From Xylophilus sp. GW821-FHT01B05 (GTDB taxonomy: Bacteria; Pseudomonadota; Gammaproteobacteria; Burkholderiales; Burkholderiaceae_C): 64,000 bases of DNA. This document shows positions 1 to 64,000 of the stretch, piece after piece. The DNA is taken from contig CP152408.1 in assembly GCA_038961845.1 (NCBI GenBank), positions 2,108,001 to 2,172,000 of the forward strand, read 5' to 3'. The notes beneath the pieces are model-generated. The model was not told where the DNA came from. It saw nothing but the letters and a program-made list of their open reading frames with translations, and ran no database searches. How positions within the stretch are numbered: the stretch's first letter is position 1; each line of letters starts with the position of its first letter. Position numbers and translations under genes: made by a program.

Positions 1-207
1 CGGCTTGCTGGAGTTGCGGCTGTTGAGGGCCAGCCGGGCTTCGAGCTCGGTGATGCGCGCTTGCATCACTGCGAGCTGGGCGGTGAGCGATTGCACCTGC
101 CCCAGCAGCGGCCACAGCATCCTGATCAGTTCGTCCTTCTGCGCGTGGCTCAGCGTGCTGAGATCGGGCAACGCTGGGAGGTCGGGCTGGCTCGGGTGGC
201 TGGGCAT
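1..207 (-). CDS. IS66-like transposase, N-terminal part (cut by window edge)
   Basis: An open frame starts with ATG at 207 and runs leftwards off the window, giving 69 residues. After a Pro/Ser-rich start it has a predicted coiled coil full of Leu and Gln, ending in the motif ALNSRNSSKP. That motif, just after a leucine-rich helix, is typical of the N-terminal domain of IS66-family transposases, which continue with PSSDG. Only this N-terminal end is visible, so the catalytic DDE residues and the other end of the element cannot be checked. Upstream (208-250) no classical IS66 terminal repeat is recognised. The assignment rests on the SRNSSKP motif and the leucine-rich helix. Confidence 0.6.
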   Translation of the reverse strand, partial: MPSHPSQPDLPALPDLSTLSHAQKDELIRMLWPLLGQVQSLTAQLAVMQARITELEARLALNSRNSSKP

Positions 208-252
208 TGCCGCTATTGTCTATTAGCGAATCCGGGGACCTGAGTAGTTACA

Positions 253-316
253 AAATATTGATGAAATATGCCTCTAGCCCAGGTGCGGACTGGGCTTATA
301 GCTATCTATTTCATAG
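253..316 (+). repeat. Dispersed palindromic repeat, copy A
   Basis: A 64 bp element whose core hairpin has arms AGCCCAG (276-282) and CTGGGCT (290-296) around a 7-base loop, followed by TTATAGCTATC. It matches six other copies in the window and lies between the IS66-like gene and the thioesterase gene. It carries no coding frame of its own. Confidence 0.8.
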
Positions 317-388
317 TTTTGCTGCGCGGGCGCCGCTGTCCCGCGTGCGCGGCCCTGCCTGCTGCGCCGGCTGGCAGAATCCGGCGCG

Positions 389-871
389 ATGAATACCTCG
401 CCCGTTTCCTCCGCCACGCGGCCCGCGCCTGAGCCGCGCAGTGCCTACCGCGCGTTTCGCGCCATCGGCACGCGCTGGGCCGACAACGATGTGTATGGCC
501 ACGTCAACAACGTCGTTTATTACAGCTGGTTCGATACGGCGGTGAATGCGCACCTGATCGAGCAGGGCGCGCTCGACATCCATGGCGGCGCGACCATAGG
601 GCTGGTGATAGAGACGCAGTGCAATTACTTTGCGCCGATTGCCTTCCCCGATGCGGTGGAGGCCGGCATACGCGTGGCAGCACTGGGTTCGTCCAGCGTG
701 CGCTATGAGGTGGGCTTGTTTGCGGCCGGCGGCGAGCTGACGGCTGCGCGCGGCCATTTTGTGCACGTCTACGTGGACCGGGCCTCGCGCCGGCCGGTGC
801 CTTTGCCGGCCCGGCTGCGCGAGGTGTTGGGGGCGCTGCAGTTCATACCGCAGGCCCCCTTGTCGCTCTAG
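389..871 (+). CDS. Acyl-CoA thioesterase, 4HBT/YbgC hotdog family
   Basis: A 160-residue single hotdog-fold protein. Residues 30-41 read W-A-D-N-D-x-x-G-H-V-N-N, the active-site loop of 4-hydroxybenzoyl-CoA thioesterase-like enzymes; the second Asp (34) is the expected catalytic acid. Family members hydrolyse acyl-CoA or acyl-ACP thioesters in the cytoplasm; the substrate cannot be read from the sequence. About 18 Pro/Ala-rich residues precede the fold, and no strong ribosome site precedes the ATG, so a slightly later start is possible. Its TAG stop overlaps by 3 bases the stop of the convergent gamma-glutamyltransferase gene, leaving no room for a terminator between them. Confidence 0.8.
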
Positions 872-2874
872 TTAGCGTTACCCAACACGATGCCTTCGCG
901 GCGCGGGTCGGCGCCGCCCTGCAGCACCGGGCCGCCATTGCGCGTGGTGCTGATCACGGTACCGATGCCGCTGGATTGCGCCGAGGTGGACACGGTGTGG
1001 CCCAGCGCCCGCAGGCCGACGATCAGCGGGTCGTTGTTGCCCCCGTTTGTGATGTCCAGCACCGGGTGCTCGCCGCCCAGACTGGTGGTGACGCTATTGC
1101 TGGCGCCAAAGTCCACCAGCGAGGTGGCTTGCTGCGCATCCAGGCCCCAGTCGAGCACGCCGACGATGGTCTTGGTGACGTACTGAATGATGGTGCCGCC
1201 GCCTGGCGAGCCGGTGCCCATCAGGAAGTCGCCCATGGAGCCGTCGGCTGCCTTCTTGAACACCAGCGTGGGCGCCATCGAGCTGCGCGGGCGCTTGCCG
1301 GCTTCGAGCTTGTTGGCCACGGGCAGGCCAGCGCTGTCGGTCGGGGCGGCCGAGAAGTCGGTCAGCTGGTTGTTCAGGATGAAGCCCTGCGTGAAGTGGT
1401 AGGAGCCCATGCCCGCTTCCACCGTGGTCGTCATCACTACCGCGTTGCCGGCGGCATCGACGATGGTGAAGTGCGTGGTGCCGCGCTCTTCGATCAGCGA
1501 CACGCCCTGCGCCGCCGAGCCGAAGACGCCTGCCTGGGCCGTGCCCATGCTCTTGGTGGTGTCGATCAGCGCAGCGCGGCTCTTCAGGTAGGGCTTGTTC
1601 AGCAGCGTGTTCCAGCTACCGCCAGGCAGGGGCGTGAAGTCGGTGTCGGCCACGTACTTGTCGCGGTCGGCATAGGCCAGGCGCTCGGCCTCGCTCACCA
1701 GGTGCACGCCTTGCACCGTGGGCTTGCCGCCTTCGGCCAGGCTGCCGGTGGGCTTGAGCGGGGCCAGGTTGAAGTTCTCCAGCACGCCAAGCGCCGACGC
1801 CACGGCGATGCCGCCGGACGAAGGTGGCGACATGCCGCAGACCCAGTAGTCGCGGTAGGTGGTGCAGACCGGGTCGCGGCGCTTGGCCTGGTAGTTGGCC
1901 AGGTCACTGAGCTCGGTCAGGCCGGGCGTGATGGCCACGGCCGGCGAGCCGCCGCTGGTGGCCTTGATCTTGGCGACGATGCCCGCTGCCACCGGGCCGG
2001 TGTAGAAGGCGTTGGCGCCGCCCGCGGCGATGGTGCCGAGCGTGCTGGCATAGGCCGGGTTGCGCAAGCGCGTGCCCAGGCCCTTGGGGCTACCGTCTGC
2101 GTTGAAGAAGTAGGCAGTGGCCTCGGCGTCACGCTTGAGGCCGGTGGCGCCGCCGGCGATGGCGTCAGCCATGCGGCCGCTGATCAGGAAGCCGTCGGTG
2201 GCCAGGCCGATGGCCGGGGTGAACAGCTCGCTCCAGGGGCGGTGGCCGTGGTCGCGCCAGGCCAGCTCCAGCATGCGGACAGCGCCCGGTGTGCCGATGG
2301 AGCGGCCGCTGGCGCGCGCGCCGCCGGGCTGGGGCAGGGATTGGTCGGTGTCGCTGACCCAGCGCAGGTAGTTTTCTGTGGCAGCGGCAGGCGCGGTTTC
2401 GCGGCCGTCATAGGCCTGGACCTTCTTGGTCCGGGCGTCGTAATACAGCATGAAGGCGCCGCCGCCCAGGCCAGAGGATTGCGGCTCGACCAGGCCCAGC
2501 ACGGTTTGCACGGCCACGGCTGCATCAGCGGCGCTGCCGCCGTTCTTTAGCACATCACAACCGGCCTTGGAGGCCAGGGGGTTGGCGGTGACCACCATGT
2601 ACTTGGTGGCGTAGACGGCGGTCTTGCCAAGGCGGTAGCCGCTGGCAGGTTCAGGGGCGGACGGGTCGCCGGCCTGGCCGGAGCCGACCACGACGCTGCC
2701 CGTGTCGGTGCTGAGCGTGCAGGAGTTCTGCGCGGTGTCGACGGGGATGGGGGGGCCATCACCACTGCCGCCGCCGCAGCCAGCCAATGCAAGCAGCAGG
2801 GCCAGCAGCGGCGGTGTGGCGCGCCAGTGCGTGTGCCTGGACTTGGTGGACGTGGATTGAGGGGATAGGGTCAT
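868..2874 (-). CDS. ggt: Gamma-glutamyltransferase, predicted lipoprotein
   Basis: A 668-residue enzyme that would transfer or hydrolyse the gamma-glutamyl group of glutathione and related peptides in the cell envelope. The N-terminus has a hydrophobic run ending in the lipobox LAGC followed by GGGSGDG, so the protein is predicted to be lipid-anchored. The proenzyme self-cleaves before the nucleophilic Thr; here Thr466 sits in [11 protein letters not shown], matching the family motif TTHxSVVD, followed by GNAV. A Gly-rich substrate-binding segment ([11 protein letters not shown]) follows. I chose the ATG at 2874 because AGGAGG lies a few bases upstream; an open frame continues to 3033 but would bury the lipobox. 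It is longer than the roughly 580-residue E. coli enzyme, mainly in the N-terminal linker. Confidence 0.9.
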
Positions 2875-3068
2875 CGGTGAATTCCTCCTGCGAGACAAAG
2901 ACGTTTTTGGTATGTGCGCGGCGCCGTGTGGCGGCGCTCGAGCGCAGGGAGTGTGGCATGCAAATTCCAAGCCTGATGCCACTCGCGCTGCAGGCTTGTG
3001 CACGGGATGCGAAAATGCCCGATGGCCCCGCATCGCCTTCGGCGCATCGGCCTGATCTGCACCGCACC

Positions 3069-4265
3069 ATGATCATCAACAGCCTGCTCGATACCGACCT
3101 CTACAAGTTCACGATGATGCAGGTCGTGCTGCACCAGTTCCCCGGGGCGCACGTGGAATACCGCTTTCGCTGCCGCACGCCGGGAGTGGCGCTGGCACCC
3201 TATGCGGCCGAGATCCGCGAAGAGGTCCAGGCGCTGTGCGGCCTGCGCTTTCAGGAGGCCGAGCTGGCCTACCTGCGCTCCATGCGTTTCATCAAGAGCG
3301 ACTTCGTCGACTTCCTGGGATTGTTCCAGCTCAACCCACGCAACATCACCATTACTGCGCTGCCCTCGGGCGACATCGACATCACCATCGAAGGGCCGTG
3401 GCTGCACACCATCCTGTTCGAGATCCCGGTGCTGGCCATCGTCAACGAGGTCTACTTCCGCAACACCCAGCCCACGCCAGACCTTGGCAACGGCCGCGCG
3501 CGGCTGGAGCAAAAGATCATGCAGTTGCAGGGCGAGGGACTGCAGGCGCTGAAGATTGCCGACTACGGCACGCGCCGGCGCTTCAGCCGCACCTGGCATG
3601 AAGAGGTCCTGTCTACCTTGTCGGGCCGGCTGGGCACCGGGCCGCAAGGCCAGTTCGCAGGCACCAGCAATGTGCTGTATGCCATGCAACTGGGCCTGAC
3701 ACCGCTGGGCACCATGGCGCACGAGTACCTGCAGGCCTGCCAGGCGCTGGGCCCGCGGCTGCGTGACAGCCAGGTGTTTGGCTTTGAGACCTGGGCCAAG
3801 GAGTATCGCGGCGACCTGGGCATTGCGCTGTCGGACGTGTACGGCATGAGCGCCTTCCTGCGCGACTTCGACATGTACTTCTGCAAGCTGTTCGATGGCG
3901 CGCGCCACGACAGTGGCGACCCGTTTGCCTGGGGTGAGCGCCTGTTGGAGCACTACCGCCACAACCGTGTGGACCCGCGCACCAAGACCCTGATCTTCAG
4001 CGACAGCTTGACGGTGCCGCGCACCATCGAGCTGTACAAGCAGTTCAACGGGCGCTGCCAGCTGGCCTTTGGTATTGGCACCAACCTGACCAACGACCTG
4101 GGCGACCCGCCGGCCCACGTGCCGCTGCAGATCGTCATCAAGATGGTGCGCTGCAACGGCCAGCCGGTGGCCAAGCTGTCGGACACGCCAGCCAAGAACA
4201 TGTGCGACGACGAAAAATACCTGGCCTATTTGCGGCAGGTGTTTGAGATCCCTTCGCCGGTTTGA
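3069..4265 (+). CDS. pncB: Nicotinate phosphoribosyltransferase
   Basis: A 398-residue cytoplasmic enzyme, essentially the length of E. coli PncB (400). It makes nicotinate mononucleotide from nicotinate and phosphoribosyl pyrophosphate in the NAD salvage pathway. The start [16 protein letters not shown] is the family's N-terminal signature. GTSNVLYAM and TMAHEYLQ (with the His that is phosphorylated during ATP-driven turnover) and the phosphate-binding segment [12 protein letters not shown] are present. The open frame extends 94 codons further upstream, but homology begins at the ATG at 3069. No clear ribosome site precedes it. It is divergent from ggt, and the intervening 195 bases must hold both promoters. 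Confidence 0.95.
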
Positions 4266-4300
4266 GCGCACTCCCTTTCCCTTTCCCAAGGAGCGCGCCC

Positions 4301-5716
4301 ATGCGCCATGCCAAGCCCTGCAGCCGTGCTGCGGTCGCCGCCTGCCTGTTGTTGCTGCCGGCCTTGGCGCGGGCCGCCGATCTGGACGGCGCCACGCTGG
4401 CCGCGTGGTGGGGCCTGCCGTTTGCGGGCCTGCTGCTGTCCATTGCGCTGGTGCCGCTGGTGGCGCCCGCCTTCTGGCACCACCACTTCGGCAAGGTGGC
4501 GGCGGGCTGGGGCCTGCTGTTTCTGCTGCCCTTTGCCTGGACCTTTGGCGTATCGACGGCCGGCGTGAACCTGGTGCATGCGCTGCTGGCGGAATACCTG
4601 CCCTTCATCCTGCTGCTGGCTGCGCTGTTCGCGGTGTCGGGCGGCATCTTCATTAGGGGCAACCTGCATGGCAGCCCGGGGCTCAACACCGCCATCCTGG
4701 CCATAGGCGCGGTGCTGGCCAGCTTCATGGGCACCACGGGTGCCTCCATGCTGCTGCTGCGGCCGCTGATCCGGGCCAATGACAACCGCAAGCACCGCGC
4801 GCATGTCATCGTCTTCTTCATCTTCATCGTCTCCAACGCTGGCGGCTCGCTCACGCCGCTGGGGGACCCGCCACTGTTCCTGGGTTTCCTCAAGGGCGTG
4901 AGCTTCTTCTGGACCGTTTCGCACCTGCTGCCAGAGACGTTGTTCCTGGTCGGCACGTTGCTGGCCCTGTTCTTTGCCATCGACCGCTGGTACTTCGGCC
5001 GCGAGGGCGTGCTGCCGCGCGACCCGACACCCGATACGCCCGCCTTCGGCTTCGATGGCGCCATCAACTTCTGGCTGCTGGGCGGCGTCGTCGGCCTGGT
5101 GCTGATGAGCGGGCTGTGGAAGTCGCCGGTGATGTTCAACGTGTTCGGCACCGAGGTCGGCCTGCCCGGCCTGCTGCGCGATATCGGCCTGGTGGCGATC
5201 ACGCTGCTGTCGCTGGCCATCACGCCGGCCCGGGTGCATGCAGACAACCAGTTCAACTGGGCGCCCATGCAGGAAGTGGCCAAGCTCTTTGCCGGCATCT
5301 TCCTGACCATCATCCCGGTGATCGCCATGCTGCGCGCCGGCACGGCCGGGCCCTTTGGCGCAGTGGTGACGGCCGTGACCCGTGCCGACGGCAGCCCTGA
5401 CCCGGTCATGTATTTCTGGGCAACAGGGGTGCTCAGTTCTTTTCTGGACAACGCGCCGACCTACCTGGTGTTCTTCAATACGGCGGGCGGTGACGCGGCC
5501 ACGCTCATGAGCCACTTCGCGCCCACGCTGGCGGCGATCTCGGCCGGCGCTGTGTTCATGGGTGCCAACACCTATATCGGCAACGCGCCCAACCTGATGG
5601 TCAAGGCGATTGCCGAGAGCCGGGGCATCCGCATGCCCAGCTTCTTTGGCTACATGGCCTGGTCGGGCGCCATCCTGGTGCCGCTGTTCCTGGTCATGAG
5701 CTTTGTTTTCTTCTGA
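4301..5716 (+). CDS. NhaD/citrate-type sodium:proton antiporter
   Basis: A 471-residue inner-membrane ion transporter with about 11-12 hydrophobic segments. Motifs FMGTTGASMLLLRPLIRAN and SNAGGSLTPLGDPPLFLGF, and the C-terminal pair FLDNAPTYLVFF and GANTYIGNAPNLMVKA, are typical of the NhaD/ArsB/CitM ion-transporter superfamily. The N-terminus looks like a cleavable signal peptide (LLLLPALARA before AD), as in other NhaD-like proteins. The ATG at 4301 is preceded by AAGGAG at 4288-4293; the frame opens at 4262, overlapping pncB, but without a better start. Exact ion specificity (Na+, Li+ or an organic anion) cannot be decided here. Confidence 0.8.
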   Translation: MRHAKPCSRAAVAACLLLLPALARAADLDGATLAAWWGLPFAGLLLSIALVPLVAPAFWHHHFGKVAAGWGLLFLLPFAWTFGVSTAGVNLVHALLAEYLPFILLLAALFAVSGGIFIRGNLHGSPGLNTAILAIGAVLASFMGTTGASMLLLRPLIRANDNRKHRAHVIVFFIFIVSNAGGSLTPLGDPPLFLGFLKGVSFFWTVSHLLPETLFLVGTLLALFFAIDRWYFGREGVLPRDPTPDTPAFGFDGAINFWLLGGVVGLVLMSGLWKSPVMFNVFGTEVGLPGLLRDIGLVAITLLSLAITPARVHADNQFNWAPMQEVAKLFAGIFLTIIPVIAMLRAGTAGPFGAVVTAVTRADGSPDPVMYFWATGVLSSFLDNAPTYLVFFNTAGGDAATLMSHFAPTLAAISAGAVFMGANTYIGNAPNLMVKAIAESRGIRMPSFFGYMAWSGAILVPLFLVMSFVFF

Positions 5717-5733
5717 TAGGAGACTTCCCCGAC

Positions 5734-6720
5734 ATGAGCAAGCCCCGCATTCTTCTGGCACGCGCGCTGTTTCCTGAAACCGTGGCGCTGCTGTCGCAGC
5801 ATTTCGAGGTCGAGCACAACCAGGCGGACGAAGCCTGGGACGCCGCGCAACTCATCGCGCGCCTGCAGGGCAAGCAGGGCGTGCTGACCACCGGCAGCGA
5901 GCGCATCGACGCCACCGTATTGGCGGCCTGCCCGGAGCTGCGCATCTGCGCCAACATGGCCGTGGGCTACAACAACTTCGACGTCGATGCCATGAGCGCG
6001 GCCGGCGTGCAGGGCACCAACGCGCCCGACGTGCTCACCGAGACCACGGCCGACTTCGGCTTTGCGCTGCTGATGGCCACCGCGCGCCGCATTACCGAGA
6101 GCGAGCACTTCCTGCGCCGCGGCGAATGGAAGCGCTGGCGCTACGACATGTTTGCCGGTGCCGATGTGCATGGCAGCACGCTGGGCATCCTGGGCATGGG
6201 CCGCATCGGCCAGGGCATAGCCCGGCGCGGCGCGCATGGCTTTGGCATGAATGTGGTCTACCACAACCGCTCGCGCCTGGCCCCGGCGCTGGAGGCCGAA
6301 TGCAAGGCGCGCTATGTCGACAAGCAAGAGCTGCTGCAGACGGCCGACCACCTGGTGCTGGTGCTGCCCTACAGCGCGTCATCGCACCATGCCATTGGCG
6401 CAGCAGAGCTGGCCTTGATGAAGCCCACTGCGACCCTGATCAACATTGCGCGCGGCGGCATCGTGGACGACGCTGCACTGGCGGCTGCGCTGCGCGAAGG
6501 CCGCATTGCCGCCGCCGGGCTGGACGTGTTCGAGGGCGAGCCGCGCGTGCACCCTGATCTGCTGGCGCTGACCAACGTCGTGCTCACGCCGCACATCGCC
6601 AGCGCCACGGTGCCGACCCGGCGCGCCATGGCCGGGCTGGCGGCGGACAACCTGATTGCCTTCTTCCATGGCGATGGCCCGCTTACGCCGGTCAATACGG
6701 TGGCGGGGAGGGCGGTTTGA
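5734..6720 (+). CDS. 2-hydroxyacid dehydrogenase (glyoxylate/2-ketogluconate reductase type)
   Basis: A 328-residue NAD(P)-dependent D-2-hydroxyacid dehydrogenase. The Rossmann motif GMGRIGQG lies near residues 154-161, and the catalytic triad is intact: Arg240 in NIARGG, Glu267 in FEGEP and His287 in TPHIASAT. The closest type is GhrB/TkrA, which reduces glyoxylate, hydroxypyruvate or 2-keto-D-gluconate in the cytoplasm; the true substrate is an inference. It follows the antiporter by 17 bases, with AGGAG as ribosome site. Its TGA overlaps the start of rmuC, so the genes from 4301 onward probably form one transcription unit. Confidence 0.88.
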   Translation: MSKPRILLARALFPETVALLSQHFEVEHNQADEAWDAAQLIARLQGKQGVLTTGSERIDATVLAACPELRICANMAVGYNNFDVDAMSAAGVQGTNAPDVLTETTADFGFALLMATARRITESEHFLRRGEWKRWRYDMFAGADVHGSTLGILGMGRIGQGIARRGAHGFGMNVVYHNRSRLAPALEAECKARYVDKQELLQTADHLVLVLPYSASSHHAIGAAELALMKPTATLINIARGGIVDDAALAAALREGRIAAAGLDVFEGEPRVHPDLLALTNVVLTPHIASATVPTRRAMAGLAADNLIAFFHGDGPLTPVNTVAGRAV

Positions 6721-8078
6721 CCGACATCGGCCTGGAGCGTTGGGCGCTGTTGCTACTGGCGCTTGTCAATGTGTTGTTGTTGGTCGTGTTGCTGCTGCGG
6801 CGGCCAGGGAGCGAGGGGCGGGATGAGTTGTTGAGCGCCATCGACGGCGCCAGTGAGCGCAGCGAACGCGGCGAGCGCGAACTGCGCCGTGAACTGGCAG
6901 GCGACGCGCGCAGCGGCCGGCAGGAGCTGGCGCAGGCCTTTGCCACCTTGCAGCGCAGCCTGTCCGCGCAAAGCGCAGAAGCCATACGCACGCAGAACCT
7001 GCAGATCGATGCCTTTGCGCAGCAGCTCACGTTGCTGCAGAACACGCTGGCCACGCAACTGCAGGGCTTGTCTGAATCCAACGCGCGGCGCATGGCCGAG
7101 GTGCGCGCCACGCTGGAGACGCAACTGGCGCAACTGCAGCAGTCCAACGCCGCCAAGCTCGACGAGATGCGGCAGACCGTAGACGAGAAATTGCAGAACA
7201 CGCTGGAAACCCGTCTGGGCGAAAGCTTCAAGCAGGTGGCCGACCGGCTGGAGCAGGTGCACAAGGGCCTGGGCGAGATGCAGTCGCTGGCCAATGGCGT
7301 GGGTGACCTGCAGCGCGTGCTGACCAACGTCAAGACGCGCGGCATGTTTGGCGAGGTGCAACTGGAGGCGTTGCTGGAGCAGGTGCTGACGGTGGAGCAG
7401 TACGGCAAGCAGGTCGAGACCCGGCCGCGCAGCGGCCAGCGCGTGGACTTTGCCATTCGCTTCCCCGGCCGTGGCGACGATGGCGCACCGGTCTGGCTAC
7501 CGGTCGACGCCAAGTTCCCGCGCGAAGACTACGAGCGCCTGCTGGACGCCCATGACCGCGCCGACGCCGCAGGCGCCGAGGCGGCCGCCAAGGCGCTGGA
7601 GGCGCGCATCCGTGCCGAGGCCAAAACCATCTCCGAGAGCTACCTGTCGCCGCCGCACACCACCGATTTCGCCATCCTGTTCCTGCCGATTGAAAGCCTC
7701 TACGCCGAGGTGCTGCGCCGGCCCGGCCTGATGGATGCGCTGCAGCGCAACTACCGCGTCACGCTGGCCGGCCCGACCACCTTGCTGGCCATGCTCAACA
7801 GCTTGCACATGGGCTTTCGTACGCTGGCGCTGGAGCGCCAGGCGTCGGAGGTTTGGCGCGTGCTGGGCGCGGTCAAGACCGAGTTCGAGCGCTACGGCGA
7901 ATGGGTGGTGCGCATCCGCGAGCAGGTGCACAAGGCCGCCGACACGCTGGACAAGGCCGACACCCGCACCCGGCAGATGCGCCGCGCGCTGAAGAACGTC
8001 GAGGCGCTGCCTGATGCGCAGGCCCAGGCATTGCTGCCGGCCACCGACGACGAGGCAGAGGGCGAGCCCGCCCCATGA
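6717..8078 (+). CDS. rmuC: DNA recombination protein RmuC
   Basis: A 453-residue protein with one N-terminal membrane helix (LLLLALVNVLLLVVLLL), a long Gln/Glu-rich coiled coil from about residue 45 to 190, and the conserved RmuC domain from about 200 to 420 (NVKTRGMFGEVQLEALLEQ, VDFAIRFPG, PVDAKFPREDYERLL, LFLPIESLYAEVL). RmuC limits recombination at inverted repeats and has a restriction-endonuclease-like fold. The start is TTG at 6717, overlapping the upstream TGA in the sequence TTGA and preceded by GGGGAGGG; no ATG further in preserves the membrane helix, so TTG is favoured. Confidence 0.9.
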   Translation: MTDIGLERWALLLLALVNVLLLVVLLLRRPGSEGRDELLSAIDGASERSERGERELRRELAGDARSGRQELAQAFATLQRSLSAQSAEAIRTQNLQIDAFAQQLTLLQNTLATQLQGLSESNARRMAEVRATLETQLAQLQQSNAAKLDEMRQTVDEKLQNTLETRLGESFKQVADRLEQVHKGLGEMQSLANGVGDLQRVLTNVKTRGMFGEVQLEALLEQVLTVEQYGKQVETRPRSGQRVDFAIRFPGRGDDGAPVWLPVDAKFPREDYERLLDAHDRADAAGAEAAAKALEARIRAEAKTISESYLSPPHTTDFAILFLPIESLYAEVLRRPGLMDALQRNYRVTLAGPTTLLAMLNSLHMGFRTLALERQASEVWRVLGAVKTEFERYGEWVVRIREQVHKAADTLDKADTRTRQMRRALKNVEALPDAQAQALLPATDDEAEGEPAP

Positions 8079-9256
8079 CGCCTGAGCTGATCCGCCTGAT
8101 CCTGGCGCAGGTTTTTCTGCACGCCGCCATGGCCGGCACCCGCATGACCGCGCCGCTGCTGGCGCTGTCCGAGGGCGATAGCCCGGCTGCGGTGGGTGGC
8201 CTGCTGGCGCTGTTCGCGCTGGCGCAGGTCTTTCTTGCGCTGCCGGCGGGCCGCTTTGCCGACCGGCATGGCCTGCGCCGGCCGCTGTCCTATGCGGTGG
8301 TGGCGGCCGTGATCGGTGCGGGCAGTGCGGCTGCATTCCCGATCTATCCGGTGCTGTGCCTGGCGGCCCTGCTCACCGGCGGCGCTACCGGCACGGCGGT
8401 GATCGCGCTGCAGCGCCATGTCGGCCGTGCCGCCGAAAGCGCCACGCAGCTCAAGCAGGTGTTCAGCTGGCTGGGCATTGCGCCTGCGGTGGCGAACTTT
8501 GTCGGGCCGTTCGCGGCCGGGCTGCTGATCGACCATGCGGGCTACCGCACGGCGTTTGCCGTGATGGCCGGCCTGCCGCTGGTGTGCTGGTACATGGCGC
8601 GCCGCACGCGCGAACTGCCGCCGGTGGTGGTGGCGCCGCAGTCGGGCAAAGGCCCCAAGCCGCGCGTCTGGGACCTGCTGCGCGTCGTCATGTTCAGGCG
8701 CCTGCTGTTCGTGAACTGGCTGCAGTCGTCCTGCTGGGACGTGCATACCTTCGTGCTGCCGCTGATTGGCCACGAGCGCGGCTTCAGTGCCTCCACCATC
8801 GGCACCATCCTGGGCGTGTTTGCGGTGGCGGCGGCCGTGGTGCGCCTGGTGTTGCCGTTGGTTGCTGCGCGGGTGCGCGAGTGGGCGGTGATCGCCACCT
8901 CCAGCATTGTCACGGCCGTGCTCTTTGCGGTCTACCCGCTGCTGCCTTCGGCCTTTGCCATGGGTGTGTGCTCGGTGCTGCTGGGCTTTTCGCTGGGCGC
9001 AGTGCAGCCCATGGTGATGAGCATGCTGCACCAGGTGACGCCGCATGCGCGCCACGGCGAGGCGCTGGGCCTGCGGCTGATGACCATCAATGCCTCGAGC
9101 GTAGTCATGCCCGTTCTGTTTGGCGCGGCCGGCGCGGTGGTGGGGATATCAGGCGTGTTCTGGATTGTGGGCCTGGTGATAGGCGGCGGCTCGCGCGCCG
9201 CCTGGTCGCTGCGCGACGGCCTGCCGGCCGCGCAGCAGCAGGATCACAGCCGGTAG
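8075..9256 (+). CDS. Major facilitator superfamily transporter
   Basis: A 393-residue protein with about 12 transmembrane segments. Between helices 2 and 3 it has AGRFADRHGLRRPL, the GxxxDRxGxRxx loop that marks the major facilitator superfamily. The ATG overlaps the rmuC stop (ATGA), implying translational coupling. It is probably an inner-membrane efflux permease, but no substrate is evident. Its last 13 bases overlap the convergent LOG-family gene. Confidence 0.85.
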   Translation: MTPELIRLILAQVFLHAAMAGTRMTAPLLALSEGDSPAAVGGLLALFALAQVFLALPAGRFADRHGLRRPLSYAVVAAVIGAGSAAAFPIYPVLCLAALLTGGATGTAVIALQRHVGRAAESATQLKQVFSWLGIAPAVANFVGPFAAGLLIDHAGYRTAFAVMAGLPLVCWYMARRTRELPPVVVAPQSGKGPKPRVWDLLRVVMFRRLLFVNWLQSSCWDVHTFVLPLIGHERGFSASTIGTILGVFAVAAAVVRLVLPLVAARVREWAVIATSSIVTAVLFAVYPLLPSAFAMGVCSVLLGFSLGAVQPMVMSMLHQVTPHARHGEALGLRLMTINASSVVMPVLFGAAGAVVGISGVFWIVGLVIGGGSRAAWSLRDGLPAAQQQDHSR

Positions 9257-10107
9257 AAGGCCTGGATGTAGTCCCAGGCGTCTTGCGGGTCGTCGGTCAG
9301 GTGGAACAGCTTCAGGTCGGCGGCAGAGATCGTGCCTTCTTCCACCAGCACGTCGAAGTTGATCAGGCGCGTCCAGTAGTCGCGCCCGAACAGCACGATG
9401 GGCACTTGCCGCGACTTCTTGGTCTGCACCAGCGTCAGCACCTCGAACAGCTCGTCGAGCGTGCCAAAGCCGCCGGGGAAGGCCACCAGCGCCTTGGCGC
9501 GCATCATGAAATGCATCTTGCGCAGCGCGAAGTAGTGAAACTTGAACGACAGGCTGGGCGTGATGAAGCGGTTGCCGCTCTGCTCGTGCGGCAGGGCGAT
9601 GTTCAGGCCCACCGTGAGTGCGCCGGCCTCGTGCGCGCCGCGGTTGGCGGCTTCCATGATGCCGGGGCCGCCGCCGGTGCAGATGTAGAGCTGCTCTTCG
9701 CGCGGGCGGGGCAGGCTGTCGGTGGCCACTAGCCGGGCAAAGAGGCGGGCCTGCTCGTAGTAGTGGGCGTTTTTCACCTTCAGGCGGGCAGCGGCTACTG
9801 CGTCTGCGTCGCCTGCGGCCTCGGCGGAGGCCAGCAGCGCCTGGGCCTCGTCCGGCGGCAGGAAGCGCGCGCTGCCGTAGACGACGATGGTGTTGTCGAT
9901 GCCTTGGGCCTGCTGTTCCAGGTCGGGCTTGAGCATTTCCAGCTGCAGGCGGATGCCGCGGGTTTCACGGCGGATCAAAAACTCCGGGTCGGAAAAGGCC
10001 AGCCGGTAGGCGTCGGCCTGGAGGGCGTTGCCGCTGTCGGCATAGGCTTGCAGTTCTGCCCAGGCATCGGCGATGCGGCGGTCGTTCAGGTTGTGGGTGT
10101 TGTCCAT
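9244..10107 (-). CDS. LOG-family protein (TIGR00730 Rossmann fold)
   Basis: A 287-residue cytoplasmic protein of the group once called lysine decarboxylase-like. Two hallmark motifs are present: GGGPGIMEAANRGA near residue 145 and PGGFGTLDE near residue 210. In the LOG family these bind a nucleotide 5'-phosphate and catalyse release of the free base from nucleoside monophosphates. The N-terminal 90 residues are an extra helical region, making it longer than plant-type LOG (about 200 residues). It is convergent with the MFS gene and divergent from the next MFS gene. Its physiological substrate is unknown. Confidence 0.87.
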   Translation of the reverse strand: MDNTHNLNDRRIADAWAELQAYADSGNALQADAYRLAFSDPEFLIRRETRGIRLQLEMLKPDLEQQAQGIDNTIVVYGSARFLPPDEAQALLASAEAAGDADAVAAARLKVKNAHYYEQARLFARLVATDSLPRPREEQLYICTGGGPGIMEAANRGAHEAGALTVGLNIALPHEQSGNRFITPSLSFKFHYFALRKMHFMMRAKALVAFPGGFGTLDELFEVLTLVQTKKSRQVPIVLFGRDYWTRLINFDVLVEEGTISAADLKLFHLTDDPQDAWDYIQAFYRL

Positions 10108-10183
10108 TCCGCCGATTGTCGGGGATGCGGCGGGGGCGCGCAGGTCCGGCAGCAGTCAGCCGCTTGCACTATGCTCGCGCGCC

Positions 10184-11413
10184 ATGACTGCGCCAGCCTA
10201 TCGATTCCGCGACCTGCTACAAGAACGCGCCTTTATCCGTTTCTGGGCCACCCGGCTCTTTGGCACCGCAGGGCAGCAGATGCTGATGGTGGCCGTGGGC
10301 TGGCAGATGTACGAGCTGACCAGCAGTGCCTGGGACCTGGGCCTGGTCGGGCTCTACCAGTTCGCGCCGGCGCTGTTGCTGACGCTGGTGGCCGGCCATG
10401 TGGCCGACCGCGTGCACCGTGGCCGCATCGTGGCTGCCTGCCTGGTGGCGCAGGCCGTGGTGGCGCTGACCCTGGTGCTGGCCACACAAGGCCATTGGGT
10501 GGGACGCGATCTGTTGCTGGGCCTGTCGGTGCTGCTGGGCATGGCGCGCGCCTTTCAGATGCCGGCGCAGCAGGCGCTTACGCCCATGCTGGTGCCGGCA
10601 CTGATGCTGCCGCGTGCCATGGCCTTCTCGTCGGCCGGGCAGCAGGCCGCCATCATCGGTGGGCCGGCGCTGGGTGGGCTGGTGTTCGTGGCGGGGGCGA
10701 CTGCGGTGTACGCCACCTGCACGGTGCTGTTTGTGATCGGCTGCGTGCTGATCTCCCAGGTGCGTTATGCCCACGCACCAGCGCCGCGCGAGCCGGTGTC
10801 GGTGCAGACGTTGCTGGCGGGCGTGCGCTTCATCTGGCAGCGCAAACCGGTGCTGGGCGCGGTGTCGCTGGACCTGTTCGCGGTGCTGCTGGGCGGCGCG
10901 GTGGCGCTGCTGCCGATCTTCGCGCGCGACATCCTGCATACCGGGCCCTGGGGCCTGGGCCTGCTGCGCTCGGCGCCGGCAGTGGGGGCCTTGACCATGT
11001 CCATCGTGCTCACGCGCTGGCCGCTGGAGCGGCGCGTGGGCGTGTCCTTGCTGGGCGCGGTGGCGCTGTTTGGCGTGGCGACCTTGGTGTTTGGGCTGTC
11101 GCACAACATCTGGGTGTCGCTGGTGGCGCTGGCCGTGACCGGCGGCGCAGACATGGTGAGCGTGGTGGTGCGCCAGACGCTGGTGCAGCTGGAGACGCCC
11201 GACGCCATGCGCGGCCGGGTCAGCGCGGTCAACTCGGTCTTCATCGGCGCCAGCAACCAGCTGGGTGAATTCGAATCCGGCGCCACGGCCGCGCTGCTGG
11301 GGCCGGTCGGCTCGGTGGTGCTGGGTGGTGTGGGGACGGTGGCTGTGGCGCTGCTGTGGTTCCGCTTCTTCCCTTCGCTAGCGAAGCGCGACCGAATTAC
11401 AGGCGACGCCTGA
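10184..11413 (+). CDS. MFS transporter, EntS-like (MFS_3)
   Basis: A 409-residue, roughly 12-helix inner-membrane protein. The segment RFWATRLFGTAGQQMLMVAV at the N-terminus, ADRVHRGRI in the first cytoplasmic loop, and MRGRVSAVNSVFIGASNQLG near the C-terminus match the EntS-like branch of the superfamily, which exports siderophores or drugs. The ATG at 10184 was chosen because homology starts at MTAPAYRFRDLL; the frame is open to 10073 but overlaps the LOG gene's promoter side. No siderophore genes lie nearby, so the substrate is open. Confidence 0.83.
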   Translation: MTAPAYRFRDLLQERAFIRFWATRLFGTAGQQMLMVAVGWQMYELTSSAWDLGLVGLYQFAPALLLTLVAGHVADRVHRGRIVAACLVAQAVVALTLVLATQGHWVGRDLLLGLSVLLGMARAFQMPAQQALTPMLVPALMLPRAMAFSSAGQQAAIIGGPALGGLVFVAGATAVYATCTVLFVIGCVLISQVRYAHAPAPREPVSVQTLLAGVRFIWQRKPVLGAVSLDLFAVLLGGAVALLPIFARDILHTGPWGLGLLRSAPAVGALTMSIVLTRWPLERRVGVSLLGAVALFGVATLVFGLSHNIWVSLVALAVTGGADMVSVVVRQTLVQLETPDAMRGRVSAVNSVFIGASNQLGEFESGATAALLGPVGSVVLGGVGTVAVALLWFRFFPSLAKRDRITGDA

Positions 11414-11446
11414 TCGTCCCCGCCGTGCTTGCGGCACACTGCGGGG

Positions 11447-12727
11447 ATGTTGCAGAACTTTACCGAACGCTTACTCGCCCGGGCCTTGGCGCCGCTGGTC
11501 CGGCGCGGTTCTTTGACCATTGCCTTGCCCTCGGGCCGGCGCTTGGAGCTGGGCGATGGCGGCACGCCGCAGGTGGCGATCCGCTTCACCGATGCCGCCG
11601 CCGTGCGTGCGCTGCTGCGCGACCCGGATCTGCAACTGGGCGAGCTGTTCATGGACCAGCGCCTGTGCGTGGAGCAGGGCAGCGTCTACGACCTGCTCGA
11701 GCTGCTGCTGCGCGATTCCAAGCAGGTGCGGCCCGGCCTGGCGGTGCGCGTGCTGGACCGGGTGCGCATGGGCCTGCGCGGCTTTCTGCAGCGCAACCTG
11801 CCGGCCAAGGCACGTGCCAATGTGGCCCACCACTACGACCTGGACGACCGGCTCTACCGCCTGTTCCTGGATGAGGATCGGCAGTATTCCTGCGCTTACT
11901 TTGAGTCGCCCGAGCAGGACCTGGAGGCGGCCCAACTGGCCAAGAAGCGCCACATCGCGGCCAAATTGCTGGTGGAGCCGGGCCAGCGCGTGCTGGACAT
12001 AGGCTGCGGCTGGGGCGGGCTGTCGCGCTACCTGGCGGCGGTGGCGGGCGCGGGCCATGTCACCGGCATCACGCTGTCGACCGAGCAGATCGCCGAGGCC
12101 GAGCGCCTGCGCGCCGCCACGCCGCAGCCCGACGCGCTGGAGTACCGGCTGGAAGACTACCGCGCCACGCAAGGGCGCTTTGATCGCATCGTCTCGGTGG
12201 GCATGTTCGAGCACGTGGGCCACAAGTTCCACGACGCCTTTTTTCGCCAGTGCTACGAGCTGCTGGAAGACGATGGCGTGATGCTGTTGCACTTCATCGG
12301 CAACTCTGACGTGCCGGACTTCAACAACCCGTGGATAGAGAAGTACATCTTTCCTGGCGGCAGCCTGCCATCGCTGTCGGAGTGCACGCCGGCGATAGAA
12401 CGCTCGGGCCTGGTCGTGACCGATATCGAGATCCTGCGCCTGCACTACGCGCGCACCCTGCGCCTGTGGCGCGAGCGTTTTCTGGCGCGGCGCGAAGAGG
12501 CGCGCGAGCTTTATGACGAGCGCTTTTGCCGCATGTGGGAGTTTTATCTGTCGATGTCGGAGACGGCCTTTCGCTACCAGGACATCGCCATCTTCCAGAT
12601 CCAGCTGGCGCGCCGGCAAGAGGCCGTGCCGCTCACCCGGGGCTACGTCGCCGAGCGCGAAGCGGCGCTGCGGCAGCGCGAGGCTGAGCCTGCACCGCTA
12701 CCGAAAATATTGGTCAAAATGGCCTGA
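11447..12727 (+). CDS. cfa: Cyclopropane-fatty-acyl-phospholipid synthase
   Basis: A 426-residue enzyme that adds a methylene group from S-adenosylmethionine across the double bond of membrane phospholipid acyl chains. The SAM-binding motif VLDIGCGWGGLSRYLA begins at about residue 182. ARANVAHHYDLDDRLYRLFL, YSCAYFESP and SVGMFEHVGHK are all typical of the family. The ATG at 11447 follows GCGGGG; another in-frame start lies 6 codons upstream. The final codons (ILVKMA and the TGA) lie within repeat copy B, so this C-terminus is set by the repeat rather than by the ancestral gene. Confidence 0.92.
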   Translation: MLQNFTERLLARALAPLVRRGSLTIALPSGRRLELGDGGTPQVAIRFTDAAAVRALLRDPDLQLGELFMDQRLCVEQGSVYDLLELLLRDSKQVRPGLAVRVLDRVRMGLRGFLQRNLPAKARANVAHHYDLDDRLYRLFLDEDRQYSCAYFESPEQDLEAAQLAKKRHIAAKLLVEPGQRVLDIGCGWGGLSRYLAAVAGAGHVTGITLSTEQIAEAERLRAATPQPDALEYRLEDYRATQGRFDRIVSVGMFEHVGHKFHDAFFRQCYELLEDDGVMLLHFIGNSDVPDFNNPWIEKYIFPGGSLPSLSECTPAIERSGLVVTDIEILRLHYARTLRLWRERFLARREEARELYDERFCRMWEFYLSMSETAFRYQDIAIFQIQLARRQEAVPLTRGYVAEREAALRQREAEPAPLPKILVKMA

Positions 12728-12771
12728 AGTCCAGGTGGGTCAACGGCTTTGTGCTAGAAAAAACGTAGCAG
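12703..12771 (+). repeat. Dispersed palindromic repeat, copy B
   Basis: A 69 bp copy beginning ATATTGGTCAAAATGGCCTG and ending in AAAAAACGTAGCAG. It spans the ends of the convergent genes cfa and crcB and contains both stop codons. It is the most diverged copy: TAGCTA is replaced by GTGCTA. Confidence 0.7.
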
Positions 12772-13126
12772 TGTAGACGCCTGCCAGCGTCAGCAGCAGC
12801 GAGCCGGCCACGTGCAGCAAGGCGGTGCCAAAGGCCAGGGCCAGGCGTTGCTGCAGCAGCATGCCCACCACCTCGGCCGAGAAGCTGGAGAAGGTCGTGA
12901 GGCCGCCCAGGAAGCCGGTCACCAGTGCCAGGCGCCACACCGGGTCGAGCTGCGGCAGGCTCTGGAACACCGCCACGCAGATGCCGATCAGGTAGCCGCC
13001 GATGAGGTTGGCGGCCAGCGTGCCCCAGGGCACGGTGGTCGCATGGGTGTTCAGCCAGAGGCCCAGGCCCCAGCGGGAGAGGGCGCCAATGCTGGCGCCG
13101 ATGCAGATGGCGATGACGGGAAGCAT
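12740..13126 (-). CDS. crcB: Fluoride channel CrcB/Fluc
   Basis: A 128-residue four-helix membrane protein that dimerises into a fluoride-export channel. GASIGALSRW near the start, NLIGGYLIG in helix 2, and GFLGGLTTFSSFS with the phenylalanine track and Na+ site region are all present. Its last dozen codons (about VYTATFFLAQSR) are encoded by repeat copy B, and the TGA stop lies inside the repeat. No crcB-type fluoride riboswitch is recognisable in the 150 bases upstream. Confidence 0.93.
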   Translation of the reverse strand: MLPVIAICIGASIGALSRWGLGLWLNTHATTVPWGTLAANLIGGYLIGICVAVFQSLPQLDPVWRLALVTGFLGGLTTFSSFSAEVVGMLLQQRLALAFGTALLHVAGSLLLTLAGVYTATFFLAQSR

Positions 13127-13214
13127 GGCGGCGGGGCGGGACGAATACGGCGGAGCGCGCAGTATCGCCGCAAGCCGAGAGGCCCTATCCGCACGCGGCA
13201 GCGCGGGCAGCTGA

Positions 13215-13280
13215 ATTTATGAAGAAAAGTGCCTGAAACCCAGGACTGGCGCCGGCTATTAGCTATATATTTTGTAGCTA
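13215..13280 (+). repeat. Dispersed palindromic repeat, copy C
   Basis: A 66 bp copy containing AAAAGTGCCTGAAACCCAGG and GGCTATTAGCTATATATTTT. It fills most of the gap between crcB and mrpG. Its right edge supplies the TAG stop of mrpG (minus strand, 13278-13280). Confidence 0.78.
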
Positions 13281-13646
13281 CTGAGCGTCGCCTGCCGGGC
13301 CATCGCCCAGGCCTTGCGGCACATCGGTGCGCCCGGCCCGGCGCGCCCGGAACAGCGCCGCGCGCATCAGGAAGATGGTGGTCACCGGCACCGTCAGCGC
13401 GACAAAGATGGCAATCAGCAGCGCGTGCACTGACAGCGTGCCCTCGCGGGCCGAGAAGTAGATGATGGTCGCGGCCACCAGCGACCAGCAGCCCATGGTG
13501 GCGCCCAGCGTGGTGGCGTGAATGCGCTGGAAGAAGCTCGTCAGCCGCAGCACGCCGACCGAGCCCAGCAGCGCCAACAGGCTGCCCAGCAAGGCCAGCA
13601 GGCCCACGGCGATCTCGGCCCAGAAGGGCAGCGCTGCCGGGATCAT
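13278..13646 (-). CDS. mrpG: Cation/proton antiporter subunit G (MrpG/PhaG)
   Basis: A 122-residue membrane protein, last gene of the Mrp/Pha operon. It has three hydrophobic helices and the family motifs LLGSVGVLRLTSFFQRIHA and GATMGCWSLVAA. Mrp complexes exchange cytoplasmic Na+ or K+ for protons; MrpG is a small subunit needed for complex assembly. The ATG lies within the end of mrpF, so translation is coupled. The TAG stop comes from repeat copy C. Confidence 0.88.
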   Translation of the reverse strand: MIPAALPFWAEIAVGLLALLGSLLALLGSVGVLRLTSFFQRIHATTLGATMGCWSLVAATIIYFSAREGTLSVHALLIAIFVALTVPVTTIFLMRAALFRARRAGRTDVPQGLGDGPAGDAQ

Positions 13647-13921
13647 TCGATCACCTCGCCGCGCAGCAAGAACTTGGACATGGCGGTGGAGCCGACAAAG
13701 CCGAACAGCGCGATCAGCATGGCCGCTTCGAAGTACATGCTGCTGCCATAGCGCAGGCCCAGCACCAGCATGGCCAGCATGCCGTTGATGTAGAAGGTGT
13801 CCAGCGCCATCACGCGGTCCTGGGCGGTGGGCCCGCGCAGCATGCGCAGCAGACAGCAGGCCATGGCCAGCGCCAGGCAGCCCATGGCGGTCCACAGCGA
13901 CCAGATCAGGAAGGGGCTCAT
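13643..13921 (-). CDS. mrpF: Cation/proton antiporter subunit F (MrpF/PhaF)
   Basis: A 92-residue subunit with three transmembrane helices. The conserved segment RGPTAQDRVMALDTFYIN after helix 1 is the MrpF/PhaF signature, containing the Asp residues conserved in the family. The ATG at 13921 overlaps the end of mrpE by 4 bases and its stop overlaps mrpG, as expected for subunits made in fixed ratio. Confidence 0.9.
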   Translation of the reverse strand: MSPFLIWSLWTAMGCLALAMACCLLRMLRGPTAQDRVMALDTFYINGMLAMLVLGLRYGSSMYFEAAMLIALFGFVGSTAMSKFLLRGEVIE

Positions 13922-14409
13922 TCGAAGATCTCCATCAGCGGGCGTTCGTAGCGCTGCTTGATGTCGGCCACCAGCCGGGCCGGATCGCGCGCATCGAACA
14001 CATGCAACAGCAGCACGCTGCGGTCCAGCGCCAGCTCGGCCCAGGCCGAGCCCGGCGTGGCGCAGAGGATCAGTGCCAGCACCGCGAGCGCGTTCGGGTC
14101 GCGCAGTTCCAGCGGCACGTGGACGAAGCCCGAGGGGATGTCGCTGGCGCGCCGCGTCAGCAGCAGCCAGGCCACCTGCAGGTTGGAGCGCAGGGCATCG
14201 GCCAGCACCGTGGCCAGCAGCCGGCAGGCCGTCCAGGGCCGGCGCACGCGTACTGGCGCCGGCCGCAGGCTGTCGGTCAGCAGCGGGCCGGCAATGGCGA
14301 TCAGCAGCGCCATCGCCAGCGAAGGCGGGGCCAGCGACTGCACCAGCAACAGCCACAGGCCGAACAGGGCTGCCGACAGCAGCGGATGGGGGACAAGGCG
14401 CCGGATCAT
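13918..14409 (-). CDS. mrpE: Cation/proton antiporter subunit E (MrpE/PhaE)
   Basis: A 163-residue subunit with two or three N-terminal membrane helices followed by a cytoplasmic domain. The signatures LRSNLQVAWLLLT, GFVHVPLELRDPNALAVLA and ATPGSAWAEL match MrpE (the TPGT-like segment is diagnostic). It overlaps mrpD at its start (ATGA) and mrpF at its end. It belongs to the membrane antiporter complex encoded across 13278-19455. Confidence 0.9.
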   Translation of the reverse strand: MIRRLVPHPLLSAALFGLWLLLVQSLAPPSLAMALLIAIAGPLLTDSLRPAPVRVRRPWTACRLLATVLADALRSNLQVAWLLLTRRASDIPSGFVHVPLELRDPNALAVLALILCATPGSAWAELALDRSVLLLHVFDARDPARLVADIKQRYERPLMEIFE

Positions 14410-16121
14410 GGTGTTGCCGCCGGCTTCTGCGGGTTGGGCACGGGCCGCGCCTGCATCACCGCCTGCAGGTAGGCCTGTGGCTGCCGCAGCGCGTCGGCCG
14501 TGTCTTGCGTATAGCGCAGCGCCCGGCCGCCAAATACCGTCAGCAGCACGCAGCCCAGCAGCAGTGCGCCGATCGGTACGCCTTCGGCAATGCGCAGCGT
14601 TGGCACGCCGCGCCCCTGCGCCGCCCAGAAATGGCGGATGCCGGCGCGGCTCATGGCGATCAGGCTCAACAGGCCCGAGCCGATCACCAGTGCCAGCAGC
14701 GTCCATTGCGGCGCACCCGGCGTGTTGGAGATCCCCGGCACGCCGGCCACATCGGTAATGCCATGGCCCAGGCCCAGCGGGTTGAGCAGGGCCGACAGCA
14801 TCGCCATCTTGCCGATGAAGCCCGACAGCGGCGGCAACCCGGCGATCAGCACCGCGCAGCCCATGAAGGCCAGGCCCAGGAAGGCGATGGCCGCGGGAAT
14901 GGCCCGGCCGATCAGCACCTGCTGCTCTTCGTCGAGGTTGATGCCCACCAGCGGCTTGAGGTCGGGTGAGAGGAAGGGCGCGTGGTCGCCCTGCTCATGC
15001 GGCGCGAAGGTGGCGCCATCGTTGCGCCAGCGCTCGATCAGGTCCACCACCAGGAACAGCGCGCAGGCCGCCAGCGTGGACGACAGCATGTAGTACAGCG
15101 CCCCGGCCGTGAGCGCGCTCTGGCCAAAGCCAAAGGCCGCCAGCAGCGTGCCGGAAGACACCACCACGCCATAGCCGGCCAGGTTGCCAAGCTTCTGCGA
15201 GGCCACCATGCCCACGGCGCCAAACACCAGGGTCAGCATGCCGCCCGCGATCAGCCAGTTGCCGCCAAAGAAGGCCGAGGCGCCGGCGTCTGCCGAAAAC
15301 AGCAGCGTCCACAGCCGCAGCAGCGTGTAGAGGCCGACCTTGCTCATGATGGCAAACAGCGCGCCCACCGGCGCCGTGGCCGCGCTGTAGGCCGGCACCA
15401 GCCAGAAGTTGAGCGGCCAGATCGCCGCCTTGGCCAGGAAGGCCACCGCCAGGATGCCGGCTGAGGCATGCAGCAGGCCACGGTCGGCCGCTGCCACCTG
15501 CGGAATGCGCAGCGCCAGGTCCGCCATATTGAGCGTGCCGGTCACGCCATACAGCATGGAGGCGCCGATCAGGAACAGTGAGGACGCGGCCAGGTTGATG
15601 GCGATGTAGTGCAGACTGGCCTGCACCCGGATGCGGCCCGAGCCGTGCAGCAGCAGCCCGTAGGAGGCGGCCAGCATGATCTCGAAGAACACGAACAGGT
15701 TGAACAGGTCTGCCGTCAGAAAGGCGCCGGCCAGCCCCATCAGCTGGAACTGGAACAGCGGGTGGAAGTGCACCCCGGCACGGTGCCAGCGCGCCGCAGC
15801 AAACAGCACCGAGGCACAGGCCACCAGGCCGGCCAGCACCAGCATCAGCGCCGACAAGCGGTCGATCGCCAGCACGATGCCAAACGGCGCCTGCCAGTTG
15901 CCGGGCAGGTAGATGCCCACGGCGGCCTGGCCGGCCTGGCCCTGGCCGTCGACCCAGCGCAGCAGGGCGATGGCTATGGCAAACCACAGCGCGGTGGAAA
16001 ACAGGTTGATTGCGACCTTGAGGCGCCGCTGCTCTTCGCCCAGCAGCAGCATCAGGGCGCCGGTGGCCATGGGCAGCAGGATCGGCACCACCAGCAGGTG
16101 CGGCATCAGCCAGGCGGTCAT
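14406..16121 (-). CDS. mrpD: Cation/proton antiporter subunit D (MrpD/PhaD)
   Basis: A 571-residue NuoN/NuoM-like membrane subunit with about 14 helices, one of the two proton-pumping-type subunits of the complex. LTADLFNLFVFFEIMLAASY contains the conserved Glu of the first half, and KAAIWPLNFWLVPAYSAA contains the lysine-bearing helix that aligns with complex I antiporter-like subunits. The loop between about residues 385 and 415 is hydrophilic. The gene is tightly packed, overlapping mrpC and mrpE by 4 bases each. Confidence 0.93.
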   Translation of the reverse strand: MTAWLMPHLLVVPILLPMATGALMLLLGEEQRRLKVAINLFSTALWFAIAIALLRWVDGQGQAGQAAVGIYLPGNWQAPFGIVLAIDRLSALMLVLAGLVACASVLFAAARWHRAGVHFHPLFQFQLMGLAGAFLTADLFNLFVFFEIMLAASYGLLLHGSGRIRVQASLHYIAINLAASSLFLIGASMLYGVTGTLNMADLALRIPQVAAADRGLLHASAGILAVAFLAKAAIWPLNFWLVPAYSAATAPVGALFAIMSKVGLYTLLRLWTLLFSADAGASAFFGGNWLIAGGMLTLVFGAVGMVASQKLGNLAGYGVVVSSGTLLAAFGFGQSALTAGALYYMLSSTLAACALFLVVDLIERWRNDGATFAPHEQGDHAPFLSPDLKPLVGINLDEEQQVLIGRAIPAAIAFLGLAFMGCAVLIAGLPPLSGFIGKMAMLSALLNPLGLGHGITDVAGVPGISNTPGAPQWTLLALVIGSGLLSLIAMSRAGIRHFWAAQGRGVPTLRIAEGVPIGALLLGCVLLTVFGGRALRYTQDTADALRQPQAYLQAVMQARPVPNPQKPAATP

Positions 16122-16501
16122 CGGCCGTCCTCCAGCTCACCGGCCGGGGCCAGGTTCTTGCCCAGGTCTTCCGTGCCGTCCACGTGGTCGGAGCCAGACA
16201 GCCCGCGCAACGCCATCATCACCACCAGGAACAGTGCCGTCATGGCAAAGCCGATCACGATGGCGGTCAGCACCAGGGCCTGCGGCAGCGGGTCGTCATA
16301 GTGCTGCAGCGTGGCCGGCAGGTGCGGCAGCAGCACCGGCTCGCGGTCTATCGAGAGCCGGCCCATGCCAAAGATGAACAGGTTGACCGCATAGGCGATC
16401 AGCGACAGGCCCATGATGACCTGGAAGGTGCGCGGCCGCAGCAGCAGCCAGACGCCGGAGGAGGTGAGCACGCCGATGGCGATGGCCAGCACGATTTCCA
16501 T
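16118..16501 (-). CDS. mrpC: Cation/proton antiporter subunit C (MrpC/PhaC)
   Basis: A 127-residue NuoK-like subunit with three helices. GVWLLLRPRTFQVIMGLSL and AYAVNLFIFGMG give helices 1-2, and DPLPQALVLTAIVIGFAMTA is the diagnostic helix 3 motif of MrpC/NuoK proteins. It overlaps the mrpA stop by one base (TGATG) and mrpD by four, in the standard A-C-D order. Confidence 0.93.
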   Translation of the reverse strand: MEIVLAIAIGVLTSSGVWLLLRPRTFQVIMGLSLIAYAVNLFIFGMGRLSIDREPVLLPHLPATLQHYDDPLPQALVLTAIVIGFAMTALFLVVMMALRGLSGSDHVDGTEDLGKNLAPAGELEDGR

Positions 16502-19455
16502 CAGGACGGTTCTCCGCGGTGGTCGGCAGTGCCGGGCAGTTGCACGCCTTCTTCGTCATCATCGTCGCGCGCCGAATAGCGATGTGCGCGCACCGACTGG
16601 TGGGCCAGCGCGGTCAGGATCAGCAGCGTCGCGCCCACCACCAGCGTGAACACGCCAATGTCGAAGAACAGGGCGCTGGCGATATGCATGTCGCCCAGCA
16701 GCGGCAAGTGCAGATGCATGGTGTGCGTGGTCATGAAGGGGTAGCCCCAGAACCACGAGCCCACGCCCGTGGCTACGGCCGTGAGGATGCCGTAGGCAAT
16801 CCAGTGGCGCGGCGCCAGCCGCAGATGCGCCTCTACCCACTGCGTGCCCGACACGATGTACTGCAGCAGCAGCGCCACCGACATCACCAGCCCGGCGACA
16901 AAGCCGCCGCCCGGTTCGTTGTGGCCACGCAGGAACAGGTAGACCGCCACCACGCCGGCCAGCGGGAACAGCAGGCGCACCAGCACGGCCGGCACCATCA
17001 GGTAGCCCACGGCGGTGTCGGCCGCGTTGCGCGGGTTGATCAGGTCGGTGGAGGTGCCTTCGGCCTGGTTGCGCTGCTGCGGCGGCAGCTGCATGGTTTC
17101 GCCGGCCGGCCGGAAGCGGCGCAGCAGCGCGTAGACGGTCAGCGCCACGATGCCCAGCACCACGATCTCACCAAAGGTGTCGAAGCCGCGGAAGTCCACC
17201 AGCATGACGTTGACCACGTTGGTGCCACCGCCTTCGGTCAGCGCGCGTTCCAGGAAGAACTGCGAAATGCTCTGAGGGAAGTCCCGCGTCATCATGGCAA
17301 AGGCCAGCAGCGCCATGCCGCCGCCCGCAGCCAGCGCCAGCAGCAGGTCGCGCACGCGCCGCAGCCGCTGCCGGCGCGACTGCTGGGCAAAGGCGCGCGG
17401 CACCTCGATGCGGCGCGGCAGCCAGCGCAGCCCGAGCAGCACCAGCACGGTGGTCACCACTTCGACGGTGAGCTGGGTCAGCGCCAGATCGGGGGCAGAA
17501 AACCACATGAAGGTGATGCAGCTGACCAGGCCAGCGCCGCCCAGCAGCGTGAGCGCCGCCAGCCGGTGGTACTTGGCCTGCCAGGCCGCGCCGATGGCGC
17601 AGGTGATGCCGATCAGCCAGAGCAACAGGAAGGTGGGCGACACCGGCAGCAGCGCGCGGTCGCCAAACGGCAGGCCGCGGCCCCATAGCGCGGCGGCGCC
17701 GGCCACCACGGCGGCGGCCACCAGCCAGCGCAGCTGCGGCTGCAGGCGGCGCGTGCCCAGCAGGCGCCGGCCACTGCGGCCGAGCAAGCCCAGCAGCGTG
17801 AGCAGGCCGTGGAAGATGCGCTGGCCATCCAGCAGTCCGACCAGCGGCGGGTGGCTGATGCGGCCGCTGGCCATCAGGCGGCGCAGCACCAGGTACAGCA
17901 GCACGCCACCGGCCAGGGCCACCAGGCTCATCGCAAACGGCAGGTTGAAGCCATGCCATACCGCCAGGCTGTACTCCGGCAATGGCCCGCCCACCACGGG
18001 TTGGGCGGCGGCGCCCAGCACCTGGCCAACCGAGAACTGCGGCGCAACCCCGACCACCAGGCAAGCCAGCACCAGCAGCTCGACCGGCACGCGCATCCAG
18101 TGCGGGGGCTCGTGTGGTTCGTGCGGCAGGTCGGTGGCACGCGGGCCAAAGAACACGCCCCAGCTAAAGCGCAGCGCATAGGCCACGCTGAAGATGCCGG
18201 CCACCGTGGCGGCTACCGGCAGGCCGATCTCTATCCAGCGCGAGGCGCTGACGAAGGTCGTCTCGGCAAAGAACATTTCCTTGGACAAAAAGCCGTTGAG
18301 CAAGGGCACGCCCGCCATGGCCGCGCTGGCCACCAGGGCCAGCGTGCCGGTGATCGGCATGGCGCGGAACAGCCCGCTGAGCTTGCGGATGTCGCGCGTG
18401 CCGGTTTCGTGGTCGATGATGCCCGCAGCCATGAACAGCGAAGCCTTGAAGGTCGCGTGGTTCAGGATGTGGAAGACGGCGGCCACCGCGGCCATCGGGC
18501 TGTTGAGGCCCAGCAGCAGCGTGATCAGGCCCAGGTGCGAGATGGTCGAGTAGGCCAGCAGCCCCTTGAGGTCGTTCTGGAACATCGCCGCATAGGCGCC
18601 CAGCAGCAGCGTGCACACGCCCGCGCCGCCCACGATCCAGAACCATTCATCCGTGCCCGATAGCACCGGCCACAGCCGCGCCATCAGGAACACGCCCGCC
18701 TTCACCATGGTGGCCGAATGCAGGTAGGCCGACACCGGCGTGGGCGCCGCCATGGCATGCGGCAGCCAGAACTGGAACGGGAACTGCGCGCTCTTGGTCA
18801 GCGTGCCCAGTAGTATCAGTACCAGGGTCCAGAGGTAGAGCGGGTGGGCACGAACCACATCGCCTGCGCCCAGCACCACGTCCAGGTCGTAGCTGCCCAC
18901 GATGTGGCCCAGCAGCAGCATGCCGGCCAGCAGGCACAGCCCGCCAGTGCCGGTCACCGTCAACGCCATGCGCGCGCCGCGCCGTGCATCCTTGCGGTGG
19001 TGCCAGTAGCCGATCAGCAGGAAGGAGAACAGGCTGGTCAGTTCCCAGAAGAAGGCGATCTGTATCAGGTTGCCCGACAGCACCACGCCGGCCATCGCAC
19101 CCATGAAGGCCAGGAAGAAAGAGAAGAAGCGCGGCACCGGGTCGGCCGGCGACATGTAGTAGCGCGCGTACAGCACCACCAGCGTGCCTATGCCCAGCAC
19201 CAGCATGCAGAACAGCCAGGCAAAGCCGTCCATGCGCAGCGAGAACTCCAGCCCGATCGAGGGGATCCACGAGAAGGTCTGGCGGATCACACCGCCGTTG
19301 GCGATGCGTGGGAAATACAGTGCGGTCTGGATGGTGCACCACAGGCCGATCAGGCCTGCCAGCGTCGACTCGCGGTTGCGCGCGTTGGCTGGCAGCAAGG
19401 CCGCGATCAGGCTGCCGGCAAAGGGGAGGATGACAAGCGCAAGGAGTTGTGACAT
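16501..19455 (-). CDS. mrpA: Fused cation/proton antiporter subunit AB (MrpAB/PhaAB)
   Basis: A 984-residue membrane protein, first gene of the antiporter operon. Residues 1 to about 500 resemble NuoL (FFWELTSLFSFLLIGYWHH with the key Glu, SAQFPFQFWLPHAMAAPTPV with the lysine-equivalent helix, YSTISHLGLITLLLGL). Residues about 560-780 form the MrpA C-terminal NuoJ-like part (APDLALTQLTVEVVTTVLVL). From about 800 onward the sequence is MrpB (GHNEPGGGFVAGLVMSVALL, ALFFDIGVFTLVVGA), so A and B are one chain, as in Pha-type operons; no separate mrpB exists. The last 25 residues are acidic and cytoplasmic. Confidence 0.94.
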   Translation of the reverse strand: MSQLLALVILPFAGSLIAALLPANARNRESTLAGLIGLWCTIQTALYFPRIANGGVIRQTFSWIPSIGLEFSLRMDGFAWLFCMLVLGIGTLVVLYARYYMSPADPVPRFFSFFLAFMGAMAGVVLSGNLIQIAFFWELTSLFSFLLIGYWHHRKDARRGARMALTVTGTGGLCLLAGMLLLGHIVGSYDLDVVLGAGDVVRAHPLYLWTLVLILLGTLTKSAQFPFQFWLPHAMAAPTPVSAYLHSATMVKAGVFLMARLWPVLSGTDEWFWIVGGAGVCTLLLGAYAAMFQNDLKGLLAYSTISHLGLITLLLGLNSPMAAVAAVFHILNHATFKASLFMAAGIIDHETGTRDIRKLSGLFRAMPITGTLALVASAAMAGVPLLNGFLSKEMFFAETTFVSASRWIEIGLPVAATVAGIFSVAYALRFSWGVFFGPRATDLPHEPHEPPHWMRVPVELLVLACLVVGVAPQFSVGQVLGAAAQPVVGGPLPEYSLAVWHGFNLPFAMSLVALAGGVLLYLVLRRLMASGRISHPPLVGLLDGQRIFHGLLTLLGLLGRSGRRLLGTRRLQPQLRWLVAAAVVAGAAALWGRGLPFGDRALLPVSPTFLLLWLIGITCAIGAAWQAKYHRLAALTLLGGAGLVSCITFMWFSAPDLALTQLTVEVVTTVLVLLGLRWLPRRIEVPRAFAQQSRRQRLRRVRDLLLALAAGGGMALLAFAMMTRDFPQSISQFFLERALTEGGGTNVVNVMLVDFRGFDTFGEIVVLGIVALTVYALLRRFRPAGETMQLPPQQRNQAEGTSTDLINPRNAADTAVGYLMVPAVLVRLLFPLAGVVAVYLFLRGHNEPGGGFVAGLVMSVALLLQYIVSGTQWVEAHLRLAPRHWIAYGILTAVATGVGSWFWGYPFMTTHTMHLHLPLLGDMHIASALFFDIGVFTLVVGATLLILTALAHQSVRAHRYSARDDDDEEGVQLPGTADHRGEPS

Positions 19456-19564
19456 TCGCCGCAGATTCTAGTGGGCACCCCCCTCTTGTCTGCTCTTGCG
19501 CCGGTCGGTTTGCGGGGTCTTTGCCCCGGCTTGCAGGTGCACCCGGCCGGTGCGTGCTGCTGCT

Positions 19565-19870
19565 TCAGTTGGCCGCTGCGCCAGGGGCGGCCGGATGCGG
19601 CTCCTGCGGATAGGGCTGGCCGTTGACCGTCAGGCCCTCTGTCGAATACCTGCGGGCACTGGCCTTGCCCACGCCCTTGACCCGCGCGATGAAGTCGTCC
19701 CAGTCCTTGAATGGCGCCTTCTCGCGCTCTTTGAGGATGCGGTCTGACGTGGCCGGCCCTATGCCCTTGATGCCGTCCAGATCCATGGCGCGGGCCTGGT
19801 TCACGTCGACCGCTGCGAAGGCCTGGAGGGCGCAGAACGCTGCGGCAGCGAGCAGGATCTTCTTCAGCAT
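19565..19870 (-). CDS. ComEA-like helix-hairpin-helix protein, exported
   Basis: A 101-residue protein with a signal peptide (LLAAAAFCALQAFA, cleaved before AVDVN). The mature part is a ComEA-type helix-hairpin-helix domain: VNQARAMDLDGIKGIGPATS then FIARVKGVGKASARRY. Such periplasmic proteins bind double-stranded DNA non-specifically and can pull DNA in during natural transformation, though many short family members have no shown role. It stands alone between the antiporter operon and lapB. The C-terminal tail is Pro/Ala-rich. Confidence 0.85.
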   Translation of the reverse strand: MLKKILLAAAAFCALQAFAAVDVNQARAMDLDGIKGIGPATSDRILKEREKAPFKDWDDFIARVKGVGKASARRYSTEGLTVNGQPYPQEPHPAAPGAAAN

Positions 19871-19888
19871 GGGCGGCCTTTCGGATGT

Positions 19889-21046
19889 TTAAAGTTCTTC
19901 GACGCGGCGCGGCGGGTAGCTGTCCCAGGTCTGGCAGCCCGGGCATTGCCAGAAGTGCTGCTTGGCCTCGAAGCCGCAGGCTGCGCAACGGTAGCGGGTC
20001 AGCGGTTTGGTGGCGTGCTCCAGCGCGCGTTGCACCACGGGGTGGAACTGCTCCTGCTCCAGCGTCTCGCCGGCCAGCCACTTGGCGGCGGCCACCAGCG
20101 AGGGCTCGCGCTCCAGGTGGCGCACATACCAGTCGCGCGCCGGGCCGCTGGCGGCGCCGCCCTGCAGCGTCACGATGGCGTCGAGCACGTCGAGCGAGGG
20201 CTCTTCGGCGTGGCGTTCGGTCAGCAGTGCCTGCGCCGCATCGGCGCGACCGCAGGCCTGTGCCGCCTCAACGAACTGTGCGGCCACCAGTGGCAGCGCA
20301 GTGGGGGCGACGTCGGCCAGCGTGCGCAAGGTGTCGAAGGCTGCCGCCGGTTGGCGCGCCTGCAATTGCAGGGCGGCCAGCTCGATGCGTGGCCGCGGTG
20401 CCGTGGGCGCCGAGGCCATGGCCTGCTCCAGCAGCGCCCGCGCCGCATCGACCTGGCCGGTCGCGGCCTGGGTGGCAGCTTGCTCGCACAGGTAGTGCGC
20501 ACGTCGGGTGCTGAAGTTGCCCTGGCCGGAGGCGGTCAGCCGCTCGGTGATGGCGGCAGCCTGCTGCCAGTCGCGCGAGCGTTCGTAGATGGCCAGCAGC
20601 GCCAGGCGGGCCTGTTCCTCGAAGGGCGTGCCTTCCAGTCGGCGCAGGGCTTCTTCCGCGCGGTCGAGCAGGCCGGCCTTGAGGTAGTCGAGCGCCAGCG
20701 CATGCTGGGCCCGCTCCCGGTCGGCGCGGTTGATGTCACCACGCGACAGCAGATGCTGGTGCACGCGCACGGCACGTTCGTATTCGCCGCGGCGGCGAAA
20801 CAGGTTGCCCAGCGCAAAGTGCAGCTCAGAGGTGTCCGGGTCGTTCTGCACCGCCTCGATGAAGGCATCGATGGCCTGGTCTTGCTGCTCGTTGAGCAGA
20901 AAGTTCAGGCCCTTGAAATACGCCTTGGGTGCCTGCCGGTTTTCCATGCGAAGCTGGCGCAGGTCAAAGCGCGAGGCGAACCAGCCAAGCACAAAGGCCA
21001 CCGGCAGGCCCAGCAGGATCCAGCCCAGCCCGATATCAAAGTCCAT
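19889..21046 (-). CDS. lapB: Lipopolysaccharide assembly protein LapB
   Basis: A 385-residue protein, close to E. coli LapB/YciM (389). An N-terminal membrane anchor (ILLGLPVAFVLGWFAS) is followed by TPR repeats (for example AYFKGLNFLLNEQQDQAIDA and ELHFALGNLFRRRGEYERA). A C-terminal rubredoxin-like knob has two CxxC pairs (CAAC and CPGC). LapB couples LpxC proteolysis by FtsH to lipopolysaccharide supply at the inner membrane. The ATG at 21046 starts the membrane helix and lies 11 bases inside lapA. Confidence 0.93.
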   Translation of the reverse strand: MDFDIGLGWILLGLPVAFVLGWFASRFDLRQLRMENRQAPKAYFKGLNFLLNEQQDQAIDAFIEAVQNDPDTSELHFALGNLFRRRGEYERAVRVHQHLLSRGDINRADRERAQHALALDYLKAGLLDRAEEALRRLEGTPFEEQARLALLAIYERSRDWQQAAAITERLTASGQGNFSTRRAHYLCEQAATQAATGQVDAARALLEQAMASAPTAPRPRIELAALQLQARQPAAAFDTLRTLADVAPTALPLVAAQFVEAAQACGRADAAQALLTERHAEEPSLDVLDAIVTLQGGAASGPARDWYVRHLEREPSLVAAAKWLAGETLEQEQFHPVVQRALEHATKPLTRYRCAACGFEAKQHFWQCPGCQTWDSYPPRRVEEL

Positions 21047-21344
21047 GCGGGATCTGGGTAATGGGAGGAGGGCTCTCGGTCGCGGGAGCAGCCGGAGCCG
21101 CCGCGGGTGGCGTGGCCAGGTGTGCACGGCGAGCGGCGCTGCGGTGCGTCCACCAGCGCGGCACCATGCCCAGCACGCCCACCACGATGCCGAGCGCAAA
21201 GGCACTCAACACCACCAGCACCAGCGAGGTGGTCCAGTGGGTGCCGAAGAAAAAGTAGACCGTCGCCTCCTGCTGGTTATTCAGGGCGAAAGCGAACAGC
21301 GTAAAAAAAATGGCTGCCTTGAGCAGCCACGAGAGGTATTTCAT
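21036..21344 (-). CDS. lapA: Lipopolysaccharide assembly protein LapA domain protein
   Basis: A 102-residue DUF1049 protein with two transmembrane helices (AAIFFTLFAFALNNQ and SLVLVVLSAFALGIVVGVLG) separated by the typical QEATVYFFFG loop. It partners LapB in lipopolysaccharide regulation. The C-terminal 40 residues are Pro/Ala-rich. The gene overlaps lapB by 11 bases, indicating coupled translation, and follows ihfB as in many proteobacteria. Confidence 0.9.
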   Translation of the reverse strand: MKYLSWLLKAAIFFTLFAFALNNQQEATVYFFFGTHWTTSLVLVVLSAFALGIVVGVLGMVPRWWTHRSAARRAHLATPPAAAPAAPATESPPPITQIPHGL

Positions 21345-21538
21345 CGTCTCCTCGTGCGTGACGGGGAGATTCTAGTGTTGTGTCAGCGGTGAGGTGACGG
21401 AAGTGCGCGCAGCCATCGGCGTGCAGCGCAAGGCGCGGGCCGTAGCCCAGGCTGAAGCCTGGGCAAGGACTGCAACGCAGCGATGCGCGTCGAGGGCAAG
21501 TGCACGCCGGCAGATCACGCTTGACGCGACGCTGGTCA

Positions 21539-21862
21539 TCAGCGCCGGGTTGCAGCCTCTGGCGCCTGCAGCAATTGTGCAGTGCGTTCATCCACCGCCT
21601 CGCGCAGGCCCTTGCCTGGCTTGAAGTGGGGGACGCGCTTCTCGGGAATCGCCACGCTTTCGCCGCTACGGGGATTGCGCCCCATGCGCGGCGGCCGGTG
21701 GTTGACCGAGAAGCTGCCAAAGCCACGGATCTCGATGCGGTGCCCGCGCACCAGAGCATCGCTTATCGCGTCCAGGATGGTCTTGACGGCCGTTTCCGCA
21801 TCGCGATGGGCCAGTTGGCCAAAGCGTGCGGCGAGTTCCTCGACGAGATCGGAGCGGGTCAT
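21539..21862 (-). CDS. ihfB: Integration host factor subunit beta
   Basis: A 107-residue nucleoid protein that pairs with IHF-alpha to bend [14 protein letters not shown], the core [11 protein letters not shown], and the DNA-contacting arm [14 protein letters not shown] followed by [12 protein letters not shown] are all canonical; the Pro that intercalates between base pairs is present in NPRSG. It has about ten extra residues at the C-terminus compared with E. coli (94 aa). It lies directly downstream of rpsA, the conserved arrangement. The 194 bases downstream (21345-21538), before lapA, hold no recognised feature. Confidence 0.95.
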
Positions 21863-21945
21863 GAAGAGCGGTGCAAAGAGTACGGGCGGAAAGCGCGACC
21901 GGGTACGCAGGCGGCTGGGCCGCCATGTGCACCCGGTGCTCTGAC

Positions 21946-23631
21946 TTAGCTGTTGTTGCCGTCCAGCTTGGCGCGCAGCAGGGCGCCCAGGCTGGTCGTG
22001 CCGGCGCTTTCGCGCGACGATTGCTGGCTCAGGTTGGCCATCGCGCCTTGTTCGTCAGCCATGTCCTTGGCCTTGATCGACAGCTGGATGTTGCGGGTCT
22101 TGCGATCCACGTTGACCACCACGGCGGTGACTTCGTCGCCTTCCTTCAGCACGTTGCGCGCGTCTTCCACGCGGTCACGGCCGATTTCGCTGGCGCGCAG
22201 GTAGCCGATGATGCCGTCGGCGAGTTCGATCTCGGCGCCACGTGCATCCACGGTCTTGACCTTGCCGGTCACGATCTGGCCCTTGTCATTGACAGTGGTG
22301 AAGGTCGTGAATTCGTCGGAGTCGAGCTGCTTGATGCCCAGCGAGATGCGTTCGCGGTCCACGTCCACTGCCAACACGATGGCTTCGACTTCCTGGCCCT
22401 TCTTGTAGTTGCGCACGGCGGCTTCGCCGGTTTCGTTCCACGAGAGGTCAGACAGGTGCACCAGGCCGTCGATGCCGGCAGCCAGGCCCACGAACACGCC
22501 GAAGTCGGTGATCGACTTGATCGGGCCCTTGACGCGGTCGCCGCGCTTGGTGTTTTGCGCGAACTCTTGCCATGGGTTGGCCTTGCACTGCTTCATGCCC
22601 AGGCTGATGCGGCGCTTGTCTTCGTCGATTTCGAGGACCATGACTTCGACTTCGTCGCCCAGGGACACGAGCTTGCTCGGGGCGATGTTCTTGTTGGTCC
22701 AGTCCATTTCAGACACGTGCACCAGGCCTTCGATGCCGGGTTCGAGTTCGACGAACGCGCCGTAGTCGGCAATGTTCGTGACCTTGCCGAACAGGCGGGT
22801 CGATTGCGGGTAGCGGCGCGAAACGCCCATCCATGGGTCGTCGCCCATTTGCTTGAGACCCAGCGAGACACGGTTCTTTTCGGTGTCGAACTTGAGGATC
22901 TTGGCGGTGATCTCTTGACCAGCCGTCACCACTTCCGAAGGGTGACGGACACGGCGCCATGCCATGTCGGTGATGTGCAGCAGGCCGTCGATGCCGCCGA
23001 GGTCCACGAACGCACCGTATTCGGTGATGTTCTTGACCACGCCGTTGACGATGGCGCCTTCCTTCAGCGTTTCCATCAGCTTGGCGCGCTCTTCGCCCAT
23101 GGAGGCTTCCACCACGGCACGGCGCGACAGCACGACGTTGTTGCGCTTGCGGTCGAGCTTGATGACCTTGAATTCGAGGGTCTTGTTCTCGTACGGGGTC
23201 AGGTCCTTGACCGGACGGGTGTCGATCAGCGAGCCCGGCAGGAATGCACGGATGCCGTTGACCAGCACGGTCAGGCCGCCCTTGACCTTGCCGCTGGTGG
23301 TGCCGACGACGAATTCGCCGGATTCCAGGGCCTTCTCGAGGCTCATCCACGAGGCGAGGCGCTTGGCCTTGTCGCGCGAGAGGATGGTGTCGCCGTAGCC
23401 GTTTTCGATGGCGTCGATGGCCACCGAGACGAAGTCGCCGACCTGGACTTCGACTTCGCCCTTGTCGTTCTTGAATTCCTCGAGCGGCACGTAGGCTTCG
23501 GACTTGAGGCCGGCGTTGACCACGACGAAGTTGTGCTCGATGCGCACGACTTCCGCGGTGATGACTTCGCCTGCGCGCATTTCAGAGCGCTGCAACGATT
23601 CTTCAAAAAGGGCGGCAAAAGATTCAGACAT
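21946..23631 (-). CDS. rpsA: 30S ribosomal protein S1
   Basis: A 561-residue protein with six S1 RNA-binding domains, the standard length for proteobacteria (557 in E. coli). Each repeat carries versions of [35 protein letters not shown] and [19 protein letters not shown]1 brings mRNA to the small subunit. The ATG at 23631 is preceded by AGGAAA; another in-frame start lies six codons earlier but is less well placed. The 153 bases upstream probably hold the promoter and an untranslated leader; no site is clear enough to call. Confidence 0.97.
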
Positions 23632-23784
23632 GGATTTTCCTATCCGCACGACAGGTTTCCGACAGCGGAATTGCTATCGTTTTTATGGCTGTGTGCGGCA
23701 GTGGTGTGCGGGGTTGCCGCGGTTAGGTTGTGAACCCCTGCAGTCTGTGCGCATGCTGCGCGGCGGGAACTGCAAGGGACCGTG

Positions 23785-25797
23785 TCAGCCAGCCGACAAG
23801 GCGTCGAAAGGCTGTTTGCCCTGCCACCAGGCAAGTACCTGCTCGACCGATTGCTCGATGGTCAAGCCGGAGTTGTCCAGTGACAGGGCGTCTTGTGCCG
23901 GCTTGAGTGGTGCAACGCTGCGAGAGGCATCCCGCAGGTCGCGCGCTTCCAAGTCGGCACGAAGCTCGCTGATATTAGCCGAAATTCCCTTAGAAATCAA
24001 CTGCTTATGGCGCCGCTCGGCGCGCTCGGCGGCGCTGGCGGTCAGGTAGACCTTGAGCCTGGCGCCGGGGAAGATCACGGTGCCCATGTCGCGGCCGTCG
24101 GCGACCAGGCCGGGCAGTTGGCGAAAACCGTGCTGCAGCGCGACCAGCGCTTCGCGCACGGCGGGCAGGGCCGAGACGCGCGAAGCATTCATGCCGGCTT
24201 CCTCGGTGCGGATTTCTTCGGTCACGTCGTCCGTGCCCAGCCAGACGCGGCCGGCGGCAAAGCGCACGGGCAGGCTGCGCGCCAGCAGGGCGATGGCGGC
24301 CTCGTGCGCCGGGTCTATGGCCAGGCCCGCGCGCAGTGCCGCCAGCGCGGTGATGCGGTACATGGCGCCGGAGTCAAGGAAGTGGTAGCCCAGTTGCTCT
24401 GCCACGGCGGCGGCCACCGTGCCCTTGCCAGAGGCCGTCGGGCCGTCGATGCAGAGCACGGGAATGCGCTCGACCGGCGTCTGGGTGACGCTGAACAGCG
24501 CCTCAAAGTAGTCCGGGAAGGTCTTGGCCACGCATTTCGGGTCGAGGATGCGCACCGGCACGCCGTCCGGGTTGAAGGCGGCCAGCGAGAAGCACATTGC
24601 CACTCGGTGGTCGTCATAGGTGTGGATGCTGGCCGGCCGCCATTGGCCGGCGGGCAGGGGGTGGATGCGCAGCCAGTCCGGGCCTTCTTCCACCGTGGCG
24701 CCGAGCTTGCGCGCCTCAGTGGCCATGGCGGCGATGCGGTCGGTTTCCTTGACGCGCCAGCTGGCGATGTTGCGCAGTGTGCTGGGGCCGTCGGCGTACA
24801 GCGCCATCACCGCCAGCGTCATGGCCGCGTCGGGGATGTGGTTGCAATCGAGGTCGATCGCCTTCAGTGGCCAGGCGCCGCGTGTGATCTCCAGGTGGTT
24901 GGGGCCGCTGGCTATCTGTGCGCCCATCAGGCGGGCGGCTTCTACAAAGCGGATGTCGCCCTGGATCGAGTCCTCGCCCAGGCCCTGGATTTTTATGCTT
25001 TTTTGGCCTGTAGCCGGCGTGGATATTGCGCCTAAAGCTATGAAATAGCTAGCAGAGGAGGCGTCGGCCTCGACATGGATGCTGCCTGGTGAGCGGTAGC
25101 GGCTGCCGGCGGGGATGGTGAAGCGCTGCCAGCCGTCGCGCTGCACGGCAATGCCAAAGCGCGCCAGCAGGTTGAGCGTGATCTCGATATAGGGTTTGGA
25201 GATCAGCTCGCCTTGGACTTCGATCACGATGTCCTGCCGGGCGACTAGTGGCAGCGCCAGCAGCAGCGCCGTCAGGAACTGGCTGGAGACATCGCCGCGC
25301 ACCGGAATGGGCGCATCCAGCTTCAGTGCGGGTTGACCAATCGCCAAGGGCGGAAAGCCCGGGTTGCCGAGGTAGTCGATCTTGCAGCCGAGCGCGCGCA
25401 GTGCATCGACCAGATCGCCAATTGGCCGCTCGTGCATGCGGGCCACGCCTTCCAGCGTGAAATCGCCGCCCAGGATGGCCAGCGCCGCTGCCAGCGGGCG
25501 CATGGCCGTGCCCGCGTTGCCCAGGAACAGTTTGGCCGGCGCCGTCGGCGCTCGTCCGCCCAGGCCGGTGATGGCTACGCTGCTACCGGTGCGATCCACG
25601 CCGCAGCCGAGCTGGGCCAGCGCAGCCAGCATGACGCGGGTGTCGTCGGAGTCGAGCAGGTCGTGGACCTCGGTCGTGCCCTCGCTCAGGGCCGCCAGCA
25701 GCAGCACCCGGTTGGAGATGCTCTTGGAGCCGGGCAGCTCAATGCTGCCGCCGGCCGTGGCCAGCGCGGGGAGGTCGAGGAATTCGGTGGCGTACAT
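23785..25797 (-). CDS. aroA: Fused EPSP synthase / cytidylate kinase (AroA-Cmk)
   Basis: A 670-residue bifunctional protein. Residues 1 to about 438 are 3-phosphoshikimate 1-carboxyvinyltransferase ([17 protein letters not shown] near residue 21, [17 protein letters not shown] near 91, the [13 protein letters not shown] and [13 protein letters not shown] segments). From about 445 the chain is cytidylate kinase: [20 protein letters not shown] with the P-loop near residues 450-458, then [16 protein letters not shown]. One step makes aromatic amino acids and the other CDP. The fusion is known in Comamonadaceae. Inside the AroA part, repeat copy D encodes about 23 residues after the conserved SASYF. 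The gene starts 3 bases after tyrA. Confidence 0.93.
24985..25055 (+). repeat. Dispersed palindromic repeat, copy D, inside aroA
   Basis: A 71 bp copy lying wholly inside the aroA coding sequence. It contains TTTTTTGGCCTGTAGCCGG and CCTAAAGCTATGAAATAGCT. On the minus strand it is read in frame without a stop and encodes the stretch from about YFIALGAI to ATGQKSIKI. This is an in-frame insertion or conversion of a repeat into an essential-type enzyme gene. Confidence 0.75.
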
Positions 25798-25800
25798 GCG

Positions 25801-26679
25801 TTACTCGGGAGCGGTGGCAGTGCCCATGCGCCAGGCGCTGCGCGTGTCGTTGGCGCGGGCGATCAGGGCCTCGATGGCGGCGCCGTCGTTGCGCGCCATG
25901 GCTTCTTCCAGCGCGGCCAACGCCGTCTGGAAGGCGTGCGACTGGCGCTGCAACTCGTTGCGGTTGGCCAGCAGGATGTCGCGCCACATCACCGGGTCGC
26001 TGGCGGCAATGCGGGTGAAGTCGCGAAAGCCCGGGCCGCCCAGGCTGAGAAATTCCTGGCCCTGCGGCTGGTCAGTGATGGCGTTAACGGCGGCAAAGGC
26101 CAGCAGGTGCGGCAGGTGGCTGACCGCGGCAAAGGCCGCGTCGTGGGTTTCGGGCGCCATCTGGCGCACGCGGCAGCCCAGCGCCTGCCAGACGGCGGTG
26201 GCGCGCTGCAACTGGGCGGTGAGGGTGCGCTCTATTGGCGTCAGGATCACCTGCCGGTCGCGGTAGAGGTCGGCATGGGCGTGGCCGACGCCGGCCGTTT
26301 CGGCGCCTGCAATAGGGTGTGCCGGCACAAAGGAGCCAATGCGGTCGCGCAGCGCATGCCGCGCGGCTTCCACCACGTCGGACTTGGTGGAGCCAACGTC
26401 CATCACCAGCATTTGCGGCGTGACCAGGTGGCGTATCGCCTTGAGTGTGGATTCAGTAGCGGCAACCGGGACGGCCAACAGCACCAGATCTGCGCCGGCC
26501 ACGGCCAGCAGCGCCGAGGGCGCTTCGACATCGATGATGCCCAACTGGCGAGCGCGCTCTGTGGTCGTGGGCGACTTGCTGTAGCCCACCACGCGCTTGA
26601 CCAGGCCGGCGCGCTTGAGCGCCAGCGCGAACGAGCCGCCCATCAGGCCGCAGCCGATAAGGCCTAGCTGCTCGAACAT
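25801..26679 (-). CDS. tyrA: Prephenate dehydrogenase
   Basis: A 292-residue NAD-dependent enzyme that converts prephenate to 4-hydroxyphenylpyruvate for tyrosine. The N-terminal Rossmann motif is LIGCGLMGGSFALAL. Further marks are DVGSTKSDVVEAAR, FVPAHPIAGAETAGV (with the catalytic-site His) and HLPHLLAFA. There is no chorismate mutase part and no ACT domain, so this is the monofunctional TyrA type. The ATG lies one base after the pheA stop region, within the aromatic operon. Confidence 0.93.
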   Translation of the reverse strand: MFEQLGLIGCGLMGGSFALALKRAGLVKRVVGYSKSPTTTERARQLGIIDVEAPSALLAVAGADLVLLAVPVAATESTLKAIRHLVTPQMLVMDVGSTKSDVVEAARHALRDRIGSFVPAHPIAGAETAGVGHAHADLYRDRQVILTPIERTLTAQLQRATAVWQALGCRVRQMAPETHDAAFAAVSHLPHLLAFAAVNAITDQPQGQEFLSLGGPGFRDFTRIAASDPVMWRDILLANRNELQRQSHAFQTALAALEEAMARNDGAAIEALIARANDTRSAWRMGTATAPE

Positions 26680-26680
26680 C

Positions 26681-27778
26681 TCAACTACCTACAGGGTAGG
26701 TGCCCAGCACCTTGTAGAACGCGCAGATCTTGCGCAGTTCTTCCAGCGCCTGGGCCACGTTGGGCTGCGAGGGGTGGCCGTCGAGGTCGATGTAGAAGTA
26801 GTAGTCCCACTGGCCAGTACGGGCCGGGCGCGACTCGAAACGGGTCATGGACACGCCGTGGTTCTTCAGCGGCATCAGCAGGTCGTGCACCGCGCCGGGC
26901 TGGTTGGGCACGGACACCACCAGGCTGGTGCAGTCCTTGCCCGTGGCCGGTGGCGTGGCCAGCGTTTGCGGCAGGCAGATCACGGCAAAGCGGGTGCGGT
27001 TGTAGGCGTCGTCCTGGATCGCGTGGGACACGATGTGCAGGCCAAACTGCGTGGCCGCGCGCTCGCTCGCGATGCCAGCCCAGGCCGGGTTGGTGGCAGC
27101 CAGGCGCGCGCCTTCGGCATTGCTGGACACCGGGCGGCGTTCGGCATGCGGCAGGTGCTTGGACAGCCAGGCCTGGCACTGCGCCAGCGCTTGCGGATGG
27201 GCCAGCACGGCCTCGATGCCGTCGAGCGAATCGCTCTGGCGCAGCAGGTTGTGGCGCACCAGCAGGCTGACCTCGCCCACGATGTGGGTGGGCGTGTGCA
27301 GGAACAGGTCGAGCGAGCGGGTGACCACGCCCTCGACCGAGTTCTCGACGCCGACCACGCCGTACTGCGCGCTACCGGCGGCCGTGGCGTGGAACACCTC
27401 GTCGAAGTTGGCGCAGTACACCAAGTCGGCTGCGCCGCCAAAGAATTCGACCGCAGCCTGCTCGCAGAAGGTGCCGGCCGGGCCGAGTACGGCCACCCGC
27501 TGCGGCGACTCCAGCGCCAGGCAGGCCGACATGATCTCGCGCCAGACGGCGGCCACGTGCTGGCTCTTGAGTGGGCCGGGGTTGGTGGTCTGGATCTTCT
27601 CGATCACCTGGGCCACGCGGTCCGGGCGGAAGAAGGGCGTGCCTTCGCGTTTCTTGAGCTCGCCCACCTGCTCGGCCACGCGCGCGCGGTCATTGAGCAG
27701 GCGTAGTAGTTGTGCATCCAATGAGTCGATCTGCACGCGCAGATCGGCCAGGGTGAGTCCGGTAGGTAGTTCGCTCAT
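26681..27778 (-). CDS. pheA: Chorismate mutase / prephenate dehydratase (P-protein)
   Basis: A 365-residue bifunctional enzyme for phenylalanine synthesis. Residues 1 to about 90 are an AroQ-type chorismate mutase ([31 protein letters not shown]). Residues about 93-275 are prephenate dehydratase ([20 protein letters not shown], and NRTRFAVI with the catalytic TRF triplet). Residues about 285-360 are a phenylalanine-sensing ACT domain ([17 protein letters not shown], then FESRPAR with the ESRP motif). The ATG overlaps the serC stop by four bases. No leader-peptide attenuator is seen. Confidence 0.95.
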
Positions 27779-28881
27779 GCCTGTGTTTTTTCGAAGTCGT
27801 GCAGGTAATCAACCAGCGCTTGCACGCCCGCCAGGGGCATGGCGTTGTAGATGCTGGCGCGCATGCCGCCGACCGACTTGTGGCCTTTGAGCTGCAGCAG
27901 GCCGCGTGCCTTGGCGCCGGCCAGGAAGGCCTCGTTGCGGCTTTCGTCGCGCAGCAAAAAGGGCACGTTCATGCGCGAGCGGCAGGCCGGGTCGATCGGG
28001 TTCACATACAACTGCGAGTTGTCGATGGCGTCGTACAACAGCTTGGCCTTGGCGATGTTGCGGGCTTCCAGTGCGGCAACGCCGTGCAGGCCGCCTTCGG
28101 TCTGGCGCTTGAGCCACTGGAAGGTCAAGCCGGCGATGTAGATGCCCCAGGTCGGCGGCGTGTTGAACATTGACTCGTGCTCGGCCACCACCTTGTAGTC
28201 GAAGGCACTTGGGCAGGCGGGCAGGGCGTGGCCTAGCAGGTCTTCGCGCACCACCACCAGCGTCAGGCCGGCCGGGCCGAGGTTCTTCTGCGCGCCGCCA
28301 AAGGCCAGGCCCACGCGCGACCAGTCCACCGGCCGCGAGGCGACGTGGGACGAGAAATCGATCACCAGCGGCACATCGCTGCCCAGCGCCTTCAGGTCAG
28401 GCAACTGCTGGAATTCGACACCGTGAATGGTCTCGTTGCTGCACAGGTGCAGGTAGCTCGCGCCGGGGCTCAGCTTCCAGCTGGCCGGGTTCGGGATGCT
28501 GTGGAAGCCATCGGCCTCGCCGCTCGCCGCCACGTTGGCGCTGCAGTAGCGGCGTGCCTCCTTGATCGACTTCTGGCTCCAGCTACCGGTGACGACAAAG
28601 TCCGCCGTACCGCCGCGCGACAGGTTCAGCGGCACGATGGCGTTCTCAGCCAGGCCACCGCCTTGCATGAACAAGATGCGGAAGTTGGCAGGTACCGCCA
28701 GCAATTCGCGCAGATCAGCTTCGGCCTGCTGGTAGATCGAGATGAACTCCTTGCCGCGGTGGCTCATCTCCATCACGCTCATGCCGCTGCCGTGCCAGTC
28801 GAGCATCTCGGCCGCAGCTTGCTGCAGCACTTCTTCGGGGATGGCTGCCGGGCCGGCAGAGAAGTTGTAGGGACGGGTCAT
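27775..28881 (-). CDS. serC: Phosphoserine aminotransferase
   Basis: A 368-residue PLP enzyme that makes phosphoserine (and acts in pyridoxal phosphate synthesis). [20 protein letters not shown] is the family start, and [20 protein letters not shown] contains the PLP-binding Lys near residue 198. I place the start at 28881; a further in-frame start exists 5 codons upstream. Repeat copy E begins only a dozen bases upstream, so it separates serC from gyrA and must be transcribed if the two genes share a message. Confidence 0.95.
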
Positions 28882-28892
28882 CGGGCTCGCAA

Positions 28893-28960
28893 CCAATTTC
28901 TAATGAAATATGCCTTAAGCCGTTGACTGGCGCCGGCTTATAGCTATAAAAAATGTAGTG
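28893..28960 (+). repeat. Dispersed palindromic repeat, copy E
   Basis: A 68 bp copy between serC and gyrA, containing GAAATATGCCTTAAGCCG and GGCTTATAGCTATAAAAAA. Its hairpin arms are AAGCCG (28917-28922) and CGGCTT (28934-28939). Confidence 0.8.
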
Positions 28961-28997
28961 TCGCGCGGCATGGTTGCCGCGCGACAGGGGCGGGTAA

Positions 28998-31664
28998 TCA
29001 GCTGGCGTCGTCGCCGTCAGACGGGCTGCTGCCGTCCGGCGTCTCGGTGCCCGTGTCGCCTTCTTCGGCGGCGCCTGGGTTGGCATCGTTCTCGACGATG
29101 CGTTGCAGCCCGGACAGGCGCGAGCCCTCGTCCAGCCCGATCAGCGTCACGCCCTGCGTGGCGCGGCCCAACTCGCGGATCTCAGAGACGCGGGTGCGCA
29201 CCAGCACGCCGCGGTCGGTGATCAGCATGATCTCGTCGTCGGCATGCACCAGCGTGGCGGCGACGACCTTGCCGTTGCGCTCGCTCTGTTGGATGGCGAT
29301 CATGCCCTTGGTGCCACGGCCGTGGCGGGTGTATTCGGTGATCGGCGTGCGCTTGCCGTAGCCGTTGACGGTGGCGGTCAGCACCGATTGCTGCTCGTCT
29401 TCCGCCACCAGCATGGCGATCACGCCCTGGCCGTCTTCCAGCGTCATGCCACGCACGCCACGGGCGTTGCGGCCGAGCGGGCGCACGTCGTTCTCGTCGA
29501 AGCGCACGGCCTTGCCGCCATCGCTGAACAGCATCACATCGTGCTGGCCGTCGGTCAGTGCGGCGCCGATCAGGTAGTCGCCTTCATCGAGGTTGACGGC
29601 GATGATGCCGGCCTTGCGCGGGTTGCTGAATTCGTCCAGCGCGGTCTTCTTGACCGTGCCCATCGAGGTCGCCATGAACACGTACTGGTCGGCGGGGAAG
29701 GTGCGCTTGTCGCCGGTCAGCGGCAGCACCACATTGATCTTCTCGCCCTCCTGCAGCGGGAACATGTTGACGATCGGCCGACCGCGCGAGCCGCGCGAAC
29801 CCGCCGGCACTTCCCAGACCTTGAGCCAGTAAAGCCGGCCGCGGTTGGAGAAGCACAGGATGTAGTCGTGCGTGTTGGCGATGAAGAGCTGGTCGACCCA
29901 GTCGTCTTCCTTGGTCTGCGTTGCCTGCTTGCCGCGGCCGCCGCGTTTTTGCGCGCGGTACTCGTTCAGCGGCTGGCTCTTGATGTAGCCGGTGTGGCTG
30001 AGCGTCACGACCATGTCGGTCGGCGTGATCAGGTCTTCGGTGGAGAGATCAAAGGAGCTGTGCTCCACCAGGCTGCGGCGCGCGCCGAGCTTGCTCTGGC
30101 CGAACTCGGTCCGGATGGTGGTCAGTTCGTCGCCAATGATGGCCGACACGCGCTCTGGCTTGGCCAGGATGTCGAGCAGGTCTTCGATGACCGACATCAC
30201 ATCCTTGTACTCGGAGACGATCTTGTCCTGCTCCAGCCCGGTCAGGCGTTGCAGGCGCATCTGCAGGATTTCCTGGGCCTGGGTTTCGGACAGGCGATAG
30301 AGGCCATCGCCGCCCATGCCGAAATTGGCTTCCAGGCCTTCAGGGCGGTAGTCGTCGGCATTGATCACGCCGCCATCGGCGCGCGTGCGGGTGAGCATCT
30401 CGCGCACCAGCTTGCTGTCCCACGGGCGTGCCATCAGCTCGGCCTTGGCCACTGGCGGCGTTGGTGCGCTGCGGATGATGGCAATGAAGTCATCGATGTT
30501 CGCCAGCGCCACCGCCAGGCCTTCGAGCACGTGGCCGCGATCGCGCGCCTTGCGCAGCTCGAACACGGTGCGACGCGTCACCACTTCGCGGCGGTGCTGC
30601 AGGAAGACCGAGATCAGGTCCTTCAGGTTGCACAGGCGCGGCTGGCCGTCCACCAGCGCCACCATGTTGATGCCGAAGGTGTCCTGCAGCTGGGTCTGCT
30701 TGTAGAGGTTGTTGAGGATCACCTCGGGCACTTCGCCGCGCTTCAACTCAATCACCAGGCGCATGCCGGATTTGTCCGACTCATCCTGGATGTGGCTGAT
30801 GCCCTCGATCTTCTTCTCGTGCACCAGCTCGGCCATGCGTTCCTGCAAGGTCTTCTTGTTGACCTGGTAGGGCAGCTCGTCCACGATGATCGCCTGGCGC
30901 TGGCCGCGATCGATGTCCTCGAAGTGGCACTTGGCGCGCATCACCACCTTGCCGCGGCCGGTGCGGTAGCCGTCCTTCACGCCATTGATGCCGTAGATGA
31001 TGCCGGCCGTGGGGAAGTCGGGCGCTGGGATGATCTCCATCAAATCATCGATGGTGGCCTCGGGGTGGCGCAGCAGGTGCAGGCAGGCGTCCACCACCTC
31101 GTTCAGGTTGTGCGGCGGGATATTGGTGGCCATGCCCACCGCGATACCGGCCGAACCGTTGACCAGCAGGTTGGGCAGCTTGCTCGGCAGTACCAGCGGC
31201 TCCCGCTCGCTGCCGTCGTAATTGGGGCCGAAGTCGACGGTTTCCTTGTCGATATCGCCCAGCATCTCGTGGGCGATCTTGGCCAGGCGGATTTCCGTAT
31301 AGCGCATGGCCGCGGCGTTGTCGCCGTCGACCGAGCCGAAATTGCCCTGGCCGTCGACCAGCATGTGGCGCAGCGAGAAATCCTGCGCCATGCGCACGAT
31401 GGTGTCGTACACCGCACTGTCGCCGTGCGGGTGATATTTACCAATCACATCGCCGACGATACGGGCCGACTTCTTGTAGGGCCGGTTCCAGTCGTTGTTG
31501 AGTTCGTGCATGGCGAACAGCACGCGGCGATGCACCGGCTTTAAGCCATCACGTGCATCAGGCAGCGCACGCCCCACGATTACGCTCATGGCGTAATCGA
31601 GGTAGCTGCGCCGCATTTCCTCTTCAAGACTGATGGGCAGCGTTTCTTTGGCGAACTGGGTCAT
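28998..31664 (-). CDS. gyrA: DNA gyrase subunit A
   Basis: An 888-residue type II topoisomerase subunit that breaks and reseals DNA while GyrB drives negative supercoiling. The catalytic Tyr122 lies in [10 protein letters not shown]. The quinolone-resistance region reads [16 protein letters not shown], with Ser83 and Asp87 as in susceptible E. coli. QKRGGRGK is the GyrA box that separates gyrase from topoisomerase IV. The C-terminus after about residue 860 is an acidic tail, typical of the family. It heads the minus-strand cluster and is divergent from ompA. Confidence 0.98.
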
Positions 31665-31891
31665 GAAGAGCGGGCTTTACGGCGGAAGGAGGGGCGATTT
31701 TACGGGCAAGTCGCTGTCGTGCAGCCGCAACACAAAGCCGTGAATGAGTCGCCGTCCTACGATAGGCGTGCCGTTTTGGCCACGATTCCCCAGGGGGCTA
31801 TGGCACAATGAATTCAACGTTTTTGGTGATGGTCACTGACGACGTACTGAAATCGCAGCGCGGCTGCGGCTTTTTCCCCAAGAGGAGAACC

Positions 31892-32557
31892 ATGAAGAAA
31901 CTGAACAAAGTAGCGATGTTGTTTGCCGCTGCAGCGCTCGCCTCCGCCGCTGGCGCCCAGACCCGTGTCACTGCAGCCAACGACGGCAGCACGATCGACA
32001 ACTGGCAAAACGGCACGGGCGAACTGGTGTGGAAGAACGGCACCAATGAGTACTGCTGGCGCGATGCCAACTGGACCCCCGCTACTGCAGCCAAGGGTTG
32101 CGACGGTGCTCTGGTTCCCGTAGCCGCTGCTCCTGCACCTGCTGTTGTTCCGCCGGCACCCCCGGTTGCGCAAGCACCCGCAGCGCCCGCACCGCCGGTC
32201 GCCAGCAAGGTGACCTACGCTGCTGATGCGTTCTTCGACTTCGACAAGTCTGTGCTCAAGCCAGAAGGTCGCGCCAAGCTGGACGACCTGGTCGGCAAGG
32301 TCAAGGGTGTCAACCTCGAAGTGATCATCGCTGTCGGTCACACCGACTCCGTTGGTTCCGTTGCCTACAACCAAAAGCTGTCGGTCCGCCGCGCTGAAGC
32401 CGTCAAGGGCTACCTCGTGTCCAAGGGCATCGAGAAGAACCGCGTGTACACCGAAGGCAAGGGCAAGAGCCAGCCAGTTGCAGATAACAAGACTGCTGCC
32501 GGCCGCGCCCAAAACCGCCGCGTGGAAATCGAAGTGGTCGGTACCCGCGCCAACTAA
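31892..32557 (+). CDS. ompA: OmpA-family outer membrane protein
   Basis: A 221-residue exported protein. The signal peptide [13 protein letters not shown] ends before QTRVT. The mature N-terminus (about 55 residues) has a Trp-rich segment with two Cys ([10 protein letters not shown] and KGCDGAL). A Pro/Ala hinge follows, then an OmpA C-terminal peptidoglycan-binding domain ([52 protein letters not shown], with the Asp and Arg that hold diaminopimelate). The ATG at 31892 follows AGAGGAG. It lacks the eight-stranded barrel of E. coli OmpA, so it is a short anchor protein. A strong terminator follows. Confidence 0.92.
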
Positions 32558-32573
32558 TCCCTCCAGGATTAAC

Positions 32574-32608
32574 AAAAAGCCTGCAAGCTTCGGCTTGCGG
32601 GCTTTTTT
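32574..32608 (+). terminator. Intrinsic terminator after ompA
   Basis: GCCTGCAAGC, loop TTCG, then GCTTGCGGGC and six T, preceded by five A. It ends the ompA message 17 bases after its stop. Confidence 0.92.
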
Positions 32609-32634
32609 CATTCTTGGTCGTGGAAAATGCAGTT

Positions 32635-33354
32635 ATGAGCGCAAACCTGAATGTTGATCCGGCCGAGTTGGCCAAATTCTCCGAGCTGGCCCACCGTTGG
32701 TGGGACCCGGAAAGCGAGTTTCGGCCACTACACCAGATCAACCCGCTGCGGCTGGGTTGGATCGAGTCCAGCGCCGCTCTGGCTGGTCGCAAGGTGCTGG
32801 ATGTGGGCTGCGGCGGCGGCATCCTGGCTGATGCCATGGCGCGTCGCGGGGCGCAGGTGCTGGGCATAGACCTGGCCTCCAAATCGCTCAAGGTGGCACG
32901 CCTGCATGCGCTGGAGGCACAGACCGGTGGCGTGGAGTACCGTGAGGTGAGTGCCGAGGCGTTGGCCATTGAGCAGCCCGGGCAGTACGACGTTGTGACC
33001 TGCATGGAGATGCTGGAGCATGTGCCTGAGCCGGCTTCCATCGTGCGCGCCTGCAGCACCCTGGTGAAGCCGGGAGGCTGGGTGTTTTTCTCGACCATCA
33101 ACCGCAACACCAAGTCCTTCCTGCTGGCAATTCTGGGGGCGGAGTACCTGCTCAATCTGCTGCCGCGCGGGACGCATGAGTACGCGCGGCTGATCCGTCC
33201 CAGTGAGCTGGCAGGTTTCTGCCGCGAGGCGGGCCTGGAGGCGCACCATGCGCGTGGCTTGCAGCACAACCCGCTGACGGGCCGTTACTGGCTGAGTGAC
33301 GACACCAGCGTCAACTACCTTATGGCGACCCGGCGTCCGGCGGTGGCGGAGTAA
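32635..33354 (+). CDS. ubiG: Ubiquinone biosynthesis O-methyltransferase
   Basis: A 239-residue SAM-dependent methyltransferase that carries out both O-methylations in ubiquinone synthesis, at the membrane face. The start [23 protein letters not shown] motif [32 protein letters not shown] and [13 protein letters not shown] are all typical of UbiG. Length matches E. coli (240). The ATG at 32635 sits 27 bases after the ompA terminator; an earlier in-frame start would overlap that terminator. Its stop overlaps the next gene (TAATG). Confidence 0.95.
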
Positions 33355-34025
33355 TGGCTCAGTTCTCTGATATCCATGCCGTGCTGTTCGACCTTGATGG
33401 CACCCTGATAGACAGCGCGCCGGATCTGGGGGCTGCGGCCGACCAGATGCGCACCGTGCGCGGTTTGCCCTCGCTGCCGCTGGAGCGTTATCGCCCCATG
33501 GCGGGTGCTGGCGCCCGGGGCATGCTGGCGGAGGCTTTTGGCATGACGCCCGAGCATCCCGACTTTGCCGCCATGCGCGAGGAGTTCTTCGTTAACTATG
33601 AGCGCCGCATGACCGAGTGCACCTACGCGTTCGATGGCGTGACCGACCTGCTGCAGGCGCTGGCCACCCTCGGGCTGCCCTGGGGCATCGTGACCAACAA
33701 GGCTTCGCGCTTCACCGATCCTTTGGTACGGGCCATGCCCTTGCTGACGCCGGCACGCGCCGTGGTCAGCGGCGACACCACGCCGCATGCCAAGCCGCAC
33801 CCCGCGCCGCTGCTGGAGGCCGCGCGCCGCATGGGGGTGGAGCCGTCCCGCTGTGTGTACGTGGGCGACGACGAGCGCGACATCATCGCTGGCCGCGCCG
33901 CCGGCATGGCGACTGTGGCGGCGGGTTGGGGCTACCTCGGCCACAAGGGCGGCCCAGCCACCTGGGATGCGCATGCTGTCATCAATTTGCCGCAAGAGCT
34001 CTTGCAATGGCTGCCAAGGGCTTAA
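33354..34025 (+). CDS. gph: HAD phosphatase, Gph-type (phosphoglycolate phosphatase or MupP)
   Basis: A 223-residue haloacid-dehalogenase phosphatase. Motif I is FDLDGTLIDSAPDLG with the nucleophile and acid/base Asp pair, motif II is IVTNKASR, motif III includes KPHPAPLLEA, and motif IV is VGDDERDIIAG. It would be annotated as phosphoglycolate phosphatase by homology. However, placement directly after ubiG near gyrA-serC-pheA is the same context as pseudomonad MupP, the N-acetylmuramate 6-phosphate phosphatase of cell-wall recycling, so that activity is a real alternative. The start overlaps the ubiG stop. The end of the gene contains the likely ssrA promoter. Confidence 0.88.
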   Translation: MAQFSDIHAVLFDLDGTLIDSAPDLGAAADQMRTVRGLPSLPLERYRPMAGAGARGMLAEAFGMTPEHPDFAAMREEFFVNYERRMTECTYAFDGVTDLLQALATLGLPWGIVTNKASRFTDPLVRAMPLLTPARAVVSGDTTPHAKPHPAPLLEAARRMGVEPSRCVYVGDDERDIIAGRAAGMATVAAGWGYLGHKGGPATWDAHAVINLPQELLQWLPRA

Positions 34026-34028
34026 AAT
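34001..34028 (+). promoter_or_regulatory. Likely ssrA promoter inside the end of gph
   Basis: CTTGCA (34001-34006) and TAAAAT (34023-34028) are separated by 16 bases and lie just before the mature tmRNA 5' end at 34038. The gph stop codon forms the first half of the -10 element. Confidence 0.5.
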
Positions 34029-34037
34029 AGCGAGCTT

Positions 34038-34424
34038 GGGGCTGCATTGGTTTCGACGTGGGTTCGGAATCGCAGCGGTGCATGTCGAGCTCAGTGCGCT
34101 CGTAAATCAGACTGAAACAAACTAACTGCAAACGACGAACGTTTCGCACTCGCCGCTTAATTGCCGGTGAGCTTTGCAACAGCAGGCCGATGGGCTGGGC
34201 AAGGGGGTTCTAGAGCAATCTAGCGCCTCCCGGCTGCAAAGATAATTACATGGGCTGGCTCCGATCCGGGTACCTTGGGTCGGGGCAAGAAAATAGGGTA
34301 CTGGCGGCCGGTGTAGCGTGCGACTGCGCGACACCGGTGGCGAGACTTAAATCAGACCGCTAAACATGTAGATCTGTGCGAAGAAGGCTTGCGGACGGGG
34401 GTTCGAATCCCCCCAGCTCCACCA
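34038..34424 (+). ncRNA. ssrA: Transfer-messenger RNA (tmRNA)
   Basis: A one-piece tmRNA of 387 bases. The 5' end GGGGCTGCATTGGTTTCGAC pairs with the 3' end to form the tRNA-like domain. The 3' end has the T-arm sequence GGTTCGAATCC and finishes in CCACCA, with CCA encoded. The reading frame resumes at GCA (34128) and encodes ANDERFALAA before TAA at 34158-34160; this is the betaproteobacterial degradation tag. tmRNA with SmpB rescues stalled ribosomes and marks the nascent protein for ClpXP. No insertion element is seen at its 3' end, a frequent integration site. Confidence 0.97.
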
Positions 34425-34433
34425 TTCACCTAG

Positions 34434-34469
34434 ACGGAAGTCGTTGGAAATCAACGGCTTCCGTTTTTT
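34434..34469 (+). terminator. Intrinsic terminator of ssrA
   Basis: ACGGAAGTCGTTG, loop GAAAT, then CAACGGCTTCCGT and six T. The 13 bp stem has one G-T pair. It starts 9 bases after the CCA end of tmRNA. Confidence 0.92.
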
Positions 34470-34644
34470 ATTTCCGTCTTGCTTTGCTGTTTCATGGCAA
34501 GAGCGATGGGTGTGGGTTTCTCACATGGGTTTCTGTGCGGCCGGAGTGCCTGCAGAATGGAGCATTGGATTTGGTGGCAAGGGTTGGGTGGCGCTGGCCA
34601 TGGTCACTGTATCCAAAGTCTCAAATTGCCCTATGAGGAGAACC

Positions 34645-35478
34645 ATGTCCAGATTTTTGTCTGCAGCGGCGGTGGCCCTGCTTTTCAACTCATTTGCCAA
34701 CGCGGCTTTGCCGGTGCAGCCATCGCCTGGTGTGTGGGGTTTTGATGCGGAATTGAATGGCAAGCCTGGTCGTGGCTTCCAGCTTGACAAGCAGGGCGGA
34801 GATTTGCTTGTCCTTTCGTATTTCGGCTACCGCGCTGACGGGTCTGCGGTGTTTCTGCAAGCAAGCGGTGTGCAGGTGGGCAACGGCTTTGAGGGAGATC
34901 TGGTCGAATACCAGGGTGGCACTGCACTTGGCGGTTCGCAACGCGACGCGGAGCTTGCTGGCAGCGCGGGGAAGGTTGCGATCTTGTTTGACTCCCCCAC
35001 CGTGGGTTCGATCACCCTGCCTGGCGAGCAACCGCAACGCATCTCGCGGCTCCAGTATGAAAACCTTGCCGGAAGGTTCAACAACAGTTTCTCGCTGGCA
35101 TTCAGCGCACCACCTTCGCCTGGGCAGCCGACATTCGAGACCCAGACGCTTCGGATCAGCGCCAGGAACGGCGAATTCACCATGAGCCAGACTCCTCTTG
35201 GGCAGGCCACACCGGTATGTCAATACACCGGAACATATGTTCCTGTTGGTGACGGAATCGAATCCAGGGGGACATACAGCTGCGCCAATTCGACCCGAGG
35301 GGCTTACCGTACCCAGGACTTCAAGGTCAATGCTTGGGGATTCTTGACGGGCTTGGTCTTCCAGCGGCCCGAGGGTGGAGTGGAGTCGGCCCCGGCGTTC
35401 TACGCGGGCGTATGCCTGGGGGTGGCGATAACCGGTTTTAGCTCCAGGTGCGCGCCGGAAGAGATCAACAGGCCATAG
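34645..35478 (+). CDS. Unrecognised secreted protein
   Basis: A 277-residue protein with a signal peptide (AAAVALLFNSFANA before ALPVQ). I do not recognise a named family. The mature start has GVWGFDAELNGKPGRGFQLD, QGGDLLVLSYFGY and GSAVFLQASG. This resembles a loosely conserved betaproteobacterial pattern (Gly-rich turn, then QG-x2-L, then Y-x4-G-x-P/A-W/F) in exported beta-rich proteins. Four Cys near the C-terminus could make two disulfides. The ATG at 34645 follows GAGGAGAA at 34635-34642. It lies alone between ssrA and a terminator, and appears less GC-rich than its neighbours, so it may have been gained by transfer next to tmRNA. Function unknown. Confidence 0.75.
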   Translation: MSRFLSAAAVALLFNSFANAALPVQPSPGVWGFDAELNGKPGRGFQLDKQGGDLLVLSYFGYRADGSAVFLQASGVQVGNGFEGDLVEYQGGTALGGSQRDAELAGSAGKVAILFDSPTVGSITLPGEQPQRISRLQYENLAGRFNNSFSLAFSAPPSPGQPTFETQTLRISARNGEFTMSQTPLGQATPVCQYTGTYVPVGDGIESRGTYSCANSTRGAYRTQDFKVNAWGFLTGLVFQRPEGGVESAPAFYAGVCLGVAITGFSSRCAPEEINRP

Positions 35479-35562
35479 TGCGCTGACGCCGTCTCGGGTT
35501 GCCGCATTGGCAGGCAGGCGGGGGTGCCGCCATCACGCACGTAGAATGCATCCCATTTTCTG

Positions 35563-35596
35563 AAAAGCCTGCGGATGCCGTTCGTAGGCTTTTTTA
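35563..35596 (+). terminator. Intrinsic terminator between the secreted protein and rsuA-like gene
   Basis: AAAAGCCTGCG, a 9-base loop, then CGTAGGCTTTTTT. It could end the secreted-protein message. A TAGAAT box at 35542-35547 lies just before it, so a very short transcript is also possible. Confidence 0.75.
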
Positions 35597-35646
35597 TTTG
35601 ACCGCAGCGCCGCATCGGTGCCTGTGGGTTGGGTGACTTTGACGCG

Positions 35647-36402
35647 ATGGAACTCCAGGACATTCTTTTCAGCCAGGGCTTTGGTACGCGCCGCGTGTGC
35701 AGCGGCCTGGTGCAGCAGGGCCATGTGCAGGTTCTTACCCGGGAAGAGGGCAGCGCTTTTGCCGATTGCACAGATCCTTGGGCCGAATTTGCGCTTGAGG
35801 GCCTGCGCCTGCGGGTGCAAGGTGTTGAGTGGCAGGTCCATGCCAAAGCCTATCTGATGTTGTACAAGCCGGCGGGCACGGAGTGCTCGCAGAAGCCCTC
35901 GACCTATCCCAGCATCTACACGCTATTGCCGTCGCCTCTGCGGCTGCGCCCGAGCAAGGGGGCGGTGCAGGGCGTGCAGGCGATTGGCCGGCTGGACCAG
36001 GACACCACGGGGCTGCTGCTGCTGACCGACGACGGCCAGTTCATTCACCGCATGGGTTCGCCCAAGCACCATGTGCCCAAGGTCTATGAGGTGACGGCAA
36101 AACATCCGCTGGACGAGGGGCAGGTGGCCAAGCTGTTGGCCGGTGTGGTGTTGGATGATGACCCGAAGCCGGTGCGCGCGGCGGCCTGCGAGATCGTCGG
36201 CACCCCCGGCGAATCGCTGCATCTACGTCTCACGCTGACCGAGGGTAAATACCACCAGGTCAAACGCATGCTGGCGGCGGTGGGCAACCGCGTGGAAGGC
36301 CTGCATCGCTCGCGCATCGGCGGCCTGGAGCTGCCGGCCGATCTGCCGCCCGGCGGCTGGCGCTGGCTGGGTCCGGAAGAGCTTGCGCTGCTGCGGCCCT
36401 GA
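35647..36402 (+). CDS. rsuA: 16S rRNA pseudouridine synthase, RsuA type
   Basis: A 251-residue enzyme that isomerises a uridine in 16S rRNA (position 516 in E. coli RsuA). Residues 1 to about 55 form a diverged S4-like RNA-binding domain. The catalytic motif AIGRLDQDTTGLLLLTDDG holds the nucleophilic Asp, and KVYEVTAKHP and LTEGKYHQVKRMLAAVGN are further family motifs. The ATG at 35647 starts the S4-like part; the frame also opens at 35629. Sequence within RsuA/RluE/RluF-type enzymes is similar, so the exact target base is inferred from size and overall layout. Confidence 0.87.
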   Translation: MELQDILFSQGFGTRRVCSGLVQQGHVQVLTREEGSAFADCTDPWAEFALEGLRLRVQGVEWQVHAKAYLMLYKPAGTECSQKPSTYPSIYTLLPSPLRLRPSKGAVQGVQAIGRLDQDTTGLLLLTDDGQFIHRMGSPKHHVPKVYEVTAKHPLDEGQVAKLLAGVVLDDDPKPVRAAACEIVGTPGESLHLRLTLTEGKYHQVKRMLAAVGNRVEGLHRSRIGGLELPADLPPGGWRWLGPEELALLRP

Positions 36403-36487
36403 GGCTTTGGTAACCGTCTTTACCCCAGGCCGATCGCGCAGTGGGCCCGGCTACACTGGCCGGCTATCTGGAATGCAGTGGGGTTTG

Positions 36488-37513
36488 ATGTTTCTCGTTC
36501 GTTTTTCAGCGCCTGCTGCGTTGGCCGTCGCGTTCCTGGCGGGGCTGCTGGCCATGCCGCTGCAAGCGCAAGTGGCCTCCGCGCCGGCTGCGGCGGTACC
36601 GTCGTTACGGCATCCGATCTTCGTGCTGAATTCGCTGGATGCGGATGTCAGCGTCATCGATCCCGTCAGTTGGACCGAGGTGCGTCGCATTGCCACGGGC
36701 AAGGAGCCGCACCACCTCTACCTGACGCCCGACGAGCGCTCGCTGATCGTGGCCAACGCGCTCAGTGATTCGCTGACCTTTCTAGACCCAAAGACCGCCG
36801 AGGTGCAGCGCACGGTGCGCGGCATCGTTGACCCGTACCAGCTGCAGTTCTCGCCGGACATGAAGTGGTTCGTGACGGCGGCCAACCGGCTCAACCACAT
36901 CGATATCTACCGCTGGGACGGGCGTGACTTGGTGCTGGCCAAGCGTGTGGCCACGGCGCGCACGCCAAGCCATCTGTGGATCGACAGCAAGAGCCGCACG
37001 CTCTACTCGACGATGCAAGACAGCGACGAGCTGGTGGCCATCGACATGCAGACCCAGACCATCAAGTGGCGCACCGGCACCGGCCCCATGCCGGCCGACG
37101 TGTTCCTGACGCCGGATGACCGCACGCTGTTCATTGGCCTGACCGGCGGCAGCGGGGTGGAGGTGTATGACGTCTCTGGCGCTGCGCCGCGCCTGCTGAA
37201 GACGATCCCCACCGGCAAGGGCGCGCACGCCTTCCGCAGCGCGGGCGATGGGCGCCACGTTTATGTGAGCAATCGCGTGGCCAACACCATCAGCAAGCTC
37301 GACTGGCAGGAGCAAAAGGTGGTGGCCAGCTATCCCGCGCCGGGCGGGCCGGACTGCATGGATATCTCGGCTGATGGCCGCTTCATCCTGGTTACCTCGC
37401 GCTGGGCCAAGAAGCTCACCGTGATCGACACCCAGACGCGCCAGGTGGTGCGGCAGGTCAAGGTCGGAAAGTCGCCCCATGGTGTCTGGACGCTGGACCA
37501 CGCGCCGCGCTGA
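36488..37513 (+). CDS. YVTN-type beta-propeller protein, exported
   Basis: A 341-residue periplasmic or surface protein. The signal peptide ends around LAMPLQAQ. The mature protein is a seven-bladed propeller of the YVTN/PQQ-like class. Repeats of the form D-x-x-x-V-x-x-I-G-x-x-P-H are visible (IFVLNSLDADVSVID, RIATGKEPHHLYLTPDERSL, VYVSNRVANTISKLD, ILVTSRWAKKLTVIDTQ, VGKSPHGVWTL). A start 5 codons upstream (36473) is also possible. The next gene begins inside its end (35-base overlap), so the two are likely co-translated. Such propellers usually bind partners; no catalytic residues are seen. Confidence 0.85.
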   Translation: MFLVRFSAPAALAVAFLAGLLAMPLQAQVASAPAAAVPSLRHPIFVLNSLDADVSVIDPVSWTEVRRIATGKEPHHLYLTPDERSLIVANALSDSLTFLDPKTAEVQRTVRGIVDPYQLQFSPDMKWFVTAANRLNHIDIYRWDGRDLVLAKRVATARTPSHLWIDSKSRTLYSTMQDSDELVAIDMQTQTIKWRTGTGPMPADVFLTPDDRTLFIGLTGGSGVEVYDVSGAAPRLLKTIPTGKGAHAFRSAGDGRHVYVSNRVANTISKLDWQEQKVVASYPAPGGPDCMDISADGRFILVTSRWAKKLTVIDTQTRQVVRQVKVGKSPHGVWTLDHAPR

Positions 37514-38354
37514 GCGCCCGCGGCGGTTGCCGCGCCAGGCCTCCATTCTTGCAGTTGCTATTGTATTGATAGCTATATGCCGGCCTGCAGCCTGGGCTAC
37601 AGGCCAAAATGGCTCTGAAAGCTGCGGCAAGCCCGTATACCTGACCTTTGACACCGGCCACATGGCCATTGCGCCGCTCGTGGCCGACGTGCTGCGCCGG
37701 CACGACGTGAAGGTGACCTTCTTCGCGGCTGACGAGGCCACGAAGGAGGGCGATGGCAGCCTGGGCCAGCACTGGGCGCCTTGGTGGCGCGCGCGCGCCG
37801 CCGAGGGCCACGCCTTTGCCTCGCATACCTACGACCATGCCTATTGGCGCGGCGATATTCCGGCCGACGCCACGCATCCGCAGCGCTTTCGCATCCGCCC
37901 CTCCGCCGGGCCGCAGCAGGGGCGCGATCTGGTGCTGGATGCGGCGGGCTATTGCGAGGAGGTTCGCCGCTCCGAGGACCGCCTGCGCGAAGTCACGGGG
38001 CAGGCGCCCCTGCCGCTGTTCCGGGCGCCGGGCGGCAAGACGTCGCCAGCCCTGCTGGCGGCCGCGCGCAGTTGTGGCTATGCCCATGTCGGCTGGGCGC
38101 CTGCAGGCTTTCTGGGCGATGAGCTGCCGAGCGAGCGCTTCAGCAACCAGGCCCTGCTGGACAAGGCCTTGCGCGACATCCGGCCCGGCGACATCTTGCT
38201 GGCCCACCTGGGCATCTGGTCGCGCAAGGACCCCTGGGCACCGGCCGTGCTGGAGCCCCTGATCGTTGGCCTGCAGGCCAAGGGTTTTTGTTTTGCCACG
38301 CTGCGGGAGCACCCGGACTACCGCGCCTGGATCGCCCAGCATCCCCCACGCTGA
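37479..38354 (+). CDS. Polysaccharide deacetylase family protein with repeat-derived signal peptide
   Basis: A 291-residue NodB-domain protein. After about 20 basic residues comes a hydrophobic run SILAVAIVLIAIC and a cleavage-like AWA; this stretch is encoded by repeat copy F. Motif 1 is LTFDTGH, where the usual second Asp (metal ligand in TFDDG) is Thr; motif 2 HTYDH and motif 3 RAPGGK are intact. Family members remove N- or O-acetyl groups from cell-wall or capsule sugars outside the cytoplasm. The changed motif 1 leaves activity uncertain. It overlaps the propeller gene by 35 bases, and its stop overlaps the next start (TGATG). Confidence 0.82.
   Translation: MVSGRWTTRRAERPRRLPRQASILAVAIVLIAICRPAAWATGQNGSESCGKPVYLTFDTGHMAIAPLVADVLRRHDVKVTFFAADEATKEGDGSLGQHWAPWWRARAAEGHAFASHTYDHAYWRGDIPADATHPQRFRIRPSAGPQQGRDLVLDAAGYCEEVRRSEDRLREVTGQAPLPLFRAPGGKTSPALLAAARSCGYAHVGWAPAGFLGDELPSERFSNQALLDKALRDIRPGDILLAHLGIWSRKDPWAPAVLEPLIVGLQAKGFCFATLREHPDYRAWIAQHPPR
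37546..37616 (-). repeat. Dispersed palindromic repeat, copy F, inside the deacetylase signal peptide
   Basis: A 71 bp copy in the opposite orientation to the others. On the minus strand it contains CATTTTGGCCTGTAGCCCAG and ATATAGCTATCAATACAAT. It is read in frame on the plus strand as the hydrophobic signal segment of the gene at 37479. Confidence 0.78.
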
Positions 38355-39334
38355 TGGAATTTTTGTCGAACACTTTCGCTTTGGCCCAACAGTGGCTGTT
38401 CGAAACCCTGGTGCAGCCGGCGATGTTTGCACTGGGCCTGGCCAGCCTGCTGGAAGACGGCTATGACGCCACCGGCTGGCTGCTGGTCGGCCTGCTGCAG
38501 ATCACGGTGCTGCTGGCGGTGATCGGGCCGCTGCAGCGCTGGCGCCCAGTTGAGCCAGTGCAGGACCGGGCGGCGATCCGGGTCGACATTCTCTATACCT
38601 TGCTGCACCGGCTGGGTCTGTTCCGGGTGGCGCTGTTCTTCCTGGTGGACCCGTTCTTTGACGAGTGGTTTGGCACACTGCGGGTGCAGGGCCTGAGCAC
38701 CTTCCACCTGGATGAGGTCTGGCCTGGCGTGACGGATCAGCCCTTGTTCAGCCTGCTGCTCTACCTGCTGGCCTTCGACTTCCTGGAGTACTGGATCCAC
38801 CGCGGCCAGCACCAACTGAACTGGTGGTGGCAACTGCATGCGCTGCACCATTCGCAGCGGCAGATGACGATGTGGAGCGACAACCGCAACCACCTGCTGG
38901 ATTCATTGCTGCATGACTGCATCGTCGTGGTGGTGGCGCAACTGATCGGCATCGCGCCGGGGCAGTTCGTGGCCGTGGTGGCCATCATGCAACTGAGCGA
39001 GAACTTCCAGCATGCCAACCTGCGCCTGTGGTTTGGTAGCGTGGGCGAGCGGCTGTGGGTCAGCCCGCGCTTTCACCGATTGCACCACAGCATAGGCATT
39101 GGCCATGAGACGGTGGACCAGTCCGGCCGTCGCCGGCTCGGTGGCCGCAATTTCGGCGTATTGCTGCCTTGGTGGGACATGCTGTTTGGCACCGCCAACT
39201 TCGATCATCGCTACGACCCCACCGGCATCCGCGACCAAGTCGAGCCGAACGCTGCGGGGCAAATACGCGACTACGGGCGCGGCTTCTGGGCCCAGCAGTG
39301 GCTGGGCCTGAAGCGACTGCTGGGCCGGGGCTGA
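38354..39334 (+). CDS. Sterol desaturase / fatty acid hydroxylase family protein
   Basis: A 326-residue membrane protein with about six hydrophobic segments. It carries the histidine clusters of the di-iron hydroxylase family: HRGQH (in FLEYWIHRGQH), HALHH and HRLHH. Such enzymes oxidise lipid C-H bonds at the membrane using O2 and electron donors. The lipid substrate is unknown. The start ATG overlaps the upstream TGA. The tight spacing with the deacetylase and the following EI24-like gene suggests one operon from 36488 to at least 40161. Confidence 0.87.
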   Translation: MEFLSNTFALAQQWLFETLVQPAMFALGLASLLEDGYDATGWLLVGLLQITVLLAVIGPLQRWRPVEPVQDRAAIRVDILYTLLHRLGLFRVALFFLVDPFFDEWFGTLRVQGLSTFHLDEVWPGVTDQPLFSLLLYLLAFDFLEYWIHRGQHQLNWWWQLHALHHSQRQMTMWSDNRNHLLDSLLHDCIVVVVAQLIGIAPGQFVAVVAIMQLSENFQHANLRLWFGSVGERLWVSPRFHRLHHSIGIGHETVDQSGRRRLGGRNFGVLLPWWDMLFGTANFDHRYDPTGIRDQVEPNAAGQIRDYGRGFWAQQWLGLKRLLGRG

Positions 39335-39339
39335 ACAGC

Positions 39340-40161
39340 ATGCAAGGCGTGTTCGACGCTTTCCGGCGGGCCTTGGCCGACTGCCTGCAGCCGCGGGTGT
39401 TGGCGCTGTCGTTGCTGCCTTTGTTTGCCATCGTGGCGGGCGCTTGGTTGCTGGGCCATTTCTACTGGGAGGGCGCAGTGGCGTGGACCAGCGCCTGGCT
39501 TACCGGCGCAGGCCTGCTGCAAGATTTCTGGGCCTGGCTGCGGGGAATGGGCATGGGCCGTGCCGATGCCATGCTGGCGCCGCTGCTGGTGGTACTGGCC
39601 GTGCTGCCGCTGGTCATACTGGCCGCGCTGCTGGTGGTGGCGCTGGCCATGACGCCGGCCTTGCTCGGGCTGGTGGCCGGGCGGCGTTTCCCGCAACTGG
39701 AACGGCGCCGTGGCGCCTCTTTTGTGCAGAGCCTGCTGTGGTCGGTTGGCTCCACGCTGGCGGCGCTTGTTGCGCTGGTGCTGTCGGTGCCGCTCTGGCT
39801 GGTGCCGCCGCTGATCCTGGTGCTGCCGCCGCTGATCTGGGGCTGGCTCACCTACCGGGTCATGGCCTTTGATGCACTGGCAGCGCATGCAAGCACTGAA
39901 GAGCGCCGAGCCATCTTCCGCCGCCACGGCGGTCGGTTGTTGGCGATGGGCATCATCTGCGGCTACCTGGGCGCGGCGCCAGGCGTGGTGTGGTTGTCGG
40001 GCGCGCTGTTTGTGGCCTTGCTGCTGCCGCTCACCCTCGTTGCCGTCTGGATCTACACCATGGTGTTTGCCTTCTCTGCACTTTGGTTTCTGCACTACTG
40101 CCTGGCCGCGCTGCAAGAGCTGCGCGCGTACGGAGTGCAGTCACTGAACGGACGGCCGTAG
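39340..40161 (+). CDS. EI24/CysZ-like membrane protein
   Basis: A 273-residue integral membrane protein with about six helices, starting MQGVFDAFRRALADCLQPRV. The GWLTYRVMAFDALAAHAS segment, followed by ERRAIFRRHGGRLLAMG, is typical of the EI24 (CysZ-like) domain in proteobacteria. CysZ takes up sulfate, but the many EI24 homologues in Burkholderiales are not functionally tested. It follows the hydroxylase gene by 5 bases. A distinct sulfate role is not supported by neighbours. Confidence 0.75.
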   Translation: MQGVFDAFRRALADCLQPRVLALSLLPLFAIVAGAWLLGHFYWEGAVAWTSAWLTGAGLLQDFWAWLRGMGMGRADAMLAPLLVVLAVLPLVILAALLVVALAMTPALLGLVAGRRFPQLERRRGASFVQSLLWSVGSTLAALVALVLSVPLWLVPPLILVLPPLIWGWLTYRVMAFDALAAHASTEERRAIFRRHGGRLLAMGIICGYLGAAPGVVWLSGALFVALLLPLTLVAVWIYTMVFAFSALWFLHYCLAALQELRAYGVQSLNGRP

Positions 40162-40177
40162 CGGCTACGATGGCTGA

Positions 40178-41071
40178 ATGAATCAGCCAAAGACGCCCCC
40201 GATCACCCCCACGACCCATTCCCCGGCCCACCAGCCGCGCCCGGCGCTGGAGGGGCCGCCCGTATTCGGGCTGGTCATCGTCGGCGATGAAATCCTGTCG
40301 GGCAAGCGCGCCGACAAGCACATGCCCAAGCTGATCGAATTGCTCGGCGCACGCGGGCTGCAGCTGTCCTGGGCCGAGTACGTGGGCGATGCGCCTGACC
40401 GCATCACGGCCACGCTGGCGCGAGCCTTTGCCACGTCGGACGTGGTGTTTTCTTGTGGCGGCATTGGCGCCACGCCGGACGACCACACGCGGCAATGCGC
40501 CGCACGCGCACTCGGCGAGCCGCTGCGCCTGCACCCTGAGGCCGAGGCCTTGATCCGTGAGCGCATGCAGGACACGGCACGTGAGCAAGGCATCGCCTAC
40601 GAGCCAGACCGCCACGACAACGTGCACCGGCTGAACATGGGCGTGTTCCCTGAGCACGCCCGCATCATTCCCAATCCCTACAACAAGATCCCGGGCTTCA
40701 GCTGCCACGGTGCCGGAGGCGGCAGCGTGCATTTCGTGCCGGGCTTTCCGGTAATGGCCTGGCCGATGATGGAATGGGTGCTGGACCAGCACTACAGCCA
40801 TCTGCATCAGTTGCACACGCAGCTCGAACGCTCGGTGGTGATCTTTGGTTCGATGGAGGCGGCGCTCACGCCGCTGATGGAGCAGATCGAGGCGCAGCAC
40901 CCCAAGGTCAAGGTCTTCAGCCTGCCCAGCGTGGACCATGCGGAATACGGGCGCCATATCGAGCTGGGCGTCAAAGGCCCGGAAGAGGCGGTGAACCTTG
41001 CCTACCCGGCCCTGCGGCAGGGCCTGGAAAGCTTCGATCTGAAGTTTGGCCCTGAATTGGTGCGTCCTTGA
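40178..41071 (+). CDS. MoaB/Mog-domain protein (CinA-N-like, competence/damage-inducible type)
   Basis: A 297-residue cytoplasmic protein. After a Pro-rich 28-residue lead, the molybdopterin-binding fold begins: VIVGDEILSGKRADKHMPKL, VFSCGGIGATPDDHTRQCAA, LNMGVFPEHARIIPNPYNK. This is the N-terminal domain of CinA-type proteins without the pyrazine-cleaving C-terminal part. Relatives carry names such as competence-damage protein A or molybdopterin-binding protein; the true reaction is unproven. It starts 17 bases after the EI24 gene. Its TGA overlaps the first base region of the NtrC-like sites for glnA. Confidence 0.82.
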   Translation: MNQPKTPPITPTTHSPAHQPRPALEGPPVFGLVIVGDEILSGKRADKHMPKLIELLGARGLQLSWAEYVGDAPDRITATLARAFATSDVVFSCGGIGATPDDHTRQCAARALGEPLRLHPEAEALIRERMQDTAREQGIAYEPDRHDNVHRLNMGVFPEHARIIPNPYNKIPGFSCHGAGGGSVHFVPGFPVMAWPMMEWVLDQHYSHLHQLHTQLERSVVIFGSMEAALTPLMEQIEAQHPKVKVFSLPSVDHAEYGRHIELGVKGPEEAVNLAYPALRQGLESFDLKFGPELVRP

Positions 41072-41114
41072 TGCATTATTTTGGTGCAACCCTTGTTTGC
41101 ACCAATGTGGGTCA
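41072..41114 (+). promoter_or_regulatory. Two NtrC-like enhancer sites upstream of glnA
   Basis: Site 1 is TGCATTATTTTGGTGCA (41072-41088) and site 2 is TGCACCAATGTGGGTCA (41098-41114). Both resemble the NtrC dyad TGCACY-N5-TGGTGCA. Their centres are about 26 bp apart and lie 140-175 bases before the sigma-54 start, the usual enhancer position. Confidence 0.75.
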
Positions 41115-41225
41115 TTCTCTTGGCGCGCCTCATGTAAACCTTGGTTGGCAGGGCGCGGCTGTCCCAAACCCCTGTCGCGGCAAGGCAGAATAGCGGGTTG
41201 CACAGACATCGGCCATGCACCACGT

Positions 41226-41244
41226 TTGGCACAGAAACTGCATT
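41226..41244 (+). promoter_or_regulatory. Sigma-54 promoter of glnA
   Basis: TTGGCACAGAAACTGCATT matches the RpoN consensus with GG at 41228-41229, ten bases, then GC at 41240-41241. The predicted start is near 41253, giving a leader of about 40 bases before glnA. Confidence 0.88.
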
Positions 41245-41293
41245 CCTACCCCTGTCGCATTTTGTTCAACGCGCATTCAACTGGAGATTCTTG

Positions 41294-42709
41294 ATGGCTA
41301 AGACCGTCGCAGACGTGATGAAGATGGTGAAGGAAAACGAAGTCAAGTTTGTTGACTTCCGTTTCACTGACACCCGTGGCAAGGAACAGCACGTCACCGT
41401 GCCCGTGTCGCACTTCGACGAAGACAAGTTCAGCTCGGGCCATGCATTCGACGGTTCGTCCATCGCAGGCTGGAAGGGCATCGAAGCCTCGGACATGTTG
41501 CTCATGCCCGATCCGAACACCGCCAACCTCGACCCCTTCTTTGAAGAAACCACGTTGCTGCTCTCTTGCGACGTGCTCGAGCCGGGCGACGGCAAGGCCT
41601 ACGACCGCGATCCGCGTTCCATCGCCAAGCGCGCAGAAGCCTACCTGAAGGCCTCCGGCCTGGGCGACACCGCTTTCTTCGGTCCGGAACCCGAATTCTT
41701 CATCTTCGACGGCATCCGTTGGGGCAATGACATGTCGGGCTGCTTCTACAAGATCGACGAGTACGAAGCTCCCTGGAACACCGGCGCCAAGATCGAAGGC
41801 GGCAACAAGGGCCACCGCCCGACCGTCAAGGGCGGCTACTTCCCGGTGCCCCCGGTCGACAGCACGCAAGACATGCGCGCCGAGATGTCCCTGATCCTTG
41901 AATCCCTGGGCATTCCCGTTGAAGTGTTCCACCACGAAGTGGCGGGCGCTGGCCAGAACGAAATCGGCACCAAGTTCAGCACGCTGGTGCAGCGCGCCGA
42001 CTGGACCCAACTGCTGAAGTACGTGGTGCAGAACGTGGCCCACGCCTACGGCAAGACGGCTACCTTCATGCCCAAGCCACTGGTTGGCGACAACGGCTCC
42101 GGCATGCACGTGCACCAGTCCATCTGGAAGGACGGCAAGAACCTGTTCGCAGGCGACGGCTACGCCGGCCTGTCGGAATTCGCGCTGCACTACATCGGCG
42201 GCATCATCAAGCACGCCCGTGCCCTGAACGCCATCACCAACCCTGGCACCAACAGCTACAAGCGCCTGGTGCCCGGCTTCGAAGCCCCGGTGAAGCTGGC
42301 CTACTCGGCCAAGAACCGCTCGGCCTCGATCCGTATCCCTTACGTTGCCAACCCGAAGGGCCGCCGCATCGAAGCGCGCTTCCCCGATCCGTTGTCCAAC
42401 CCGTACCTGTGCTTCTCGGCCCTGATGATGGCCGGCCTGGACGGCGTGGAAAACAAGATCGATCCGGGCGAAGCCGCGACCAAGGATCTGTACCATCTGC
42501 CGCCGGAAGAAGACGCGCTGGTGCCGACCGTCTGCCACAGCCTGGACCAGGCGCTCGAGTACCTCGACAAGGACCGTGCCTTCCTGACCAAGGGTGGTGT
42601 GTTCACCGACTCCATGCTCGACGCCTACATCGAGCTGAAGATGGGCGAAGTCACGCGTCTGCGCATGGCTACCCACCCGGTCGAGTACGACATGTACTAC
42701 TCGCTGTAA
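41294..42709 (+). CDS. glnA: Glutamine synthetase, type I
   Basis: A 471-residue enzyme that makes glutamine from glutamate and ammonia; it forms a dodecamer. [19 protein letters not shown] begins the standard proteobacterial start. Metal- and substrate-site motifs are visible: [44 protein letters not shown], and the adenylylation loop [10 protein letters not shown] with the Tyr modified by GlnE. The frame remains open to 41141 but the sigma-54 promoter lies within that stretch, fixing the start at 41294. It is followed by a terminator, then ntrB and ntrC. Nitrogen-dependent control is expected from the upstream sites. Confidence 0.98.
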
Positions 42710-42727
42710 TCCTGCTTACGGCAAGAT

Positions 42728-42756
42728 CAAAAGGCGGCTTCGGCCGCCTTTTTTCA
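42728..42756 (+). terminator. Intrinsic terminator after glnA
   Basis: AAGGCGGC, loop, GCCGCCTT, with a run of six T. It lies 20 bases after the glnA stop and separates glnA from the next three genes. Confidence 0.9.
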
Positions 42757-42874
42757 TTTCTTCGGCATTGCTGGTTCTTGGCGGCTTTGCATGGCTTTTG
42801 TGTGTGCCGACAAGGATTTGCACGATACTGGCGAACTTCTCCGGCTGGGGCCCAGGCCCTTCAGCAGATACTGC

Positions 42875-43384
42875 ATGACACACCCTTTTCTTGTCTCCCT
42901 TGTCGCTGCCGCAGCGGTGCTGGCGGGCCTTCCGGCCGTGGCCCAGGACCGTATCTACCGTTGTGGCAATGAGTACACCAACAACGCTGCCAGCGCCAAG
43001 CAGCGTGGCTGCAAACTGGTCGAGGGCGGCAACATCACCATCATCCAGGGCACTCGGCCGGCAGCGTCGAGCGGCGGTGGCGGCAGTAGCAGCAGTGTGG
43101 TTACCGCGCCGTCCAACGCCCCGCGCGTCGATGTATCCGAGCAGCGAGCCCGCGACTCGGATGCCCGCGCCATTCTGGAAGGCGAACTGCGCCGTGCCGA
43201 AGCGCGGCAGACGGACCTGGTACGCCAGTACAACAACGGCCAGCCCCAGCGGCAGCCATCCGAGGCCGGGGATGACGGGCGCTATCGCGACCGTGTTGCC
43301 GAGCTGAAGGCCAGTGTGGCGCGCAACGAGGCCGACATTGCCGGCATCAAGCGCGAGATAGCGAGGCTACCGTCGTCACGATGA
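42875..43384 (+). CDS. Small exported protein (DUF4124-like N-terminus), function unknown
   Basis: A 169-residue protein with a signal peptide ending near LPAVAQ. The mature start DRIYRCGNEYTNNAASAKQR resembles short DUF4124-type exported proteins (two Cys, aromatic YRCG segment). A Gly/Ser linker follows, then a charged helix (residues about 85-165) that could form a coiled coil (RARDSDARAILEGELRRAEA). It sits between glnA and ntrB, and the ntrB start overlaps its end (ATGA), so it may be co-expressed with the sensor. I do not know its function. Confidence 0.75.
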   Translation: MTHPFLVSLVAAAAVLAGLPAVAQDRIYRCGNEYTNNAASAKQRGCKLVEGGNITIIQGTRPAASSGGGGSSSSVVTAPSNAPRVDVSEQRARDSDARAILEGELRRAEARQTDLVRQYNNGQPQRQPSEAGDDGRYRDRVAELKASVARNEADIAGIKREIARLPSSR

Positions 43385-44472
43385 ATTTACGCTTGCCCGG
43401 AGTGCCCAAGCTCGCTTCGCGCGCGGCGCGCTACAAAGCCTTCGACCTGCTGGCCACGCTAGTGGCGGTGGTGCGCACCGATGGCTCGGTCATCTTTGCC
43501 AACGCGGCGTTGGAAGACGCCATCGGCATCTCGCGCCGGACCATACAGGGCACGCCCTTCAGCGACTTCTTCACCGAGCCGCATATCCTGCGCAACGCGC
43601 TTGAGGGGGCGGCCGACAACGAGTTCTCTGCGTTGCGCTACGAAGCCTTGGTGCGGCGTGCCAACCAGGAGACCTTCCCGGTCCATGTGATCGTGGCCCA
43701 GACCGAGCGCCGCGGCGAGACCATCGTCGAGTTGCTGCCATTGGAGCTGCAGGCCAAGCAGGACCGCGAAGAGCGCCTGATCGACCAGGCGCAGGCCAAC
43801 AAGGAACTGATCCGCAATCTGGCCCATGAGATCAAGAACCCATTGGGTGGCATCCGTGGTGCGGCGCAGCTGCTGCAGATGGAGATCGAGTCGCGCGACC
43901 TGATCGAGTACACCCAGGTCATCATCCACGAGGCCGACCGGCTGCAGACATTGGTGGACCGTCTGCTGGCGCCGCACCGTCGGCCGCATGTGGTGGGTGA
44001 CGTCAACATCCACGAGGTCTGCGAGCGAGTGCGCTCGCTGATCATGGCCGAATTCCCGCGCGGGCTGCGGGTGGTGCGCGACTACGACACCTCGATCCCG
44101 GAGTTTCGCGGTGACCGAGAGCAACTGATCCAGGCCGTGCTCAACATCACGCACAACGCGGCGCAGGCCCTGGCCGAACGCATTGCCGAGGGCGATGCGC
44201 AGATCGTTCTGCGCTCGCGCATCGCACGCCAGATCACTTTCGGCAAGCAGCGCTACCGACTGGCATTGGAATTGCATGTCATCGATAACGGGCCCGGCGT
44301 GCCGGACTCGATCAAGGACCGTATCTTCTACCCGCTGGTGTCGGGACGGGAGGGCGGCTCCGGCCTGGGGCTGACGCTGGCACAGACTTTTGTCCAGCAG
44401 CACCATGGCCTGATCGAGTGCGACAGTGTCCCGGGGAGGACGGATTTCAAGTTATTGATCCCGTTGCCCTGA
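43381..44472 (+). CDS. glnL: Nitrogen regulation sensor histidine kinase NtrB
   Basis: A 363-residue cytoplasmic kinase. An N-terminal PAS domain (residues about 15-115, DLLATLVAVVRTDGSVIFAN) is followed by the phosphoacceptor His149 in NLAHEIKNPLGGIRGAAQLL. The ATPase domain has the N-box NITHNAAQALAE, G1-box VIDNGPGVPD and G2-box GREGGSGLGLTLAQ. Together with PII it phosphorylates or dephosphorylates NtrC according to nitrogen supply. It has no membrane helices. It overlaps the preceding gene by four bases. Confidence 0.96.
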   Translation: MNLRLPGVPKLASRAARYKAFDLLATLVAVVRTDGSVIFANAALEDAIGISRRTIQGTPFSDFFTEPHILRNALEGAADNEFSALRYEALVRRANQETFPVHVIVAQTERRGETIVELLPLELQAKQDREERLIDQAQANKELIRNLAHEIKNPLGGIRGAAQLLQMEIESRDLIEYTQVIIHEADRLQTLVDRLLAPHRRPHVVGDVNIHEVCERVRSLIMAEFPRGLRVVRDYDTSIPEFRGDREQLIQAVLNITHNAAQALAERIAEGDAQIVLRSRIARQITFGKQRYRLALELHVIDNGPGVPDSIKDRIFYPLVSGREGGSGLGLTLAQTFVQQHHGLIECDSVPGRTDFKLLIPLP

Positions 44473-44508
44473 CATCCATAACAAACTGACCTGAGGTAAG
44501 CGCAAGAC

Positions 44509-46041
44509 ATGAAGCCGATCTGGATAGTAGACGACGACCAATCCATCCGCTTCGTGCTGGAGAAAGCGCTTCTGCGCGAAGACCTGCCCACCCGCAGCTT
44601 CACCAATCCGCGCGAAGTGCTCGCAGCGCTGGAAGAAACCCAGGACGACGATGTCGACAACCAGGGCCCGCAGGTGCTGGTGAGCGATATCCGCATGCCG
44701 GGTGGCTCTGGCCTCGATTTGCTGGAGAAGGTCAAGGAAAAGCTTCCAGGCCTGCCGGTCATCATCATGACCGCGTTCTCTGACCTGGACAGCGCCGTAT
44801 CGGCCTTCCAGGGCGGCGCGTTTGAATACCTGCCCAAGCCTTTCGACTTGCCCAAGGCGGTGGAACTGATCCGCCGCGCCGTGGAAGAAAGCCAGCGCGA
44901 AGAAGTGGCCGAAGAGCGCATGGCCGCCACGCCCGAGATGCTGGGCCAGGCGCCGGCCATGCAGGACGTGTTCCGTGCCATCGGGCGACTGTCACAAAGT
45001 AACGTAACGGTGATGATCACCGGCGAGTCCGGCTCCGGCAAGGAACTGGTGGCGCGTGCGCTGCACAAGCATTCGCCGCGCGCCAACGGGCCGTTTGTGG
45101 CGATCAACACCGCGGCCATCCCCAAGGACCTGCTGGAGTCCGAACTGTTCGGCCATGAGCGCGGCGCCTTCACCGGCGCGCAAACCATGCGCCGCGGCCG
45201 TTTCGAGCAGGCCGATGGCGGCACGCTGTTCCTCGACGAAATCGGCGACATGCCGTTTGACCTGCAGACGCGGCTGCTGCGCGTGTTGTCGGACGGGCAG
45301 TTCTACCGTGTGGGTGGACACAACGCCGTCAAGGCCAATGTGCGCGTCATCGCTGCCACCCATCAGGACCTGGAACAGCGCGTGAAAGACGGCGTGTTCC
45401 GCGAGGATTTGTTCCACCGCCTGAACGTGATCCGGCTGCGCCTGCCGGCGCTGCGCGAGCGGCGCGAGGACGTGCCCATGCTCACGCGGCACTTCCTGCA
45501 GCAAAGCGCCAAGCAGTTGGGTGTCGAGCCCAAGCGCATTGCCGACTCCGCGCTGGTGCGGCTCGGCAGCTTTGGCTTCCCGGGCAATGTGCGGCAACTG
45601 GAAAACATCTGCCACTGGCTGACCGTGATGGCGCCAGCACAGGTGATCGAGCCCAAGGATTTGCCGCCCGAGGTGTCTGGCACGGAGTTTCACTCCATGC
45701 CGCTGACATCCCTGCCGACAGCGCCCACCCTGGCGCAGCCGGTGGCGGTACTGGCCGATGCTCCGGCAGGCGCGGTATTCACGAGCGAGATGGCGCCCCC
45801 TCTTGCCGTGGAAGCGGTGCCGGCCAGTCCGGGCTGGGAGCAGGGCCTGGAGGCCGAGGCGCTGGCCCTGCTTGGCGAGGGCCGCCACGACGTGTGGGAT
45901 GAGCTGTCGCGCCGCTTCGAGTCGCGCCTGATCCTGACCGCGCTGGCCAGCACCCGTGGGCGCCGCATCGAGGCCGCGCAAAAGCTCGGCATCGGGCGCA
46001 ACACCATCACGCGCAAGATCCAGGAACTGGGGCTGGAATAG
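44509..46041 (+). CDS. glnG: Nitrogen regulation response regulator NtrC
   Basis: A 510-residue sigma-54 activator. The receiver domain has acidic residues DDD at 8-10 and the phosphoacceptor Asp60 in VSDIRMPGG. The numbering is shifted from 54 in E. coli because of an acidic insertion (TQDDDVDNQ). The AAA+ domain has Walker A GESGSGK (172-178), the sigma-54 loop GAFTGA (219-224) and FLDEIGDMPFDLQTRLLRVL. A Pro/Ala-rich linker of about 80 residues precedes the Fis-type DNA-binding helix (GRRIEAAQKLGIGRNTITRK). It would act at the glnA sites described above. It ends five bases from the convergent LysR gene. Confidence 0.96.
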   Translation: MKPIWIVDDDQSIRFVLEKALLREDLPTRSFTNPREVLAALEETQDDDVDNQGPQVLVSDIRMPGGSGLDLLEKVKEKLPGLPVIIMTAFSDLDSAVSAFQGGAFEYLPKPFDLPKAVELIRRAVEESQREEVAEERMAATPEMLGQAPAMQDVFRAIGRLSQSNVTVMITGESGSGKELVARALHKHSPRANGPFVAINTAAIPKDLLESELFGHERGAFTGAQTMRRGRFEQADGGTLFLDEIGDMPFDLQTRLLRVLSDGQFYRVGGHNAVKANVRVIAATHQDLEQRVKDGVFREDLFHRLNVIRLRLPALRERREDVPMLTRHFLQQSAKQLGVEPKRIADSALVRLGSFGFPGNVRQLENICHWLTVMAPAQVIEPKDLPPEVSGTEFHSMPLTSLPTAPTLAQPVAVLADAPAGAVFTSEMAPPLAVEAVPASPGWEQGLEAEALALLGEGRHDVWDELSRRFESRLILTALASTRGRRIEAAQKLGIGRNTITRKIQELGLE

Positions 46042-46046
46042 TCCGG

Positions 46047-46973
46047 TTACGGCGCCGCTTCGGCGGCGTCTCCTGTGTCCCCCGCTTCCTCGGCCGCAAT
46101 GGTCTGCAGGAAGCGTTGCACGGCCGGGTTCTCACTGCGGGAATGCCGGGCCAGTGCGATGCCTATCGATGCGTCGGCCGGCAGATCCGACAGTGGCCTG
46201 AACACCGCCCCCGCCGACGATTGCAGCGGCGTATTGGCGGCAGGCACCAACGCCAGCCCAAGGCCGCTGGCGACCAATCCCAATACCGTTTGCACCTGAA
46301 CCGCCTCTTGCGTGATGTGGGGTGCCACGCCTGCGCGCTGCAGCAGCAGGCTTGCCGCCGCATGCAGGCCGCCGACCGGTGAGGGGGCGTAGCCGATAAA
46401 GGGCTGGCCACCCAGGTCGTGCAGCGACAGCATCTCTTGCGCGGCCAGCGGGTGGCCGGGGGGCAGGGCGACGCAGAACGCGTCTTGCTCTATGGGGTGA
46501 AACAGCACGTCTGGCGGCCGGCTGGTGGGCACGCGGACAAAGCCCAGGTCCAGCGTGCGCGCCTCCACCAATGCCAGCAATTCCTGGTTCGTGCCCTCTC
46601 GCAACTCCAGGCGCACATTCGGGTAGCGCTGGCTGACGGCACGCACCAGCCGTGGCAGCAGGCGCAAGGTCACCGAGCCGCTGAAGCCGATGTGCAGCGT
46701 GCCGACCTCGCCAGCCACGGCGGAGCGCGCATTGGTGGCCACATCTGCCGCAGCATCGAGGCAGCGGCGCGCTGATTCCAAAGCGCCCAGGCCCGCAGGT
46801 GTCAGGCGCACTCCGCGCGAGCTGCGCACGAACAGCGGCGTGCCTATTTCCTCTTCGAGCTTGCGGATCGCCACCGAGAGCGGCGGTTGCGCCATGAACA
46901 GCCGCTCGGACGCCGCCCGAAAGCTCCGCTCTTCGGCCAGCACCACGAATTGCTTCAGTTGTCTGAGGTCCAT
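46047..46973 (-). CDS. LysR-family transcriptional regulator
   Basis: A 308-residue regulator. The N-terminal helix-turn-helix (LKQFVVLAEERSFRAASERL, PPLSVAIRKLEEEIGTPLFV) leads into a periplasmic-binding-like effector domain (residues about 90-300). It is transcribed away from the Bug/CoA gene set, the classic arrangement for a regulator of that set. Its start lies only three bases from an inverted repeat with T-N11-A geometry (46976-46990), suggesting autoregulation. The inducer is unknown; a pathway acyl-CoA or acid is likely. Confidence 0.92.
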   Translation of the reverse strand: MDLRQLKQFVVLAEERSFRAASERLFMAQPPLSVAIRKLEEEIGTPLFVRSSRGVRLTPAGLGALESARRCLDAAADVATNARSAVAGEVGTLHIGFSGSVTLRLLPRLVRAVSQRYPNVRLELREGTNQELLALVEARTLDLGFVRVPTSRPPDVLFHPIEQDAFCVALPPGHPLAAQEMLSLHDLGGQPFIGYAPSPVGGLHAAASLLLQRAGVAPHITQEAVQVQTVLGLVASGLGLALVPAANTPLQSSAGAVFRPLSDLPADASIGIALARHSRSENPAVQRFLQTIAAEEAGDTGDAAEAAP

Positions 46974-46975
46974 CT

Positions 46976-46990
46976 ATACACCGTGTGTAT
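46976..46990. promoter_or_regulatory. LysR-type operator (T-N11-A inverted repeat)
   Basis: ATACAC, CGT, GTGTAT forms a 6 bp inverted repeat with T and A eleven bases apart. It sits directly upstream of the regulator's start codon and between the divergent genes. Confidence 0.6.
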
Positions 46991-47000
46991 CGAAGCTTGC

Positions 47001-47016
47001 ATCCAAAGTATTGGAT
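47001..47016. promoter_or_regulatory. Second inverted repeat in the lysR-bug intergenic region
   Basis: ATCCAA, AGTA, TTGGAT is a perfect 6 bp inverted repeat. It lies 25 bases from the T-N11-A site, a spacing compatible with a second contact of a LysR tetramer or another regulator's site. Confidence 0.4.
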
Positions 47017-47131
47017 CAGATATGGAAGCCTGCCTACGATGCGGCGTGCATACCTGCCGCAGGGTGCACCCAAGCGCAAGCAGGCCGGTGAACGGCCTTG
47101 TGCTTTGGTTCATACAAAGACGGAGACAAAC

Positions 47132-48109
47132 ATGCGATTCATGCTTTCAAGGCGCCACTGCGCCAGCGTTCTGGCCGCTGCTGGCTTGCTGGCGGCAACG
47201 GGCGCAGCCCAGGCCCAAAACTGGCCCGAGCGGCCGATCAAGCTGGTGGTGCCGGTGTCTGCGGGCGGGCCATCCGACACGGTGGCGCGCGTGGTCGCGC
47301 AGCGGCTAGGTGAGCGGCTGGGTCACCCCATCATCGTGGACAACAAGCCCGGCGGCGGCGCCAATATCGGCACCGACTTCGTCGCCAAGGCGCCTGCCGA
47401 TGGCTATACGCTGCTGCTGGGTTCGACCACGCAGGCGATCAACGCCACGCTTTACCCCACGCTCAACTACGACCTGCTGCGTGATTTCGCGCCGGTGTCG
47501 CGCCTGACCACCGGGCCGTTGGTGCTGGTGGTCAACAACCGGTTGCCGGCCTCCAATGTGAGTGAGCTGGTCGCGCTGTCCAAGACCAAGCCGCTCAACT
47601 TCGCGTCTTCCAACGTGGGTGCGTCGACCCACCTGGCGAGCGAGATGCTCAAGTCGCGCAGTGGCATGGATGCCCAGCACGTGCCCTACAAGGGCAGCGG
47701 TCCCGCGCTGACCGACACCATGGCCGGGCAGGTCGACTTCATGTTCGACACCATGCTCAGTGCCATGCCTTTCGTGACCGCCGGCAAGCTCAAGGCATTG
47801 GCCGTGACCAGCGCGCAGCGCGTGCCCACCGCGCCCAACCTGCCGACCATGATCGAGTCCGGCATGCCGGGCTTCGAGGCCACGGCCTGGAACGGCATCT
47901 TCGCGCCCGCCAAGACTCCGGCGGCCATCGTCGCCCGGCTCAACACCGAGATCCAGAAGGTGCTGGCCGAGCCGGAGGTGAAAGAAAAATTCGCGGCCCA
48001 GGGCTTTGCCGTGGCCGGCCAGACGCCGCAGGATTTTGGCCAGTTCACCCGCGCCGAGATCACCAAATGGGGTGAGGTCGTGAAGGCCTCCAAGGCCACC
48101 GCCGAGTAG
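47132..48109 (+). CDS. Bug-family solute-binding receptor 1
   Basis: A 325-residue periplasmic receptor of the tripartite tricarboxylate (TctC/Bug) group. The signal peptide ends near ATGAAQAQ. The mature start WPERPIKLVVPVSAGGPSDT, then PIIVDNKPGGGANIGTDFVA and PADGYTLLLGST, are hallmark Bug motifs. These bind small carboxylates or amides and need a TctA/TctB membrane pair, which is not encoded nearby. The ATG at 47132 follows CGGAGAC. It is first of a presumed operon running to 56284. Confidence 0.93.
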   Translation: MRFMLSRRHCASVLAAAGLLAATGAAQAQNWPERPIKLVVPVSAGGPSDTVARVVAQRLGERLGHPIIVDNKPGGGANIGTDFVAKAPADGYTLLLGSTTQAINATLYPTLNYDLLRDFAPVSRLTTGPLVLVVNNRLPASNVSELVALSKTKPLNFASSNVGASTHLASEMLKSRSGMDAQHVPYKGSGPALTDTMAGQVDFMFDTMLSAMPFVTAGKLKALAVTSAQRVPTAPNLPTMIESGMPGFEATAWNGIFAPAKTPAAIVARLNTEIQKVLAEPEVKEKFAAQGFAVAGQTPQDFGQFTRAEITKWGEVVKASKATAE

Positions 48110-48145
48110 GCCGCACCCCGCCCCGCCACCCAAGGAGACATATCC

Positions 48146-49135
48146 ATGAGCAAGATCCGCAAGATCCATCGCCGCCTGGCAACAGGCTTCTTCTTCGCTC
48201 TCACGGCCGCTGCCGCTGCGGGCAGCGCCTGGGCCGACAGCTATCCGAGCAAGGCGGTGAAGATCGTCGTGCCGTACGCACCCGGTGGCGCCAACGACAT
48301 CGTGGCCCGGCTGGTGGCGCAGAAACTGACCGATGCGATGGGCCAGCCGGTCATCGTCGAGAACAAGCCTGGCGCCTCGGGCAACCTGGGGGCCGAGCAG
48401 GTGGCGCGCGCGCCAGCCGACGGCTACACGCTGATCCTGGTGACCACTGGCCACACCATCGCGCCTTCGCTCTACAAGAACCTGCGCTACAACATCCGGA
48501 CCGACCTGGCGCCGGTGACCGAGTTCACCAGCGGCCCGCTGCTGGTCATGGTGAATCCATCTTCGCCCTACAAGACGGTGGCTGACGTGATCACCGCCTC
48601 CAAGGCCAAGCCCAACTTGATCAATTTCGGCTCGGCCGGCAATGGCTCGTCTACCCATCTGGCGGCGGAGCTGCTGGCGTCCATGGCGGGCATCAAGATG
48701 ACCCACATCCCCTACACCGGCAGCATGCCGGCGATGCAGGACGTGATGTCGGGCAATGCCCAACTGGTGATGGACCTGATGCTGTCGGCCGCACCGCAGG
48801 TGGCGGGTGGCCGGCTGCGCGCCATCGGCATCACCAGCGCCAAGCGCTCGCCGCAACTGCCCGATGTACCCACCGTGGCCGAGTCCGGCCTGCCGGGTTT
48901 TGAGGTGGGCGTCTGGAACGGTCTGATGGCGCCCGCGGGCACACCCAAGCCGGTGATCGACAAGCTCAACGCCGAGATCCGCAAGGTGCTGGCCGACCCG
49001 GAGATGAAGAAGCGCTTCGAGGCCCAGGGCTTCGAGGCCGCCTGGACGCCGCCGGAGAAGTTCGGCGCGCTGATCCATTCCGAGATCGACCGCTGGGCCC
49101 AGGTGGTCCAGTCCTCTGGCGCCAAGGTCGAATGA
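48146..49135 (+). CDS. Bug-family solute-binding receptor 2
   Basis: A 329-residue receptor related to the preceding protein. Signal peptide, then YPSKAVKIVVPYAPGGANDI, PVIVENKPGASGNLGAEQVA and FEVGVWNGLMAPAGTPKPVI. It is similar in length and motif layout to receptor 1 but clearly diverged, so a local duplication is old. Two receptors ahead of one catabolic set suggest two related ligands. The ATG follows AAGGAGA. Confidence 0.93.
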   Translation: MSKIRKIHRRLATGFFFALTAAAAAGSAWADSYPSKAVKIVVPYAPGGANDIVARLVAQKLTDAMGQPVIVENKPGASGNLGAEQVARAPADGYTLILVTTGHTIAPSLYKNLRYNIRTDLAPVTEFTSGPLLVMVNPSSPYKTVADVITASKAKPNLINFGSAGNGSSTHLAAELLASMAGIKMTHIPYTGSMPAMQDVMSGNAQLVMDLMLSAAPQVAGGRLRAIGITSAKRSPQLPDVPTVAESGLPGFEVGVWNGLMAPAGTPKPVIDKLNAEIRKVLADPEMKKRFEAQGFEAAWTPPEKFGALIHSEIDRWAQVVQSSGAKVE

Positions 49136-49177
49136 CCCGGGCCGCTCTTCGTCATCCCTGCCAACCCGCTCAGTCCC

Positions 49178-51319
49178 ATGCCTGCCAGCCACGCCCTCAG
49201 CCGCCTCCTGAACCCCCGCTCCGTCGCCGTGATTGGCGCGTCTGACGACGCGCTGCGCATCGGTGGCCGCCCGCTCAGCTACATGCTCAGCCAGGGCTAC
49301 CAGGGGCGGCTGATGCCGGTCAACCCGAACCGGCCCAGCATCCAGGGCCTGCCGGCCTTTGCCAGCGTGGCTGCGTTGCCTGAGACGCCGGACGTGGCCA
49401 TCGTCGCCGTCGCGGCCAGGCTGGCGCCGCAGGTGGTGGCGGACCTGGGCGCACGCGGCACGCCGGCGGCCATCGTGTTCTCTGCCGGCTTTGCCGAGAT
49501 GGGCGAAGAGGGCGCGCTGCTGGAGCAGCAGATGGTGGCCGCGGCGCGCGCCAGTGGCATACGCCTGCTGGGGCCCAACTCGCTGGGCGTGCTCAACCCG
49601 CGCATCGGCTTCTATGGCAGCTTCACCTCGGTGGTGGAGATGGGCTTTCCGCAGCCGGGCCGCGTGGGCATAGCGAGCCAGTCGGGCGCCTATGGCAGCC
49701 ACATCCTGGGGCTGGCGCGCGAATTTGGCATTGGCGTCTCGTCCTGCGTGATGAGCGGCAACGAATGCGACATCACCCTGGGTGATTTGGTTCAGGCCTT
49801 TGTCGAGGACGGTGATACCGATGTGATCACCGTCTACTCAGAAGGCATCCGCGACGGCCAGCGCCTGCTGGCGGCGCTGGAGGCCGCGCGCCGCGCGCGC
49901 AAGCCGGTGGTGATGATGAAGGTGGGCACCAGCGCGGTCGGCAGCGCCGCGGCGCAGTCGCATACCGCCTCCATCGCCGGCAACGACGCGGTGACTGATG
50001 CCGTATTGGCCGACTATGGCGTGGTACGCGCCCGCTCCACCGAGCACATGCTGGACGTGGCGCGGCTGGCCACGCGGCGCATTTATCCGGTCAACAACTC
50101 GCTAGGCGTGATCACGGTGAGCGGCGGCGCTGGCGTGATCGTGTCCGACGCGGCCGAGGTGGTGGGCCTGCCCATGCCCGAGATGCCGGCCGCCGCACAA
50201 AAGCACTTGAAGGCGCTGATCCCCTTCGCCGCGCCGCGCAACCCGGTGGACTGCACGGCGCAGTTCATGAACGACCTGAGCATTGCCGGCCGCTTTGCCG
50301 AGGCCGTGGTGCAAGAGGGCGGCTACCAGTCCATCCTGGGTTTTTTCACTTACACCGTGGGCGCGGCCTCTATCGCGGATGGCTTGCGCGCGCAGCTCAA
50401 GGCCGTGCGCGACAAGCACCCGGACCGACTGTTTGTGCTGTCCATCCTGGCCTCGAAAGAGCGCGTGCGCCAGTACGAGGAAGACGGCTTCACGGTGTTC
50501 GAAGACCCGGCGCGCGCGGTGATTGCGATCGAGGCCATGGGCCGCTTTGGCGATGCCTTTGCACGCCAGCCGGGCCTGCCCGCGCCAGTGGTGCCACAGA
50601 TGGCGCTGCCAGCGGATACGCCGAGCGAGGCCGAGGCCAAGCGCGTACTGGCCGCAGCCGGCATTGCGGTGGCGCCCGAGCGCTCTTGTGCCACGGCCGA
50701 GGTGGCAGTGGCTGCGGCCGAGGCGCTGGGCTGGCCCGTAGTGATGAAGATCCTGTCGCCCGACATCCTGCACAAATCCGAGATTGGTGGCGTGCTGCTG
50801 AACGTAGCTGACGTAGACGCGGTGCGCGCCGGCTTTGCCACCTTGATAGCGCGCGGCAAGAGGGCGGCACCCGCTGCCCGCATCGAAGGCGTGCTGGTCG
50901 CCAAGCAACTGAGCGGTGGCGTCGAATGCATCTTGGGCATCCAGCGCGACCCGGTGTTTGGCCCGGTGGCCATGTTTGGCCTGGGCGGTATTTTTGTCGA
51001 GGTGATGAAGGACGTGGTGCTGCAGCAGTGCCCGTTTGGCGAAGACGTGGCCGAGAAGATGATCCGCTCCATCAAGGGCGCGCCACTGCTGCTGGGCGCG
51101 CGCGGCAAGCCGCCGGTGGATGTGAAGGCATTGGCCGCGATGCTGGCGCGCCTGTCGGTGTTTGCGCACCAGGCTGGGCCACGCTTGCAGTCCATCGACC
51201 TGAACCCGGTGTTTGCCTTGCCAGCAGGGCAGGGCGCTTACGCGGCTGATGCGGTGATCGAGTTGCTGCTCGCCACGCCAGCGGCCGAGTCGCCAGTTGT
51301 GGCAGAGGCTTTGGCGTAA
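49178..51319 (+). CDS. NDP-forming acyl-CoA synthetase (acetate-CoA ligase family)
   Basis: A 713-residue enzyme that joins a carboxylic acid to CoA with ATP giving ADP and phosphate. Domain order: CoA-binding Rossmann domain (SVAVIGASDDALRIGGRPL), succinyl-CoA ligase-like domains with the phosphorylated His262 in QSHTASIAGND, and a C-terminal ATP-grasp domain (from about residue 480; VVMKILSPDILHKSEIGGVL). Related enzymes are used for feruloyl-CoA (Fcs-like) and pimeloyl-CoA, so the acid here is not fixed. It is the likely entry step of the pathway. Repeat copy G follows its stop. Confidence 0.9.
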   Translation: MPASHALSRLLNPRSVAVIGASDDALRIGGRPLSYMLSQGYQGRLMPVNPNRPSIQGLPAFASVAALPETPDVAIVAVAARLAPQVVADLGARGTPAAIVFSAGFAEMGEEGALLEQQMVAAARASGIRLLGPNSLGVLNPRIGFYGSFTSVVEMGFPQPGRVGIASQSGAYGSHILGLAREFGIGVSSCVMSGNECDITLGDLVQAFVEDGDTDVITVYSEGIRDGQRLLAALEAARRARKPVVMMKVGTSAVGSAAAQSHTASIAGNDAVTDAVLADYGVVRARSTEHMLDVARLATRRIYPVNNSLGVITVSGGAGVIVSDAAEVVGLPMPEMPAAAQKHLKALIPFAAPRNPVDCTAQFMNDLSIAGRFAEAVVQEGGYQSILGFFTYTVGAASIADGLRAQLKAVRDKHPDRLFVLSILASKERVRQYEEDGFTVFEDPARAVIAIEAMGRFGDAFARQPGLPAPVVPQMALPADTPSEAEAKRVLAAAGIAVAPERSCATAEVAVAAAEALGWPVVMKILSPDILHKSEIGGVLLNVADVDAVRAGFATLIARGKRAAPAARIEGVLVAKQLSGGVECILGIQRDPVFGPVAMFGLGGIFVEVMKDVVLQQCPFGEDVAEKMIRSIKGAPLLLGARGKPPVDVKALAAMLARLSVFAHQAGPRLQSIDLNPVFALPAGQGAYAADAVIELLLATPAAESPVVAEALA

Positions 51320-51321
51320 TT

Positions 51322-51383
51322 CCAATTTTTAGAAGAAAAGTGGCCAAAGCCCAGGTGCTGACTGGGCTTGTAGCTACAAAAAG
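51322..51383 (+). repeat. Dispersed palindromic repeat, copy G
   Basis: A 62 bp copy between the acyl-CoA synthetase and MaoC genes. Arms AGCCCAG (51348-51354) and CTGGGCT (51362-51368) enclose GTGCTGA; TTGTAGCTAC follows. It closely matches copy A in the core. Confidence 0.8.
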
Positions 51384-51396
51384 CGGAGCAATCGCC

Positions 51397-52266
51397 ATGC
51401 CTCTCGATCCCCAGAACCTGCTGTCTCGCCCATTCGCCCCGGTAGAGCAGGCCTACAGCGCGCACGACAGCATGCTCTATGCCCTGGGCTGCGGCCTGGG
51501 CGCCGACCCGCTTGATGCGGGGCAGCTGCGCTACGTCTACGAGCGCGCCGCAGGCGGCCTGCAGGCGCTGCCCACGCTGGCCAACGTGCTGGGCTACAGC
51601 GGCTTCTGGGCCGACCAGCCTGATACCGGCATCACCTGGCAAAAGCTGGTGCATGCCGAGCAGGCCATTGAACTGCACCAGCCGCTGCCCGCAGCAGGCC
51701 GCGTGATCGGCCATACCCGCGTGGTCGGGCTGCACGACAAGGGCGCAGACAAAGGCGCGCTGATGCTGCTGCAGCGGCGCGTGACCGATGCCGCCACCGG
51801 CACGCTGCTGGCCACCGTCACGCAGACCACCATGCTGCGCGCCGATGGCGGTTTTGGCGGATCGCATGGCCTGCCGCTGGCTGCGCCGCACGTCATCCCT
51901 GAGCGTGCGCCCGACCATGTCTGCGACTTGCCCACGCTGGCGCAGGCCGCGCTGCTGTACCGCCTGAATGGCGACTTCAATCCGCTGCATGCAGACCCGG
52001 CCGTGGCGCAGGCTGCAGGCTTCTCGCGGCCCATCCTGCATGGGCTGGCGACCATGGGCGTGGCGCTGCATGCGGTGCTCAAGACCGTGCTGGGCTACGA
52101 CGCCGTGGCCGTGCGCGGCATGCGCGTGCGCTTTACCGCGCCGGTGCTGCCGGGCGAGATATTGCGCACCGAGCTGTGGCGCGACGGCAGCGTGGTGTCG
52201 CTGCGCACCACCGCGCTGGAGCGCGGCGTGCTCGTGCTCAACGCAGGCCGCATCGAGCTCGCCTGA
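51397..52266 (+). CDS. MaoC-family (R)-specific enoyl-CoA hydratase, two-hotdog type
   Basis: A 289-residue hydratase-2-like protein made of two hotdog halves. The C-terminal half has the hydratase-2 motif NGDFNPLHADPAVAQAAGFS with the catalytic Asp and His, followed by RPILHGLATMG. The N-terminal half has LPTLANVLGYSGFW. It would add water to a trans-enoyl-CoA to give the (R)-3-hydroxyacyl-CoA. The ATG at 51397 follows GCGGAG; the open frame reaches 51340, but that start would lie within repeat copy G. Confidence 0.88.
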   Translation: MPLDPQNLLSRPFAPVEQAYSAHDSMLYALGCGLGADPLDAGQLRYVYERAAGGLQALPTLANVLGYSGFWADQPDTGITWQKLVHAEQAIELHQPLPAAGRVIGHTRVVGLHDKGADKGALMLLQRRVTDAATGTLLATVTQTTMLRADGGFGGSHGLPLAAPHVIPERAPDHVCDLPTLAQAALLYRLNGDFNPLHADPAVAQAAGFSRPILHGLATMGVALHAVLKTVLGYDAVAVRGMRVRFTAPVLPGEILRTELWRDGSVVSLRTTALERGVLVLNAGRIELA

Positions 52267-52291
52267 ATCGAATCAACGAAGGAGTTTTCAA

Positions 52292-53041
52292 ATGGATTTG
52301 CAGATCAATGGCAAGGTTGCCATCGTCACCGGCTCGGCCCGCGGCCTGGGCGCCGCCACCGCGCGCCGGCTGGCGCAAGAGGGCGCCAAGGTCGTCATCA
52401 CCGACATCCTGCAAGAGCAGGCCGAGGCCACCGCCGCCGCACTGCGCGCCGATGGCCTGCAGGCGCACTGCATCGTTGCCGACATCACCAAGGGCGCTGA
52501 AGTGCAGCGCCTGGTGGACGAGACCATTGCCCACTTTGGCGGCGTGCACATCCTGGTCAACAACGCCGGCTTCCCGCGCGACAAGTACCTGGTGAAGATG
52601 AGCGAAGACGACTGGGACCTGGTGATGGAAGTCATGCTCAAGGGCGCCTTCCTGGCTTGCAAGGCCGTGATGCCGAAGTTCATTGAGCAGGGCTGGGGCC
52701 GAGTCATCAACATCAGCTCGCGCGCACACTTTGGCAACCCCACGCAGGCCAATTACTCGGCCGCCAAGGCCGGGCTGATCGGTATGGCCAAGGCGCTGGC
52801 GATTGAGGAAGGGCGCTACGGCATCACCGTGAACTGTGTGGCCCCCGGCTTCATGGAAACCGAGATGGTGCAGGCCCTGCCCACCTACGAGACCATCAAG
52901 GAGCGCGCTATCGCCATGCAGCCGATCAAGCGCGTGGGCAAGCCCGAGGACATTGCCAATGCTGTGGCCTTCCTGGCATCCGAGCGCGCCAGCTTCATCA
53001 CCGGCGAAGTACTGCATGTGACCGGGGGCCGCTATGGCTGA
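52292..53041 (+). CDS. Short-chain dehydrogenase/reductase
   Basis: A 249-residue NAD(P) oxidoreductase. TGSARGLG (residues 13-20) binds the cofactor, NNAG follows near 89, and the catalytic Ser-Tyr-Lys triad is in NISSRAHF and NYSAAKAGL. The acidic Asp after the second strand (ITDILQEQ) suggests preference for NAD(H). With the MaoC hydratase upstream and a thiolase downstream it probably oxidises a 3-hydroxyacyl-CoA. The ATG follows AAGGAG. The next gene starts 8 bases before its end. Confidence 0.92.
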   Translation: MDLQINGKVAIVTGSARGLGAATARRLAQEGAKVVITDILQEQAEATAAALRADGLQAHCIVADITKGAEVQRLVDETIAHFGGVHILVNNAGFPRDKYLVKMSEDDWDLVMEVMLKGAFLACKAVMPKFIEQGWGRVINISSRAHFGNPTQANYSAAKAGLIGMAKALAIEEGRYGITVNCVAPGFMETEMVQALPTYETIKERAIAMQPIKRVGKPEDIANAVAFLASERASFITGEVLHVTGGRYG

Positions 53042-53831
53042 ACCCGTGCAGTGCCGCGTGCAGCCCGACGGCGTAGCCGTGCTCACGCTGGACAACCCGC
53101 CGCTCAACGTCGTCTTTCGTGGCTTGACCGAAGCGCTGGGCCGCGCGTTGGATGCACTGGCGGCCGATGCCACGGCGCGCGCGGTGGTCGTCACCGGCGC
53201 CGGTACGCGCGCCTTCTGCGCGGGCTCGGACATTGCCGAGTTCCAGCCACTGATGCAGCCCGGCCGCATCGGGCCCGAGAAGCTCGAACTGCAGCACCAG
53301 GTGTTTGCGCGCCTGGACGATTTCCCCAAACCCACCGTCGCTGCCGTCAACGGCCTGGCCTATGGTGGCGGGCTGGAGATCGCCGTGTGCTGCGACCTGA
53401 TCGTGGCCGACGCAGCCGCGCGCTTTGCGCTGCCTGAGATCAAGCTCGGCGTTTTCCCCGGCAGCGGCGGCCCGGTGCGGGTCACGCGCAGGGTGGGCGA
53501 GGGGCGGGCCAAGGAGCTGATGTTCCTCGGCGAGCCCATCGATGCACCCACCGCGCTGGCCTGGGGCCTGATCAACCGCGTGGTGCCGCAGGGTACGGCG
53601 CTGGATGCCGCATTGGCCTTGGCCGCCACGCTGGCGCAGCGCCCGCCGCTGGCGCTGGCGCTGTGCAAGCAGGCCATCGATCTGACATTCGACACAACGG
53701 AAGACGCGGCCATTGCCGCCGCGCTGCCGTTGTCTGAGCGCGTCTTTACCTCGGCCGAATCCAAAGAGGGCGTGCGCGCCTTCCTGGCCAAGGAGGCGCC
53801 CAACTTCCCCAACGCATTGCACCAGGAATAG
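53034..53831 (+). CDS. Enoyl-CoA hydratase/isomerase family protein
   Basis: A 265-residue crotonase. ARAVVVTGAGTRAFCAGSDI forms the first oxyanion-hole strand; AVNGLAYGGGLEIAVCCDL and PEIKLGVFPGSGGPVRVTR follow. One Glu of the classical catalytic pair appears in the PEIKLG segment, while the Gly-rich second part has a Ser-Gly-Gly-Pro in place of the common second Glu position, so the reaction may not be simple hydration. It overlaps the SDR gene. A crotonase next to a MaoC hydratase gives two stereochemical options in one pathway. Confidence 0.88.
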   Translation: MAEPVQCRVQPDGVAVLTLDNPPLNVVFRGLTEALGRALDALAADATARAVVVTGAGTRAFCAGSDIAEFQPLMQPGRIGPEKLELQHQVFARLDDFPKPTVAAVNGLAYGGGLEIAVCCDLIVADAAARFALPEIKLGVFPGSGGPVRVTRRVGEGRAKELMFLGEPIDAPTALAWGLINRVVPQGTALDAALALAATLAQRPPLALALCKQAIDLTFDTTEDAAIAAALPLSERVFTSAESKEGVRAFLAKEAPNFPNALHQE

Positions 53832-53835
53832 CACC

Positions 53836-55032
53836 ATGAAAAGAGCCGCCATCGTCTCCCCCCTGCGCACGCCCATCGGCGCCTTTGGCGGTGCGCTGCG
53901 CAGCGTGCCGGTCGAAGAGCTGGGTGCCATCGTCGCCCGCGCCGTCGTGGCGCAGACCGGGCTGGACCCGGCCCTGATCGAAGACGTGGTCTTCGCCCAC
54001 TCCTACGCCAATGGCGAGGTGCCCTGCACCGGCCGCTGGGTGGCATTGCAGGCCGGCTTTCCGATCGAGGTTGCGGGCATGCAACTGGATCGCCGCTGCG
54101 GCAGTGGCCTGCAGGCCATCGCCACGGCCGCCATGATGGTGCAGACCGGCGCGGCCGACGTGGTCATGGCCGGTGGCGTCGAGAGCATGAGCAATGTCGA
54201 GTACTACAGCACCGACATGCGCTGGGGCAAGCGCGCTGGCAGCGTCAGGTTCCACGACCGCCTGGAGCGCGGCCGCGAGCGCTCGCAGCCCGAGGCGCGT
54301 TTTGGCCGCATCAGCGGCATGATCGAAACGGCAGAGAACCTGGCGCGCGACTACAACATCAGCCGCGAAGAAGCCGACGCCTTTGCGCTGCGCAGCCACC
54401 AGCGCGCGGCCGCCGCCTGGGCCAGCGGCAAGTTCGCCGAAGAAGTGGTGCCGGTCAGCGTGCCGCAGCGCAAGAGTGACGCGCTGGTGGTGGACCGCGA
54501 CGAAGGCATTCGCGCCGACCTCACCCTCGATCAACTCGCCAGGCTCAAGCCCCTCATGAAGGACGGCACCGTCACCGCAGGGAATGCCTGCCAGCAGAAC
54601 GACGCGGCTGCGGCCTGCCTGATCGTGGCTGAAGACAAGCTCGAAGAGTTGGGCCTCACGCCCATCGGCTACCTGCACAGTTGGGCCGCCGCAGGCTGCG
54701 AGCCTTCGCACATGGGCATAGGCCCGGTGCCAGCGGTGAAGAAGCTGTTTGGCCGCAATGGTCTGGGCTTTGACGACATGGGCCTGGTCGAGCTGAACGA
54801 AGCCTTTGCCTGCCAGGCCCTTGCGGTTGCCAAAGGCTGGGGCTGGAATGATCCGGAGCGTTTCAACGTCAACGGCTCCGGTATTTCGCTGGGCCACCCT
54901 GTGGGCGCGACGGGCGTGCGCATCATGACCTCGCTGCTGCGCGAGATGCAGCGGCGCGGCGCGCGCTACGGGCTGGAGACCATGTGCATTGGCGGCGGGC
55001 AGGGACTGGCGGCGGTGTTCGAGAGCGCCTGA
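53836..55032 (+). CDS. Acetyl-CoA acetyltransferase (thiolase)
   Basis: A 398-residue thiolase. The nucleophilic Cys is in DRRCGSGLQAIATAA (about residue 88), His in NGSGISLGHPVGATGVRI, and the second Cys in TMCIGGGQGLA. It would cleave a 3-ketoacyl-CoA with CoA to release acetyl-CoA. The start ATG at 53836 follows GGAATAGCACC and is 4 bases after the preceding stop. It fits the last carbon-carbon cleavage of the gene set. Confidence 0.93.
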   Translation: MKRAAIVSPLRTPIGAFGGALRSVPVEELGAIVARAVVAQTGLDPALIEDVVFAHSYANGEVPCTGRWVALQAGFPIEVAGMQLDRRCGSGLQAIATAAMMVQTGAADVVMAGGVESMSNVEYYSTDMRWGKRAGSVRFHDRLERGRERSQPEARFGRISGMIETAENLARDYNISREEADAFALRSHQRAAAAWASGKFAEEVVPVSVPQRKSDALVVDRDEGIRADLTLDQLARLKPLMKDGTVTAGNACQQNDAAAACLIVAEDKLEELGLTPIGYLHSWAAAGCEPSHMGIGPVPAVKKLFGRNGLGFDDMGLVELNEAFACQALAVAKGWGWNDPERFNVNGSGISLGHPVGATGVRIMTSLLREMQRRGARYGLETMCIGGGQGLAAVFESA

Positions 55033-55036
55033 GGCC

Positions 55037-56284
55037 ATGACCTACCCCTTCCTCAACAAGCTGCGCGTCATCGAAAGCTCGGCCTTCATCGCCGCGCCAC
55101 TTGCTGGCCTGACGCTGGCGCAGTTTGGTGCCGACGTGATTCGCGTCGACATGATTGGCGGCGGCATCGACTACGCGCGCATGCCACGCATGCCGCAGCC
55201 CGATGGCAAGGGCCGCAGCCTGTACTGGACGGCGCTGAACAAAGGCAAGCGCTCGGTCGCCATCGACCTGCGCAAGCCCGAGGGCCGCGAGCTGATCCAG
55301 GCGCTGGCCACCGCGCCCGGGCCGGATGCCGGCGTGCTGCTGACCAACATCGGCACACCCTGGCTCGCGCACGAGGTGCTGGCGCAGCGGCGCGCCGACC
55401 TCATCAGCTGCACCATCCAGGGCAACGGCGACGGCAGCACCGCGGTGGACTACACGGTGAACTGCGCCACCGGCTACCCGGCCATCACCGGCGGCGGCTC
55501 GCGTGAGCGGCCGGTGAACCATGTGCTGCCGGCCTGGGACATTGCCTGCGCCTACCAGGCGGCCTTTGCCGTGGTGGCGGCGGTGGACCACAGGCGCCGC
55601 ACCGGCACGGGGGCGGAGTTGAAGTTGGCGCTGTCCGACATGGCCTTCACCATGCTGTCGCACCTGGGCGTGCTGGCCGAGGCCGAGCTGCTGCAACAAG
55701 AGCGGCCCTCCATCGGCAACCACCTCTACGGCGCTTTCGGCCGGGACTTTGGCACAGCCGACGGCCAGCGCGTGATGGTGGCGGCGATCTCGGCCGGGCA
55801 GTGGAAGGCACTGGTCAAGGCCTGCGGCATCGAGCAGGCCATTGCCGAACTGCAGCAGCGCAGCGGCCTGGACTTTGCCGACGAGGCGCAGCGCTTCGAA
55901 GGCCGCGATGCGATTGCGGAACTGGTCGAGCCCTGGTTTGCGGCCCGCAGCCAGGCCGATGCAGAGGCCGTGCTGGAACAACACAAAGTCTGCTGGGGCC
56001 GCTACAGCACGGTGGGCGAGCTGCTGGCCCACGATGCACGCGTGAGTGCCGCCAACCCGGTGTTCGAGCGCATGGCCACGCCAGGCATTGGCGAGCACCT
56101 GACCGCAGGTGCCGCAGTGCGCGCGCCCGCCATGGAGCGCGAGCCGACCACACCTGCGGCCTTGCTGGGCACGCACACCGACCAGGTGCTGCACGAGGTG
56201 CTGGGCCTGGATGGCGCCGCCATTGGCCGCCTGCACGATGCGGGTGTGGTGGCGGGGCCAGAGCGCGATCCGAGCCTGGGCTGA
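55037..56284 (+). CDS. CaiB/BaiF class III CoA-transferase
   Basis: A 415-residue enzyme of the formyl-CoA transferase family. LRVIESSAFIAAPLAGLTLA and FGADVIRVD at the N-terminus, LYWTALNKGKRSVAIDL, and GYPAITGGGSRERPVNHVLP are family marks. It would move CoA between two carboxylic acids without ATP. It begins 4 bases after the thiolase. Together with the NDP-forming synthetase this gives two possible ways to activate the substrate. The substrate pair is unknown. Confidence 0.9.
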   Translation: MTYPFLNKLRVIESSAFIAAPLAGLTLAQFGADVIRVDMIGGGIDYARMPRMPQPDGKGRSLYWTALNKGKRSVAIDLRKPEGRELIQALATAPGPDAGVLLTNIGTPWLAHEVLAQRRADLISCTIQGNGDGSTAVDYTVNCATGYPAITGGGSRERPVNHVLPAWDIACAYQAAFAVVAAVDHRRRTGTGAELKLALSDMAFTMLSHLGVLAEAELLQQERPSIGNHLYGAFGRDFGTADGQRVMVAAISAGQWKALVKACGIEQAIAELQQRSGLDFADEAQRFEGRDAIAELVEPWFAARSQADAEAVLEQHKVCWGRYSTVGELLAHDARVSAANPVFERMATPGIGEHLTAGAAVRAPAMEREPTTPAALLGTHTDQVLHEVLGLDGAAIGRLHDAGVVAGPERDPSLG

Positions 56285-56408
56285 GATTCCAGCTTCAAGT
56301 GACCGATGCCCGGGGGAGCACCGGTCTGCCTGGCTGCGGCTTTGTCGCTGCACGAGATAGCTTCTGCGAAAAGAGTCCTTCTCTGTCGAGAAGCATCCTT
56401 CGAAGATT

Positions 56409-56434
56409 GGCAGCATGCGCAGAAGAGTGCTGCC
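56409..56434 (+). other. Hairpin in the groES leader region
   Basis: GGCAGCA, a 12-base loop, TGCTGCC. It contains GAGTGCT, half of a CIRCE-like element, but the left half is missing, so HrcA control is not supported. Confidence 0.35.
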
Positions 56435-56497
56435 CCCTGGGACCCACTGTTCGCGCATGCGTCGCAAAAACAGTTTCATCCCAGGAGTTCGATTCCC

Positions 56498-56791
56498 ATG
56501 TCATCCATCCGTCCTCTGCACGATCGCATCATCGTCAAGCGCAGCGACCCTGAAACCAAAACTGCCAGCGGCATCGTCATCCCCGATTCGGCGGGTGAGA
56601 AGCCAGAGCAAGGCGAAGTGCTGGCTGTGGGCCCCGGCAAGCGCAACGACCAGGGCGAGCGCGTCAAGCCAGACGTCAAGGCGGGCGACAAGGTGATCTT
56701 CGGCAAGTACGGCGGCCAGACCGTCAAGCTGGGCGGCGACGAAGTCCTGGTGCTGCGCGAAGAAGACATTCTGGGCGTGCTCGAAGCCTGA
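56498..56791 (+). CDS. groES: Co-chaperonin GroES
   Basis: A 97-residue co-chaperonin that caps GroEL rings. [20 protein letters not shown], the mobile loop [32 protein letters not shown] and [20 protein letters not shown] are canonical. The ATG at 56498 follows CCAGGAG. It is 53 bases upstream of groEL. Control elements (CIRCE, sigma-32) are not convincing in the 213 bases before it. Confidence 0.96.
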
Positions 56792-56823
56792 AGCACAAGC
56801 CTGTCCATTTCAAATTCTGTTGA

Positions 56824-58494
<1,671 letters not shown>

Positions 58495-58501
58495 GCGCCT
58501 G

Positions 58502-58526
58502 GGCCGCCGCCATGCTGGCGGCGGCC
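58502..58526 (+). other. Perfect GC hairpin between groEL and the metQ-like gene
   Basis: GGCCGCCGCC, loop ATGCT, GGCGGCGGCC: a perfect 10 bp stem, 7 bases after the groEL stop. No T-run follows, so it may attenuate, stabilise the 3' end or mark a processing point rather than terminate fully. Confidence 0.6.
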
Positions 58527-58564
58527 ACTTGCCATCAAAAACTTCAAGAACAGAGAGAAGACTC

Positions 58565-59383
58565 ATGCAGAAACGCAATGTGTTGCGCGCCGTCGGTGCG
58601 CTTGCCCTGGCCTCTACCGCCCTGTGGATCCATACCACCGCCGTGGCCCAGACCACGACGCTGCGCGTGGGTGTGCGCGGCGGCGTCGATGAAGAGATCT
58701 GGGAGGTGGTCACCAAGGTTGCCAAGCAGAACGGCCTCGACGTGAAGGCCATCGTCATCACCGGATCTGCCAGCCCGAACGAGGCGCTGAACAATGGCGA
58801 CCTCGAAGCCAACTCGTTCCAGCACATTCCCTTCCTGAACGACCAGATCAAGCAGCGTGGCTACAAGCTGGCCAACGTGGGCACGACCTACATCTCGCCC
58901 ATCGCCTTCTATTCGAAGAAGTTCAAGGCCTTCAAGGATCTGCCGGACGGCGCCAAGCTTGGCATTCCTGATGACCCAAGCAACCAGACACGCGCGCTCG
59001 TGGTGCTGCGCGACCAAGGCGTGCTCACCCTGCGCGACGGCTTCGATCCCGCAGTGGGAACGGCCACGCTGAAGGACGTCACGGCCTACAAGAAGAAGGT
59101 GCAACTGGTGGAGGCCGCCTCGGTAGTGCTCGCCCGCTCGCTGGAGGACGTGGATGCGTCCGCCATCGTCAACACCTTCGCCTACCAGGCTGGCCTGATC
59201 GCCACGCGCGACGGCATCGCGGTAGAGAAGAAAGAGAACAACCCCTACGTCAACATCATCGCCGTGCGCGAGCAGGACAAGAATGCGCCGTGGGTCAAGA
59301 CGCTGGTCAAGTCCTATCAGTCAGAGGAGGTTCGCAAGTTCATCCAGACCAAGTACCAGGGCTCGGTCCTGCCCGTCTTCTGA
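58565..59383 (+). CDS. metQ: MetQ/NlpA-family solute-binding protein (no lipobox)
   Basis: A 272-residue receptor of the methionine-type ABC family. The N-terminal signal (NVLRAVGALALASTALWI) ends near TTAVAQ without any Cys, so unlike typical MetQ it is not an obvious lipoprotein. The mature protein has LRVGVRGGVDEEIWEVV, SPNEALNNGDLEANSFQHIP, FLNDQIKQRGYKLA and PDDPSNQTRALVVL, matching NlpA lipoproteins. The ligand may be methionine, a methionine derivative, or another sulfur compound; context with monooxygenases points away from plain methionine. The ATG follows AGAGAGAAG. Confidence 0.86.
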   Translation: MQKRNVLRAVGALALASTALWIHTTAVAQTTTLRVGVRGGVDEEIWEVVTKVAKQNGLDVKAIVITGSASPNEALNNGDLEANSFQHIPFLNDQIKQRGYKLANVGTTYISPIAFYSKKFKAFKDLPDGAKLGIPDDPSNQTRALVVLRDQGVLTLRDGFDPAVGTATLKDVTAYKKKVQLVEAASVVLARSLEDVDASAIVNTFAYQAGLIATRDGIAVEKKENNPYVNIIAVREQDKNAPWVKTLVKSYQSEEVRKFIQTKYQGSVLPVF

Positions 59384-59389
59384 CAAGGT

Positions 59390-59437
59390 ATGAATAAACC
59401 TACTACGCGCTCGCTACGGTTTCTTCACACCTTGTGA
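59390..59437 (+). CDS. Possible 15-codon leader frame coupled to metN
   Basis: ATG at 59390 opens a 15-residue frame ([15 protein letters not shown]) whose TGA overlaps the GTG start of metN in the sequence TTGTGA. AAGG lies just before its ATG. It may couple translation of metN to a short upstream frame, or be chance. No homology is known to me. Confidence 0.25.
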
Positions 59438-60522
59438 ACACCGAAGCAGTGGCTGCAGAGGCAGCCCACATCGTTTTCGACCAGGTCCGCAAGGAATACG
59501 CGGGCTCGGCGGGCCCCGTGAAGGCGCTGGAGGCCGTGTCCTTTGCGGTTGCCCGTGGTGAGGTGTTCGGCATCATCGGGCGCAGCGGCGCTGGCAAGTC
59601 GACCTTGCTGCGCACCATCAATGCGCTGGAGGCGGCCAGCGGCGGCAGCGTGCATGTCGATGGCGTTGACGTGGGCGGGCTGGACGAAGATGCGCTGGTC
59701 CATCTGCGCCGCCGCATCGGCATGATCTTCCAGCACTTCAACCTGCTGTCGGCCAAGACCGTGCGCGACAACGTATCGCTGCCTTTGAAGGTGGCGGGCG
59801 TGGCGCCGGCCCGCATCCGCGAGCGTGTCGATGCACTGCTGGAGTTGGTGGGCCTGGGCGACAAGGCGGATGTCTATCCGGCGCAGCTCTCAGGTGGCCA
59901 GAAGCAACGCGTCGGCATTGCCCGAGCGCTGGTGCATCAACCGCAGATACTGTTGTGCGACGAGGCCACTTCGGCGCTAGACCCCGAAACCACGCAGTCC
60001 ATCCTTGCGCTGCTGCGCGAGATCAACCGCAACTTCGGCCTGACGGTCGTGCTCATCACGCACGACATGGCGGTGATCCGCGAGGTATGCGACCGCGTGC
60101 TGGTGCTCGACCAGGGCCGCCTTGTTGAGCTTGGCGAGGTATGGCGGGTGTTTGGAAAGCCACAGGCCGACGCTACGCGCGCGCTGCTGCAGCCGTTGCT
60201 GCATGACCTGCCGCCCGACCTGGCCGCAGCGCTGGTGCCTGATGTTGGGGGCCTGGACGGGCGCCCGGGCAAGCTTGTGCTGAGCCTGGGCTTTGACGGC
60301 GCCTCGCGCCCGCAGGGCGTGCCGTTCGAGGCGCTGGCGGCGCTTGGCCCTGGCGCGACATGGTTGCATGGCGGCCTGGACCGCATCCGCGGGCATGCGC
60401 AGGGCCGGCTGCTGGTGGCCGTGCCGGCCAGCGCGGAGCATCCTTTCGACAAAGAGGCTGCGCGGCTTGCCTTGTCGGCTGATCGCATCGAGGTACTGGG
60501 CTATGTCCACACCACTGATTGA
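59434..60522 (+). CDS. metN: Methionine-type ABC transporter ATP-binding protein
   Basis: A 362-residue ATPase that powers the importer. Walker [12 protein letters not shown], signature [15 protein letters not shown], Walker [17 protein letters not shown] and switch His in LITHDMAV are present. The C-terminal 90 residues (from about 275) resemble the NIL domain, which in MetN senses substrate and inhibits transport. The start is GTG at 59434, overlapping the stop of a short upstream frame. No better ATG lies nearby. metI begins 20 bases before its end. Confidence 0.92.
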
Positions 60523-61159
60523 AAAGTACGTCCAGGCCTTCTTCCAGACGCTGGCGATGGTGAGCGTGTCGGCCTTCATCGCCATCACGCTGGGTCTGGT
60601 GCTGGCCGTGGTGCTGACGGTGACGGCGCCGCGCAATCTGTACCCGCGGCCGCGCTTTCACAAGGCGCTGTCGATCGTGGTGAACATCTGCCGCGCCATC
60701 CCGTTCATCATCCTGCTGGTGGCGCTGCTGCCGGTCACCCGCTTCATCGTCGGCACCACGCTTGGCACCTGGGCCGCCGTGGTGCCGCTTGCGGCCAACT
60801 TGATCCCGTTCTATGCGCGCATTGCCCAGGTCAGCCTGAACGACGTCGATGGCGGCTTGATCGAGGCCGCGCGTGCCATGGGCTGCAAGCGCTGGCACAT
60901 CGTGCGGCATGTGCTGCTGCCCGAGGCACTGCCCGGCATCATCGGCGGCATGACGGTCAGCGTGATCGCCATGGTCAACGCATCGGCCATGGCCGGTGCG
61001 GTGGGCGCCGGCGGGCTGGGCGACCTGGCGATCCGCTACGGCTACGAGCGCTACGAGACCCGCGTGATGTTCGAGGTGATCGTGATCCTGATCGCGCTGG
61101 TGTCCGTGATCCAGTTCGTTGGGGAACGGCTGGCGCGCAGGGTCGATCACCGGAGGTGA
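60503..61159 (+). CDS. metI: Methionine-type ABC transporter permease
   Basis: A 218-residue permease with five transmembrane helices. The EAA loop reads [20 protein letters not shown] and is followed by [13 protein letters not shown], the contact region for Met[21 protein letters not shown] and [11 protein letters not shown] close the typical MetI pattern. The overlap with metN indicates coupled synthesis. A 138 bp gap follows before the monooxygenase gene, with no recognised feature. Confidence 0.93.
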
Positions 61160-61297
61160 GGCTGCCGATGCAGTGCCATGGGTACGAGCGACAGGGAGAT
61201 GCTTGCAATTTGCATAAACAAGCGCGAAAACCAGATTTCCCCTGGGCGGTGGTTGCGGGCAAGACTCGGAAGTTTTCGACAACCTGGTCTTCTTTGG

Positions 61298-62383
61298 ATG
61301 TCTGGCCTTTCCCCCTCTCCGCGCCCACTTCGCCTGGGCTTCTTCAGCCGTCTGCTTGACGATGCCACGGCTGCTGAGCGCTACCGCCTCGTCGCTGCGC
61401 AGATTGCCCATGCCGAGGCCTTCGGCTTCGATTCCGCCTGGGTGGCGCAGCACCACTTTCACGAGCACGAGGGCGGACTGCCGTCGCCCTTCGTTTTTCT
61501 GGCCTATGTAGCCTCACGCACGCGGCGCATCCGCCTGGGCACCGGCATCGTCACGCTGCCGCTGGAGAACGCGGTGCGCGTGGCCGAGGATGCGATCGTG
61601 CTGGACCTGCTCTCCGGCGGGCGGCTCGAGGTGGGCGTGGGGACGGGCGGCACGCCCGAATCCTTTGCGGCCTTCGGGCTGGACGGCAACGATCGCTCGG
61701 CGCTCTTCGCGCGGCAGCTCGCCGCAGTGCGCGCGGCCTGGGCCGGCCAGCCGCTGGCGGGCGGCGATACGCTGTACCCCGCGGCCTCGCAGCTGTTGGG
61801 CCGCATCTGGCAGGCCACGTTCTCCGTAAGCGGCGGCACACGCGCAGGGGAGGCCGGCGACGGCCTGATGCTGTCGCGCACACAGCCGCGCCCCGAGCAG
61901 GCACCCGACGCATCGCTTGCCGATATCCAGAACCCGATCATTGACGCCTATCTGGCCGCGCTTCCACCCGGCGGCAAGCCGCGCATCGTGGGCTCGCGCA
62001 GCGTCTTCGTGGCGGCTACCCGCAAGGAGGCGTTGCGCCTGGCCGACATCGGGCTGCGCCGCTCGGCAGCCCGCTTCGCTGCATCGGAAAAAATCGGCAT
62101 CGAGGACCGTGCAAGGCCAGACGCTCCGCTGGAGCAACTGATAGCCGCCTACGACGTGCATGTGGGGTCGCCCGACGACGTGATTGCCTCCTTGCGCGCC
62201 GACAGCACGCTCGCGCGCGTGACCGATCTGGTCTGCCAGGTGCACTCCGTCGATCCGCCGCAGGAGGCGATCCTGCGCTCCATCGAACTGACCGCGACTG
62301 TGGTTGCGCCAGCCATGGGCTGGGCGCGCCATGTGGGTGTGCCGGCCCCTCAATCTCTTGCAAGCTCCCTTGCACTTCTCTAG
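61298..62383 (+). CDS. Luciferase-like FMN-dependent monooxygenase (KPN_01858/TIGR04027 type)
   Basis: A 361-residue flavoprotein of the bacterial luciferase-like fold. LRLGFFSRLLDDATAAERYR at the start, FGFDSAWVAQHHFHEHEGGL, TRRIRLGTGIVTLPLENAVR and GGRLEVGVGTGG are characteristic. Members of this subtype are found next to two AhpD/CMD-fold proteins, exactly as here. It would use reduced FMN and oxygen to oxidise an unknown, possibly sulfur- or nitrogen-containing, compound brought in by the adjacent transporter. I chose the ATG at 61298 because homology starts there; the frame extends to 61178. No good ribosome site is seen at either. Confidence 0.87.
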   Translation: MSGLSPSPRPLRLGFFSRLLDDATAAERYRLVAAQIAHAEAFGFDSAWVAQHHFHEHEGGLPSPFVFLAYVASRTRRIRLGTGIVTLPLENAVRVAEDAIVLDLLSGGRLEVGVGTGGTPESFAAFGLDGNDRSALFARQLAAVRAAWAGQPLAGGDTLYPAASQLLGRIWQATFSVSGGTRAGEAGDGLMLSRTQPRPEQAPDASLADIQNPIIDAYLAALPPGGKPRIVGSRSVFVAATRKEALRLADIGLRRSAARFAASEKIGIEDRARPDAPLEQLIAAYDVHVGSPDDVIASLRADSTLARVTDLVCQVHSVDPPQEAILRSIELTATVVAPAMGWARHVGVPAPQSLASSLALL

Positions 62384-62393
62384 CTTGGACCTC

Positions 62394-63038
62394 ATGAGCG
62401 CCATCGCTTCTCCTTCTGTGTCCGCTGTGCCTGACGTCATAGACCAGCTTGTCGGCATCGCGCCGGGCACTCACCTTGACCGTGTCCGTGCGCAGCGCGA
62501 GCAGGCGCGTGCACAGGCGCAGCAGAGCTATCTCGCGCTGTTCGCGCCTACGCCACCCGTGTTCGGGCATCTCGAGATCGCCGACCGCTTTGCCGTTGCG
62601 GCCTTCGTTGCCGGGCTGCATGGGCAGTCCGACGTGGCGCGCTTCTATGCCGAAGGCCTGACCGCGCATGGCCCTCGCGCCGGTGTGGCCGAGGCCGTTG
62701 CCGCCGAAGCCAAGCGGGGTGCTGCCAAAGGGCCGTACGGCCGCTATCCCGCTGGCCTGCTCAGCGCCGAGGACACGGCCGGCCCTGTCTACGCGGTGAG
62801 TAACGCGTACCGTGCGGTGCTGGGCGAGCGGCTTTCGGCGGCCCTGGTGCATGCGCACCTGCTCGTGTTTCACCCGCGTGACGCGAGCCTGGCGGCGCTG
62901 CAGTCGCTGCTTGATGCGGGGTGGTCCAGCACGGAGATCGTGACTCTGTCGCAGCTCGTGGCTTTTCTTGCGTTCCAGATCCGTGTCGTCACCGGCCTGC
63001 AGGCGCTGGCGCAACGCCCCGTCACCTTTGTCGATTGA
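62394..63038 (+). CDS. CMD-domain protein (Avi_7170 type)
   Basis: A 214-residue protein with a carboxymuconolactone-decarboxylase/AhpD-like helical fold. Segments include VPDVIDQLVGIAPGTHLDRV, LEIADRFAVAAFVAGLHGQS and VTLSQLVAFLAFQIRVVTGL. It lacks a CxxC pair, so it is probably not a peroxidase by itself. It belongs to a family that occurs beside the following gene and the luciferase-like monooxygenase. The start lies 10 bases after that gene. Function not established. Confidence 0.8.
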   Translation: MSAIASPSVSAVPDVIDQLVGIAPGTHLDRVRAQREQARAQAQQSYLALFAPTPPVFGHLEIADRFAVAAFVAGLHGQSDVARFYAEGLTAHGPRAGVAEAVAAEAKRGAAKGPYGRYPAGLLSAEDTAGPVYAVSNAYRAVLGERLSAALVHAHLLVFHPRDASLAALQSLLDAGWSSTEIVTLSQLVAFLAFQIRVVTGLQALAQRPVTFVD

Positions 63039-63051
63039 TCCAAGGAACCCC

Positions 63052-63663
63052 ATGACCGCCGAATCGGCCCTGAGCCCCCCCGACAACACGCACCCCAATG
63101 CCTTCACGCAGGCGCAGCTCGAATGGCTGCCCTGGCTTGAACCGCTGCCCGAGGCCGAGCTGACCGAGCGGCACTTTGCCGGCCTGGTGGACGCGGCCCG
63201 TGCCAAGTCGCCGTACTTCCGCCTGCTGGCGCGCGACCCGGACATCCTGGGCGCACGCACGCGCACCGACAAGGACATCTTCTACAACCCCGAAGCCGGC
63301 TTGCCGCGCGCCGAGCGCGAGCTTTCGGCTGCGGCGGCTTCGCGCTACAACGGCTGCATCTACTGCGCGTCGGTGCATGCGCGCTTTGCTTCGCATTTCT
63401 CCCGGCGCACAGACGACGTGCAGCGCCTGCTGGATGAGGGCGTGAAGGCCGACCTGGGCGAGCGCTGGAATGCGATCGTGGCGGCCAGCGTTGCGCTGTC
63501 GTCCACACCGTCCACGTTCGGGCCCGAGCACATCGAGCAGCTTCGCGCGCAGGGCCTGGACGACCTGGCGATTACCGACGTCATCCAAGGCGCGGCTTTC
63601 TTCAATTGGGCCAACCGGCTGATGTTGTCACTGGGCGAGCCCAAGGAGAGAGCGGCCGGTTAA
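63052..63663 (+). CDS. Alkylhydroperoxidase-domain protein with CxxC (Avi_7169 type)
   Basis: A 203-residue AhpD-fold protein. The motif NGCIYCASVHARFASHF holds the CxxCxxxH redox centre used by AhpD-type peroxidases to reduce organic hydroperoxides or a peroxide formed by a partner oxygenase. The N-terminus (FTQAQLEWLPWLEPLPEAEL) and ITDVIQGAAFFNWANRLMLS match the Avi_7169 subtype. It follows the CMD gene by 13 bases (AAGGA before the ATG). It probably protects against, or completes, oxidation by the neighbouring flavin enzyme. Confidence 0.84.
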   Translation: MTAESALSPPDNTHPNAFTQAQLEWLPWLEPLPEAELTERHFAGLVDAARAKSPYFRLLARDPDILGARTRTDKDIFYNPEAGLPRAERELSAAAASRYNGCIYCASVHARFASHFSRRTDDVQRLLDEGVKADLGERWNAIVAASVALSSTPSTFGPEHIEQLRAQGLDDLAITDVIQGAAFFNWANRLMLSLGEPKERAAG

Positions 63664-63969
63664 ACCGGCGGGAGCTCGGCCTCCCGCGCCGCAGTTCCGG
63701 CAGCACCAGCGCGATGAAGCCGCCGGGTATCCCCTCGATCGAACTGGGCGCCAATCCCGCCATCACGGTGGCGGCGAAAAGGGTGCGTGGCTACGGGCTG
63801 ACGGGTGAGTACATCCGGGGGAGCTGCACGGACCTGTGCTCCCAGTCCTGATCCCGGCCGGCCCGGAGCGATCCGCCTCGGCGCCTTGAATTCATCCCAG
63901 GCGCGTTCTTCAAAGTTGAGTTATGGTTCGCGTGCACTCCGCGATGAGTTCATAAAAAGGACTAGGCCC
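63664..63969 (+). other. 306 bp without a recognised gene
   Basis: The stretch after the AhpD-like gene holds no convincing coding frame; a small open frame (63715-63851) shows no family resemblance. It may carry the promoter of the gene starting at 63970. Confidence 0.6.
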
Positions 63970-64000
63970 ATGACCGACCTCCACATCAACGGCAAGCCCG
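63970..64000 (+). CDS. Start of a possible 2Fe-2S oxidoreductase subunit (cut by window edge)
   Basis: ATG at 63970 follows AAAAGGACTAGG and opens MTDLHINGKP before the window ends. Ten residues of this form (a hydrophobic strand, then NG) resemble the start of the small iron-sulfur subunit of isoquinoline 1-oxidoreductase-type molybdenum enzymes. That is an inference from very little sequence. Confidence 0.4.
   Translation, partial: MTDLHINGKP

Follow-up and report, generated by a model that had tools for sequence, protein, structure and literature searches.

Palindromic repeats that code for protein are usually viewed as tolerated insertions. In Yersinia, the 168-bp repeat RU-2/YPAL forms part of the predicted signal peptide of YPO1552, a hypothetical exported protein (Delihas 2007, PMC2759123; reviewed in PMC2229807), and the homologues of YPO1552 in other genera carry unrelated signal peptides, according to the sections of PMC2759123 drawn on here. 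The Rickettsia palindromic elements (RPE; Ogata 2000) measure 105 to 146 bp and are described, in the relevant part of PMC2229807, both between genes and in frame within conserved protein genes. GTAG/CGTC REP elements are shorter sequences of 20 to 40 bp, mostly intergenic, with some copies lying within genes for replication and repair and others at the beginnings of genes, and most of the N-terminal cases were suspected by the authors to be mis-annotated starts (excerpts of PMC3733652). BRE, a repeat of ~90 bp in Bordetella and several Comamonadaceae, also has some copies within coding sequences; its Bordetella copies average 69% GC, form tandem arrays, and, in the passages of PMC3110155 that concern them, are not oriented with replication. 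A description of the repeat presented here was not recognized in the open-licence PMC literature, including the available parts of PMC2755013, PMC12306157, and PMC3733652, which is weak evidence of absence. In contrast to tolerated insertions, this repeat is a functional-looking part of exported proteins. We consider it highly probable that an ancestral dispersed palindromic repeat became the signal peptide of a polysaccharide deacetylase and was kept in frame, with repeated loss, its translation starting at the ATG at 37479 in the genome studied (Xylophilus sp. GW821-FHT01B05, hereafter G000). Positions refer to the window, that is, the whole stretch of 64,000 nucleotides analyzed.

The deacetylase gene lies at 37479..38354 on the plus strand (291 aa, stop included in the coordinates), and its open reading frame matches Polysacc_deac_1 (PF01522) at residues 49-202 (E 3.7e-20, 72.6 bits against a cut-off of 23.1). 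The product is a member of the polysaccharide deacetylase family, with that activity predicted. The preceding gene on the same strand encodes a YncE-like beta-propeller protein (36488..37513, the start being provisional; PF21783, E 8.5e-166), and its end at 37513 overlaps the deacetylase start by 35 nt, in agreement with the original prediction that the start codon lies inside the upstream gene. The coordinates, frame, and peptide given in the original prediction are correct: read from the ATG at 37479, the N terminus is MVSGRWTTRRAERPRRLPRQASILAVAIVLIAICRPAAWATG. It contains the hydrophobic core ILAVAIVLIAIC (residues 23-34, 37545..37580, plus strand; mean Kyte-Doolittle 3.49 over 12 residues), a run equalled or surpassed, within the first 50 residues, by 0.3% of the 1345 genes called in the sampled genome, and a cleavage-like AWA motif (residues 38-40, 37590..37598, plus strand), recognized from the sequence and from alignment with other copies, which is encoded by the right stem arm CCTGGGCT of the repeat. 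Basic residues had been noted ahead of the hydrophobic run, and a net charge of +6 was computed there for the 37479 start. By these home-made measures, it has each part of a type I Sec signal peptide: a basic n-region, a hydrophobic stretch, and a small residue at both -3 and -1. The N terminus is thus likely a Sec signal peptide, with export and cleavage predicted from these features.

This segment coincides with a copy (copy F) of a hairpin-forming repeat unit of ~65-75 bp. Six copies besides F were found in the window, all on the minus strand, with the following scores under R3, a model built from 28 copies of 12 genomes that includes no deacetylase copy and leaves out the weak matches L225 and L226 described below: 243..329 (79.7 bits), 12695..12781 (28.3 bits), 13204..13290 (52.6 bits), 28885..28971 (61.7 bits), 51315..51401 (57.2 bits), and the doubtful, decayed copy at 24988..25065 (16.3 bits, E 0.62). 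A gene called at 51339 has its 5' end overlapped by the copy at 51315-51401, and a later ATG there looks like the true start. A model made from these six copies, the doubtful one included and F left out (R1), places F at 37550..37626 on the plus strand; a 30-copy model (R2) places it at 37545-37621 and R3 at 37545-37631. R1 scores F at 28.9 bits (E 0.006) and the corresponding site in G005, the closest relative, at 36.5 bits (E 1.6e-4). The corresponding E-values for F, all of them rough, are 0.16 with R2 in 864 kb and, with R3, 0.028 in 864 kb and 0.005 in the orthologue set. Taken alone, F is a weak, decayed member of the family; we assign it there because the G005 copy and 37 of the 120 orthologous loci match at the same place. 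The original prediction held that the repeat encodes the hydrophobic run and AWA almost entirely. Most of the core and the AWA motif are indeed repeat-coded, but the conserved repeat core begins at ~37557 (residue A27), and the left end of the run, SILAV, precedes it in a poorly conserved flank.

The repeat is abundant in this genome. R1 gave at least 150 matches over the whole of G000, and 136 copies at E <= 0.05 were counted in 1.664 Mb (evenly spaced stretches plus the window) after removing nine opposite-strand partial matches that overlapped a copy, from which we estimate ~475 copies per genome, if the sample is fair. Copies are interspersed and have a GC content of 37-60%. Their central palindromic stem shows compensating, two-sided changes at five of seven pairs in the repeat family; it is perfect in the G005 deacetylase copy (fold z -2.9) and eroded in F (z -1.1). 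One sense frame of the consensus is open and the other two contain TAG stops, which is why the repeat can serve as a signal peptide. Translation of the open frame gives A-I-x-L-I-A from the AT-rich left arm and, from the right arm of the stem, x-S-A (AAGCGCT) or, in the form found in F, x-W-A. The orientation of the copies tends to follow replication. Of the 150 best R1 matches in G000, 124 are on the minus strand up to ~2.6 Mb or on the plus strand beyond that point, the GC skew also changes sign at ~2.6 Mb, and 88 of the 136 sampled copies follow the same polarity, which copy F opposes. Rfam gave no family identity for the repeat, the sole match in the window at gathering thresholds being a tmRNA gene (34038-34424; RF00023, 190.9 bits).

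In-frame start codons of the deacetylase up to its domain occur only at 37479, 37482, 37527, and 37566, and none lies between copy F and the catalytic TFDTG motif. Consequently, the repeat stem and right arm are translated whichever start is used. The original prediction would have failed had a later start left the repeat untranslated; with the last in-frame start at 37566, any start that bypassed the repeat would also remove the catalytic motif, and that possibility is ruled out. The likely start, the ATG at 37479..37481 (plus strand), is formed in G000 by the His codon CAT of the PHGV motif of the upstream gene. CAT is present at this site in 24/24 loci without a later in-frame ATG vs 43/92 with one (Fisher 2.5e-7, with related loci non-independent); four loci fit neither class, and G005, which has a further ATG at the beginning of its hydrophobic core, is in the later-ATG class. 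In several orthologues, an in-frame ATG (GACC ATG CGC) lies among the final codons of the upstream gene, at a site that reads ACG in G000 and G005. Translation might instead start at the TTG at 37527..37529 (plus strand), giving the shorter MPRQASILAVAIVLIAICRPAAWA, in which the repeat would still be translated and would still make a signal peptide. Such a peptide would be of more usual length, with one net positive charge ahead of the core, and the ATG at 37479 is in part imposed by conservation of the PHG motif in the upstream protein; nevertheless, G005 has no TTG at that place in an ungapped alignment, and CAT is kept in every locus without a later ATG, so that we regard this start as improbable. 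The ATG at 37479 is probably the start in this genome.

The same place was then compared across orthologous deacetylases, drawn from three sets: 30 loci, a further 30 loci taken from 226 matching genomes, and the 80 best of 355 named records; of these 140 loci, 20 were duplicates and were removed, leaving 120. Since these are best matches and not a random sample, the fractions below are not family-wide rates. R3 matched the N-terminal coding region at E <= 0.05 in 37 of the 120 loci, always in the sense orientation, vs seven matches elsewhere in the 444 kb, and ten more loci have weak N-terminal matches (E 0.06 to 3.5). Among the named carriers are Acidovorax facilis, A. radicis, Paenacidovorax caeni, Polaromonas jejuensis, and other Polaromonas, as well as Rhodoferax, Hylemonella, Comamonas, and Ramlibacter MAGs; the fetched loci of Variovorax, Curvibacter, Pseudorhodoferax, Limnohabitans, and Paracidovorax cattleyae gave no N-terminal R3 match. 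Between G000 and G005, identity is 88-90% around the site and 63% inside the repeat, with no length difference. The spacing between the ATAGC/GTAGC anchor of the repeat and the codon that opens the catalytic domain, measured in 45 of 47 copies (L147 and L166 left out), is 57 nt in 24 and a multiple of 3 in 44, the exception (L002) being a mis-pick by the script with the true anchor at 66. Between the upstream stop codon and the anchor, the distances fall in more than one frame. An in-frame spacing on one side and an unframed distance on the other are as expected of a translated segment with a shared origin, and the 57-nt spacing, with its multiples of 3, points to an old inherited insertion that has often been lost.

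These observations change the tempo of the event. The idea that a putatively mobile repeat had supplied an export signal to this gene stands in part: most of the core and an AxA-type motif come from the repeat, which is likewise present in relatives whose peptide is of this kind, the opposite of what was named as contrary evidence. What does not stand is a recent gain of export. A recent, species-limited insertion was dropped once G005 and then other genera were found to carry the copy at the same place. Furthermore, orthologues without the repeat carry their own, unrelated signal peptides, and since their N termini remain signal-peptide-like, the repeat appears to have taken over an existing export role rather than founded it. 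The earlier interpretation was right in kind and wrong in tempo and scope.

Across whole genomes, R3, run with strict filters and at most 74 scored matches, detects the repeat in 18 of the 60 relatives searched and gives no match at E <= 0.01 in the other 42, among them G003 and G004 of the same genus. With 42 genomes free of matches at this threshold, ordinary signal peptides do not set off the model. This bears on the reading that an ordinary signal peptide merely resembles the repeat through its codon make-up, by chance or convergence, to which the low score of F alone and the signal-peptide-like translations of L225 and L226 lend some weight. The orthologues, however, have palindromic stems (L002 folds with z -2.9), and the matches are concentrated at N termini and are absent from most genomes. 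Plain chance is rejected on these last two counts, and we hold the reading as a whole to be very unlikely. The weak matches may nonetheless be partly convergent, because a short hydrophobic peptide constrains its DNA. Consistent with descent from the dispersed repeat, the deacetylase copy occurs in 10 of 16 repeat-bearing genomes with a fetched orthologue (12 of 16 counting weak matches; G009, G012, G018, and G028 lack it) and in 0 of 13 repeat-free genomes (Fisher 4e-4 and 6e-5, relatedness ignored); G030, with one repeat match, was left out of this comparison. Within the genus, the repeat is abundant in G000, G001, G002, G005, and G006 and undetected in G003 and G004, a difference that is a wholesale loss, or gain, of the repeat family. 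G003 and G004 also lack it in the deacetylase and in the two further genes described next.

Eight repeat copies in the sample overlap the N terminus of a gene, and three of these overlaps were judged real: the deacetylase, an M16 peptidase (PF00675/PF05193), and a TonB-dependent receptor (PF00593/PF07715). The others were set aside by eye, namely, L076 7073 (its called start being 111 nt downstream), L277 (its own signal sequence downstream), L268 12469 (a proline-rich stretch), and L268 4897 and L278 19873 (no convincing signal). The M16 peptidase begins MFTIKNIAISRLLAWALATFLAKDALA, with the repeat in the same frame as in the deacetylase, and by its sequence this protein uses the same repeat as a predicted signal peptide. 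Its copy occurs in five of seven genomes of the genus (G000, G001, G002, G005, and G006) and is missing from G003 and G004. Among 30 loci fetched from the 39 genomes with a match, an N-terminal match at E <= 0.05 was found in 13 of 23 loci of the family and in 0 of 7 loci from other families, and the anchor lies at the same distance in 12 of these 13 copies (L325 differs). In the receptor, the repeat is read antisense as AFIRKVGLAQVQQGLSALVFIATGVAAQ, with a provisional start codon; this protein probably uses the repeat as a signal peptide too, and of the seven genomes of the genus, only G000, G005, and G006 have its copy. Two weak repeat matches, L225:1501-1587 (G025) and L226:1501-1587 (G020), when translated by eye, also give signal-peptide-like sequences (FALKFVAASALLACAAGAFAQ and RFVIATILIAAGAWLTWA) and are possibly further repeat-coded N termini. 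Apart from N termini, 15 of the 136 copies overlap genes internally and in frame. Six of these genes, on stretches L087, L079, L077, L088, and L099 of G000, were named by Pfam: DNA polymerase III tau/gamma, DNA polymerase III alpha, a UvrD-type helicase-nuclease, IPP transferase, CobU, and an outer membrane efflux protein.

It is important to consider how many times the repeat entered these genes. On an unrooted quick tree of the 120 loci, the repeat trait changes 17-20 times, so that a single origin needs many losses; either loss or overwriting is common, or some gains were separate. The sequence of the stem adds to this picture, as it differs between genomes (2-3 high-scoring copies each): CCCAGG/CCTGGG in G000 and G005, CCGGC/GCCGG in G001 and G002, CGCAGG/CCTGCG or similar in G006, and CGCTT/AAGCG in G016. 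A stem-loop comparison was made in ten genomes for M16 and nine for the deacetylase, again with 2-3 high-scoring copies per genome and with one mis-anchored row (G010, deacetylase) kept. The signal-peptide copy of M16 matched the repeats of its own genome at 0.642, those of other genomes at 0.432, and the orthologous copies at 0.517; for the deacetylase, the corresponding values were 0.562, 0.434, and 0.467. None of 2000 permutations reached the observed value in M16 or the deacetylase, with relatedness uncorrected. The own genome was the single best match in 5 of 10 cases for M16 and 3 of 9 for the deacetylase, and elsewhere a sister genome or another genus was equal or better. Thus, the matching of stem variants holds at the level of the clade.

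One way to read both the tree and the stems is that the repeat entered the deacetylase N terminus separately, in several lineages, at a preferred target, and that only copies in the signal-peptide frame survived, since stem variants track the host clade and not the orthologous copies. The spacings argue against it: the 57-nt distance is alike in 24 of 45 copies from distant genera, the position of TAGC is alike in 12 of 13 M16 copies, and shared spacings of this kind would demand a base-exact choice of target twice. We therefore judge recurrent insertion unlikely and favor an inherited copy with repeated loss. The signal-peptide copies share the stem variant of the clade that hosts them, which suggests concerted evolution; exchange among repeats would be the simplest cause of the clade-level matching, and re-insertion could also produce it. 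A broader reading, which we advance tentatively and as somewhat more doubtful than probable, is that the Comamonadaceae repeat has been a portable Sec signal, in its one stop-free frame, for several envelope proteins through much of the history of the family, exchange rewriting these signals to the variant of the host clade, with the outcome that unrelated exported proteins share concertedly evolving signals.

For the deacetylase, the inherited copy would have arisen in an ancestor of many Comamonadaceae genera, in which a repeat copy turned into the coding sequence of the signal peptide and was afterwards passed on in frame and repeatedly lost. In the open frame, the left arm would give the hydrophobic core and the right stem arm the AxA-type cleavage motif. 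In G000, translation from 37479 would add an arginine-rich n-region ahead of the core, and the enzyme would be exported by Sec and cut by leader peptidase after AWA. These genes offer a natural series for asking how signal peptides originate and why their sequences turn over fast, and they raise the question of whether a repeat family homogenizes pieces of unrelated proteins. They also carry a warning for annotation, as starts picked to exclude "extragenic" repeats would delete real signal peptides.

Compared with the known systems, as far as the cited portions describe them, the repeat resembles each in part. Like the GTAG/CGTC REP elements, it is palindromic with some copies in genes, but a mis-annotated start is excluded here for the deacetylase. 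Unlike REP/RAYT systems, no Y1-type transposase (PF01797) was found in G000, G001, G002, or G006; one lies below the cut-off in G005, and one each occurs in repeat-bearing G008, G009, G010, G012, G015, and G016 and also in repeat-free G003 and G004. Membership of the REP/RAYT group was rejected, the association with a RAYT-type transposase being absent. Unlike BRE, from which it is set apart by description and not by sequence, it has a lower GC range, is interspersed, and is biased in orientation. Like RPEs, it is palindromic and has in-frame copies inside conserved genes, a likeness of behavior and not of membership, and it differs in that RPEs are insertions into proteins and not signal peptides (PMC2229807). 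With respect to Yersinia RU-2/YPAL, the repeat is shorter, is found in enzymes and a receptor, and holds one position in different genera. The mechanism is of a known class, but these precedents are exceeded by a single repeat that serves as a predicted signal peptide in more than one gene and at a place shared across genera.
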